DNA of 57,068 nucleotides, taken from the NCBI GenBank assembly GCA_943704415.1, contig CALSCO010000440.1, positions 1-57,068 of the forward strand. Direction: 5' to 3'. The translations under genes and the position numbers were made by a program. The notes beneath the pieces are model-generated. The model saw nothing but the letters and a program-made list of their open reading frames with translations, did not search any database and had not been told where the DNA came from. This stretch comes from Parvularia atlantis (lineage: Eukaryota > Opisthokonta > Rotosphaerida). The first letter of the stretch is position 1; the number at the start of each line of letters is the position of its first letter. Below are positions 1 through 57,068 of this stretch, piece after piece.

Positions 1-273
1 TTTCGAGACGCAGCAGATGATCAAGAAGAAGGGCACCAAGAAGCGCGTGATCAACAAGAAGGTCGTCCGCCAGATGCTCACCTGGCGGCACTACGCGTTC
101 AAGCGCCGGCTACTCGACAAGGCACTGGGTGAAGGTCGTGATCGTCGACGAGTCGTACACCAGCAAAACGTGCGGCTGGTGCCCTCGGCGGCAAGTCGTG
201 CGGCACTGCAGTGGGACGCGACATCAACGGCGCACGGAACGTCTATCTCAAGAACCACGAGCACTGCTCGTGA
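1..273 (+). pseudogene. TnpB/Fanzor-type nuclease, C-terminal remnant
   Basis: This is the 3' end of an OrfB/TnpB-Fanzor gene, the RNA-guided nuclease family carried by IS200/IS605-like elements and their eukaryotic relatives. Three blocks are visible: a basic helical stretch (IKKKGTKKRVINKKVVRQ, bases 17-70), the start of the zinc ribbon (VDESYTSKTCGWC, about 144-182), and the last RuvC motif with its catalytic Asp (VGRDINGARNVYLKN, about 211-255), ending at TGA 271-273. The three blocks lie in different reading frames. The second half of the zinc ribbon, normally another Cys-x2-Cys, is shrunk to a single Cys-Gly. No GTGCG donor or CTGAC branch site explains the frame changes, so I read it as a decayed copy. 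The N-terminus and the other two RuvC motifs lie outside the window. Family assignment is strong; the Fanzor subtype is unknown. Confidence 0.8.
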
Positions 274-345
274 TGCGGGGGGAAACCCCTGAGGCTGCCT
301 CGGGCCCGAAGAAAGGTGCCACCAAGGACGACTCGGCTCCACAGT
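271..345 (+). other. structured GC-rich stretch after the Fanzor stop, possible guide-RNA scaffold
   Basis: Immediately after the nuclease stop there are three small inverted repeats: GGGG/CCCC around 278-288, GAGG/CCTC around 290-301, and a CGGGCCCG palindrome around 301-308. In TnpB elements the omega-RNA overlaps the 3' end of the nuclease gene and the element's right end, so structure here is where such an RNA would lie. From about 345 to 410 the sequence becomes clearly less GC-rich than the rest of the window, which may mark the outer end of the old element. The placement is inference; short GC stems arise easily in DNA this GC-rich. Confidence 0.3.
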
Positions 346-465
346 GACACAAGGAGTTCAGTTTAGGTTTACGAAGGCACTTTTGTAAGAGGCGACCAGA
401 AGCGGAAGTGTCATGCGCCTGGCAACGGCGCGGTGATTGGCCCGGATTGTTGCCGCGCCGCCGCC

Positions 466-2400
466 ATGACCTTCGTGACGGCCTTCGCGGTGCGATGTGC
501 TCCACGGGCTGCGCCCCCCTTGACGCATCGCCTCCAGGTCCTGTCTGCCGTCTGCGCCGTGCTCAGCTGGGCGCTCATCGATCGCGGCGCGGCCGCGGCG
601 CCCGGTGCCGCCAGCGCGGGCTTCTCCGCGTTCCAGTCGCGGTACCTGACCGTGTTCCTGGTTATGAACGGTGCGCGCGCGCTCGCGGCTGCGCCCGATG
701 TGAGCGCTGAGGGCGCGTCGCGCAGCCGGCGACTGGCTGCAGGGCCCGTACGTCTACGCACTGTACCAGAGCTACGGCTACGACACGGACGCGATCGCGC
801 TGCTCTTCGTCGTCGGGTTCCTCTCGAGCGCCATCTTCGGCACGGTAATCGGCGCCGTGGCCGACACGATGTGCGCGCGGCCCGCGTGCGCACGGGGGGG
901 CCGCGGCGTGACCGCACGTGCGCGCCACCAGGGGCAGGAAACGCCTCGCGGTGCTGTACGCGGTGCTGTACGGCGTCTCGTGCGTGACAAAGCTTTCGCC
1001 CGTCTTCGCCGTGCTCCTGTTTGGGCGCGTCGTGGCGGGCGTGGCGACGTCGCTGCTCTTCTCAGTCTTCGAGTCGTGGATGGTCTGCGAGCACAATCGC
1101 CTGGGCAAGCGCACCCGACACGCACCCAGCGTGCGCCATCCTGACCGACGGCGCCGCCCGCAGGCTTCCCGGCCGACCTCGTCTCGCAGACGTTCTCGTG
1201 GGCGACGTGGGGCAACGGGCTCGTCGCAATCCTGTCGGGCGTGGCGGCCAACGTCGTCGTGGACGCGTTCGGTGCGCCGGGCCTCGAGCCGCGCGACATC
1301 GCAGCCGCCCAACCGCGTGCCGTGCAGGGTTGGTTGCGCCGTTCGGGCTGGCGCTGCTGTTCTTCGTCGCCGGCGCGGTCATGGTCACGTTGACGTGGTC
1401 CGAGAACTTTGGACAAGAGAAGGTGCGCGCGTGTGCGCTCGCTCTTGCAGCGTTGAGTTGAAAAAAAAGTTCGCCGCGTGCAGAGCAGCCAGTGGCTTGC
1501 GTCGCTGTACACGGGCGTGGCGGCGTGCCGCCAGGGTGCGGCCGTGCTGCGGCGTGCCGGGCCGCATGTGGACTAACGCAGACCGTGCCGCGCAGACTTC
1601 AAGATCCTCTCGCTCGGGGCGATCCAGTCGCTCTTCGAGAGCGCCATGTACTGCTTCGTCTTTGTTTGGACGCCGACGCTGCAGCGCGGCATGAGTGCGC
1701 GACGACGGCGCGGCGTGCAGGGCGCGTGTGCTTACGCGCGCATCGCAGGCGAGGCCGAGGCCCTGGCGCTGCCGTTCGGGTACATCTTTGCGGCGTTCAT
1801 GGTCTCGGTCATGATCGGGTCGCTGCTCTTTGGCGGGATGGTGGGGCGACGCGTGACGGCTGAGGTGCGCGCCCTTTGCCGCCCCCCTCGCTGGCCGCCC
1901 ACGACAGCGGCGTCGCCCAGAGCATCGCACGCTGGGTGTACTTCCTGGCCGCGGCGGCGCTGGTCGTGCCCGTGATCACGACCGACCCGCTCCTCGTCTT
2001 TGGCTCGTTTGTGCTCTTCGAAGTGTGCTGCGGGATGCACTTCCCGCTCATTGGCACGCTGCGCTCGGTGTGTGCGCGCGCACACTTGCTGGCTGGGCGC
2101 TCAATCGGGCCGCGCGCAGAAATACATCCCCGAGGACTCACGCTCGGCCGTGCTCAACCTCGTGCGCGTGCCGCTCAACCTGATCGTTGTCGTCGTGCTG
2201 CTCAAGGTGCGCCTGTTCGCAAGCCTGTGCGATGTGCCGTGCCCCGACGCTATGCCCGCTCGCGCGGCCAGGTCGGCAGCATGCAGCTCGCCTCGGTCTA
2301 CCTCATCTGTTCGTGCCTCCTCGCGGCCGCGGGTTACTTCGCCTACAACCTCCCCGTGGCGGCGGTGTACATCTCCGCCGCGGGCGACCTGCCGCAGTAG
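466..2400 (+). CDS. MFSD5: MFSD5-like molybdate-anion transporter (major facilitator)
   Basis: Multi-pass membrane transporter of the MFSD5/MOT2 family, known for molybdate uptake. The family hallmark NAGDWLQGPYVYALYQSYGY appears once the first intron is removed, followed by GRKRLAVLYAVLYG, SVFESWMVCEHN and the second-half signature LFESAMYCFVFVWTPTLQ. Ten short introns join in frame: 671-725, a second ending before GGCAGGAAACG, 1105-1163, 1272-1327, 1423-1483, 1536-1595, 1695-1748, 1865-1920, 2068-2119 and 2207-2271. Nine have GT donors. The third (1105-1163) needs a GC donor, GCAAGC, to keep the conserved reading frame. The ATG at 466 opens a hydrophobic first helix. The gene ends TAG 2398-2400, converging on PABPN1 with 71 bp between stops. 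Confidence 0.9.
1105..1163 (+). other. GC-AG intron in the MFSD5-like gene
   Basis: The exon ending CTGG joins the exon GCTTCCCG only if the intron starts with GCAAGC and ends CCGCAG; this gives Leu-Gly-Phe-Pro-Ala-Asp, as the transporter family expects. GCAAG is the classic exception donor used by U2-type GC-AG introns. A CCTGACC branch site lies about 20 bases before the acceptor. No GT in the interval restores the frame. Confidence 0.7.
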
Positions 2401-2471
2401 CAGCGCTCTGCGCTCTTGTTTTTGTTCTCTTGCTGCGCCCCCAGGCACACTGCTCGCTCACCGCGCGTCGC

Positions 2472-3512
2472 TCAGTAGTACGGGTGGTAGAATGCCGCGC
2501 GCCGCGACCTGCGCACAAGACAAAGTCAGCCAAACTGCCCAAAGGTCATGCGCACGGCGTGCGGCGCCGCACCGGAACCGCGGCGCGCCGCGGCCGCGGT
2601 AGACCGGCGGGTAGTACATCGCCGCGGCCATCGCGGCCGCACGGGCGCGGTAGCCGCGCGGCACGCGGTTGGTTGCGCTCATGCCGGGGAGATTGGTCCG
2701 CTTGGCTGAGACCTTGATCGCGCGGTTGTGGACCGTCGTGCCGTCGAGCTCGACCGCGTTGGCGACCGAGTCGGCGCTCGCAAACTCGATGTAGGCAAAG
2801 CTGTTGCGCGGGCGGACAGTGAGCGCACACAACAGGCGCCGCCCCGCCGCCCCGCACCCCTTGGGCTGCTGCGTGAACTTGTCGCACAGAATCGTCACCC
2901 GGTTGATCGTGCCGCAGTCCTTGAAGTGCGTCTGCAGCTCCTCGGGTGTGCACGCGTAGTCGACCTGTCGCGCGGATCAGCTCGTCCCGCGCCGCGTACG
3001 GGCGTGACCGCACGTTGCCGACGTAGATGGACCGTCCGTCGACGTCGTCCTTGCTCTCTGCTACGGAGCGCGGCCGCGCGCTCAGGCCGCCGTCGCCGCG
3101 CGCGCGCGGGGCCACGCGGCGCTCACCGCCACCCGACGCGGTCGACGACGGCGTCCCGATCGCCTCCTCAGCGTGCTTGTTCATCTCCTGCATCCGCGTC
3201 GCCTCCTCCTCCAGCTCCTTCACCTTGCGGCGCATCGTCTCGAGGTCCTGCGAGGCGCGCGCGCCCGCCCGCGGCCCACGTCAGCACGCCCCTTGCCGCG
3301 GCCCGCCCGGGCGGCGCGACGGGGCTACGGGGCTGACGCGCACCAGCTCGCCCTCCTCCTCCGCCGGCGCCGCGCCGGCCGCGCTGTCACCCTCGCCACC
3401 GTTCGTGTCCGTGGCCGCGCTCGCCGCCGCCGCCTTGTTGTGCTCCTGCGGCGCACGCGCGCGCTCGTCGGCCGCGTCGCAAGAGGGGACGGCGACGTAC
3501 CGCGTCGGCCAT
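2472..3512 (-). CDS. PABPN1: nuclear poly(A)-binding protein, PABPN1/Pab2 type
   Basis: Binds nuclear poly(A) tails and controls their length; in fission yeast Pab2 also feeds RNA to the exosome. The protein starts MADA at 3512, then a 55-base intron (GTACGT donor, 3446-3500), an acidic Ala/Glu-rich stretch, a second intron (3248-3343), a coiled coil (MRRKVKELEEEATRMQEMNK) and one RRM. The RRM has RNP2-like SIYVGNV and RNP1-like FAYIEFA and is itself split by two introns. The tail is Arg/Gly/Tyr-rich and, after the last intron, ends AAFYHPYY, like the WYSPY-type end of the family. Its start codon lies 30 bp from the divergent DIS3L2 start. Confidence 0.92.
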
Positions 3513-3542
3513 GCTGACAAGCGCCTGTCTGCCCCGCTGTGA
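3513..3542. promoter_or_regulatory. 30-bp divergent intergenic spacer, PABPN1/DIS3L2
   Basis: Only 30 bases separate the two opposing start codons. No TATA or CCAAT element is visible. Promoter elements and any 5' leader must overlap the neighbouring coding sequence or early introns. Confidence 0.5.
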
Positions 3543-6500
3543 ATGTTCGCGCCAAGCGACGTCGAGCTCGGCCAGGCGCTGCGCGGCGCTCAGCTCGCGG
3601 ACCCGTTCGTGCAGCCGGACGCGCTGGCCGGTGCGTGCCGCGGGACGCAGGCAGGCAGGCCGTCTGCTACCGCGCGCTCACGCTCTCGCGAGCAGCGCGC
3701 GTCGCCGCCGCCCACCCGACCTGGCACGTTGCACCCGAGCGCGTCGCGGCGCTGGTCGCGCGCGTCGGCCTGCGCACTGTGCAGCGAGCGGACGCAAGCG
3801 GGGGGCAGCGCGGTGCCGTGTGCACCGGGCCGCGTGACGCCGACGCTGACGGCTGGCTGGGGGGCCACGCGCAGGCACGCGCGCTGCCCCGCCTGCCGTT
3901 CGCATGACAGCGCCCGCGCCAGTCGCGTCTCTGCCGTTGCCCGCGGTGCCCGCGCCCGTACCCGCTCCTGCCATTGCGCCGGTACCGGCACTGATCGCGG
4001 CACTGGCGCCCGCCAACGCGCCGTTCGTGTGGCCGCCGCGAGAGGCGCCGCTCGTCGCGACGCTGCGGACGATGCGCCAAGCCCTGCCCAACGCGACGCC
4101 GCAGGGGTTGTGCATGATGGTGCGCGTGCACCCGGGCTGTGCGTGCGATCGCTGACGCGCGCCTCGCCCAATCAGCTGCGCGCCCTGTCCGACAGCGGCT
4201 GGGAAGCGCTGAACGTCGAGCTCGTCGCGACGATCATGCATCGCCTTAGCCAGGGTGCGCACTCACTCGCCACAGCGACATGGGCTCACGTGTGCGCCGC
4301 AGAGCCGCCGCCAGCACGGCCGCAAGTGCTGCCGCTGCCACAACTGCCGCTGCCACAGCTGCCGCTCGCAACAAGCGTGCCGCTGCCCGCCGCGCCGGCC
4401 AGCAAGGCGCAGACGAAGAGTGCCGGACGTGAGGACGCCAAGCGCTTCTTCCTACAGCTGTCCAACCTGACGACGATGACTGCTGACGAGGCGCAAGGCA
4501 CGGCCGCACGCGCGCTGCCTCCGTCGCACACGTGTTGACGACCACTACAGCCGCGCTCGTGGCCGCGCACCCCGACTGGCGCATCGCGCACGCCGAGTTG
4601 GGCCGCGCCTTCCGCGCAGCGCAGCAGTCGGCCAACGACAAGGTGTGCCTGCACTGGGCACGGCTCAGGCCGCTCACGCTCTCCGTCGCAGCTGAAGCAT
4701 CTGGCGCACGTGCAACCGCAAGCACCGCCGCTTCCGCCGCCGCTGCCGGCGCAGGTGCTCCCGCTCCCGCCCCTGCTGCTGCCGACGCAGACGCCCGTGC
4801 TCGTCAACCCTGCCGCAGCGGTGGTGCCCAGCGGCAAGATCGTCATGGCCATCCCGCTCGACGCCCCGCTAGGCAGTGCCGCCCGCACGCCGGCCAAGAG
4901 CTCGCCCGCGAAGCCGCACGCCGCTGCCTCGCCGCAGCCCAACGGCGCACACTCGCCCCAGCACCGCACGCCCTACGCGCCGTACATCTCGCGCGACGAG
5001 GCCGTCAAACTCGTGCTACAGGGCCAGGCCATCGTCGGCATGGTCGTCGTGCGCGACCAGGACTCGGTGCGGCGCATGGTCGGCACGCAGCGTGCACTCA
5101 CAGCCGGGCCGCAGGCCGAGGTGACGCGCAGCGACTCCGAGACGCGCGACTTTCTCCAGCCGTACCACGAGCGCCCGGAGCTGCCGACCAAGGTCCGTCA
5201 GCGCCCGCAAAAGACGCGCGCACCCTGCTGACCGCTCGGCCTCAGCCGCCGCGCGCGCTCGAGCTCAACAACCAGCACGCGCGCAACCGCGTCCTGTCGG
5301 GCGACGTGGCGGTCGTGCGCATCAACAGCAGCGTGCGTGCGTGCCCACTGCAGCGCCGACGATGCACTGAGCTGCGCGCCGTCAGATGCCGACGCGCGGC
5401 ACGGTCGTGCACATTGCGCGGCGCTCGACGGTCGCTGCCGTCGTGGCCGGCTACATCCTGCCGCCGTCCCACGCGCACGAAGCACACGTGCGCGGCCTTG
5501 CACCGCCTCCTTGCCCGCCGGTGTTCACACCGCAGCACAGACGCGGCTGAATGAGCACTGGCGCCTGTTCCGGCCGAACGAGCTGTCGTTCCCGTGCGTG
5601 CGTGTCCCGATCCCGGAGGCACGTGCTGGCAGGACATGCTCGCGCCGAGCGTGCTGACGCGTGTCGCTCAGGTGCCCACGGCGCTCACGACGGTCTGCCA
5701 CGTCGACTTCAACGCGATCGACTGGCCCGAGACCGAGCGCTACCCGTCCGGCCACCTCTACCGCGTTGGTGGCAGCGTCGCGGGCGCATCGCACGGCACC
5801 GCGCCCGCCGTCACGTCGTCGCCGCCACCAAACGCGCGCACTGCCGCCACCACGCCGTCGCCGGGCCAGCGAGAGCAGACGTGCGCGCGCCCTGGATCGC
5901 GTGGCCTCGTGTCTGACCCCATTGGCCGCAGGCGCAACGCGCTCGTGTACTCGCCCGACGGGTCCGCCGAGCCGCACGCCGCCGGGACGCCTTCACGCAC
6001 GCCGACGCGCGCCACCAAGCCTGCCTACGAGCCGCATCTGCCGGCCGAGCAGCTCACGCCCGAGGCCATCAGCGCGGCCGGGCTTGTCACGGGCAAATTG
6101 CGTATCAACGCGCGCAACAGCCAGCAGGCGTTTTGTCAGGTATGGGCGTGCGTGCGCCCCAGACGCAATTGCCTTACGCCGGCGCGCCGTGCATGCAGGT
6201 GGACGGGCGCGCCGACGACGTCTTTATCGACGGCATCTGGGCACGCAATCGGGCGTTTGACGGCGACACGGTCGTGTTCAAGGTGCTGCCGCGTGGGCGC
6301 GCGCTGCTTGTATCTGACAGCGTGTGCAGATCGTGCAGACGAGCGAGCAGCGCCAGCGCGGTGCCGAGATCGCCCGGCGCCAGATTGCCGAGCGCAAGGC
6401 GCGCAACGCGGCGGCGAAGGAGGCCAAGGCCAAGGCCAAGGCAGGCAAGGCGCCGGCGCTCGTGGACGCCCCAGGCGCGCCGCTGCCGGCCGATCCGCCG

Positions 6501-9500
6501 AGCGCAGGCGTGGCTGGTAGTGTCGACGACGACGAGGCGTGGGAGGGTGCGCGCGCGTGAGGGAGCTGACCGCCTCTTTGGCCCGTCTGACGTACCGTGC
6601 TCAGACGTCGACTCGGACGAGGGCAGCACCAGCGCCAGTGACGACGAGCCCGAGGCCGTGGCGATGCTCGTGGAGGACGCCAAGGCTGCCGACGCCGAGG
6701 AGCTTCTGGCGTGCGCGCGCCCAGCAGCACTCTGGCCGCTTGCACGTGCTCACGGCGGTGCAGGCCGCAGCGCGCGTTCCAGGCCAAGGGCGTCGTCGTC
6801 GCCGTCCTGACCGAGCACAAGAACGTGCTGCTGGCCGGCCAGCTGATGGTGGACGAGAAGCGCGGCGCGGAGGCCGACGCGTCGGGCAAGCAGCCCACCC
6901 CGCGCAAGGCAACCACGGGCAGCGTGCGCCTCTTCAAGCCGAAGAACACGCGCTTCCCGGCGATCGTGCTGCGCGAGACGCCTGACATTGTGCCGTGAGC
7001 GCGCCAACAGCAGCGCGTGCTGACCAAAGGGCGGCCGCGCACAGCCGCTGGAAGCGCTCGAGCGCAAGCTGCTGCTGGTGCAGCTCGACACGGTCTGGCC
7101 CGAGACGTCGCAATACCCCCTTGGGCACGTGGTGCGCGAGCTCGGCGCGGTCGGCGACGTCGAGGCCGAGACGACCGGCATCCTCCTCGAGCACGAGGTG
7201 CCGCGCACGTGCGCTCGCGTTCACGCAGCAGTGCTCACGCAGGGCGCGCGCCAGGTGGACTTTGACGAGTTCAGCCCCGAGGTGATCGCGTGCCTGCCGC
7301 CGACGCCCTGGAGCACGACACCGGTGCGCGTGCGGCGTGAAAGGCGGCGCCGTGCGCTAATCTCACGTCTGGTTCAGGAGGAGGTCGCGCGACGCCGCGA
7401 CGTGCGCGACAAGCGCGTGTTCAGCATCGACCCGCCGACGGCGCGCGACCTCGACGACGCCCTGCACATCGAGCAGTGCGTGCACGCGTGCGCAGCACGG
7501 CCGCGCCGACACGTGCCGTGTGCCTCAGCCTGCCGGACGGCAAATGGGAGGTGGGCGTGCACATCGCGGACGTGAGCTACTTTGTGCCCGAGGGCAGCGC
7601 GCTCGACCAGCAGGTGACTGTCCTGTCGCATGCGCGGGCTGCGCTGGTCTGACCCGTGTGCAGGCGCGCATGCGTGCGACGACGGTGTACATGGTGCAGC
7701 GCGCGATCCCCATGCTGCCGCGCCTGCTGTGCGAGGTGCGGCGGATGGACGCCGTGCGTGCTCGGCGCAGTCACGCTCACGGACCGCGCGCGCGCGGCAG
7801 CAACTGTGCTCGCTCAACCCGGACGTGGACCGCTACGCCTTCTCGGCTGTGTTTGTGCTCGACGACGATGGCGAGATCCACGCGCGCTGGTTTGGCCGGA
7901 CGATCATGCGCTCGTGCGCGCGGCTCACGTACGACCACGCGCAACACATCATCGTCGGTGCGCACGGCGACACTGGCGCGCGTTGGCCGTCTGACGGCGG
8001 TGTGCGTGTACCCAAACGCCAGGCAACGACGTCGACGGGTGGGACGCGCAGGTGCCCGGCAACGCGACCAAGCAGCAAGTGGCCGACGACATCCTCGCGC
8101 TCCATCGGTGCGGACCGTGCGCCGGTGTGATGGCGGCCCTGGCTGACCTGCAGCGCGCTTGTGAAGCCTCGCCGTCAAGATGCGCGCGCGCCGGTTCGAA
8201 AAGGGCGTGCTCGCGCTCAACAAGGCCAAGCTGTCGTTCCGGCTGGGTGCGCGCAGCGTGTCGCGCAAGTGCCCGCTGCTGAGCACGTGGCCGGCGGCAG
8301 ACGCGCGCGGCATACCCGAGACGTGCTCCGTGTACGAGCTCAAGGAGAGCAACAAGCTCGTGGAGGAGTTCATGCTGCTGGCGAACATGGCCGTGGCCGA
8401 GCGCATCCACCAGAGGTGCGCCGCGCGCCCGCTCACACGCCGCGGGTCTCAGCACCCGCTGCACGCGCCGCTCCAGCCACCCGAACGACTCGCTCCTGCG
8501 GCGCCACCCGCCGCCCGACCCGAACGGCATCCGCAACCTCGTCAACAAGGCCAAGCTGGCCGGCGTGACGCTGGACCCGTCGTCGTCCCGGACCCTGCAG
8601 GTGCCTGCCCGCTCGCCCGCCCGCACTCTTTGCGCCCCTCTGACCGCGTCCGCCAGGTGTCGCTTAACAGCATCGCCGACGCAAACAAGCGCCTGGTGCT
8701 GCAGCTGCTCGCGACGATCCCGATGCGCCCCGCGGCCTACTTCTGCACGGCCAACTCTGGTGCGCGGCCTGGCGCAGGGGCATGTGACCGCTAACGTCGG
8801 CGGTGCGCAGAGGTCGACTACTTCTGGCACTACGCGCTGAGCGTGCCGTACTGTGCGTACTCGCCTTTCGCGACCTGCGCGTCGAACATGACATGCTGTC
8901 GGCGCGCAGACACGCACTTCACGAGCCCCATCCGGCGCTACGCGGACGTCATCGTGCACCGGCTGCTGCTCTCGGCGCTCGCGACCGGTGCGCGCGCGCG
9001 CGGTTTATCCTGCGCAGAACGCGTGCTGACGTCGAGCAGACGCCAACGACGCCGCCCAGCCGTACCGCTTCACGCTCAGCCCGCTCGACGTGGAGGAAAT
9101 TGCGCAGGTGCGTCCCACCGTGACTCGTGTGGACCTCGGCGCATGCGCTGACGCGGGGCCGCGGCAGAACTGCAACCACAAGAAGAACATGTCGAAGAAG
9201 GCGCAGGAGGCGTCGTCGGACCTGTTCCTGTGCATCTACGTCAACCGGTGCGAGCGCAGCAAACACAGTCTGCGCGGACGCGCTGACATTGGCGTGCGCG
9301 CCAGGGCCGGCGGCGTTACCGAGATGGCGACGATCGTTGACCTGCGTGAGAGGGACGTGCGCCTGATCGTGCCCAAGTATGCGCTCGAGGTCGTTGTGCC
9401 GCTGCTGGACGTCGCACGGCGCGCCAAGGTGCCCACGCGCTTGCACGTCGATCGAGCGCGGGCTGACGCGAGCGCTGTGGACGTCCCGCAGACGTCCGAC

Positions 9501-9734
9501 ATGGCCACACGCCCCACGCTGACCGTGCACTGGGGCGAGCGCTCGGCCGCCAACAGCTCGGGTGCGAGCAGCCGCAAGGACGAGACGCAGATCCTGCACG
9601 TCTTTGACCAGGGTGCGCGACGGCCGCGGCGCGCGCCGCCCGCTCACGCCGCAAGCGCAGTGCCCGTGCGCATCACGGCCAACATGAGCACGAGCCCGTG
9701 CCGGCTCATCGTCAAGCTGCTGCCGCCGCAGTGA
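3543..9734 (+). CDS. DIS3L2: DIS3L2-like 3'-5' exoribonuclease (RNB family)
   Basis: Cytoplasmic exosome-independent 3'-5' exonuclease that degrades oligouridylated RNAs. The RNB catalytic block (about 7360-9000) has [13 protein letters not shown] with all acidic residues, [42 protein letters not shown] and [15 protein letters not shown], all DIS3L2-like. Before it lie the usual two cold-shock domains (about 6030-7240: [31 protein letters not shown]). The S1-like end carries RPTLTVHWG and stops at 9732-9734. No PIN domain is present, as in DIS3L2 and unlike DIS3. Oddities are a long Ala/Pro-rich N-terminal part and a second, diverged cold-shock pair at about 4975-5770 ([47 protein letters not shown]). 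Many GTGCG introns; exon borders in the N-terminal part are the least certain. Confidence 0.88.
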
Positions 9735-9758
9735 AGCCGCGGCGCTGCATTGATATGT

Positions 9759-11228
9759 TTACACAGTGCCAAAGTCGTCAACGCGCGTGCGCTTGAGCGA
9801 TCCCGATGACGCCGCAGCATCCACCGACCGCACGCCGTCGCACTGCGTAGCACGGTGTGTGAGCAGGCGTTTCGGCCACGAGGCACGCGCACTGTAATCT
9901 GGTACGGCACCATCGCGCGTGCGGCATGCGGCGACTTGAGCACCTGCGCGTACCTGGCCCGGCGTGAGTGCGCCCGCTGTGCAGTCACAGCGGCACCCGC
10001 ACCGTGTCCCGCCCTGCCAATACAGCTGTATCCTCACGTTGCTCGCGTGCGCCCAGCTGTCGCCTGCCCCGCGCGCGTGCACACCGTCAGCCGTCAGCCG
10101 GCGCGCGCCGGCGACCACGAGGCGCACCGAGTGCCGGCACGAGCTGCGACTGCTCGCGCCCGCCCGCGTCGGAGCGTATCCGCGTGGTCATCTGGTTCAG
10201 CAGGACGACCTGTGTGCGCGCGTGTGTGCAAGGGCTCAGCATCGATAGGCATGCGCGGCGGGCGACGCACGGCCACGTTGCACTTGCTGGCCACGCGCGT
10301 GAGCAGTTGCGCGAGCGTGTTGAGCAGGCGCGTGCGCAGCGCGAGGTCGGTGAAGTCGTAGCGGAAGTGAAATGCGACCGAGTCGAGCACGACGAGCTTG
10401 ACCTGGACACGCCGGACGAGGCGCTGAGCGAGGCAACGCCGCACAGGCGGGTGCACCTGCGGGTGGTGCTCGATGATCTCGTCCAGCAGATGCGCCAGGG
10501 CGATCTCCTCAACGTGGTCGTGCACGCGGTACAGCATGATGCCGGCCAGCAGCGCGTCGGTCGCGTCGGTGCTGGCCGAGCCCACGGCGGCGGCGGCGAT
10601 CTCGAGCGCGCGCTCGACGACGAAGCTGCCCTCGGTGTCGATGTAGATCGCGTGGCCGCTCGCGCCGCCCTGCTGCACCGGCAGCTGCGCATTGACGGCG
10701 AGCTGGATGCTGCGGGCGCGACGTGTGCGTGAGCGCGTGAGCACGGGCGTGCGTGCCTGCACCGGCCGCACCCGAGCTGCGTCTTGCCAATGCCCGGCGC
10801 GCCGCAGAACTCGGTCACGCGCCCGAGCGGCACGCCGCGCCCGCCGCAGACGTCGTCCAGCTCGCGGCACCCGGTCGAGATGTGCGGCTGCTCCTGCTCG
10901 CGCTGCAGCAGGCTCTGCCATTGATCGCGCGCTCAGCACCGATCCGTTCCCCGTATGCGTGCGCGCACCAGCGCCGTCGTCGTGGGCGGCGGCGCGGCCA
11001 CAGCCCGGTCGACCGCGAGCAGCGTCTGCAGCACGCCCGAGGCCTCCTCGACGGGGCACTGCAGCTCGGCGGCGAGCTGCGACGGCGAGAGATCGCGCAC
11101 CTCGGCAATCGTGCGGAAGCCGGCGCGCGCGAGGCGCTCGCGCATCTGCGGTCCGTGGCGCGTCAGACGAATGCGTTGTGGCGCGACTACGCCCGCACCG
11201 TCGCGCCCAGTACGGCCCACTTATCCAT
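9759..11228 (-). CDS. RAD51C: RAD51C recombinase paralogue
   Basis: RecA-family ATPase of homologous recombination, acting with other RAD51 paralogues. A helix-hairpin-helix N-terminus ([20 protein letters not shown]) precedes the ATPase core: [19 protein letters not shown], Walker [18 protein letters not shown], Walker [13 protein letters not shown], then [10 protein letters not shown] and [15 protein letters not shown]. The end reads VPYQIT plus a tail finishing TAA 9759-9761. The start is ATG 11228, encoding [10 protein letters not shown], followed by a GTGCG...CTGAC...CAG intron that joins in phase to [10 protein letters not shown]. The MFQ-type spacing of motifs fits RAD51C better than XRCC3 or RAD51B. 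The gene diverges from MCM6 with 16 bp between start codons and converges on DIS3L2 with 24 bp between stops. Confidence 0.9.
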
Positions 11229-11244
11229 CACTCGACGCTCGAAA
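11229..11244. promoter_or_regulatory. 16-bp divergent intergenic spacer, RAD51C/MCM6
   Basis: Sixteen bases lie between the start codons of two DNA-maintenance genes. No recognised replication-gene box such as ACGCGT is visible inside the gap. Confidence 0.5.
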
Positions 11245-14903
<3,659 letters not shown>

Positions 14904-14933
14904 TTGCCATTTCGCTCGTACAGATCTCACGTG

Positions 14934-16800
14934 ATGCGGCTCGTGGTGGTCGCGCTCTGCGCCGCGCTCGTCGCGCTCGCCGCGGCCGCGGCTCCGCACA
15001 GCTGGGTCACCGTGACCGCGCCGCGCGAGCTGCTGCACGACCAGGCACTCGCGCGCGTCGCCGACCTGCGCGGCGTGTACGGCCAGCGCGACAGCGGCCT
15101 GCGCACGGCCCTCGTCGCCGTGCCGCACGCCGACGCCGCGCTGACGCTGGACGTGCTGGCGGTGCGTCGCGGCGCGCCCGCTGCACCCGCCGCACCGGGC
15201 CCGCTGCAGCGCCGTCGCGCGCGCAGAGTGACGTGACGATGGTCGTGCACGACGACGCCGCCAGCAAGCTCGTCAGCGACGACGAGTTCCGTCTGTGGGC
15301 CGTAGAGCAGCCCGAGGCACGCGCGCCTCGCCCCTCACCGTCCCGCACACACGCACCGCGGCTGACCACTGCACGCTGGCCACGGCGCACAGACGCTCGC
15401 GCCCGAGGCCCGCGCCGCGCTGCGCAGCCTGCTGGACACGTATGACCACTTCGCGGCGCACGACGCGGCCGGCGTCGTCTTTGTGCACATGCCGCTGGCC
15501 CACGCCGTCGACTGGCCCGCGGGCGTGCAGGTGCGCGGGGCCACGCGCGCCCGACCGTGATCGCTGACGTGCGCGTGGCCGTCCGCGCAGGCCATCCGTG
15601 TGCCGCGCCGCGCCATGCGCCCCGTGCCGGCGTCGCTGGCCGAGAGCCCTGCGGGCAAGTACCTGCGCACGCTGGCCAAAAACGACGTCATCGCCACCGC
15701 AATCGCGCGCATCAGCAAGGTGCGCGCGCTGGCCTCGCCGGGGTGCGGCGGGCTGAGCGTCGCCCACCAGGACGAGCTGTACGCGACCGACCTCGCGCTG
15801 AGCGAGGACTTTGTCACGCGCCAGTCGGCGTCGAACGGCATCAAGGAGGCCAGTGCGTACCTGCAGGAGCGCTTCCGCTCGTTCGGTGCGTGGGTGCTGC
15901 GTGCGACCTCGCCGTCTTGACACGTGCGCCCGCCAAGGCATTACGCGCGTGACCACCCAGACGTACCGCTCCGACTACGCCCCCAACGTCATCGCCGAAA
16001 TCCGCGGCATGGTCGAGCCGAACAAGTACGTCATCGTCGGGTGCGTGCTTGTGCCGTGCGCGTACGCCGTGTGGCGCACTTGTGCTGACTGCGCCTCGGC
16101 AAGCGCGCACTACGACTCGCGCAACACCAACTCGGCCGACACGACCGGCCGCGCGCCGGGCGCCGACGACAATGGCAGTGGCACGTCGGCCGTGGTGGAG
16201 CTGGCGCGCGTGATCGCGTCGCTCAACAACACCTTCGTCTACTCGATCCGCTTCGTGCTGTTCACGGGCGAGGAGCAGGGCCTGCTCGGGTCGGAGGCGT
16301 ACGCGGGCATGATTAGCGACGAGGGCCAGGAGGTCGTGGCGTTCTTCAATGCGGACATGCTCGGGTACCGCATCCCGGGCCAGCCGATCGAGATGGGCAT
16401 GAAGGACCGCTCAATCACGCAGTGGCTGCTCGAGGTCTCGTACGCGATCGACGCACTGTACGTGCCGCAGCTGCCGGTCAAGCTCAGCAGCTCGTGCTGC
16501 TCGGACTACATCAGGTGCGCGACGGCCGCCGCGCCCGTTGCGCTCACGCCCTTCGCGCGGCCAGCTTCTACGAGGTTGGCTACCCGGCCATCGGCTTCTT
16601 CGAGAACCCCACGACGGCGTCGACGTACCCGCAGGCACGCGCGCGGCCTGGAAGTGCGCTGCGCCGCGCGGTGCTAACCGCATCGCCTGCCGCAGTACCA
16701 CACGAGCCAAGACGTGATCACCAACCTGGACTTTGACCAGATCCAGCTCGAGGCGTCGGCGATCCTGGCCAACCTGATGACCTTCGCCGTGCCCAACTGA
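14934..16800 (+). CDS. secreted M28-family aminopeptidase
   Basis: Zinc aminopeptidase of the M28 (leucine/bacterial aminopeptidase Y-like) family. A clear signal peptide opens the protein (MRLVVVALCAALVALAAAAA), so it is secreted or vacuolar. All five metal ligands are seen in order: His in AHYDSR, Asp in GADDNGSG, the Glu pair in TGEEQGLLGS, Asp in NADMLGY and His in YHTSQD. The intron before AHYDSR has its CTGAC branch site but ends in AAG instead of CAG. The ATG at 14934 directly follows a CACGTG at 14928-14933. The stop is TGA 16798-16800. Substrate is not predictable from sequence. Confidence 0.9.
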
Positions 16801-16860
16801 CCGTGCGGTCTCGCGCGCGCGCGTGTGTGCGCGTTTTTTTTTGTGCGTTTCATTCCCTCT

Positions 16861-19800
16861 CTATGCCAGCGCTGGACGGGGAGGCGCGGTGCCGGGCAGC
16901 GCGGCCCAAAGGCCACCGCACACGCACGCGCTGTGCGACACGCTGTACCTGGGTGCGAGCACGCGTCAGCTGCCGCACTCCGTTAGCGCGCACTCTGCCG
17001 CACGGACCAGTGGATCGCATGCGCCGTCGCGCCCTTGGGCGGCAGCACGCCCGTCAGGCGGTAGCAGCGCAGGCACTGCACCGCCTGCTGGGCGACGAGG
17101 TACGCCCGATTGAGCTTCGTGTGCCGGACGCAGTCGTTGCGCACGTCGTCCGGCAGGCTCTGCGAGCAGTGCGTGAGCCACGACGCGGGCGGCTGCAGGT
17201 GCGCACCGCAGACACCGTCTCCGGCTCTGTCGTCGAGAACGCCAGCGCGTCGACGTGCGCAAACTCGCGCGCAATGTCGAGCCGCGCCGTGTCGCCCACT
17301 GTGCGGAGCACGCGTGTGTGAGAGCGCACTCCTTCGTCCCCTCTGCCGAAGCGTGCCCGCACCGGGGTCCTGCCACGGCAGCTCCAAGTGCTCCTGCAGG
17401 TGCCGCAGCAGGTGCAGCTTGCCCTCCACGCCGTCGATCGAGAACGGCGGCGCGTTCGCGCTCTTGGCGCTCGACGGCGTGCTGCGGCGGCGGCGCGTCA
17501 GCTCGCAGACTGCACGCTTGACCGGGCGCCACGCACGTCGCCTGCAGGCACGTGCCGATCAGCTGGACGTGCTCCTGCGCGAGCTGCAGCCGGCTCGCCG
17601 TCGCGGCGTGGTCTGTGCAGGGTGAACTGCGATCGCCGACGCGCCGGACGTGCCGCACCGATCGTCGGCAGCCCACGCAGCTTCTCGACCAGCAGGGTGA
17701 TGGAGAAGTGCGGCCGTGCCACGATCGTCTCGAGCGCTGGCGACCGCACCGTCACGCCCGCGTGGGGCTCGGCGCACAAACGCACCGTTGTAGAACATGG
17801 CCTCGGGTGAGCCGGCAAACTCCTGCTTCTTGCCATGGATCTGCACCGAGAGCACGTAGCACAGCAGCAGGCCCTGGTTTAGGTACATCAGTGGCTCGCC
17901 CGCGAGCAGTACCGCGACCTGCGAAAGGGTGTGAGCGACACAGACGTGTGTGCGCGCGCGCACGGCGGGGATGGTCGTGTCGACGACGACGCCCTCGCCG
18001 GTCGCCTTGTCGCCTGCTGCACGTGCTCAGCGGCGCACGCACAGCGCCAGCGGGCGCGCTCACCAAACTCGTGCCTCATGACGACGTAGTTGAGGTTGTA
18101 CAGCGCGTAGATCGCAAAGTCGATCAGCCAGCTCGCGAGCGGCACGAGTGTCCAGAAGCTCGCTGTGGTTGCGCATACGTCAGCAGTCGCAGGCGATCGT
18201 CGGCGCAGTGCGGGCACGCACCCGGATCAAACTTGGACGTGAGCGTCAGCTTGTCCAGCGACTCGCCCGACCGCAGCACGGCTGCAAACAGCGGCGTGAG
18301 CAAGCGCCCGCGCAGCTGCGGCATTGGCCCGCACAGGTGATGCGCTGCTGCGCGCCGACGGGATCGTTCAAGTGCGACAGCAGGACGTCGTGGATGAAGC
18401 TGCGCCCGCGCTGGTGAGCATTGAAGTGGCGACCGTGCGGATCGGGCGCGCGCACATCAGCTGCACGACCGAGTAGCAGTCCGACACCTGCACATGCATC
18501 GTGCCTGTGCTCCTGCAGGCGGCGGCGCCCGCACGGTGAGTAGGTTCGCGCCGCGCGACGCCGCCGCACCGGTACAGGCGCATCAGCTTGGACCAGAACT
18601 GGCGCGACTCGAGCTGCCGGATGTACTGACGGTAGTAGAAGAACATGACGCGGGCGACATCGTACGCGAGGGCTGCACCACAGAGGTGAGGCCATGCCGC
18701 GTGCGCGTAGGAGCACGCACCCTCCGGCGACCGCTTCGTGTCAGCGGCCAGCTGCGCGACGTGCTGCAGCAGGTCCCACGCGTCCGTCGCGCGCTCCATC
18801 GTCGCGAGCAGCGCGTACGCAAACGCGATCGCGGCGTCGTCTTCCGCTGGCGGTCCGCGGGCCAGTGAGCGGTCGCCACAAAGGGTGGCAGCAGCGTACG
18901 CACGCATGGCCGACGAAACGTCCATGTGCGCGCCGTCGCCGTTGCTGGCCACCGAAGCGCTCAAGGGAAAGACGCACGCGGCCGGCAGCAGCGACACGCG
19001 TAGTTCGCCGTTGGAGAAGGCCTGCACAAACGCGGCGTCGTTGGGCGAGAACGCAAGAGAGATTGCGGGCAGGTCGTCTGCGATGCGCGTCAGCAGAGAC
19101 GCGAGCGACGGCGGGCGCGGCGCACTCGCGACGAGCGAGCGACCGCCCGCGTGCAGCGGGTTGCCTGTCAACTGCGGCACGGCCTCGACCGTGAATAGCA
19201 GCTCAAAAGTTGCGCTGGGCGCCGCAACGTCAAGGTCGCGACGCGCACGCTCTCCGCCCGACGCACATCGACCGCAGCTGCACGCTCCCGTCCGCAAACA
19301 TCAGCGCGAGCAGGCCACGCCCATCGCTCGTGAACTGCGACGCGACCAGGAACGATGCCATGGACAGGCGCTCGTCACGCAGCGGCACCCATACCTGCGC
19401 ACGCGCGTCACGCACACGCGCAGAGCGCTCACCGGCGGCTGCGCACCGCGTGGTCGGGCGGCACGCTCGTAAAGTTGAACACGCTGTGCAGCGGCACGGA
19501 CGCCCACGAGCTCTCGAAGCACGCGACGCGCGTGACGAAGCCTGCGACCGCTATGAGCGGCTGCCTGTGGGCGTGCCCAGTGCGTGCGCACCCGAGTCGG
19601 CCGTCGGCGCCGACGTGAACACGAGCAGGCGGAGCTCCTCGTTCTTGCGGCGCAGCAGGCACACACGGACGAGCTGCGTGCGTAGGTAGTGAGCGCGCGC
19701 AGGGTCGCACCGTGGCCAACGCGCACCTGCTCGTCGGCCGACAGTGACGCCAGCCGCACGCAGCCGTGAGGCGTCACGTCGAGTGTCCAGGCCATCGGCG

Positions 19801-20881
19801 TCGTCGGCAGCGCGGTCGCGGCGACGTCGTACACGAGCACCTCGCTGGGCAGCAGATCCGGGCGCGTGACATGCATGGCGATAAGGACCCGCCCGCCTGG
19901 CGCCGTGCGGCCCGCGACGTCAGCCAGCGTCCGGCCTAGCCCGTGCAGCGCACCCAGCTGCACAGCAAGGTCCGCATGCGGCACCAGGGCCCCGTCCGCG
20001 TCCGTGCCGAGGAGCGCGCGCTCGGACGTGAGTAGCTCGCCCGAGGGCGCGTCGCAAGCGATGACAAACTGCCGGCTGAGCGTGAGCGGCCGTGCGTGCG
20101 CAAGTGTGTGCGCACCCGCCCGGTGGACGTCACGAGCGCAAAGCAGACGCTGCCGAGCGGGTGCACGGGCCCAAGGTCCTCGGCCTCGAACGCCGCCGGC
20201 AGCTGGGGTGCGTCGCTGCGAGCCCGCGCTCAGGCGCTGCTCCGGCGCGTGCGCGGGCGCTGGCCGATTCGCGCGCACCTGCTCAGCGCGCGGCGCACCT
20301 CGTCCGACACCGCCGTGGCGGCGTGGAGCGTGCGCTCGTTCGGGATCCAGGCGACCGCGGCCGGCTGCTCCTGCAGCGCGAGCTCGCCCGCCAGCTCCCA
20401 GTCGGAGGCGCTGCCGCGCATGCGCCACACAGCCACGCGCCCGTCCTCATCGGCCGTGAGCAGGTGCGTGCCGCTCGGGTGCCAGAGCACGTGCGTGGGC
20501 ATGCTGTGGTGCAGCTGGCGGGCGCCGCGCTCAGGCAACCGTGACGCCCCTCCCCTCGGGGCCACGGTGCATACCGCCGGCAGCAGCGCCACGATCGCAC
20601 CCGGCGCGTTCGCGTCCATCACGGCGATCCGGTGCGACAGCACGACCGTCGGCGCGCCCGACGCCGGCGGCCAGGTCGGCGGCCAGACGAACGCGATCAG
20701 GTTGCGGGAGGACCACGCAACGTTGCTGCGCCACGCGCGCGCGGGGTGAGCTGACCACGCGCGCATCCGCCTCGATCGACACGCACCGCGCGCTCGGCCG
20801 CGCCGGCAGCAGGTGCCGCAGCTGCGCCAGCGCGAGCGAGTGCGGCCGCGCAGCCGGCGTCGACGTCCAGAGCACAGTCAT
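16861..20881 (-). CDS. MED16: Mediator subunit 16
   Basis: Tail-module subunit of the Mediator complex that links activators to RNA polymerase II. The N-terminal half is a WD40 propeller; after a first intron the family hallmark [16 protein letters not shown] appears, then [20 protein letters not shown]. The C-terminal half is helical ([35 protein letters not shown]). The end carries CLRC and then, after an intron with a GTCCGT donor, [16 protein letters not shown], matching the Cys-rich end of animal MED16. Stop TAG is at 16861-16863, 60 bp from the convergent M28 stop. Start ATG is at 20881 with a TATA element about 30 bases upstream. Confidence 0.85.
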
Positions 20882-20910
20882 CTTCGACGGCAACTTCGAG
20901 CTGTCACCCA

Positions 20911-20918
20911 ATATATAT
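20911..20918 (-). promoter_or_regulatory. TATA-like element of MED16
   Basis: ATATATAT is nearly the only AT run in this stretch. On the minus strand it sits about 30 bases before the MED16 ATG and just after the photolyase stop (20938-20940). If it acts as a TATA box, the MED16 5' leader would be almost absent. Confidence 0.45.
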
Positions 20919-20937
20919 GGCCATGCTGCACACGGGC

Positions 20938-22745
20938 TCACTGCAACGCGGCGGCGCGCTTCTTGCGCGCGGGCACGGGCGCGGCGGGCGCAGGCGGGCC
21001 GCCCTCGTCCTCGCCGACCTCCTCGGCCACGTAGCCGCGCTTCTTCTGCGTCGGTCCGTTGTCGATGTAGCCGGGGGCCTCGCGCGCGCGCCTGGCCGCG
21101 CTCGGTCAGCTGCCGATCGAATGCGAGCGAGAGCGCGATGCAAGCGCACTTTTGCGCCGCGGCCGCCGCCGCCTGCGTGCTCGGGTAGTGCCGGATGTAC
21201 GCGTCGACGTTGAATTTGCGCCGGCAGCCGTCTTCGGTCATGAAGCGGATCTTGCCAAAGACGACCTGCGCTGGGGCCTTCAGCAGCTCGTCAGCAGTCG
21301 TCAACCGCGCGCGCACCCGCTCGCCCCAGCCCTGGTCGTGCGTGCCCATGATGCTCCACGACACACCGACGTAACCGTTTGGATCGTTACCGTCGAGCGA
21401 GTAGCGGTCGTTCTGTGTGCGGTCTGTGAGCGTTGCGCGCGCGCTCAGACACAGCGCGCCCACCTGCCGCTGCGCGATCTCGAGGGCCTGCTGCGGCGAC
21501 GCCGTCCACTCGAGGATCTTCTTGGCCCAGTACTGGCTCGCCAGGCGTGAGCGGGCGCGCATGCCCAGGACCCCGCGCACGCACCATGCGCATGAAGCCG
21601 TGGATCTTGCCGTCGCGCACGAGCTGCATCTGCGCTGCGTTCCACAGCAGGTCGTGCGTCTGGCCAGCCTCGAGCTCGGCCTCAGTGTAGATGAAGCCGC
21701 GGCGGTCCTGCACGGGCCAGCGTCACAGAGGCGACATCGCGCTGCCGGCCGCGACGTACGCGCGCGTGCGTCTCGAGCGTCTCGCGCGCCCAGTTCTCGG
21801 CGCCGCGCAGTGAGTCGTAGTGCTCTTGGTGCAGGCAGAAGTTGTCCGAGAGCTCGCGGCGCACGACCGCCTCCTCGACAAAGGCGTGCACCGACTCTGA
21901 GTGCGCCTTGCTGTGCTGTGCACGTGTGTGTGCTGCGGTGTCGCACCAACGCAGCGTGCGGCCGCGCACCTTTTGCACTTCGAGGACCGCGCGCTGCGGC
22001 GCCACGTGCCCGTAGTTGAAGTAGATGCTCATGTGCGACAGCGCGTCGGCCGTGGGGTCGTTGCGCTTCGTGCCGTACTGCTTGAGGCTGCGCGAGCGCG
22101 TCAGAGCAGCAGTCCGCCAAGCGTGCGCACCCGAAGACGCCACCGCTGCGAGCAGAACAGCGCCAGGTTGGCCAGACCCGCCTTCGTGCCCGGCTGCGCC
22201 CACGTCACGGGCGGCACGGAGCGGTCGCACTCGAGGCGTGCCTCGATCGCGGCCCAGTCGACCGGCTCGAGCCCCTTCCCCGCGCCCCGTCAGCCGCCAC
22301 GCGCTGCTGCCCAGCAGACGCACGCACGAGCGCCGCGCCGCTGTGCGGGTGCCGCTCGAGCGCCGGAAAATCGGTCAGGAACTCGCTCAGGAGGCCCGTG
22401 ATCTTGGGCCGGATCGTGCGCGCGGCGTACTCCTTCTTGGGCGAAGCGGTGCGGCACGGGACGACGTTGTGCGCGTCGACCTCCCACACGGGCACGGTGC
22501 GCGCCGCGCCCAGCAGCGTCTGCACCCACCCGCGCGGGCTGCGCAGCGGCCAGAAGTCGGTCACGACACCGCCGATCTGCCGTGCAGGGGCGTGTCAGCC
22601 GATGACCGGTGCTGACACGCGCACGCGCCTGGTTCTCGCGCACGAAGCGCGCGACCTGCTCGCCCGGCTGGCCGTACATGAGCCGCAGCGGGATGCCATG
22701 CTCCTTGAGGGTCTGTGCACACGCCCGCCCGCGCGCGCGCTCAGC

Positions 22746-22781
<36 letters not shown>

Positions 22782-23180
22782 CCCGCGGTCAGCACACCTG
22801 CTCCGTCTCGCGCAGGCCGCGCAGGGTCCAGTCGTAGTGCCGGAACGTCGCGTGGCCAAACTCGTTCGGGACGCAGTAAGCGACGAGCAGCGGCAGGCCG
22901 TGGTGTTTCGCCACGTCCTGCGCGTACAGCAGCGACCAGTTGTCTGCGGGCCGCGCGTGAACGCGGTGCGCGTGCGGCCGCGAACGGCGCGAAGCAGACC
23001 GGCGGCGCGCTTGTCGCGCGTCATCCAGTAGAGCACGGCGCGCGCGCCCGGCGCCAGCTTGCCCGTGCCGCTGAGCAGCTTGACGCGGTGCGCGTCGACG
23101 CGCGAGACTGGTGTGCGGCGGGGGCCAGAGTGAGGGACGTGTGCGGGGCACGAGTGCGCCGTGGTGTCACCAAGGGCCAT
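20938..23180 (-). CDS. class II CPD photolyase
   Basis: Light-driven FAD enzyme that reverses cyclobutane pyrimidine dimers. Class II hallmarks appear in order: [104 protein letters not shown] and [14 protein letters not shown]. The start is ATG 23180 (MALGDTT), about 27 codons before the family core. The basic tail RKKRAAALQ could aid nuclear entry. One intron contains a short GTCGGC-type repeat (about 22748-22785). MED16 follows on the same strand after 56 bp. Confidence 0.92.
22748..22785. repeat. GTCGGC microsatellite in a photolyase intron
   Basis: Six-base unit cgtcgg repeated about six times. It lies inside an intron of the photolyase gene, between its donor and a GCTGAC-like branch site. 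A shorter copy of the same unit sits in a beta-tubulin intron at about 50407-50428. Confidence 0.7.
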
Positions 23181-23219
23181 GACGATCAGCGTGCCGATCG
23201 ATCTGCAGCCCACACGGTT

Positions 23220-24849
23220 TCACTTCTGCTGAGCCATTTGCGCGTTTTGTTCCTGCTTACGCCGCAGCTTGAAGGCGATGAGCAGCTGGCGCATCGCCTC
23301 GTTGCGCACGGCGATGTCCTGCGGCGTGATGCTCGCGTTGTTGCGCCGCGTCCAGTCCGCGCCGTGCTCGAGCAGCAGCAGGGCCATGTTCTTGTCGCGC
23401 CGCAGGATCGCCCAGTGCAGCGGCGTCAGGCCATTGCTCCTGCGCGCCGTCGTCGCTCAGCGCACGCCAAACAGCGGCGATGGTCACGCACGAGAGGCTG
23501 TAGTTGACGTCGATCGACGGCTTCAGCAGCCCGAGCGGCCGCACGTGCCCGTACAGGATCTTGGTCGCGCGGTTGAGGTTGCCGGCCTTAGCGGCCATGA
23601 GCAGCTGCTCGCTGGCGGCGCGGTCGATTGCCTGCCGTGCAGAATCAGCCCGAGCTGCTCCTCGCGAGCAGAGAGCCGCGCGAACCGCGAGTGGGCCGCG
23701 TGACGCAGACACGGACGGCGGCGACGACGACGACGGTAGCGGCGGCGACGACGACACCGACGACGATAGCGACGGGCGCGACGGCGTGCCAAAGATCGCG
23801 AGTGACGGCCTGGCTGCGACCGGCGCCGCGGCCGGCTCATCTGACGTCACAAATAGCGCGCCCTTGAGCGCGTTTTGCGACCGCGACCGGCGGAACTGCG
23901 TCGCGGTGGTAAGAAAGGGCCAGCGGGGCGCGGCAGCCGTGTGCGCGTGCCGTCGTCTTGCTGGTCGTCTCGGTGTCGTCGCTGAGCCGCCCGATGCCGA
24001 GCCGCCCAAACACGCGCGCCTGGGCAAGTGTCAGCGGCGCGCGCGACGGCACAGAGGACGCGTGCCATGAACGACGGGGCCGGCGGCTGCTCCTGGCGGG
24101 CGGTGGCGTCGTCCTGCGCGTGCGTGATGCGACGGGTCAGCGCGCACTTCGCGGGGTGCGCGACCGCCACGCACGTCGCTGGAGGCCTGCGACGGCGCAT
24201 ACATGTCGTTCGCGAACGAGATCGGCTGCGCAGCCGGCGGCGCGTCAGTGGGACGGCCGCGCTTGCGTCACAACCGCGTCGCACCCCGGTCGCGCTCGCG
24301 GTCTCGCTGAGCACGGGCGAGGACACGGAGCGTGAGCTGCGCGGGCGTGCCGGGCATCAGCAGTGCAGAAGCGGGGCGGCGGCGCGCACAGTGAGCGCAG
24401 CTTGGCGGCCGCGTCGCCGCGTCGCCCGAGCTCATACACGGCCGCAGTCGGCGGCTGACCGTCCGCGGGCTCGTCCGCCGGCTGTGCAGGCTCGGCAAAG
24501 TACAGGTCCTGCGCACGCCTCTTCAATCTTTCCCTGTTGTACGCGCGCGTACGGGACGCCGGCCACGCACGAGCAGCGACTCGTACATGGGCGCGTCGGC
24601 GTCGTCGCCCGGCACGAGCTGCAGCATTGACCCGCGCAGGTCCTCGATCGACGCCGAGCGCGGGCGGCGCGAGCGGCGCTTGAGCCTGTGCGTGAGCGCC
24701 TCGAGCTGCCACGGCGCGTCAGGCCGCGGCCATCTCTCAACGCGCGCCGGTCCGCGTCGCACCTGCGCGGCCGTGTCGGCGCGTCGCGCCTCAATCCGGC
24801 GCTCGCCGTCACTCAGCGCGGCCACGATGTCATCGAGCGTGGACACCAT
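23220..24849 (-). CDS. ankyrin-repeat protein of unknown role
   Basis: Starts MVSTLDDIVAALSDGERRIEA and continues, after an intron, with a basic helix (LTHRLKRRSRRPRSAS). A low-complexity Ser/Pro middle follows. The C-terminal part has about two ankyrin repeats: AAKAGNLNRATKILYG and, after a last intron, TPLHWAILRRDKNMALLLLE and NASITPQDIAVRNEAM. It ends with a Gln-rich tail and TGA 23220-23222. Ankyrin repeats mediate protein contacts; nothing in the sequence names a partner. The middle exons (about 23700-24500) are poorly constrained. The start lies 15 bp from the divergent uL4m start. Confidence 0.6.
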
Positions 24850-24864
24850 CCAAAATTTTCCACG
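24850..24864. promoter_or_regulatory. 15-bp divergent intergenic spacer, ankyrin gene/uL4m
   Basis: This is the shortest start-to-start gap in the window. It is centred on an AAAATTTT palindrome (24852-24859), the only AT-rich bases around, which could bind the same factor in both directions. Confidence 0.5.
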
Positions 24865-26142
24865 ATGGCGGTGCAGTGCGCTTGCGCTTCTCGTCGCCCT
24901 CGCGCGCTCACGTCCCTGCTCGCATGCCCAGCTCGCCCAGGCAACCGCGCTCGCGACGCGCGCCTTCCGCTCGTCCGCGTTTCTCGGCCTGCGCCGCGTC
25001 GTCGCCGTGCGGCCACCCGGTGCGCAGGCGGCGCACGCACTTTTCCCGTGCGTCGCGCGTGACCCGCGCACCCGGCCGCCCAGAGGCCCGGCCCGACCCG
25101 AACGAGCGCGTACAGGCGTGGGTGCGCGACTTCCGCACGGGCAAGCCCGTGAGCTTTGTCGAGCTGCGGCGGGTCATCTTTGGCCTGCCCGTGCGGCGCG
25201 ACATTCTGCAGCGGTGCACCTTACCTTCGCTCGCTGCGCGCCACGCTGAGCGGCCGTGCGCAGCGTCATCGTCTGGCAGCTGGCCAAGCGCCGCGCGGGC
25301 ACGCACAGCACCAAGGGGCGCAACGAGGTCCGCGGCTCGACGAAGAAGATGGGCCCGCAGAAGGCGCGTGGCTGGTGGCGGCAAGTTGGCCGTGCCTGAC
25401 TGACTGGTCGGGGGTGTGTGCGAACAGGGCTCAGGCGGGGCGCGCCACGGCACGAAGCGCGCGCCCATCTTTGTGAAGGGTGCGGCGCAGCCACGTGCGC
25501 GGAACGGGCATGCCTGAGCGGCGCGGCGCAGGTGGTGTCGCGCACGGGCCCAAGCCGCGTAGCTTCGCGTTCAAGCTCAACAAGAAGGTCCGCTCGCTCG
25601 GCCTGCGCACGGCGCTCTCGGCCAAGTATGCCCAGGTGCGCGTGCGCGCTGCCTGCGGCGATGCAATGGCGTGCTGACCCGCGTGCGCAGGCCGACGGGC
25701 TGCAGATTGTCAACGCCGAGTCGCTCGTGCCGCCTGAGCCGAAGGTGGGCGCGGCCGCGCTGCACACGCCGTAACGACTGACGCACACACGCGCGCGCGC
25801 ACAGACCAAGGTCATGGCGCGGCTGATGGGCGAGCGCGGGCTGCTGGACAAGCGCACGCTGATCATCTACAACGAGACGATGCCGCGCAACCTCGAGCTG
25901 TCTGTGCGGTGCGGTCACAGGGCCAGAGCGCGGCCAGCAGCGCGGGCTGACAGGCGCGCCCGCGACCGCGCAGCAACTTGCCGCTGGTCAACACGCTGCC
26001 CGTGCGCGGGCTCAACGTGTACGACATCATCCGCGCGCACCGCGTGATCATCGCCCAGGACGCGCTGGCCGGGATAGAGAAGCGCTTCGAGCGCATAATC
26101 GCACCGCCGCCCAAGCGCATGCCAGCGCGCGCGGTGGCGTAG
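24865..26142 (+). CDS. MRPL4: mitochondrial ribosomal protein uL4m
   Basis: Large-subunit protein of the mitochondrial ribosome. Exon 1 is only ATG-GCG; two introns with GTGCAG and GTGCGC donors then join a typical presequence ([18 protein letters not shown]) to the uL4 body. Body motifs are [50 protein letters not shown] and [15 protein letters not shown]. The C-terminal half contains [18 protein letters not shown]. Arg-rich presequence and body sequence favour a mitochondrial over a cytosolic uL4. Stop TAG is at 26140-26142, 46 bp from the convergent ARV1 stop. Confidence 0.9.
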
Positions 26143-26188
26143 CGCGTGTGTGTTGGTGTGTACACATGCATGCACCCGCGACAGCAGA

Positions 26189-27219
26189 TCAGTACAACCC
26201 CCACACGGGCACGCTCGGCAGCAAGAGGTGCACGGCCAACTGCACCAGCAGCTTCGCGGCCCAGCCCGCGAGCACGGCGAGGAACGCCCTCTGGTGCGAT
26301 GTGTTGAGGAACACTGCACGGCGCGGCGGCGGGTGAGACACAGCCCACGCGACGCGTCCGTGTGTGCGCGCGCACCGGACAGTGCCTGCGTGTTGGACGA
26401 GGCGACAAAGACGTTGATGATCCACAGGTACGTCAGGTCGTGGTAGTCCCAGATGAGCATCGGGATGAGGATGCTCTTGGCGAAGCTCGAGATGAGGACG
26501 GCCATCGTCGCGTAGTTGTACTTGACGATGGCGTACTTGGACCCGACCTGGCACCGGATCGCCAGCAGCACGCCCGCGTGGAACGCCAACGTCTCTGTCG
26601 CGCCGGTCAACTGCGCGCACACGCCGGCCCGCCACGCCGCACCGAGCGCGAGTGACGTGACGACCGACGCCGCGCGCGTCCCAAACTCGACGCCGTGCGC
26701 CTCCCAGTCGAGCTGCGCGAGCGTCTGGCCGATGTTGCTGAACGTCCCGCCGTACAGGTCGGCGTAGAGCAGCAGCCAGCGGAACGCTGCGGCGCGGGTG
26801 CGTGGGCCAGCGACGTCGTCCGCGCGCACGAGGCACACCCGCGTCAAACACCATCCAGAGCAGCGCGAGGCCTGCGACGGTCAACTGCGTCGCGATGCGC
26901 GCGGTGAGCGGCGATCGGGCGCTAGCGTGCGCGCGTACATTGCAGCCGCGGTCGAGGTAGTCGATGCGGTTGAAGAGCAGGTGGCGGTACACCTGCGGCT
27001 TGTGCAGGACCATGTCGATGAAGATCACGACAAACTCGTACTCAACGTAGCGGTCGGCGAACTGGCCGCATCGGTACTGCCGCGGGCCGCGCGTGGGCAC
27101 ACCACCACAGACGACGATGATGACGCAGCACGCACACACTGCGTCAGGCGGATGTTGCCCTTGCTGAACTCGCGGTACAGGTCCGAGACGGGCGCGCCGC
27201 ACTCGACGCACGTGGGCAT
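26189..27219 (-). CDS. ARV1: ARV1 ER lipid-homeostasis protein
   Basis: ER membrane protein of the ARV1 family, involved in sterol distribution and GPI-anchor supply. The N-terminus is the ARV1 homology domain: a zinc-binding CVECGAPV motif, a GNIRLTQC run that joins across an intron to YRCGQFADRYVEYE, then FIDMVLHKPQVYRHLLFNR. Several hydrophobic helices follow (VAGLALLWMV, YATMAVLISSFAKSILIPML, LTYLWIINVFVASSNTQAL). It ends VPVWGLY and TGA 26189-26191. The start ATG is at 27219. Confidence 0.92.
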
Positions 27220-27274
27220 CGCGTCGGCAGTGCGGCGCGAGTCAGCGTGGCGGCCACTTTAGTGACGCTCGGGG
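27220..27274. promoter_or_regulatory. 55-bp divergent intergenic spacer, ARV1/HSBP1
   Basis: The longest of the seven divergent gaps. No TATA, CCAAT or heat-shock element is visible. Confidence 0.45.
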
Positions 27275-27728
27275 ATGGCCGACGCTGCTGCGCCGGCGCC
27301 GGCCGACGGGCCGCAGAACCCGCAGGAACTCAACGCGTTTGTGCGTGCGGGGGCGCGCGTGCGCACGTCGTGCATCGCGAGGCTGACATGTCTCTGCGCG
27401 CGTGTGCCTCCTCCAGGTCGAGAACCTGCTGTCGAAGATGGTGCGCCCGATCCGTCGCCCGCGCACGGGCGCACTCACACGCGCGCCGCTGCCGCGATGG
27501 CCCGCAGCAAGAGCGCTTCGAGGACATGTCCAAGCAGATCCTCGGCAAGAGTGCGTCGCGCGCACAACCCGATGCGTGCGCAACGAGGGCGCGCGCTCAC
27601 GCGCCACACCCGCAGTCGACACGATGGGACAGCGCATCGACGAGCTCGAGAAGTCGATCGGCTCGCTCATGGAGCAGGCCGGGCTGGAGGAGCAGGCGGA
27701 CGAGAAGCCCGGCGAGGGCGGCAAGTGA
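27275..27728 (+). CDS. HSBP1: heat-shock factor-binding protein 1
   Basis: Small coiled-coil protein that binds the trimerisation region of HSF and dampens the heat-shock response. Four exons join in phase to about 81 residues, the usual HSBP1 size: NPQELNAFVENLLSKMQERF, EDMSKQILGKIDTMGQRID and ELEKSIGSLMEQAGLEE, with regular heptads throughout. All three introns have GTGCG donors and CTGAC or CTCAC branch sites. The protein ends in an acidic Gly tail, with the stop at 27726-27728. An HSF gene lies about 10 kb away in this window. Confidence 0.93.
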
Positions 27729-27817
27729 CCGCCGGGCGGGGTCGGGACCGACGACGTTTGCGCTTGCTTACTTGCCTGTGTGTCTGTGTGGACGTGCCAT
27801 CCGCATTTGCACGCGTG

Positions 27818-28467
27818 TCACGTCTGGTGCTCGACAAGGCGGAAGCCCGCGGGCAGCGCCGCGTCCTGCACCAGCTCCCAAAGCGGGTAGTAGCGCTGGT
27901 TCGGCCGCACGGTGAGCACCTGGACCTGCGAGGCCCAGTGCGGCGCGTCAGCCCCGGTTGGTGGGGCGCAACCAGCAGCGGCGCGCACCCGGTCAGAAAA
28001 GTCGACCGTCTTGATGCGCACGTACTTGGAGTCGTCCAGCTTCTTTACGACGTCCAGGAAGCTGCGCGGGGCGTCAGACGGGTGCAACGCCCGCGCCCGC
28101 GCACGCACGCGTCGAGCGTCGGCACGCGCTGTCCGTCGACCTCGACGATCCACCACGTCGCGCTCAGCCCGCTTTGGTGCACCGGCGAGCCGTAGTACCA
28201 CGCCGAAACGTACACGCCTTGGCACGCAGGGCAGCATCAGGCGCCAGCTTGCGCACGCGCACACGCACCCTCGGGCAGCACGCGGCGCCGCTCGGCAGCT
28301 GCGCGGTGCGGCGCCTGCACGATCGCGCCGGCCCACCTGTGCGTGCGCGTGAGAAGCAGCGGCAAGTGTGTGCACGGCGCGCACCCGATGATGCGGCTTG
28401 TGCCGAGGCCGTCCACGACCGCCGTTGGCACCTTGAGTGTTATCTCGGCCGAGTCGCGCAGGATGCG
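27818..28467 (-). CDS. NMA111: NMA111-type HtrA protease, C-terminal exons only
   Basis: These are the last exons of a NMA111/Ynm3-like nuclear HtrA serine protease, a protein normally near 1000 residues. The visible part is the last PDZ region. After splicing, TLKVPTAVVDGLGTSRIIG runs into AGAIVQAPHRA, then GVYVSAWYYGSPVHQSGLSA, TWWIVEVDGQRVPTLDAF and VQVLTVRPNQRYYPLWEL, all typical of the family's end. The first visible exon starts at 28467 after a good CTCAC...GGCAG acceptor. The intron it belongs to runs into the 18-base C tract at 28509-28526, and nothing upstream on this strand continues the protein. The protease domains are missing from the window although the reading frame here is intact. 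Confidence 0.85.
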
Positions 28468-28508
28468 CTGCCGGGCGGCCGGGCGTGAGACTACGCAGCG
28501 GCACGGAG

Positions 28509-28526
28509 CCCCCCCCCCCCCCCCCC
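28509..28526. repeat. 18-base poly-C tract joining two half-genes
   Basis: An uninterrupted run of 18 C. To its left is the interior of a NMA111 intron (minus strand). To its right, after GCGCAG, is an exon of a plus-strand gene. Neither gene's 5' part is present. See the finding on this junction. Confidence 0.9.
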
Positions 28527-28532
28527 GCGCAG

Positions 28533-28778
28533 GTCGTCTTTCACCTACTCGACAAGTCGCCGTACGGCATGGGCTGCACCGTGGGCAAGAAGCAGACCAA
28601 AGCGCACTTTTACCTGGACAACGTGGACGAGGTGCGCATGCTGCTGTCGTCCCTGGCCGCGGACGAGCACGCGACGATCATGAGCGCACCCTCGGTCACG
28701 TCGCGGCGCCCGAGCATCGTCGCTGCCATGACGCAGCTGCACATGCAGCAGCAGCAGCAGCAGCAGACGGCGTCGTAA
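28533..28778 (+). CDS. unrecognised gene, C-terminal exon only
   Basis: After a CGCGCAG acceptor an open frame reads VVFHLLDKSPYGMGCTVGKK and QTKAHFYLDNVDEVRMLLSS, then a Ser/Arg/Pro stretch (SAPSVTSRRPSIV) and a poly-Gln tail from a CAG repeat, ending TAA 28776-28778. Codon use and helix pattern look like real protein, but I do not recognise the family. The 5' part is missing at the poly-C tract directly upstream. The SRRPS motif would suit a basophilic kinase, but that is only suggestive. Confidence 0.5.
   Translation, partial: VVFHLLDKSPYGMGCTVGKKQTKAHFYLDNVDEVRMLLSSLAADEHATIMSAPSVTSRRPSIVAAMTQLHMQQQQQQQTAS
28738..28767 (+). repeat. CAG repeat encoding poly-Gln
   Basis: A short run of CAG codons, interrupted once by ATG, gives seven Gln in a row near the end of the unrecognised plus-strand protein. 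Confidence 0.75.
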
Positions 28779-28844
28779 CGTGTGGGGCCCCACGTTCCTT
28801 GTTGAGCATGATGTGCATTTTTGTGCAGAGCGCGTGTTTGCGCG

Positions 28845-30722
28845 TCACAGGCTCAGCCGCACAAAGTTGCTCTGCCGCGCGCGCGCCTCGGCCGATGCAG
28901 CGAGCCGCGCAAGGGCCGTGCAGTTGGTAGCAAACTGCTCCAGATCGGCAGCGGACGGCTCAACGTCCCATGGCGACGTCCCGTCAGCCCATGCGCGCGC
29001 GAGCGACTCTGCCACCGTGCCGGCCTCGACCGCCGCGTCTAGCGCGCCCGGCAGAGCGTCGTCTAGCAGCGCAATCGTGTTGCGCTGGCGCGAGGTGAGC
29101 AGACGCGCGTTGCGCGCCAGCCGCAGCTGCGCGCGCCGCTGAAAGGCCGCTGCCAGTGTGCCCTCGAAGCACCGCACGGCCGTCACAAGCTGCGGCAGCG
29201 CTCGCCACCCGGCTGCGCCAAGCGAAGCAAAGGCGACGCGCGCCGGCAGCGGCTGCAGCGCCGGCCACAGGCTGAGCTCGACTGCACTCCCTGCCGGTGG
29301 CGTGCGGACGTGAGGCGCGACGTACGGCAAGCTGCGCAACGCACCGGCGGCTGCAAGCGCTGCGCCGATGAGCGGTGCGTTGCGGCGCAGCAGCAGCGGC
29401 GCGCGACACCGTCTCGTGAGCAATAGCGCCACAGCCGTGCCTGTGGCGCGCTCGCCGCGCACGTCGTCGCAGTCGAGCATGCGCGCTGCGAGCGCATCCA
29501 CGGCCTCGGCCAGCTCGCACAGCGGGTGAAACAGGACGTGCCGCTGCGGGTCGTTTGCGCTGCCAAACGCCGCGAGGCCCACGATCGCGCTGGCGAGCCG
29601 ACACGCCACAGCCGCCGCCGCGGGCTCACCCTGCGCCAGCATCGCAGCCAGATCCCACTGCCCGTGCGAGAGACGATCGCGCAGGCGCGGCCCGTGCTCG
29701 TGCTGGAACATGTCGAGCAGCTCGCCCATGACGTCCGCGCCAAGCACGCGCGCCATCGACCGCCGTGCGCGGCGCGCGCCACCGCCACCGCTGCCGCCGT
29801 CGTCGTCCTCCCACAGGCACATGTCCATCGTCACGAAGAACGCGCGGTCGCTCGCGGCGATGGCCCGCTCGGGCATGCCGTGCGCGGCCGCGAACGTGCG
29901 ACGGAGGCAGTGCTCGAGGCACGGCACGGCGAGCACGAAGAAGGCCGGCCACGCGCGCTTGCCAAACGCCCGCGCCGCCGCATCCCACCGACGCTCGCGG
30001 CCGGGAGCGATGACAGCCGCCGACGCGCGCAGCCGCTCGATCAGGTTGCCGGCCGCGTCGACATGCGGATGGCGCAGCACGACGAGGCGGCGCGGCGACG
30101 CGACGACGGTGCAGCGCTCGCGCACGAGCACGAGCAGGGCCCAGGCGAGCGAGACGTAGCACGGCGGGAGCTCGTCGTCGGCGAAGAAGCCGTGCCAGGC
30201 GAGGTTGCGCAAGTTAAGGCCGTCGGGCGGGCCCATGAACGTCTCGAGCGCGTCCAGTAGCGCCTCGCCCAGCGCATCGGCGGCGCGCAGCACGGGCGCG
30301 TGCAGCAGGTCGCGCAGCAGGAACGGCACGGCGGTGCCGGGCGGGCCGCGCGCCACGAGCTCGTCGCCGAGCGCGCGCTCAATCGCGGCCGTGGCGACGC
30401 AGAGGCAGCCGACGTCGTCCAGCAGGTCCAGGCGCGCGGCACGCACGCACTGCGCGTGCGTCGTGCTGAGCACAGGGGCGCCCGGCACGCGTCGATGGCG
30501 CCGCACCTCGCCCTGCGCGCGCGGCATCACGGCCAGCGCCCGATCCGCCGCACGCCGCACGTCGCCCGCTGCCCACTGCCGGTGGCACAGGACGGCGGCG
30601 GCGCGGACGGCGGTGCAGCGGGCCGCCCAGCCGGCATCGGCGGGCGCGCGCAGCAGCAGCACGGCGGGCCACGGCGCGTCGTGGACGTCGGGCGGGACGC
30701 CGTCGACGACGCGCTCGCGCAC
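28845..30722 (-). CDS. ERMARD: ERMARD-like protein (DUF4209 domain)
   Basis: About 625 residues in one uninterrupted exon, rare in this window. The DUF4209 core is recognisable: PFLLRDLLHAPVLRAADAL, then FMGPPDGLNLRNLAWHGFF, as in ERMARD, a protein linked to ER-associated RNA decay in animals. The rest is an Ala/Leu-rich helical fold. The frame has no ATG at its upstream end; it opens with GTG at 30722 and runs up to a stop about 60 bases further on. A first exon starting at an upstream ATG (for example ATGGGGCACGG with a GTAAGA donor near 30800) is possible, but I cannot fix it. The stop is at 28845-28847. Confidence 0.65.
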   Translation of the reverse strand: MRERVVDGVPPDVHDAPWPAVLLLRAPADAGWAARCTAVRAAAVLCHRQWAAGDVRRAADRALAVMPRAQGEVRRHRRVPGAPVLSTTHAQCVRAARLDLLDDVGCLCVATAAIERALGDELVARGPPGTAVPFLLRDLLHAPVLRAADALGEALLDALETFMGPPDGLNLRNLAWHGFFADDELPPCYVSLAWALLVLVRERCTVVASPRRLVVLRHPHVDAAGNLIERLRASAAVIAPGRERRWDAAARAFGKRAWPAFFVLAVPCLEHCLRRTFAAAHGMPERAIAASDRAFFVTMDMCLWEDDDGGSGGGGARRARRSMARVLGADVMGELLDMFQHEHGPRLRDRLSHGQWDLAAMLAQGEPAAAAVACRLASAIVGLAAFGSANDPQRHVLFHPLCELAEAVDALAARMLDCDDVRGERATGTAVALLLTRRCRAPLLLRRNAPLIGAALAAAGALRSLPYVAPHVRTPPAGSAVELSLWPALQPLPARVAFASLGAAGWRALPQLVTAVRCFEGTLAAAFQRRAQLRLARNARLLTSRQRNTIALLDDALPGALDAAVEAGTVAESLARAWADGTSPWDVEPSAADLEQFATNCTALARLAASAEARARQSNFVRLSL

Positions 30723-30858
30723 ATCCGGAGCGAGCGCCGTGTCCGCCGTTGGTGATCGAGATTATTGGCGACAACGAGTCCCTCTTCTTACCCCGTGCCC
30801 CATGCCCACCTCTCAGAAGAAAGAACGAACGATAGGCACCCTCCCCAGGGCCACCCGC

Positions 30859-33800
30859 TCACGCCTCGAGCAGCGGCTTGCGGATGGTGAGCGAGCGCAG
30901 CACCGGCGAGCTGATCATCTGCGCAAACTCGACGTCGGTCTTGTTGCGCACGCTCTCGCCGTTGACCGCGACGATGAGCTCGCCCGCGCGCAGACCCACC
31001 TGGCGAACCATGAGCCGCACACGAGCAGCGGCGACCGCTTGCAACGCACCCGTGCGCCGTAGCCGTCCGGGGCGACGTCGCTGATGCGGAACGCCGAGCG
31101 GCTCTTGAGCGGCGAGATGGTCAACTGGAAGCCCGTGTCCGGGCGGTGCACGTTGACGATGCGCTCGTTCTGCTCCTCGTCGAGCTCCTCCGTGGTCTGG
31201 CGAGGCGCGCCGTGAGCGACGACGCCAAGACGCACACACGGGGGCGCAGACGCACGTCGCGCTGCTGCTGCTGCTGCGACGACGGCCCGGCCATCGACAC
31301 GACGCGCTCGCGCTGGCCCGCTGTGCGTGCGCAGTGCGTGTGAGCGTCACAGCAGCTGCAGGCGGGAAAAACGCACTGCTCGAGTTGCCCGCGCTTGACG
31401 TGAGCATTTCGGCGCCGGCAAAGGAGGCGCGCGAGGCGCGGTTGGACGTCGTGGCCGAGCTGCTGGTCTGCGTCGTCATAGCGCGGCCGCGCATGCTGCT
31501 GCTGTCAAAGGTCGCCGACGAGGCGGGCGAGGCGGCCACGGGCGAGGGCACAAAGACGTCACCATCGCCAAAGTTGGAGTGGGCGGGGCTGGCGACGACG
31601 GGCGAGCCAAAGGTCATGTTGGTGCCGGACGAGGACGAGCGCGAGAGCGTGGAGATAAGCGAGAGGCGCTTGTTGGGGGCGGGCGCGGCCGAGCCGCCGC
31701 CGAGCGTGCCCGAGCCGGTGCTGGCGGCGGCGCTGCCGATGATGCCGCCGACCGAGCGGCGGATGGTGAGTGAGCGCACGTCACCCTGTGAGAGCGTGTC
31801 CATGACCATCCAAAGGCGCCAGCGGTCGACCGGCTGGTCGTTGATGCATAGGAGCTGGTCAAATACGCGCAGGCCGAGCGTCTGCGCGTACGAGCGCTCC
31901 TCCACGCGCTCGATGCGGAAGCGGCCGAGCAGGCCGTCGCCGATGAGCAGGCCCGGGCGCACGGCGAGCGACATGCCAAAGCCCGTGGGCGGGCGCTGGA
32001 CCTGGACGAGGCGATCGGTGCCGTTGTTGTCGCAGAGGCGGCGCACGGTGACGCAGCCCGGCTGCGTCAAGAGCATGTCTGACACGTCGGTCGGGGTCAG
32101 GGTCGAGATGAGCTGGCCGTTGACGGCCACAACCAGGTCGTCCTCGGTCAGGCCGAGCTTGTAGGCTAGCGTGCCTTTCTTGGCCGACATGAATTTGAGG
32201 CCGTACTTGCGCCGGCTGTCGCGCAGGGTCGTATTGGTCACCTCGCCAAAGTCGGCGCCGACGGGCACGATGAGCTCCTCGAGTGAGATTGAGGCCAGGC
32301 TCGTGCCGGCCTCCTTGGTGGCCTCCCTGGTCACGCGCTCGTGCGCCTGGTGCACGTGCTTGGCCAGGGGCGAGCGCAGGCGGCGCTGGAGCAGGGCCAG
32401 CTGCGCCCGCTTGAGGAAGTAGAGCGCGTAGATGTACACCTTGCGGCGCTCGTACTGCAGGCCGAGCTCGTACATGGCGCCGATCGTGTCGACGTGGGTC
32501 TCGCCAAGCGACATGCGGAAGCCGTAGACGGCCTCCTCGAGCGTGTCGAGCGCCTGCTGGCCCTGGCCCATCGCCTGCTGGTGCAGGCCCAGCGTGAGGT
32601 AGGCGTGCGCCGTCTCGGGGTGGACGAGGCCGTACGTCTGCGCGAGCACGTCGACCAGGTTCTTGCGCAGGGGCGCGGCCGCGGCGCTGCTCTTGGCGAG
32701 CGAGTAGGCCTGCATCAGGCTGCGCAGCGCGGCCGCGGTGGACGGGTGGAACTCGTTGACCGACGCGCGGACCTCGCGCGACTGCGCCAGCAGGGTGAAG
32801 ATCGTGTCCTTGGGGCCAACGACGATGCGCGACTTGCGCGCGACCTGCAGGTCCTCGAGCGCCGTCTGGAGCAGCGCCTCGGCCAGCAGCGCGCGCTGGT
32901 AGTTGGTGGCACGCGAGGGGTCGTTGGGCAGGACCTTGAGCGCCTGGTCGGGCTTTCTGCGGCAGAGCTCGCCCCAGGCGATGACGGCCTTGGCGAGCGA
33001 CTCGTCGTCCGCGTGCGGCGCCGCGCCCCGGCCCCACGCCACCACGCGCTCGCCAAACAAGCGCAGCTCGTCCGCCGTCATGCGCACGCTCAGCAGGCCC
33101 TCGATTTCAATCAGCGCGTCGAGCAGGAACGGCAGGGACGGCACTTCGATCTGCAGGCGCGCAAACATGCGCGAAGCGTGCGGCCACGCGTTGTTGAACA
33201 TGGCGTCGGCCGCGGTCGGGTGGGTCGACACGCGCAGCAGGCTCGCCGTCTTGACACGCACAAGCAGCAGCCGCTGCAGGCGCTGGTAGCCCTGACGCAG
33301 GTCGGACTGGAGCGACTGGATGCCCTGCAGTTGCTCGGCCAGGCCCGCGGTAATACGCCACGTGCGCTTGCCTGGCGCGACGCATTCGACCATGTGCGCC
33401 TCTTGCAGCAGGCGCAGCATGTGCCGCGCGGCCACGCTTGGCGTCTTGGCGCCGATCTGGTGGCTGCCGATCGCTGCGAGCACCGCGTCCGTGTCCAGGT
33501 CGCCGTCGCGCATGCCCACGACCAGCCGCGCACACGCGCGCGCCATGTCGCGCCACAGTGCCAGCGACTCGCCGCTCAGGCGCGGCAGGGCGTTGCGCAC
33601 GGCCTTGCCCGTGCGCGCCAGCACCGCCGCGGGCACGCCACCCGCGCTCGCCGTCTGCATGAACGACTCGTCGTCGGCGTTGGCCGCGGGGCTAGTGGCC
33701 CGCGCGAGCTCCTCGGCGCTGGCGCGCTCGAGCACGCGCACCTCGACGCCCTGCGCCTTGGCCGGCCACGGCACAAACTTGTCGGCCGGGCCGGGCATGC

Positions 33801-36800
33801 TCGACCAGGGGTTGCGCGACGTGACGATGACCCAGATCAGCGACGGTGGCGTGCCGAGCAGGACCGGGAGCCAGTCGAGCGCCGAGTTGGGGTCGCTCGC
33901 GTAGGGCTCGTCCAGGCCGTCGATCCAGAGCAGAATCGGGGCCACGATCGAGTTGGCCCACATGGCCAGGGTCTCGAGCGTCGGCTGGACGTAGTTGGGC
34001 ACGAGCCGGTGCATGATCATCCGCGCCACGCTTGCGTGCGACAGGCTGCGCGCGTTGATGTAGTGGAACGTCGTGAAGCTGCTCTTGTCCGCACTGTGCT
34101 GCGCCAGGGCCGCGGCCAGCGCCGACTTGCCCACACCGGGCGGGCCCGAGAGCCAGAGCAGCTTGACGTCGCCTGTAGGCGATTGCGCGCGCGTGCGTGA
34201 GCTTCTTGCGCCTAGCGTGGCACACCACGCGCGCGGCGCACCCGTCGTGATCGCCTTGTGCAGCGTTTGCACCTGCTCCGCGCGGCCGACAAAGTTGATC
34301 GGCACGGGCTGGATGCTGCGGATCGTGCGCAGCGTGAGCTCCTTCAGGAGCATCCTGGCGGGGGCCGGCCGCGTCAGTTGGTCAGCGCAGCCCAGCGCGC
34401 TGGGCGCTGAGAACGCACTCGGGCGGGCCGTCGAGCGCGGCCGACGAGACCAGATCCAGCTGGCCCACGGTCACAAAGGCGCCGTCGTTCGACAGGCGGT
34501 CGCGCAGGAGCGACAGGGCCGTCGGATCGGTCGAGACGGCACTGCGTGCGAGCGCATCAGCCGGCGCATTGCGCGTGTGCACGTGTGCAGCACGCACCCG
34601 GGCGGCAGGCTCACGGTGACCGCGTGCATGAAGACTTCAAACGGCACGCGCTCGACGTCGGGGAAGAGCCGGTACCAGAGCGCGCGCCAGTATATGTGGC
34701 GGATGACGCTGTGCGGGCCGGCGACGGCGTCGGCCACCTGGCTCTCGCGCATCATGCGAAGCTCGCTGTTGTGCGCGTCAGCACAGCACAGTATGCGCAC
34801 AACGACGCGCACCGCGACGACGTCGCCAGCTCGCGCTTGAGCTCCGACATGTCCACGCTCAGGCGCTCCGCCAGACGCACGACCTGCTCTTCGGCGATCA
34901 TCGCGAGGATCTCGAAGCGCTCGACGTCGTCCGCGATGAAGCTGACAGGTGGGAGCTGCCGCACAGAGTATGAGCGACGCGTGCGCGGCTTGTGTGTGCG
35001 CGCCGATCCGCACCTTGGGCTCCAGACCCATCTCCTGGCCGAGCTTGATGAGGCCCGCGTCGTACACCTGCAGCCTGTGGCGTGCGTGTGAGCGTGCACG
35101 AGGCACAGGCGGTGCGGGACGGCGTACCGCTCCGTGTCAATGGCCGCGAAGGGCACGCGCGAGAGGAAGCCCGGGCGCGAGAACTGGAGGACGAGGTCGG
35201 CGACCTTGCCGACAAGGATGAGCAGGTTCTGCCCGGCGTAAGCGTCAGCAGCCGTGGGGCGACAGCGCGCGCGCGGCACGTGCCTGCACGTGCTTGGGCG
35301 CAAGCGACGCCTGGCTGTCACTTGGCAGCATGCTCGTGGCCTCGCACAGGTCGACCGCGCGGCCGGCGACGTACAGGCTGTTGCGCTTCATGATGCGCGC
35401 CTGCACTGCGTTCTCGCACAGGCGCTGGGCCGCCGAGAGGATCTCGGCAAACGTCTGCGGTGGGGTCCGTCATGAGCCCGCTGAGCGGCGCGCCACCGCA
35501 GCGAGGGGCGCACCGGGTTGGCAAAGCCGCTCGCGCGCATCTGCTGGATCGAGTTCAGCAGCACCGTCGGGTGCTGCGGCGTGGGCAGGCCTCCGCCGAT
35601 GAGATCGACCAGCTGCGCGAGGTCCTCCGCCTCGCGCTGGCTGAAACGCGCGGCGCCCCACTCCTCGTCCTCGGCCTGCGCCCCACGGTCAGCGACGCTG
35701 TCGGCACGTGGGTAGAGCCGCGATGCGCACGGCGTGCACGGCCGTCTTCATCGAGCGCATCTCGTTCATGAACGCCTCGACCGACATGGTGTCGAGCGGC
35801 TGTGCGGCGGCGGCGCGACGCGTCAGCACGCGGCATGGCGCGAACCCCAAGCTGCCCCGCCTCGCACGTTCTGCGGCGGTTCGCTCGAGAGCTGCGTCAG
35901 CGTTGTCTGGCGCTCGAGGTTGCGCAGCCAGTCGTTGTCGACGGCCGAGCCGCTGAGCGCAACCGACATGGTGTTTGTGCGCGACTTGGGCTGGACGTAG
36001 AGCTGGCGCGCGGCGGCCGACGAGGCGTCCTCCTGCGCCATGGCCGTGGCCGCGCCACGGCCCTCCTCGGCGCGCGAGCTGCCTGGGTTCATTGTGGCGC
36101 TGCGCTGCTTGACAAAGTCGTCGGCGCGGGCCTCGCGGTTGGGCGAGCGTGTGTTGCCGTTGATCACCGCCGATGGGGCCGTGAGCGGCGGCGGAAGGGT
36201 GGCCGAGAGCGAGGCACTCGGGGTGGTGCGGGTGTTGCGCACGGTGGCCGAGACGATGACGCGCTCATCGGGGTTGCCAAAGCCGCTCGGGCGCAGCACG
36301 ACGTGCGACGCCGTGCCGCTCTTGGCCGTGCCGCTCGTGCCAGTCTTGCCGTAGACCCAGGTCGAGTCGTCCTCGCCCTGGTTGGGCGACCACGCGCGGC
36401 CGGACCCACTCATGTTGGTGCTGTCGACCGCCTCGACCGGCGACGGCGGGTCGTAGTCGTCCATGGCAAGCGGCTGAGCAATGCTGCGATTCCGCGCGGC
36501 GGCAGCAGCGGACGAGCGACCGGCAAAGGTGGCGCTGCGCGACCAGCCGATGGCTAGCGTCTGATCGGCGTCGTTCGCGGCCGGCTTGGTGAGGGTCTTG
36601 ACACTGTTGCCGCTGCTGCTGCGGCTGCTGGCCGTGAGCGGCGGCGGCGGGCTCGGGCCCGCGCCCGCGCCCGGGTTCATCATGCGCTGGAGGTCGGCGC
36701 CCGAGACGGGCACTGGCTTGATGACGCGCGCGGCGGCGCCGGGCAGCGTTCCGGTCGCGGAGCCGACGGGCGGCGGCATGACGATCGGCGGCGGCGCGCC

Positions 36801-37497
36801 AAAAGTCATCGTCTGCCGGCGACGCTGCGTCTCGGAGCTCTCGGCGTTGAGCGAGAGCGGCGCGGGCGGGGGCGGCGTGAAGATGCTCTGCGGGCGGCCG
36901 ACATCGGCCGCGGGCTTGACCAGCGGCGGCGGCAGGCGCGAATGGCTCGGCACGGAAGGCGGCAGCTCGGGCTGGTGCGCGGGCTCGGGCGCGGGCGCGG
37001 TCTTCTCGCCGCGCATCGGCGGCGGCGCGACGGCTACGGCCTCGATGTCGATGTCGATGTCGACGCCGAGCTCGGCGTCAAAGTTGTCAAACGCGGTGTC
37101 GTCGAACGACGCGCGCTCGGGCTGCGGCTCGGCCGCGGCCTCCGCGTCGCCGTCCTCGGCATCGCCGTGCGGGTACTCGAGCACCATGCGCTGCACATTC
37201 CCGGGCGTCAATGAGCCGGCGCGCGCTCGCGTGAGGTATGCAACGCACCAGCTGCGCAATCTCCTCGATCAGGCGCTTGCGCTCGTCCATCTTGAGCCCC
37301 ATCATCGCAAAGTCCTGCTCGTTGTACGTGTCGTCGAGCAGGTCGTGGATGGTCGTGATGGACTGCGTCGGGGCCGTGAGCCGCCCGAGCCCGCCCGCAC
37401 GTGCGGAACGTGCTGGGCAGACCTCATTACGGAACGTCCCGAGGTACTGGCCCAGCTCAAGCCCTTCGAGGAACGCGGCGAGGTCGATCGCGTCCAT
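30859..37497 (-). CDS. SAM-NACHT/STAND-TPR-PDZ multidomain protein (NLR-like)
   Basis: A large protein of roughly 1900 residues from about 15 phase-consistent introns. Order: a SAM domain (start 37497; FLEGLELGQYLGTFRNE, TIHDLLDDTYNEQDFAMMGL); about 450 residues of Pro/Ser/Ala-rich disorder; a helical adaptor (about 35830-34390; IYWRALWYRLFPDVERVPFE); a STAND NTPase with P-loop SGPPGVGKSALA (about 34120-34155), Walker B LLWIDGLDE (about 33905-33935) and sensor-like VIVTSRN; kinesin-light-chain-like TPRs (HPETAHAYLTLG, GETHVDTIGAMYELG); and three PDZ domains (about 32260-32040, 32020-31740, 31160-30862). NACHT is preferred to NB-ARC because of GLDE. Such proteins usually switch from a closed ADP form to an ATP oligomer, with SAM as signal or polymer module and TPR/PDZ as sensor or anchor; here that is inference. 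Ligand unknown. Confidence 0.85.
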
Positions 37498-37900
37498 CCT
37501 GGGCCGGGCGAGGCGCGTGCGCGGCGCGGCGCGGCTGGGGACGCTGCAGCGGGCCGCCACCGCGGACGTGCGCGTGCGCGGGGAGACAGGCAGGTGAGCC
37601 GACGTGCTGAAACGTGGATCCTGCAAACGCCGCAGGTGTGTTATGCCCCCCGCGCCCCCCCCACCCAAACCCATCGCAGCGTGCGCCCCAACGCTGCGGC
37701 CCCGCCTGCACGCGAAACAGCGAGCCGGCCGCCGCCGGTGCGGCCACGGAAAAACCTTTGCGCAGACACGCACGAGGAGCACCGAGAGCCAAATGAGTAA
37801 ACAGTAAGTGCGCAATACGCAGGCTGGCCTACCTTGCCGTGCCTGCTTTTTTTCGGCCACACGCGGCGGTAGGAGAGTACAAGACACAAGCACAGGCAGA
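37498..37900. other. 403-bp gap between HSF and the SAM-NACHT gene
   Basis: No gene is seen here. An open frame crosses it on the minus strand but is only GC-rich read-through. It contains a strong G-quadruplex motif (see next entry) and must hold the HSF 3' end and the SAM-NACHT promoter. No TATA or CCAAT element stands out. Confidence 0.6.
37646..37672 (-). promoter_or_regulatory. G-quadruplex motif upstream of the SAM-NACHT gene
   Basis: On the minus strand the runs are G3-TTT-G3-T-G8-CGC-G6, four G-runs with loops of 1-3 bases, a near-ideal quadruplex pattern. It lies on the coding strand about 150 bases before the start codon at 37497. Confidence 0.55.
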
Positions 37901-39466
37901 TCAGGACAGGAACCAGTCGATGGAGGTCGTGCGCGCGAGTGACCCCATGTGCGCCGCCGGCGTGGCCTGCCGCGGCGTCGGCTGCTGCTGCGCGGAGCTC
38001 GGGGCTGCCGAGCGTGCATCAGCCAGTAGCCCTGCGGGTCGTGCAAGCCAAGCAGCACGCACCGCCCGCGCTGGGCGACTTGGCTGCCCTGGTCGCGGTC
38101 GCGGTCGCGGTCGCGTCTGCACAAAGCCGCCAAAAGGTCAGCGCGGCCGACGAACGCGCGCGGCCGGCACGCACCGGCCTCGCTGCGCTCGAACGCGCCA
38201 AAGACGGCCGAGGTCATCGGTTGGAAGACAAAGTCCGACTCGAGCAGCGGCACCGACTCGGCGATGGACGTGTCGCGCTTGGCCATGATGATGCTCGACA
38301 AGAGCTCCATGCTGCTGGCGGCGCCCTTGACGTCGTCCTGCGCGCCGACGTCAGACGCAACTCGCGCCCGCTCGCGGCGCCCGCGGCACACCTTGGGGCC
38401 CGCGCCACCGTAGACGTTGTTCATGAACGAGACGATGCGGCGCGTCGTCTCCTCCTGCTCGCGCAGCTTCTTGTTTGCCTGGATGTACTCGCGCCAGAGC
38501 GTGCTGCGGGGCGCGGGTGTCAGCACAGGCGCGGCGCACGGCCCCCGCGCACGCACTTGTTCTCCTGGCTGATCGTCACCAGCCGCTGCGACATCATCGA
38601 GACCTGCTCCTCGGCCTCGTACAGGCGGCGCTTGAGCTCGCCGTTGGCCTGGAGGTGCACCTGCAGGCGCGTCTCGCACTCGTCGTGGCTGCTCACCAGC
38701 GTGGCCGGCGCCGGCCTAGCCGGCATGCCTGCCGCGACGATCGCACTGGGCGCGGGGCCGGGGCTGTCCTCGTCGCTGCCGACGCCGCCGTCGCTGGCGC
38801 CGGGGGTCGTGGGCGCGGTCGTGCCGCCGAGACGCCGCGTCGCGCCGTGCGCCGGGTGCCGCGTCGTCTTGCGCTTGATGTACACGAGCAGGTGCGGCTT
38901 GCCGCGCACGAGGTGCGCGTGCTCAAACTGGCGCGGCGCGGCGTGTTTGCGCGACCCGGGCGAAAAAATCTCGCGCGGCGCCCGAGCCTTGCACACCTCC
39001 CACGGCCGCTGCGACGGGTCCGGCAGGCGCGCGGCGACCACGCTCGCCTCGAGGTCCGAGTACTGCGGGGGGCGGCGCGTGCGTCGGCGCGGGGAGGCGC
39101 ACGCGGCGGGCGGCGGGCGGGCCCGGGGCGCACCTTGCGGAATCCGTACATGTTCAGCTGGCGCACAAACGACGTGAAGTTGGAGTGCCGGAAGTTGAGC
39201 GGCAGCAGCTGCGTCGCGAAGGCCTTGGCCGAGGGGATGACGAAGTGCGACGGGTGCGTGGGCGACCAGTGGATAAGGTGGTCCGTGGCCGGGTCGTTGA
39301 TCATGTTGTACAGCTGCGCGCGCTCGGTCGGCGCGGGGGAAAACGGGCGCCGCCGCCCGCCACGGCGCACCTTGGCCAGGAACGCCGAGACCGTGCGCGG
39401 CGGCTCGTCCACGGGCACGCGCAGCTGCTCGTGCGCCTCGTCGTACTCGGTCTTGAGCGCAAACAT
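37901..39466 (-). CDS. HSF: heat-shock transcription factor
   Basis: Trimeric transcription factor that binds heat-shock elements. The winged-helix DNA-binding domain is split by two introns: VSAFLAKLYNMINDPATDHL, IHWSPTHPSHFVIPS, then the recognition-helix region FRHSNFTSFVRQLNMYGFRK, and FEHAHLVRGKPHLLVYIKRK. A leucine-zipper region follows (LQVHLQANGELKRRLYEAEE, TLWREYIQANKKLREQEET). The C-terminal part is short, with an Ala-Thr repeat from gcgacc units, and ends SLARTTSIDWFLS with TGA 37901-37903. The start is ATG 39466. HSBP1, its usual inhibitor, is encoded at 27275-27728. Confidence 0.92.
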
Positions 39467-39506
39467 GTCGGGCGCAGTGCGAAGGGGAAAACTGAGCAGC
39501 GAAAGG

Positions 39507-39514
39507 TGACGTCA
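39507..39514. promoter_or_regulatory. TGACGTCA (CRE/ATF site) upstream of HSF
   Basis: A perfect 8-base bZIP palindrome 41-48 bases before the HSF start codon, inside the 162-bp gap between HSF and the DUF1365 gene. A CCAAT on the minus strand (about 39553-39557) lies some 90 bases before the same start. Both support a regulated HSF promoter here; binding is inferred. Confidence 0.5.
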
Positions 39515-39628
39515 CATCGGCGGCCCAGCGCACGAACCGATCCGGCCCGATCATTGGCTGGCTGCCGCGGCATGGCAACCATCATCCGATGCCAGCACAT
39601 CGACCCGTCGTCCGACTGGGACGCGTGA

Positions 39629-42600
39629 TTAACTCCAACACAGTTCGTGTAGCTGCCATTGCAGCAGTCCGCGCCGGGCGTGCGCAAGCATGAGCGCGAC
39701 GTAGAACTCGTACAGGCGCGTCTGCTCGGCGTGGTCGTCGCTCAGCGCAGGCGACTTGCTCGCAGCGCGCTGGATGCGCTCGCTAGTCAGCCGTCTGGAC
39801 GATAGCGTGAAACACGCACCGCCGTGGCCAGCGCGTCGTCCAGCCGGCGCGCCACCAACGCAGGCACGTGGCGCGTCTGCTTCCAGCGCCCGCTCGCCTG
39901 TGACGTCTCAAGCGCGAGGCCGCTGCGGACGAGGGCATCGCGAATCGCGGGCAGCTTCGCGTTGTGCCGCTGCCGCTTGAGGTAGGGCGAGCGCACGTAG
40001 TTGGTGATCGCGCTGAGGTACATGCGGCCGGCTGCGTCCGTGGCGTCCTCTGCCGCGCGGGTCAGCCCTCGTTGCGACATGTGTCTGTGCGCACCAAACA
40101 GCGCCGTCGCCAGGTACGACAGCGCACGATCGCGCGCGCTCGGCAGCCGGTCGACCGCGAGCACATCCAGCGTCGACCATGCGCTCGCGGGTGTGCGTGG
40201 GTCGACCGTGAGCACGCGCCGTACCACGCGCGTGCCTTGCCGCAAAAGCGTGTCAGCCACAACCCCGTGCTCAAGGCGCGCACCGTGCGGAAAGTGTGCG
40301 GCCATGTCCAGCGGCGCCTCGTCCGCCGGCTGCAGCGTAGGTGACAGTACGATGATCACGTCGATGGCGACGTTTTTGAGCTCTGCCGCGCCCTCGCGAG
40401 TGTCAGCAGCAGCGACGGCGGTGTCCGGCCGTGCAGCCGCCACCCGTGATGCTGCCCAGCACAAAGCTGTCGCCGGTCTGCTCCGGCAGGTGGAAGACCC
40501 GGTCTTGGTACAGCGCGCCCACCACAGCGTGCACGCGGCGCCTGCGATACTGGCGCGGCCGCGCAACGCGTCAACACGATGGCGCACGCGCGGCGGCCGC
40601 GCACGTGCCTCGGCCTTGAGCGCCTCGTGCTCGCCGTTGGTGCCGCCCAGCAGCAGGACGACTTGCTTGCGTGGGATGGCGTCGCTCTCGCCGCCGAGCG
40701 CCGCGTCCACCAGACAGACGATGGCCTCGTCCTCCGACGGTACAACGATCGCTGGGGTCTCCAGCTGGTACTTCACTGCCAGCGTGCGCAAGCAGCGCGT
40801 GAGTCGCCACCGCGCGGCTGCAGCACGCACGGTCGGCCGGGTAGACGGGCGCGGGCGTCGACGGCAGGGCCAGGCCGGTGGCTGCCCCTGCGCTGCGCAT
40901 GCGCAGCGGCTCCACCAGTCGCAGCAGCGCGCTCGACTTGACGGGCGCGTAGAGGTCGAAGCGACTGCTGAGCAGCTGCTCCAGGAACGCAGGCAGATCG
41001 TCGCAGTCCCAGCTGGCGCGAGCGGCAGCGGTCAGGCGCCGCACGCGCTAAGCGTGCCAGCGTCGCGCCGCACCTCGCGTCAGCATACGTGCACGCAACG
41101 GCCTCCCAGCCGCGGTGCGACCCGAGCGCCTCAAACAGGCTGTAGTTGCGCAAATGCATCTGCAGGCCACGTGAGTGGCGCACAGGTCGGCGTGGGGCGC
41201 GCACCTGCACGGGCGGCGCTAGGGACGTCGCACCCAGCACCAACTCGCGCGGCTCAAACGTCGGCAGGCGGAAGCGCACGGCAGGCGCTTGCCGCATCAG
41301 CTGCTCGCCGAGGAGCACGATCCCGCGCTGCTCGCGCGGCGATGGCTCGAGCGTGCCGACGGTCGTCTTGATCGGATCGGGCTTGGTGTACACGGGCAGC
41401 TTCTTCTGCACGGCATTCCGTGATCAGCGAGCATCCGGGCATGAGGCGGTGTACGGTGCGCACGCGGAACGCGAGCTTGCCGGCCTCGTACATGATGCGC
41501 GGCGTCGTCAGCAGCACCGTGATCGGGTGGGCCAGCAGCAGGTAGAGCATCCCTGTCGGGCGCACGTCAGCCCAGCGCACGCACGCCGCGCATCCTGCGC
41601 GCTCACCGGCCACGTCCAGCGGTGACGGCTTGCCCGACAGCTTGGCGAAGAGGTGCTTGCGCCCACCGTCCTTGTAGATCACAAAGACAATGTCCTGCGC
41701 GGCAGCGACGGCGTTCAGCCCACGCGAGCCGACGTCTCGCACGGCGGTAGCACGCGCCAGCCGCTCGCGGATGTCTGCGCAGTGGATCTCGTAGTCGCCC
41801 TGGCGGTCGTTGAACGGCGATACGTGGAAGGCGCGCTCGACGCGGTAGCTGCTCAGGTAGCCCTTGCGCTGGCCCAACGCGACCGCGGCCGCGCGCGCGT
41901 CGAGCGTGTACACGAACGTCTCGCCAAAGGTGTTGTTCACCTGCCCCGGGGAGGGCTGTGTCAGCGCACGGCAGCTCGGCAAGCGCGGTGCCAACCTCGC
42001 TCACGATCAGGCGGATCTCGCCGTCTGCGCCGTAGCAGTAGTAGAAGCTGACCGGGTTGAAGGCCATGCCGAAGCAGCGCGGCATTGTCACGAGCTCGAT
42101 GCGCTCGAAGCGCTCATGCACGCCCTGCCCGTGAGCGCATGAGCGACGGTGCGCCGCCGCGCGATGCCTGCGGGCTGCACCTGCGCGCGCAGAAACGCCT
42201 CGAGCTTGTCGCGCACGGGCGCCTGCCGCCGGCCCATGTAATCCTCGTCGCACAGCCCAAACAGGCGCCACTTGTTGTAGCCAAACAGGAGCTGCCGCAG
42301 GATCGCATCGGTGAGCGGCCGCGGCGCGCGCGCGCGGGCCCCATCGCACCGGGAAGCGGCGCTCGAGTATCGGCAGCTCGTCCAGATCGAGGCAGAAGTA
42401 CAGCACGGGGTAGGTGAACGTGTGCTGCACGGGCTGGAAGCGCGAGTGGACGGTGCTGCCGATGAAGATTCTGAGCGATCGGTGAGCGCGATCGTGGCCG
42501 TCCGCCGGCGGGCGGGCGATCCGCACCGCGAGCGCACGCCGCCGCCGCCGCCACGCCGCCGCCACGCCGCCAGCACGTCGTGCACCCACACGCGCGCCAG

Positions 42601-42657
42601 GAAGACCGCCGCCGCGAGGGACGCGAGAACAACGACGGCCGCGCCGATGTCCAGCAT
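39629..42657 (-). CDS. DUF1365 protein with long C-terminal extension
   Basis: The N-terminus is a membrane anchor (VVVLASLAAAVFLARVWV). Then comes the DUF1365 domain: RIFIGSTVHSRFQPVQHTF, TYPVLYFCLDLDELPILE, FGYNKWRLFGLCDEDYMGRR, CFGMAFNPVSFYYCYGADGE, VNNTFGETFVYTLDA and AFHVSPFNDRQGDYE. DUF1365 has no proven reaction; in bacteria it often sits beside cyclopropane-fatty-acid synthase genes. Beyond PVYTKPDPIKTTVGTLEPS the reading continues in phase through more introns (TYADASWDCDDLPAF, YPADLKYQLETPAIVVPSED, VHAVVGALYQDRVFHLPEQT) to LHELCWS and TAA 39629-39631. I do not recognise this second half. It could be a separate gene if a stop or start was missed near 41000, but exon phases favour one gene. 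Confidence 0.65.
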
Positions 42658-42680
42658 GGCGGCGAACAGTATGGTGACGA
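42658..42680. promoter_or_regulatory. 23-bp divergent intergenic spacer, DUF1365 gene/GCK kinase
   Basis: Twenty-three bases separate the start codons. An upstream out-of-frame ATG for the kinase lies within the gap. No promoter element is recognisable. Confidence 0.45.
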
Positions 42681-45600
42681 ATGTCGGACCGCTTCTCGCT
42701 GCTCGACCGGATCGGTCAGGGCTCGTACGGCGCCGTACACAAGGCGCGCTGCGCTGCGCTGCGCCGCACCGCACCGATCGAGTGAGCGAGAGGCTGGTGC
42801 TGATGCCGTGGCGGCTGCAGGCGCTCGACAAGGCCACGGGCAATGTCGTCGCGGTCAAGATTGTGCCAATGTCGTCGGACGCGGAGGAGCTGAGCAAGCT
42901 CGTGAACGAGGTCGAGATCCTCAAGGACTGCCGCCACGACAACATCACGAGCTTCCTGCTCGCGCAGGTGCAGAGTACAGATCTCTGGGTGCGCACGCGC
43001 GCGCGCGCGCACGGGAGGCGGCAGCGGGCGCGCGGGCAGCTCACGCCCGATGCGCGCGCGCAGATCGCAATGGAGTTCTGCGGCGGCGGCTCGGCGCTGT
43101 CGGTCATGAAGGGTGCGCGGCCGCGCCGCGCCGGCCAACGCGCCTGATGAGAGCGCGTGCGCGCGCACGCAGCGCTCAAGGGGCCTTACAGCGAGGACAT
43201 CATCGCGTACATCCTGCGCGAGACGCTCAGGGTGCGCGCACATCCAGCAAGCGAGATTGTGCCGACGCGCGAGTGCGGCAGGGCCTGGCATACCTGCACG
43301 AGACGAACCGCATGCACCGGGACATCAAGGCCGCCAACATCCTCTTCACCGAGGACGGGCGCGTGAAGCTCGGTGCGCGCGGTCGCTCTGCGCTCGCGCC
43401 AACGCACTGACCGCCGTCGCGCAGCCGACTTTGGCGTGAGCGCACAGCTCTCGGACAAGTTTTCGCTGCGCAAGACCTGCATCGGCTCGCCGTACTGGAT
43501 GGCGCCCGAGGTGCTCATGGCGCAGACGACCGGGCAGGCGTACGGCGTCAAGGTGCGCATGGCCCATGCATGCTGCGCGCTGTGCTGACCGTCGTCGTCG
43601 GCAAGGCCGACGTCTGGTCGCTGGGCATCACGGCGATCGAGCTCGCGCAGCTCAAGGCACGCGGGCCGTCGCGGCGTGTGCCAGGCCGTGTCTGACCGCC
43701 ACGCCGCGCCGCGCAGGCACCGCTCGACCACCTGCACCCGATGCGCGCCATGTACGAGATCCCAAACAGCAAGCCGCCGCGCCTCAAGGACGACAAGAAG
43801 TGGTGTGTGCGGCCGAGCGGCACGTGTGTATGCCGATGTCGTGTGCCCGCGCAGGTCGAAGAAGTTCCACGACTTTGTCGCCGATGCGCTTGTCAAGTCG
43901 CCCGCGGACCGCCCCGCAGCGTCTGACCTGCTCAAGGTGCCCTGGTTGCAACGTGTGCGTGGCCTGCACGCTGAGCCGCTGCTCGCAGCACCCGTTCTTT
44001 GAGGCGCACAAGAGTGTCAGCACGGCCGCGATGGCCTCCGTGCTCGAGATCGCCCAGGCCGCCAAGCTCGCAAGCCGGCAGCGCCTGATCGCCAAGTACG
44101 GCGTGTCGGACCAGTCCGTGAGCACGCCGTTCTCGGTCGAACAGTCGCTGGCGGTGCGCACGCCACGGCAATCAGGCAGTGCCACGCGCTGACGCCGCGA
44201 AACAGGTCGCGCCGCCGCCGCCGCCCAAGGCCCTCGCGTCGCAGGCCGACGCCGTCATTGCGGCTGCGCACACGGGTCCGTTGTGTCGGCATGTGCGTGG
44301 TAGCTGACGCCGCCGCTGCAGACACGCTGCGCAGTGCGGCCGAGCCGTCCGAGGCCGCAGCCAAGGTGAAACTGGGCGTGTTGCAACGCGCGCGTTGACT
44401 GACGGACGATCGCGTGCAGCGAGCCAACGAGGACAACACGGGCACGATTAAGGTCGTCGCGGCAGCGCCCGTCGCCGCAGCTGCGACCGCGGCCACGGGC
44501 ACGACGCCGCTCAAGCCGCGCTCAGACATCTTCTACGGCACCATCCGGGTGCGCGCTGCGCTAGACGTGCCGGCGGCCCGCTGATGGCCGCGTGCAGAAG
44601 GACACCCTGGACCGCCTCGTGGGCCTGTCGGACTTCCTCGAGGAGCTCGTGGACGAGTCGGAGCTGCCGTCGGCCGTGAGCTTCCAGGAGATGCTCGACA
44701 TGGACGTGATGGACCTGAAGGAGGCACGCCGCCGCCGGCCCGCCTGCGCCTGCTGACTGCGAGTGCACAGGAGGAGCGCCCGAGCCTGTCGGGACAGCTG
44801 CGCGCGGGCGGCCCGGTCCCGGACAGCGGCAAGGTGCGCGGGCACGGCGCAGTCGCATCGGCGCTGATGCCTGCCGCAGAAACTGTTCAGCGTGATCGAG
44901 CTGGCCTTTGCGCCGTTCGAGGCGACCTTTGCCGACATCTGGGGTGCGTGGTCGACCGACGCGTGCGCGTGTGCCGTAACACGCCGATCCGCAGGCCGCT
45001 ACGTCTTGCTCGCCAGCGATCGCGGGCTGTATGCGACCGTGGCTGGGTCGACCGGTGCGTCCCCTGTCCCCTGTCAGCGGCGGTCTCACCCGCACGCACA
45101 CAGCGCCGCCAAAGGCGCTGCTAAAGGGCGTGGCGCTCAAGCGCATCGACGTGCTTGAGCAGTACGGCGTGCTGATCGCTCTTGGCGGTGCGCTCAGCCG
45201 CGACCTGCCGTGCGCACTGCTCAATGGCGCCCCAACGCTAGGCAAAAGCAACAGCGTGCGCGTGTACGACCTGGCGCTGCTGCGCAAGATCATCGAGCAC
45301 CTGTTCCAGGGCGACGGCGCGGGCAGCACGGCCAGCAAGATTGAGACGGAGAAGTGCGCCCACGGGTTTGCGGGGCCAGGCATGGCTCACGCGTGCCGGC
45401 AGCTACGTCAAACAGCTCGATGCGACATGCGAGAAGCTGCCAAACACACGCTCGACGGACGAGTACCGCCTGAGTGCGCCGCCGCCTGCTGTCGTGCGCG
45501 CATGTCGACCCGCGCCCGCCGCAGCGCGCCTCGACAGCGCCATCTACCTGACAGTGATGGGCAGGAAGCAAATGATCGTGTTCTGCTGGGCGCCGCATCC

Positions 45601-46659
45601 GTTCAACCGGTTCATGGAGGTCACGGTGCGCGCGTCAGTGCGCGGTAGCCGCCGGGACGAGACTGACGGCCGGCTGCCAGTCGCTCTCGTTCGCCGTCAG
45701 CGGTGCGATGCTCATCGGGCTCGTCACGGGCATCAACCGCCTCAAGAGCTACCTGATCCAGATCAAGGAGGACCTGTACCTGATCGACTTTCACACGTCC
45801 GAGATGTCGCTCGTAGACCTGAAGGCGGCATTCCAGTGCGTGCCTTGTGCCGTGCGCGTTTTCGCCGTCTAATCGGCCGCGGTGCCGCTCAGCGACAACT
45901 CAACGCTGCGGCGCGAGTCGTTCGACGTGGCGTCCCTGCTCGAGATCGGCGAGGAGCGCGCGCCGCCACTGGCCGTGCTGAGCGCGATCGGCGGCGCGTT
46001 TGCGGCCGCACCGGGCCTCGCGACGATGCGCGCCCTGCCGACATCCTCGTGCGTGGTGCACCGTGCGCATGGCGCCGCGCAGGGCCTCCTCACACGCACG
46101 TACAGGGCGAGCGACCGGCGCGGGTCGGCGGCGGCGTCGATGGCGTCGCTGTCGACATTCGTGGACCAGGTCAAGACCGGCGCGGCCGAGCGCGGTCCGC
46201 GCGTCGCGCTAATCTACGGCGATTTGAACGCGGACGCAATGCTGCTGACGGTCGAGGGTTCGTCCGCGGTGTGCGCAGCGTGCACGGTGACTCACGGCCG
46301 GCGCGCGCAGACAAGACGAAGCTCGTGGGCGCTGGCGGCGAGCCCAAGACCGACCTGGTCATCTGGTGGTCCAACGCGCCCGCGGCGACAGGTCACGCGC
46401 TCTCACGCCCGCGCGACACATGCTCACCGTCGCGCGACGCCCAGTGTGCCGCGCCGGGCGGTACGTGGCCGCGTTCGAGGACACGCTGATCGAGGTGCGC
46501 TCGGCGACGACGGGCGAGCCGATCCAGTCGCTCTTCTCGAGCCAGCTGCGTCTGCGCCTGCTCAAGCAGACCCCGTCGGGCCTGGCCGTGCTCGTGCTCG
46601 GCATCCCGAGCGACAAGAAGCGCGGCTGCGTGCTCTACAGCCTCGCGCACGACGGCTGA
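42681..46659 (+). CDS. GCK/MAP4K-type STE20 kinase with CNH domain
   Basis: Germinal-centre-kinase-type Ser/Thr kinase, a MAP4K-like activator of stress MAPK pathways. The kinase domain is first: MSDRFSLLDRIGQGSYGAVH, VAVKIV, ITSFLLAQVQSTDLWIAMEF, MHRDIKAANILF, DFGVSAQLSDKFSLRKTCIG and SPYWMAPEVLM. A low-complexity linker (about 44100-44850) leads to a citron-homology domain (about 44890-46659; GRYVLLASDRGLYAT, VLEQYGVLIALGG, QMIVFCWAPHPFNRFMEV, RYVAAFEDTLIEVRS). This order is typical of GCK-I kinases. Many GTGCG introns; the linker exons are the least certain. The stop is at 46657-46659. Confidence 0.88.
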
Positions 46660-46885
46660 CCGTCGCTGCTTGCTTGCTTGCTTTGTGTGCGCGTGTGTGT
46701 GTGTGCTCGAGTTTGCGGTCGAGTGTGGCCCACCGTGCGGCTCGCCGCTTGCTGTGCGGGTGCCGGTGCTGCCAACGACAACGGCCAGCAGCCCAAGCGC
46801 CGGCACCTGCTACCACGTTGGTAGGTGGCAGCCCCCTCTTACCCGGCCCCCGCTACACCACGGTGTAACCTTTGCTGCGGTCGTG

Positions 46886-50668
<3,783 letters not shown>

Positions 50669-50904
50669 ACGTCTGTAGATTCGGCAACTGGACGTGCCCG
50701 CGGCGGCCCCCACTGTCGCTCTCCGCCACCCGCCCGTGCGCGGTCGCCTTCTCCCTCTCCTCCTCTCTCCCCCGCCTCCCTGGCCGTGGTCCCCTGTGCC
50801 CTCTGCCCGTCCCGTGTGTGTCTGTGCGTTTTGTCGTGTGCGAGTGGCTCTCACGCTCGGGCTGCCGTTTCTCACAGTGCTGATTGCATACACATGGGTC
50901 GTGC

Positions 50905-52184
50905 TCACCGCACAGGCGCCGCCCGCGCCGCCACACGCGCCGCGCCGTCGAGCAGCAGGTGCGTCAGATGCTCGTAGACGAGGAACGTGACGCACGTCGA
51001 CGGCAGCACGCGCACGATGCTCGGGACCATCCCGCGGTAGAACCCGTACAGCCCCTCGTTCCTGGCGCCGCCGCGACGCGTCTCAGTCCACGCGTGCACA
51101 GACAAGCAGCCGGAGCGTCTTACCGCCACATCTTGACAACCATGTCGCTGATGCCTGTGTAGCCCTGCGACGTGTCGCGCACGCGCCCGCGCTGGTCCTG
51201 CAGCCGCGAGCGGATGACTTGGAACGGGTACGTGCCACACGTGGCGAAGACCTTGGACGACGACGCGATGAGCAGGTACTGCGGGACGGACTGGGGTCGC
51301 GCGCGCGCGCGTCATAACGCCGGTGCGGTCTCCGCGGCGCGCACCAGCTTGGCCGGCTGGGCGACGTCTGGTGGCTGCAGCGCCAGCTTCATGTTCTCGT
51401 ACGCGACAAACTGCAGAGACCCGTGCAGCGTCCCAAACAGCGACGGCACCATGCCCTTGTACAGCCCGCGCACGCCCTCCTCGGCGTACACGCGCCGCAA
51501 ACCGTCTGCGCGTGTGCGCATCGTGAGCCGCAGCCCGCGTGCGCATCAAGCCGGTACACGCACCGGCCAGCCCGCGATACGCGTCCGCGTGCCCACTGAG
51601 CTGCATCGCCATGCGCGTCTTGACCAGCCAGATCGGATTGGTCACGAGCGACGTGAGCGCGCCTGCACGCCGCGGTCAGCGACACACACACACGCACGCG
51701 CGCATGCACGCACGCGCGCGCAGAAGAGGACAAACACACCGGCCTCGGCTGCCGCGACCATGTAGTCCCACGAGCCCAGCGGCGCGCCGCCCGCGCCCTG
51801 GCGCAGGTGCTTGATGACGTCGTACCAGAAGAAGTACAGGCCCCACGACAGCGTCGCGCCAACGAGGTTCGGCGACAGGCCCTGGTAGAGCGCGCGCCAG
51901 CCCTCCATGCGCACGATCGTCCGGAACGCGTCGACCGTGCCGCGGTACTGCGGGCGGTCGTAGCGCAGGCTGCCATCGCGGCCGTTCTGGACTGCGCCGT
52001 GTGCTGCGGTGTCAGGCTGCGCAGGCACGGCGCGGGCACACGCACTCTGCAGCCGCACGCGCACGACGTCCAGCGGGTGCACGAGCAGCGTCGACAGCGC
52101 GCCCGCGCCGAGCCCGGACACGGCCTGGTCGAGCGCCGGCAAGCCGAAGAACGAGAACGACGAGCTCGCGGGCATGCTGGGCAT
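50905..52184 (-). CDS. SLC25A32: mitochondrial FAD/folate-type carrier, SLC25A32/FLX1
   Basis: Six-helix mitochondrial inner-membrane carrier. The three repeats show [25 protein letters not shown] and [11 protein letters not shown], each with its following glycine-rich segment ([60 protein letters not shown]). The PIW in the second repeat and the [10 protein letters not shown] run are typical of the FAD/folate/pyrimidine-nucleotide branch. The start is ATG 52184 (MPSMPASSS), the stop 50905-50907. FAD or folate as substrate is inferred from family. Confidence 0.9.
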
Positions 52185-52215
52185 TCGCAAAGTCACGGTT
52201 GTAACGGTCAAGACG
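52185..52215. promoter_or_regulatory. 31-bp divergent intergenic spacer, carrier/coiled-coil gene
   Basis: Thirty-one bases between start codons, containing CGGTTGTAACGG, an inverted pair resembling Myb sites (CAACCG and TAACGG). The match is short and could be chance. Confidence 0.45.
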
Positions 52216-54638
52216 ATGGCGACGCCCGTCCGCTCGACCCCGGCCCGCGCCGCCGCCGCCGCGCGCTCGCCGTTCACGCCGCGCAACGCGAGCATGCAGT
52301 CGGCCGGCGCGGCGCGCATGGCCTGTGCGTGCCCCCGCGCCGCCGCGCGCCGCAGCGTGGTGTTCACGGCCGCGACTCGCAGCTCTGCAGCGCAGCGCGC
52401 GCCGCGGCGGCGTGCTCACGGCCAAGCAGAGCGCCGCGGCCGCCGCGCAGACGACGTCACTGGGTGCGCCGCACCTGCCGATCGCGGCGCCGTTCGACCA
52501 GGTGCGCCTGCACGAAGCGGGCGGACGAAGATCCGCTGACTGGGCGGCGGGCAGATGACCATCTTCAAGAAGCTGCCGGTGGGCGACGCGGCCGCGGCGA
52601 GCGAGAACGTGCCGCCGCCGGGCACGCTGGCGCATGCGGGTGCCACCGGCAAGGGCCTGTCGATGGCCGTGCAGGTCGACGTGCTTGAGGTCGAGGACTG
52701 GGAGAAGCGCATCAAGGGGTACCTCACGCAGAAGGCCGAGATGGAGAAGACGATCGTGGCGCAGCGCAAGGACCTGGAGCAGCTGCAGGAGGAGAACCGG
52801 TCGTGCAAGGAGCAGATGCGCGTCATGGCCGTCGACATCGCCAACCTGCGCGTGCGCGTCGAGACGACCGAGGAGGCCAAGGCCCAGGTCATCCGCGACA
52901 AGACCGCGCTCCTGGCCGAGAACATGACCGTGCGCAACGAGCACAAGGTCATGCGCCTGCGCCACGACAAGATGGAGCTTGAGGTGAGCGACGCGCGCGC
53001 GCGCAGGGCGTGCACAGGGGCGGCTGACCGCTGCGCGCGCGCAGCTCCAGAAGGTCAAGCTGCAGATGAACCGCGAGGCCACGCTGCGCCCGCAGAAGAC
53101 CCCGTCCAAGGACTCGCTCACCAAGAAGGAGCAGCTGCGCCTGCAGCACGACGGCGAGCGCGTGCAGATGCTCACCGCCGAGCTGGCCGAGAAGGACCGG
53201 GAGCTGGCCGACGCGCAGCGTGTCGCGCAGCTGCTGACGGCCGAGCTCGAGCGGGTCAAGGCGCAACACGCGAAGGACGCCTCGGGCGCGAGCGTCGGCG
53301 CGTCCATCAACCATCAGGTGCCGCTCGTGCAAGCTGACTGCGCCGCGGAAACCGTCGCTCACGCGCACGAGGCGGCAGACGGCCCTGCTCAAGGCGCAGC
53401 TGGCGGAGCAGACGCGGCTGACCGAGGCGCTGCGCAACGAGCTCACGGACGTGCGCAAGACCGCCGCCGCGGCGGGCTCTGCGTCGAGCACGCCGATCAA
53501 GCCGAGCAGGTGCGATGCGCAGCCCGCGCCAGTGTGACGCTGACGTCGCCGCGCGGGCAGCATCCCGCTGCCCAAGACCAAGATGGACGCGCAGCTACTG
53601 GCGGCCAAGGACGCGCAGGCACACGCACACGCCGCTGCCACCCGTGTGCTGTGCTGACCGAGGCGCGCAGATCACGGCGCTGCGCGAGCAGGTCAAGGTG
53701 CTCACGGCGCAGGTGCAGCACGAGAAGGCGACGGCACTGTCGATGATCGACGAGTGCGACGCGATCGTCAACCGGGTGCGCGCCGCTGGCTGGCGCGAGA
53801 CAGCGTCGGCTCACAGGACGCGTGCAGGTCGAGCGCATCCAGCAGAAGGCCGAGGACAGCAAGAAGGACCTCGAGGACAAGCTCACTGCGCTGCGCAACA
53901 GCGCCAAGGAGAAGGCACGCAGGCCAAAGGCGCAGCGAGTGGTGGTCTGACGCGCGTGCGCCCGCGCAGGACATGTCGGTGCTCGAGGAGCGCATCAAGG
54001 AGCGCGCGGCGCTCAAGGAGCAGCTCAAGCAGAAGGACGGCGAAATCGCCGCGCTCAACAAGCGCGTTGACGAGTTGGACGCGGCGCTGCAGCTCGCGCA
54101 GCGCCAGCAGACCATTAACGGCCTGCACCTGCTGGACGAGAGGTGCGCTCACAGGGCGGCCAGCTGCGCATCGCTAAACGCGCGCGCAGCATGATCAGCA
54201 CGTTCGGCTCGGAGGACGAGGACGACGAGGCCATCAAGGCCTTCAACAGCGCCGCGGCGGGCCGCGCCTCGCAGACGCGCAAGTCGCGCAGGACAGACAC
54301 CGCCGCGACGCTCGTGCCGAAGGCCCAGGCGCCCGTCCTATCGCCGACGCGCACGGCGGTCGCGCCAGGCGACGTGCACCTGGCGGTCGCACCGAGCCAG
54401 GCGTACCCGGGCGGCTGGGACACGCTGGCGTTTGTGGCGGGCGACGCGATTTTGGTCACGAGCAAGCCGAATACGACGCACTGGTGCGTTGGCTGCACAC
54501 TGCTTGCACCGCCCGTTGTTGGACTGAGCCCGCCCGCCGCACAGGCACGGCCGCCGCGTCCTGCCCGACGGCAAGCTCTCGGCCGAGGGCCGGTTCCGCG
54601 CGGCCCTGGTGCGGCCCAAGCGCAGCGCCGACGCGTGA
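52216..54638 (+). CDS. coiled-coil protein with C-terminal SH3-like domain
   Basis: Starts MATPVRSTPARAAAAARS; first exon borders are uncertain. After GAPHLPIAAPFDQ and an intron, MTIFKKLPVG leads into long heptad-rich coils (about 52690-54150; MEKTIVAQRKDLEQLQEENR, VQMLTAELAEKDRELADAQR, MSVLEERIKERAALKEQLKQ, DGEIAALNKRVDELDAALQL). A basic/acidic linker (RARSMISTFGSEDEDDE) follows. The end looks like an SH3 fold: WDTLAFVAGDAILVTSK, HWHGRRVLPDGKLSAEGRF and RAALVRPKRSADA, matching the D-E-L-x-F, GD-x-I, W-x-G and G-x-F-P-x-x-Y-V positions loosely. The stop is TGA 54636-54638. Probably a cytoskeletal or membrane-shaping scaffold, but the exact family is not recognised. Confidence 0.65.
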
Positions 54639-54723
54639 AGTGGGGGAGGGGAGGTTGTCGCCTGTCTTTCGCATGTCGTCCGCGCTGTACGTACCAAAGA
54701 AGAAAAAATGCGCATCCCGCCTA

Positions 54724-55647
54724 TCAGCTCCCGCCCGCGTGCACGGCCTTGCCGCGCGCCTCGAGATCGGTCACCTCGCGTGTGAGGCGCTGGTGCTTCT
54801 CGTCGGCCTCTTCGTACTGCTGGCGCATGCGCTTCATCACGCTCTGCACGTTCTCGCGCGCCTCGGTCAGCTTGGCCAGCTCCATCTTCTCCACCTGGGC
54901 GTCTGGCGGCGGCGCGCGGGTGAGCGATGGCGCGCGCGGCTCGCACGGCGGGCGCGCACGGTGCTGGTATGCCTCGCTCTTCTTCGACGGCACACTCAGC
55001 GCGCGGTTCTTCATGAGGATCTCGTACATGTACTCGGTCGGCTCGTTAAACACCTGCGCGCGCGGCCTCGTCAGGCCACCCGGCCGCCGCCCCCCGGCCG
55101 CCGCTGCCCGCCGAAGCGCACGATCTCGTCGTAGTACTCGGACTGGATGGCCTGGCCCTTCGTGACCGTGTCGGCCGTCGCGTACAGCCGCAGGTGGTGG
55201 TAGAGCACGATCGGCTTCTCGGCCGGGTCCTGGAAGAACACGCGTATCTGGATGTCGAACTCGCCCCAGCCCGTCTCGGTGACCTCGAACGGGAACTTTT
55301 CGACGACTGCTCCGATGCGCGCGCATCAGCCCCTCGCGCGCGCACATCGCCCGGCCGATGCGGCCCGCACCGCGGTTGGGCTGCGCAAAGCTCTCGTGCA
55401 GCTTGAAGTGGACCTTCTTGACGTAGTAGCCGATGTCCTCGTTGTTGACCCCGCGTACGTACACGGTCCACTGGTGCGTGTGCTCGTGCTCGTTCTTCTT
55501 CGGCAGCGGCTCGGCGATCGTGCCGTAGACGATGGGCCGCTCGAGGACCGTGCCCTGCGCGCGCGCGCACCAGCGTCAGCACCTCGGATGCGGGCCGAGG
55601 CGGGCGCGCACCCGCAGCCGCTTCTGCGCGACGACGCCCGAGGCCAT
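54724..55647 (-). CDS. YEATS4: YEATS-domain protein, YEATS4/Yaf9 type
   Basis: Acyl-lysine reader shared by the NuA4 acetyltransferase and SWR1 remodelling complexes. Exon 1 MASGVVAQKRLR joins across a GTGCG...CTGAC...CAG intron to GTVLERPIVYGTIAEPLPKK. The YEATS fold follows: HEHTHQWTVYVRGVNNEDIG, YYVKKVHFKLHESFAQPNR, FEVTETGWGEFDIQIRVFF and DPAEKPIVLYHHLRLY. A C-terminal coiled coil (KMELAKLTEARENVQSVMKR) is as in YEATS4. It ends HAGGS with TGA 54724-54726, 85 bp from the convergent coiled-coil gene stop. Confidence 0.93.
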
Positions 55648-55682
55648 GCCCGGTACGCTCCCGTTAGTGCAATGGCCACTCG
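55648..55682. promoter_or_regulatory. 35-bp divergent intergenic spacer, YEATS4/LAS1L
   Basis: Thirty-five bases between start codons, with a short upstream ATG frame (ATGGCCACTCGATGA, 55672-55686) that overlaps the LAS1L start and could act as a tiny upstream ORF. Confidence 0.45.
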
Positions 55683-57068
55683 ATGACACGGTGGTGCACA
55701 GCGTCCGAGCACGCTCACGTCCGCGACCTTCTCTTCGCGGCCGACGCGCCGCGGCGGCGTGAGGGCGTGGCGTACGTGGCGGCGTGGACGAGCCGCGGCG
55801 CAGTGCCGCTGGCCGTCGACGCCACGGTCGCGTTCGTGGACCTGCTGCTGGCCGCGTGAGTGCGCGCCGGATGCGGGGTGGACCGAGCTGACGCCGCACC
55901 GCCTGCGCAGCGAGGACGCGCGGTCCGCGAGCGCGACGGTGCTGCGGCTGGCGCTTGCGATGGCCCTTGTGCGCTTTGTCAACGGCTTTGTCGACGCGAC
56001 GCAGCGCCGCCAGTTTGCGCAGCCCGTGGCGCACCTCGCTGAGCAGATCGGGCTGCCGGCGGCCTTTGTCGAGCTGCGCCACGAGGCGACCCACGCCGAG
56101 CTGCCGGCCCTGCCGCTGCTCGTCACGTCGGCGCAGCGGGCGCTGCAATGGCTGCACGAGCAGTACTGGGACAAGTACCACCCGATCGCGCCAGCAGCGT
56201 CGGACGGCTCGGACGCGGTGCAAGGTCTGGTGGACGTCGTGACACGGAGCGCGGTACCGCCAGGCACGGCGCAGCCGGCCAAGCGGGCGCTCGAGGCGGC
56301 CATCAAGCGGCTCAGCGCGGCCGACGTGCACGACCGGCTTGTGCCGCGCCTGCTGCAGCCCAACGCGCTGCTGGCCGCGGACGGGCCCGGGCGCTGGTGG
56401 CCTGCGCTGCAGCTGCTCGTGGCGGCGTGGCCGCAGAGCCTGCCGCGGCTGCTGCTCTCTGCGCTGCTCGCGCTGGACGAGGGCGCGGTCGGTGCGCGCA
56501 AATGCGAACCACATGAGCAGCCGTCTGACACAGGCGACCAGGGACATGCATCGAGCACGCGCTGCTGCTGTTCGCGTCGGCTGGGCTGCTGCCGCCCGTG
56601 TACGACCTGCGCGCGTGGTGTGCGAGCGAGCCGTCGTCGCCCGCGAGACAACGCGTCGCTGCGGTGCTCGATCGCGTGCCCGCACCCGTGACGCCGCAAC
56701 CGGTCTCGGCGCCCGCAGGGCGGTGGCGCGTCGCGGCACGGTGGCGGCCATGCCCGCTCGGCAGCGTGCCGCGGGCAGACGGCCGGTGCGTTGTCGACCT
56801 ACGGCTGCCGCGGACAGGCACTGCGCGGGCCGCCGACGACAGCGGCGACGACGACGAGCGGCCGCAGACCGTGTGGCGCACGAGCGACGAGTTTTTCGCC
56901 GCGGCAGGTGCGCCCGCGCCGTGCGCTGCCCCCAAGCCCTGCTGACCGCTTGCGCAGGCCTTGTGCCGCCCGCGTTGCCGGTCGCGCCGCCTCCGCCTCC
57001 GCCCGCGCCACCCAAGGCGCGCAAGACGCCCGTTGCGCCCCCGCCCGCCCCGCCCGCCCCGCCCACCC
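55683..57068 (+). CDS. LAS1L: LAS1-like pre-rRNA endonuclease (3' end outside window)
   Basis: HEPN-family endoribonuclease that cuts the ITS2 spacer during 60S ribosome maturation, together with the Grc3/NOL9 kinase. Start MTRWCTASEHAHVRDLLFAA leads to AVPLAVDATVAFVDLLLA and, after an intron, to VLRLALAMALVRFVNGFVD. The active-site motif is intact: LPAAFVELRHEATHAELP, with the HEPN R-x4-H residues. Then ALQWLHEQYWDKYHPI. The remaining region is Ala/Leu-rich with several introns and becomes Pro-rich at the right edge, where the gene is cut off. Confidence 0.88.

Follow-up and report, generated by a model that had tools for sequence, protein, structure and literature searches.

What kind of protein is encoded by the long, intron-rich gene on the minus strand of this window (the whole stretch of DNA analysed, 57,068 nucleotides), and is it a receptor, a scaffold, or two products read as one? 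The host, a free-living amoeba, belongs to the sister group of fungi. The gene runs from 37497 to 30859, with its ATG start codon at 37497 and its stop codon at 30861-30859.

Gene structure and conserved domains

Our splice model, drawn up before any homologue was known, has 16 exons and 15 introns and encodes 1923 amino acids (Table 1). The EukProt protein P0001 (Unigene1737_Nuclearia_a, from the amoeba Nuclearia; 1618 amino acids) matches residues 306-1923 with full identity over its whole length, confirming 13 of the 15 introns. The gene is real, and by this identity the helical region, the NACHT NTPase, the TPR region and the three PDZ domains are parts of one product. The initial annotation, which proposed a single gene with about 15 introns, was thus borne out from residue 306 on. 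Introns 1 and 2, which flank the SAM exons, are not covered by P0001. A 16th intron of the first model (36558-36484, GC donor, in frame) was dropped as unsupported; it also lies outside P0001. Whole-protein Pfam scores were computed on that first model of 1898 amino acids.

Table 1 Features of the gene in the window, in order of transcription
Feature	Position	Strand	Residues	Basis
Exons 1-8	37497-37423, 37362-37249, 37190-35868, 35799-35731, 35675-35514, 35454-35284, 35228-35128, 35074-35014	-		splice model; P0001 from 36464 (in exon 3) on
Exons 9-16	34955-34813, 34765-34598, 34541-34419, 34354-34242, 34172-31377, 31320-31256, 31196-31050, 30999-30859	-		splice model and P0001
SAM domain	37188..37485	-	5-64	SAM_1; split by intron 37422-37363, ends at intron 37248-37191
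Linker, Ala/Pro/Ser-rich, presumably disordered	35868..37187	-	65-504	composition, coding score
MLKL-type four-helix bundle (putative), diverged	35014..35519	-	580-692	homology to C496 bundle
Conserved helical connector, unnamed, between bundle and NTPase	34354..34955	-	693-837	common to C496 and C110
NACHT/STAND NTPase	33697..34161	-	879-1033	PF05729
Walker A GPPGVGKS	34146-34123	-		motif
Walker B LLWIDGLDE (DGLDE)	33933-33907	-		motif
VTSR	33831-33811	-		motif in NACHT NTPase
Winged-helix/helical region	32935..33579	-	1073-1287	alignable with family members (A1, C496-relative search); fold name by analogy
TPR region, best stretch	32404..32616	-	1394-1464	TPR_12
PDZ domain 1	32035..32268	-	1510-1587	PDZ_6; genome scan 32187-32056
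PDZ domain 2	31750..32010	-	1596-1682	PDZ_6; genome scans 31914-31819, 32007-31789
PDZ domain 3, across last intron	30874..31163	-	1840-1919	PDZ_6 and PDZ best stretch; scan 31002-30898

The STAND NTPase, TPRs and three PDZ domains noted initially were all recovered by profile searches. Besides its Walker A and Walker B motifs, the NTPase scored above cut-off with NACHT (35.9 bits, cut-off 26.7), NPHP3_N (43.5 bits, cut-off 24.8) and AAA_16 (35.7 bits, cut-off 32.6). Identity with Nephrocystin-3 was rejected despite the NPHP3_N score, as TPR_NPHP3 reached 9.7 bits against a cut-off of 100. TPR_12 (cut-off 30.1) scored 33.4 bits on the target segment but 24.9 bits, below the cut-off, on the whole protein. 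PDZ_6 reached 83.9 bits over three stretches (cut-off 27). The AlphaFold models were of low quality, with pLDDT of 43 and 52, so that no fold was confirmed; the one for the STAND region (pLDDT 51.8) had no Foldseek match at E ≤ 0.001. By its predicted sequence the protein has the layout of an NLR/STAND protein, with a central NACHT domain carrying Walker A and B motifs, TPRs C-terminal to the NTPase, and a SAM domain and helical bundle on its N-terminal side.

NACHT and/or winged-helix-TPR parts are common to nine loci of this genome, and PDZ domains were found in the target only. Paralogue C496, on the contig of that name, combines a SAM region (SAM_1 14.1 bits, below the cut-off), an MLKL_N bundle, the connector, a P-loop GQGGVGKT and eight TPR_10 stretches. 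The same genome also holds a candidate for an MLKL-like pseudokinase.

The helical bundle ahead of the NTPase

This part had been labelled a helical adaptor. A helical region is indeed present, but the label was incomplete, missing a kinship with MLKL_N that runs through C496. The C496 bundle matches the Pfam family MLKL_N (PF22215), which represents the part of human MLKL that kills cells, with 41.8 bits (cut-off 27, E 9.7e-11). The target bundle is in turn similar to that of C496 (SW z 10.3, with none of 2000 shuffles as good), and by phmmer the pair ranked 1 of 10,001 with E 6.6e-4. Introns at bundle alignment columns 89 (phase 0) and 123 (phase 2) are common to the target, C496 and C110. 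When the PDB was searched with a three-sequence bundle profile (A3), MLKL accounted for six of the eight matches, and these were the top six (E 0.010-0.074), the printed alignments covering chain residues about 9-120. With the C496 bundle as the sole query, MLKL took ranks three to seven (E 0.75-0.97), behind two designed repeat proteins (E 6.5e-7 and 0.0033). It is very likely, through homology to C496, that the target bundle is a member of the MLKL four-helix-bundle family. This kinship is the strongest functional clue that the protein offers.

Several results count against it. The target bundle segment matched no Pfam family and had no direct PDB match. The target locus (C113) was absent from a genome scan with PF22215, which likewise missed C496 because the exons are short. 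With a profile of C496 and C110, one shuffled sequence outscored the target, which ranked second of 2003 (E 0.37). The target bundle showed no significant similarity to those of C110 (equalled or beaten by 327 of 2000 shuffles) and C134 (by 1352 of 2000). Cbl, with a four-helix bundle and an EF-hand, was an early idea; it was not among the eight matches of a separate PDB profile search, and a genome scan for its EF-hand (PF02761) had no match anywhere, controls included. MLKL proper was rejected, since a pseudokinase domain would be expected after the bundle and no kinase family is among the 25 Pfam families listed.

The connector that follows has 36% identity to C496:15730-15948 (E 2.9e-7), and searches for a Pfam or PDB relative of it returned nothing convincing. 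The bundle itself is internal, beginning at about residue 580 of 1923, or at about 275 with residue 306 as the first. The free, extreme N-terminal first helix of membrane-killing HeLo/4HB effectors is therefore absent. HeLo and CC-RPW8 domains depend on such a helix, according to the available part of PMC12881547.

Receptor, scaffold or two products

We tentatively read the protein, with a probability of roughly 0.4, as an NLR-like STAND receptor from the nucleariid amoeba Nuclearia, in which a SAM domain, a disordered linker, an MLKL-type bundle, a helical connector, a NACHT and winged-helix module, TPRs and three PDZ domains follow one another. At rest, the NACHT module, closed on nucleotide, would keep the bundle inactive. 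The TPR and PDZ domains would bind a partner; the simplest PDZ ligand would be the C-terminus of a membrane protein, and the receptor would then sit at that membrane. Partner binding would open the switch and let the NACHT domains oligomerise, while the SAM domains might strengthen the cluster or add to it. Bundles brought together in this way may then act on the membrane, by analogy with the 4HB, HeLo and CC-RPW8 bundles of other NLRs. The protein may in this way link sensing at the membrane to cell death; we infer its nucleotide switching, oligomerisation, membrane docking and membrane damage. The inflammasome-like or incompatibility role suggested initially is hypothetical.

As killing is only a predicted activity and the bundle lies inside the protein, the protein may instead be a scaffold, a reading somewhat less likely than the receptor. 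The STAND module would then regulate the assembly of a TANC-like signalling scaffold, the TPR, PDZ and SAM domains would gather partners at the membrane, and the diverged bundle would serve as an adaptor or brake. Among the three bundles compared, only that of the target is without any MLKL_N match, and its gene, unlike C496, has no tandem TPR array in its DNA. Three PDZ domains and a SAM domain, as in the target, are typical scaffold parts. TANC proteins are STAND scaffolds with TPRs and a C-terminal PDZ-binding motif (PMC5533708, in the part available). However, the MLKL_N kinship of the paralogue, the intact NACHT motifs and the NLR-like related loci fit a receptor at least equally well. 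No ankyrin family is among the 25 Pfam families listed for the target, and on this ground a TANC identity was rejected.

The receptor reading also includes the SAM domain, which the initial annotation had placed at the N-terminus. As sequence it stands, since SAM_1 scored 24.3 bits on the N-terminal 90 amino acids (cut-off 23), but 18.9 bits, below the cut-off, on the whole protein. The Pfam families listed there are SAM_TNK, SAM_1, SAM_EPH, SAM_2 and SAM_CEP-1_C. An exon-by-exon SAM_1 scan of the genome gave 29 matches at E ≤ 0.1, none of them at the target, C496 or C414. These three loci share the phase 0 SAM intron. The linker is a single exon save for its first codon. P0001 cover starts at 36464 and includes neither the SAM exons nor 241 of the disordered residues; therefore the SAM part is confirmed as sequence and not as transcript.

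It is accordingly conceivable, though unlikely, that the SAM domain and the upstream disorder form a separate transcript or alternative isoform, and that the main protein has its start at residue 306 (MDDYD) or close to it. P0001 begins with the methionine of that residue, the weak GC-donor intron of the first model lies just upstream, and a search found no transcript or protein matching the N-terminal 301 amino acids. Against this, exon 3 is one open frame through the P0001 start; its part before that point has coding-like codon use (0.264 per codon) and no stops in 242 codons, while the other two sense frames have 5 and 2. Exons 1 and 2 score as coding-like and the intergenic DNA upstream does not. 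The C496 model, moreover, places a SAM region ahead of the corresponding bundle and shares the SAM intron. Linkage of the SAM domain to the rest of the protein is thus inferred, with good support from coding statistics and from the paralogue.

If the receptor reading is true, NLR-type receptors with an MLKL-class bundle exist in a single-celled relative of Fungi, which would then serve as an outgroup for deciding whether the fungal MLKL/HeLo-NLR link is ancient. Whether Nuclearia cells die when challenged with microbes could be examined directly. The protein would be a natural case of a non-N-terminal MLKL-type bundle, bearing on the need for a free first helix, and its PDZ tail would suggest that a ligand or location is read via C-terminal peptides. 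A bolder and rather unlikely extension is that Nuclearia possesses a whole family of necroptosis-type receptors of the all-in-one kind. SAM polymerisation would there take over from amyloid or death-fold nucleation, and membrane docking by the PDZ domains of the target would substitute for the free N-terminal killer helix. Together with the pseudokinase candidate, this would mean that the coupling of an MLKL bundle to an NLR switch predates Fungi.

Comparison with known systems

Plant CC-RPW8 NLRs have NB-ARC and LRR rather than NACHT and TPR, and are not known to carry SAM or PDZ domains. Their bundle is at the extreme N-terminus, whereas that of the target is internal. Comparable to the target is their pairing of a membrane-active four-helix bundle with a STAND switch (PMC12881547, available part).

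The layout had been proposed as novel, which holds in part. A SAM domain before a STAND NTPase and TPRs is already described in vertebrate SAMD9/SAMD9L (PMC5445408, available part), but the literature searched gave no description of SAM, MLKL-type bundle, NACHT and TPR combined with a PDZ array. An antiviral effector of the SAMD9 kind, which would act on RNA or translation and resemble MLKL only incidentally, is highly improbable, and SAMD9 family membership was rejected: the SAM-STAND-TPR order is shared and SAMD9 came at Foldseek rank 5 (E 0.69, from a poor model), but SAMD9/SAMD9L have AlbA, SIR2-like and OB-fold domains, none of which is in the Pfam lists of the target, their P-loop is GGT/S against GKS, and the bundle family of the paralogue is MLKL_N. 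The available text of PMC5445408 names neither PDZ domains nor an MLKL-type bundle in these proteins; the target has the former and very likely the latter.

TANC1 and TANC2, like the target, join a STAND NTPase to TPRs and are tied to PDZ proteins. Unlike it, they have ankyrin repeats and a PDZ-binding tail without PDZ domains, and no SAM domain or MLKL bundle is named for them in the available part of PMC5533708.

Among fungal NLRs, some are reported to begin with a SAM domain (SAM_Ste50p) and others with an MLKL-type domain (PMC9815663, available part). The former resemble the target in having SAM N-terminal in an NLR, although SAM_Ste50p is not among the families listed for its N-terminus. 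In the basidiomycete BaMLKL NLRs and the fungal HeLo/HELL all-in-one NLRs, as far as the available text of PMC9815663 and PMC12881547 goes, the bundle is the N-terminal domain (with one extra helix in BaMLKL), whereas in the target it stands behind a SAM domain and about 440 linker residues. The target also ends in PDZ domains, unlike these NLRs; the term pdz is absent from the main text of PMC9815663. They nevertheless resemble it in that an MLKL-kind four-helix bundle, putative in the target, lies N-terminal to a NACHT or NB-ARC domain, and fungal NLRs, like the target, carry TPR or other repeats (PMC9815663, PMC12881547).

Gene model and target domains

The 57,068 bases of the window (70.3% G+C) form contig C113 of the searched genome, an assembly of 16.25 Mb in 616 contigs. 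The SAM-NACHT-TPR-PDZ gene (the target) was modelled on the minus strand, from 37497 to 30859, by a splice predictor for which the long open frame 34470-30859 served as training sequence. The first model had a 16th intron (36558-36484; 75 bases, in frame, GC donor), which was dropped as a matter of judgement; the resulting gene has 15 introns and encodes 1923 aa. With residues 475-1475 of that first model as query, a protein search retrieved P0001 from EukProt (Unigene1737_Nuclearia_a, 1618 aa), which is completely identical to target residues 306-1923 and therefore confirms 13 of the 15 introns. Among these is a GC-AG intron (35283-35229, CAG|GCACGT); the majority of the gene's donors are GTGCG. 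The name of P0001 looks like a transcriptome contig label of Nuclearia, a genus placed in Rotosphaerida, Opisthokonta by the NCBI taxonomy and described as sister to Fungi in the title of PMC2789072. The window would then probably derive from that Nuclearia or a very near relative. The initial annotation had proposed a single gene to be checked with RNA, and residues 306-1923 indeed all lie within this one EukProt protein. P0001 starts at residue 306, and no RNA evidence for the SAM part was found among EukProt proteins.

The domains named by the initial annotation were recovered by profile search. In Pfam, PDZ (three stretches), NACHT, NPHP3_N and AAA_16 exceeded their cut-offs in the target, whereas SAM_1 did so for the N-terminal 90 aa (24.3 bits, cut-off 23) and TPR_12 for a segment, neither of them for the whole target. 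The NTPase motifs GPPGVGKS, LLWIDGLDE and VTSR are retained. NCBIfam matches were partial and weak (top: FxSxx_TPR, 52.2 bits vs cut-off 300).

P0001 leaves the first two introns, the SAM exons and residues 1-305 uncovered, and the N-terminal 301 aa as query had no match among 5891 candidates. Exons 1 and 2 and the upstream stretch of exon 3, 305 codons free of stops, had positive codon scores (trained on the P0001-covered part alone); in the 5' intergenic DNA, all three sense frames scored negative. Exon 3 is a single frame running across the P0001 start, and in the model of the related locus C496 a SAM region precedes the same bundle. These points speak for the linkage of the SAM domain to the gene.

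Features of the window and of other loci in the same genome
Feature	Contig	Positions	Strand	Remarks
DUF4209 open frame, 638 aa	window	28845-30761	-	66.4 bits, cut-off 22.3; adjoins target downstream
Arv1-like open frame	window	26189-27241	-	66.4 bits, cut-off 20
TPR exon (L015)	C496	3589-4439		126-base DNA repeats, 6.8 copies, 71% matches
L019	C414	about 3799-5936	+	hydrophobic helix, SAM (20.6 bits, sub-cut-off), winged-helix-like part, TPRs
L017	C316	1405-5441	reverse complement	NTPase-TPR gene model; NPHP3_N 26.4 bits, above cut-off
L023	C134	about 3127-6584	+	gene model: MLKL_N-like bundle, ZZ-like zinc finger, kinase-like part

A gene family in the same genome

The protein query of the genome matched contigs C496, C110, C316 and C255 (TPR part) in addition to C113; the C496 protein as query added C414, C456, C24 and C105 and matched C255 again, giving at least nine loci. 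NTPase parts were detected in C113, C496, C110 and C316 only, and the remaining loci are read as winged-helix/TPR genes from gene models and a Pfam scan on some of them. The first ~450 residues of the C316 model had no Pfam match. C414, which lacks an NTPase match between its SAM and winged-helix-like/TPR parts, is a possible partner of the family.

The C496 product (1282 aa) comprises a SAM region, linker, helical bundle, connector, P-loop (GQGGVGKT), winged helix and TPRs (eight TPR_10 stretches), and its model stops shortly past the TPRs. Of the domain order that the initial annotation suggested looking for in related genomes, SAM-bundle-NTPase-TPR recurs in the C496 model of this genome and PDZ does not. 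Genome PDZ scans (12 and 11 matches, E<=0.1), which may overlook exons cut by introns, found three PDZ matches in C113 and none in the other eight family contigs. Expanded TPR copies, another search target of the initial annotation, are present in C496 as DNA repeats, as seen in repeat-expanding receptors; the target has only two short two-copy repeats. C496 begins (from 17481 downwards) MGAQGSKTKRSK / MGAQGSKTKRSKGDKG. This start resembles an N-myristoylation site with a basic run, suggesting that family members could get to membranes in differing ways.

The SAM intron has the same position and phase 0 in the target, C496 and C414 (FRNE|SITT, FLAE|AQDM and FEAE|GLTV, respectively), with the C496 acceptor uncertain by six bases between two analyses. 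SAM_1 is under cut-off in C414 and in C496 (14.1 bits), where SDE2_2C outscores it at 15.7 bits, yet under its own cut-off. All three loci are absent from the 29 matches of the SAM_1 genome scan because each SAM is split by an intron. Given this miss and the low score, the C496 SAM assignment is based on position and intron.

Probable relationship of the helical bundle to MLKL

The segment that the initial annotation called a helical adaptor, when used by itself, matched no family in Pfam and, at E<=10, no sequence in PDB. MLKL_N matched the C496 bundle (41.8 bits, E 9.7e-11) and, weakly, C110 (13.7 bits, E 0.047), whose N-terminus is close to the contig end and may be incomplete. In Smith-Waterman comparison of the target and C496 bundles, none of 2000 shuffles equalled the real score (z 10.3), and phmmer ranked the pair first of 10,001 (E 6.6e-4). 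The adjacent connectors share 36% identity (E 2.9e-7). In a sequence-only alignment, introns at columns 89 and 123 match in column and phase among the target, C496 and C110, those of C496 and C110 being predictions of a predictor trained on the target. At column 386 (phase 1) the target agrees with C110 and C496 is displaced by two columns, the introns at column 291 differ in phase (2 vs 1), and all other sites are non-coincident. A3, a profile of these three bundles, gave eight matches at E<=10 among 177,635 PDB sequences, the top six being MLKL (E 0.010-0.074). This match is stronger than with the C496 bundle alone, for which MLKL ranked third to seventh (E 0.75-0.97) below two designed repeat proteins.

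Against homology count the C496+C110 profile, which placed the target second of 2003 sequences (E 0.37), and the shuffles that scored as well as the target with C110 (327/2000) and with the C134 bundle (1352/2000). The corresponding numbers with C496 were 7/2000 for C110 and 12/2000 for C134. A single-sequence AlphaFold model of the bundle region had a pLDDT of 43, too low to bear on the fold. From these comparisons, we judge homology of the target and C496 bundles to be likely (about 85%), which would therefore imply an MLKL fold in the target. C134 itself is a candidate MLKL-like pseudokinase, with MLKL_N (20.3 bits, cut-off 27), ZZ (20.2, 21.4) and PF07714 (20.9, 23.1) all below cut-off and HGQLSPHNIF in place of the expected HRD.

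Possible function and known relatives

According to passages of PMC12881547, PMC10197012 and PMC9815663, bundles of the MLKL, HeLo and CC-RPW8 types act by attacking membranes, and certain NLRs bear or govern such bundles. The target may act through a nucleotide switch, with clustering helped by SAM and docking through PDZ. The internal position of the bundle is the weak point of a killing model. For HeLo and CC-RPW8, a passage of PMC12881547 emphasises the extreme N-terminal helix; Goodbye-like bundles have N-terminal extensions, and their killing is left undecided in the relevant part of PMC9815663.

Among the matches listed from the open-access literature, we found neither NLRs in Nuclearia nor SAM, MLKL bundle, NACHT, TPR and PDZ in a single protein. 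The SAM-STAND-TPR order is described for SAMD9/9L in a portion of PMC5445408, N-termini of SAM_Ste50p type and of MLKL type are on record for fungal NLRs in part of PMC9815663, and TANC appears in a section of PMC5533708 as a STAND scaffold linked to PDZ proteins.
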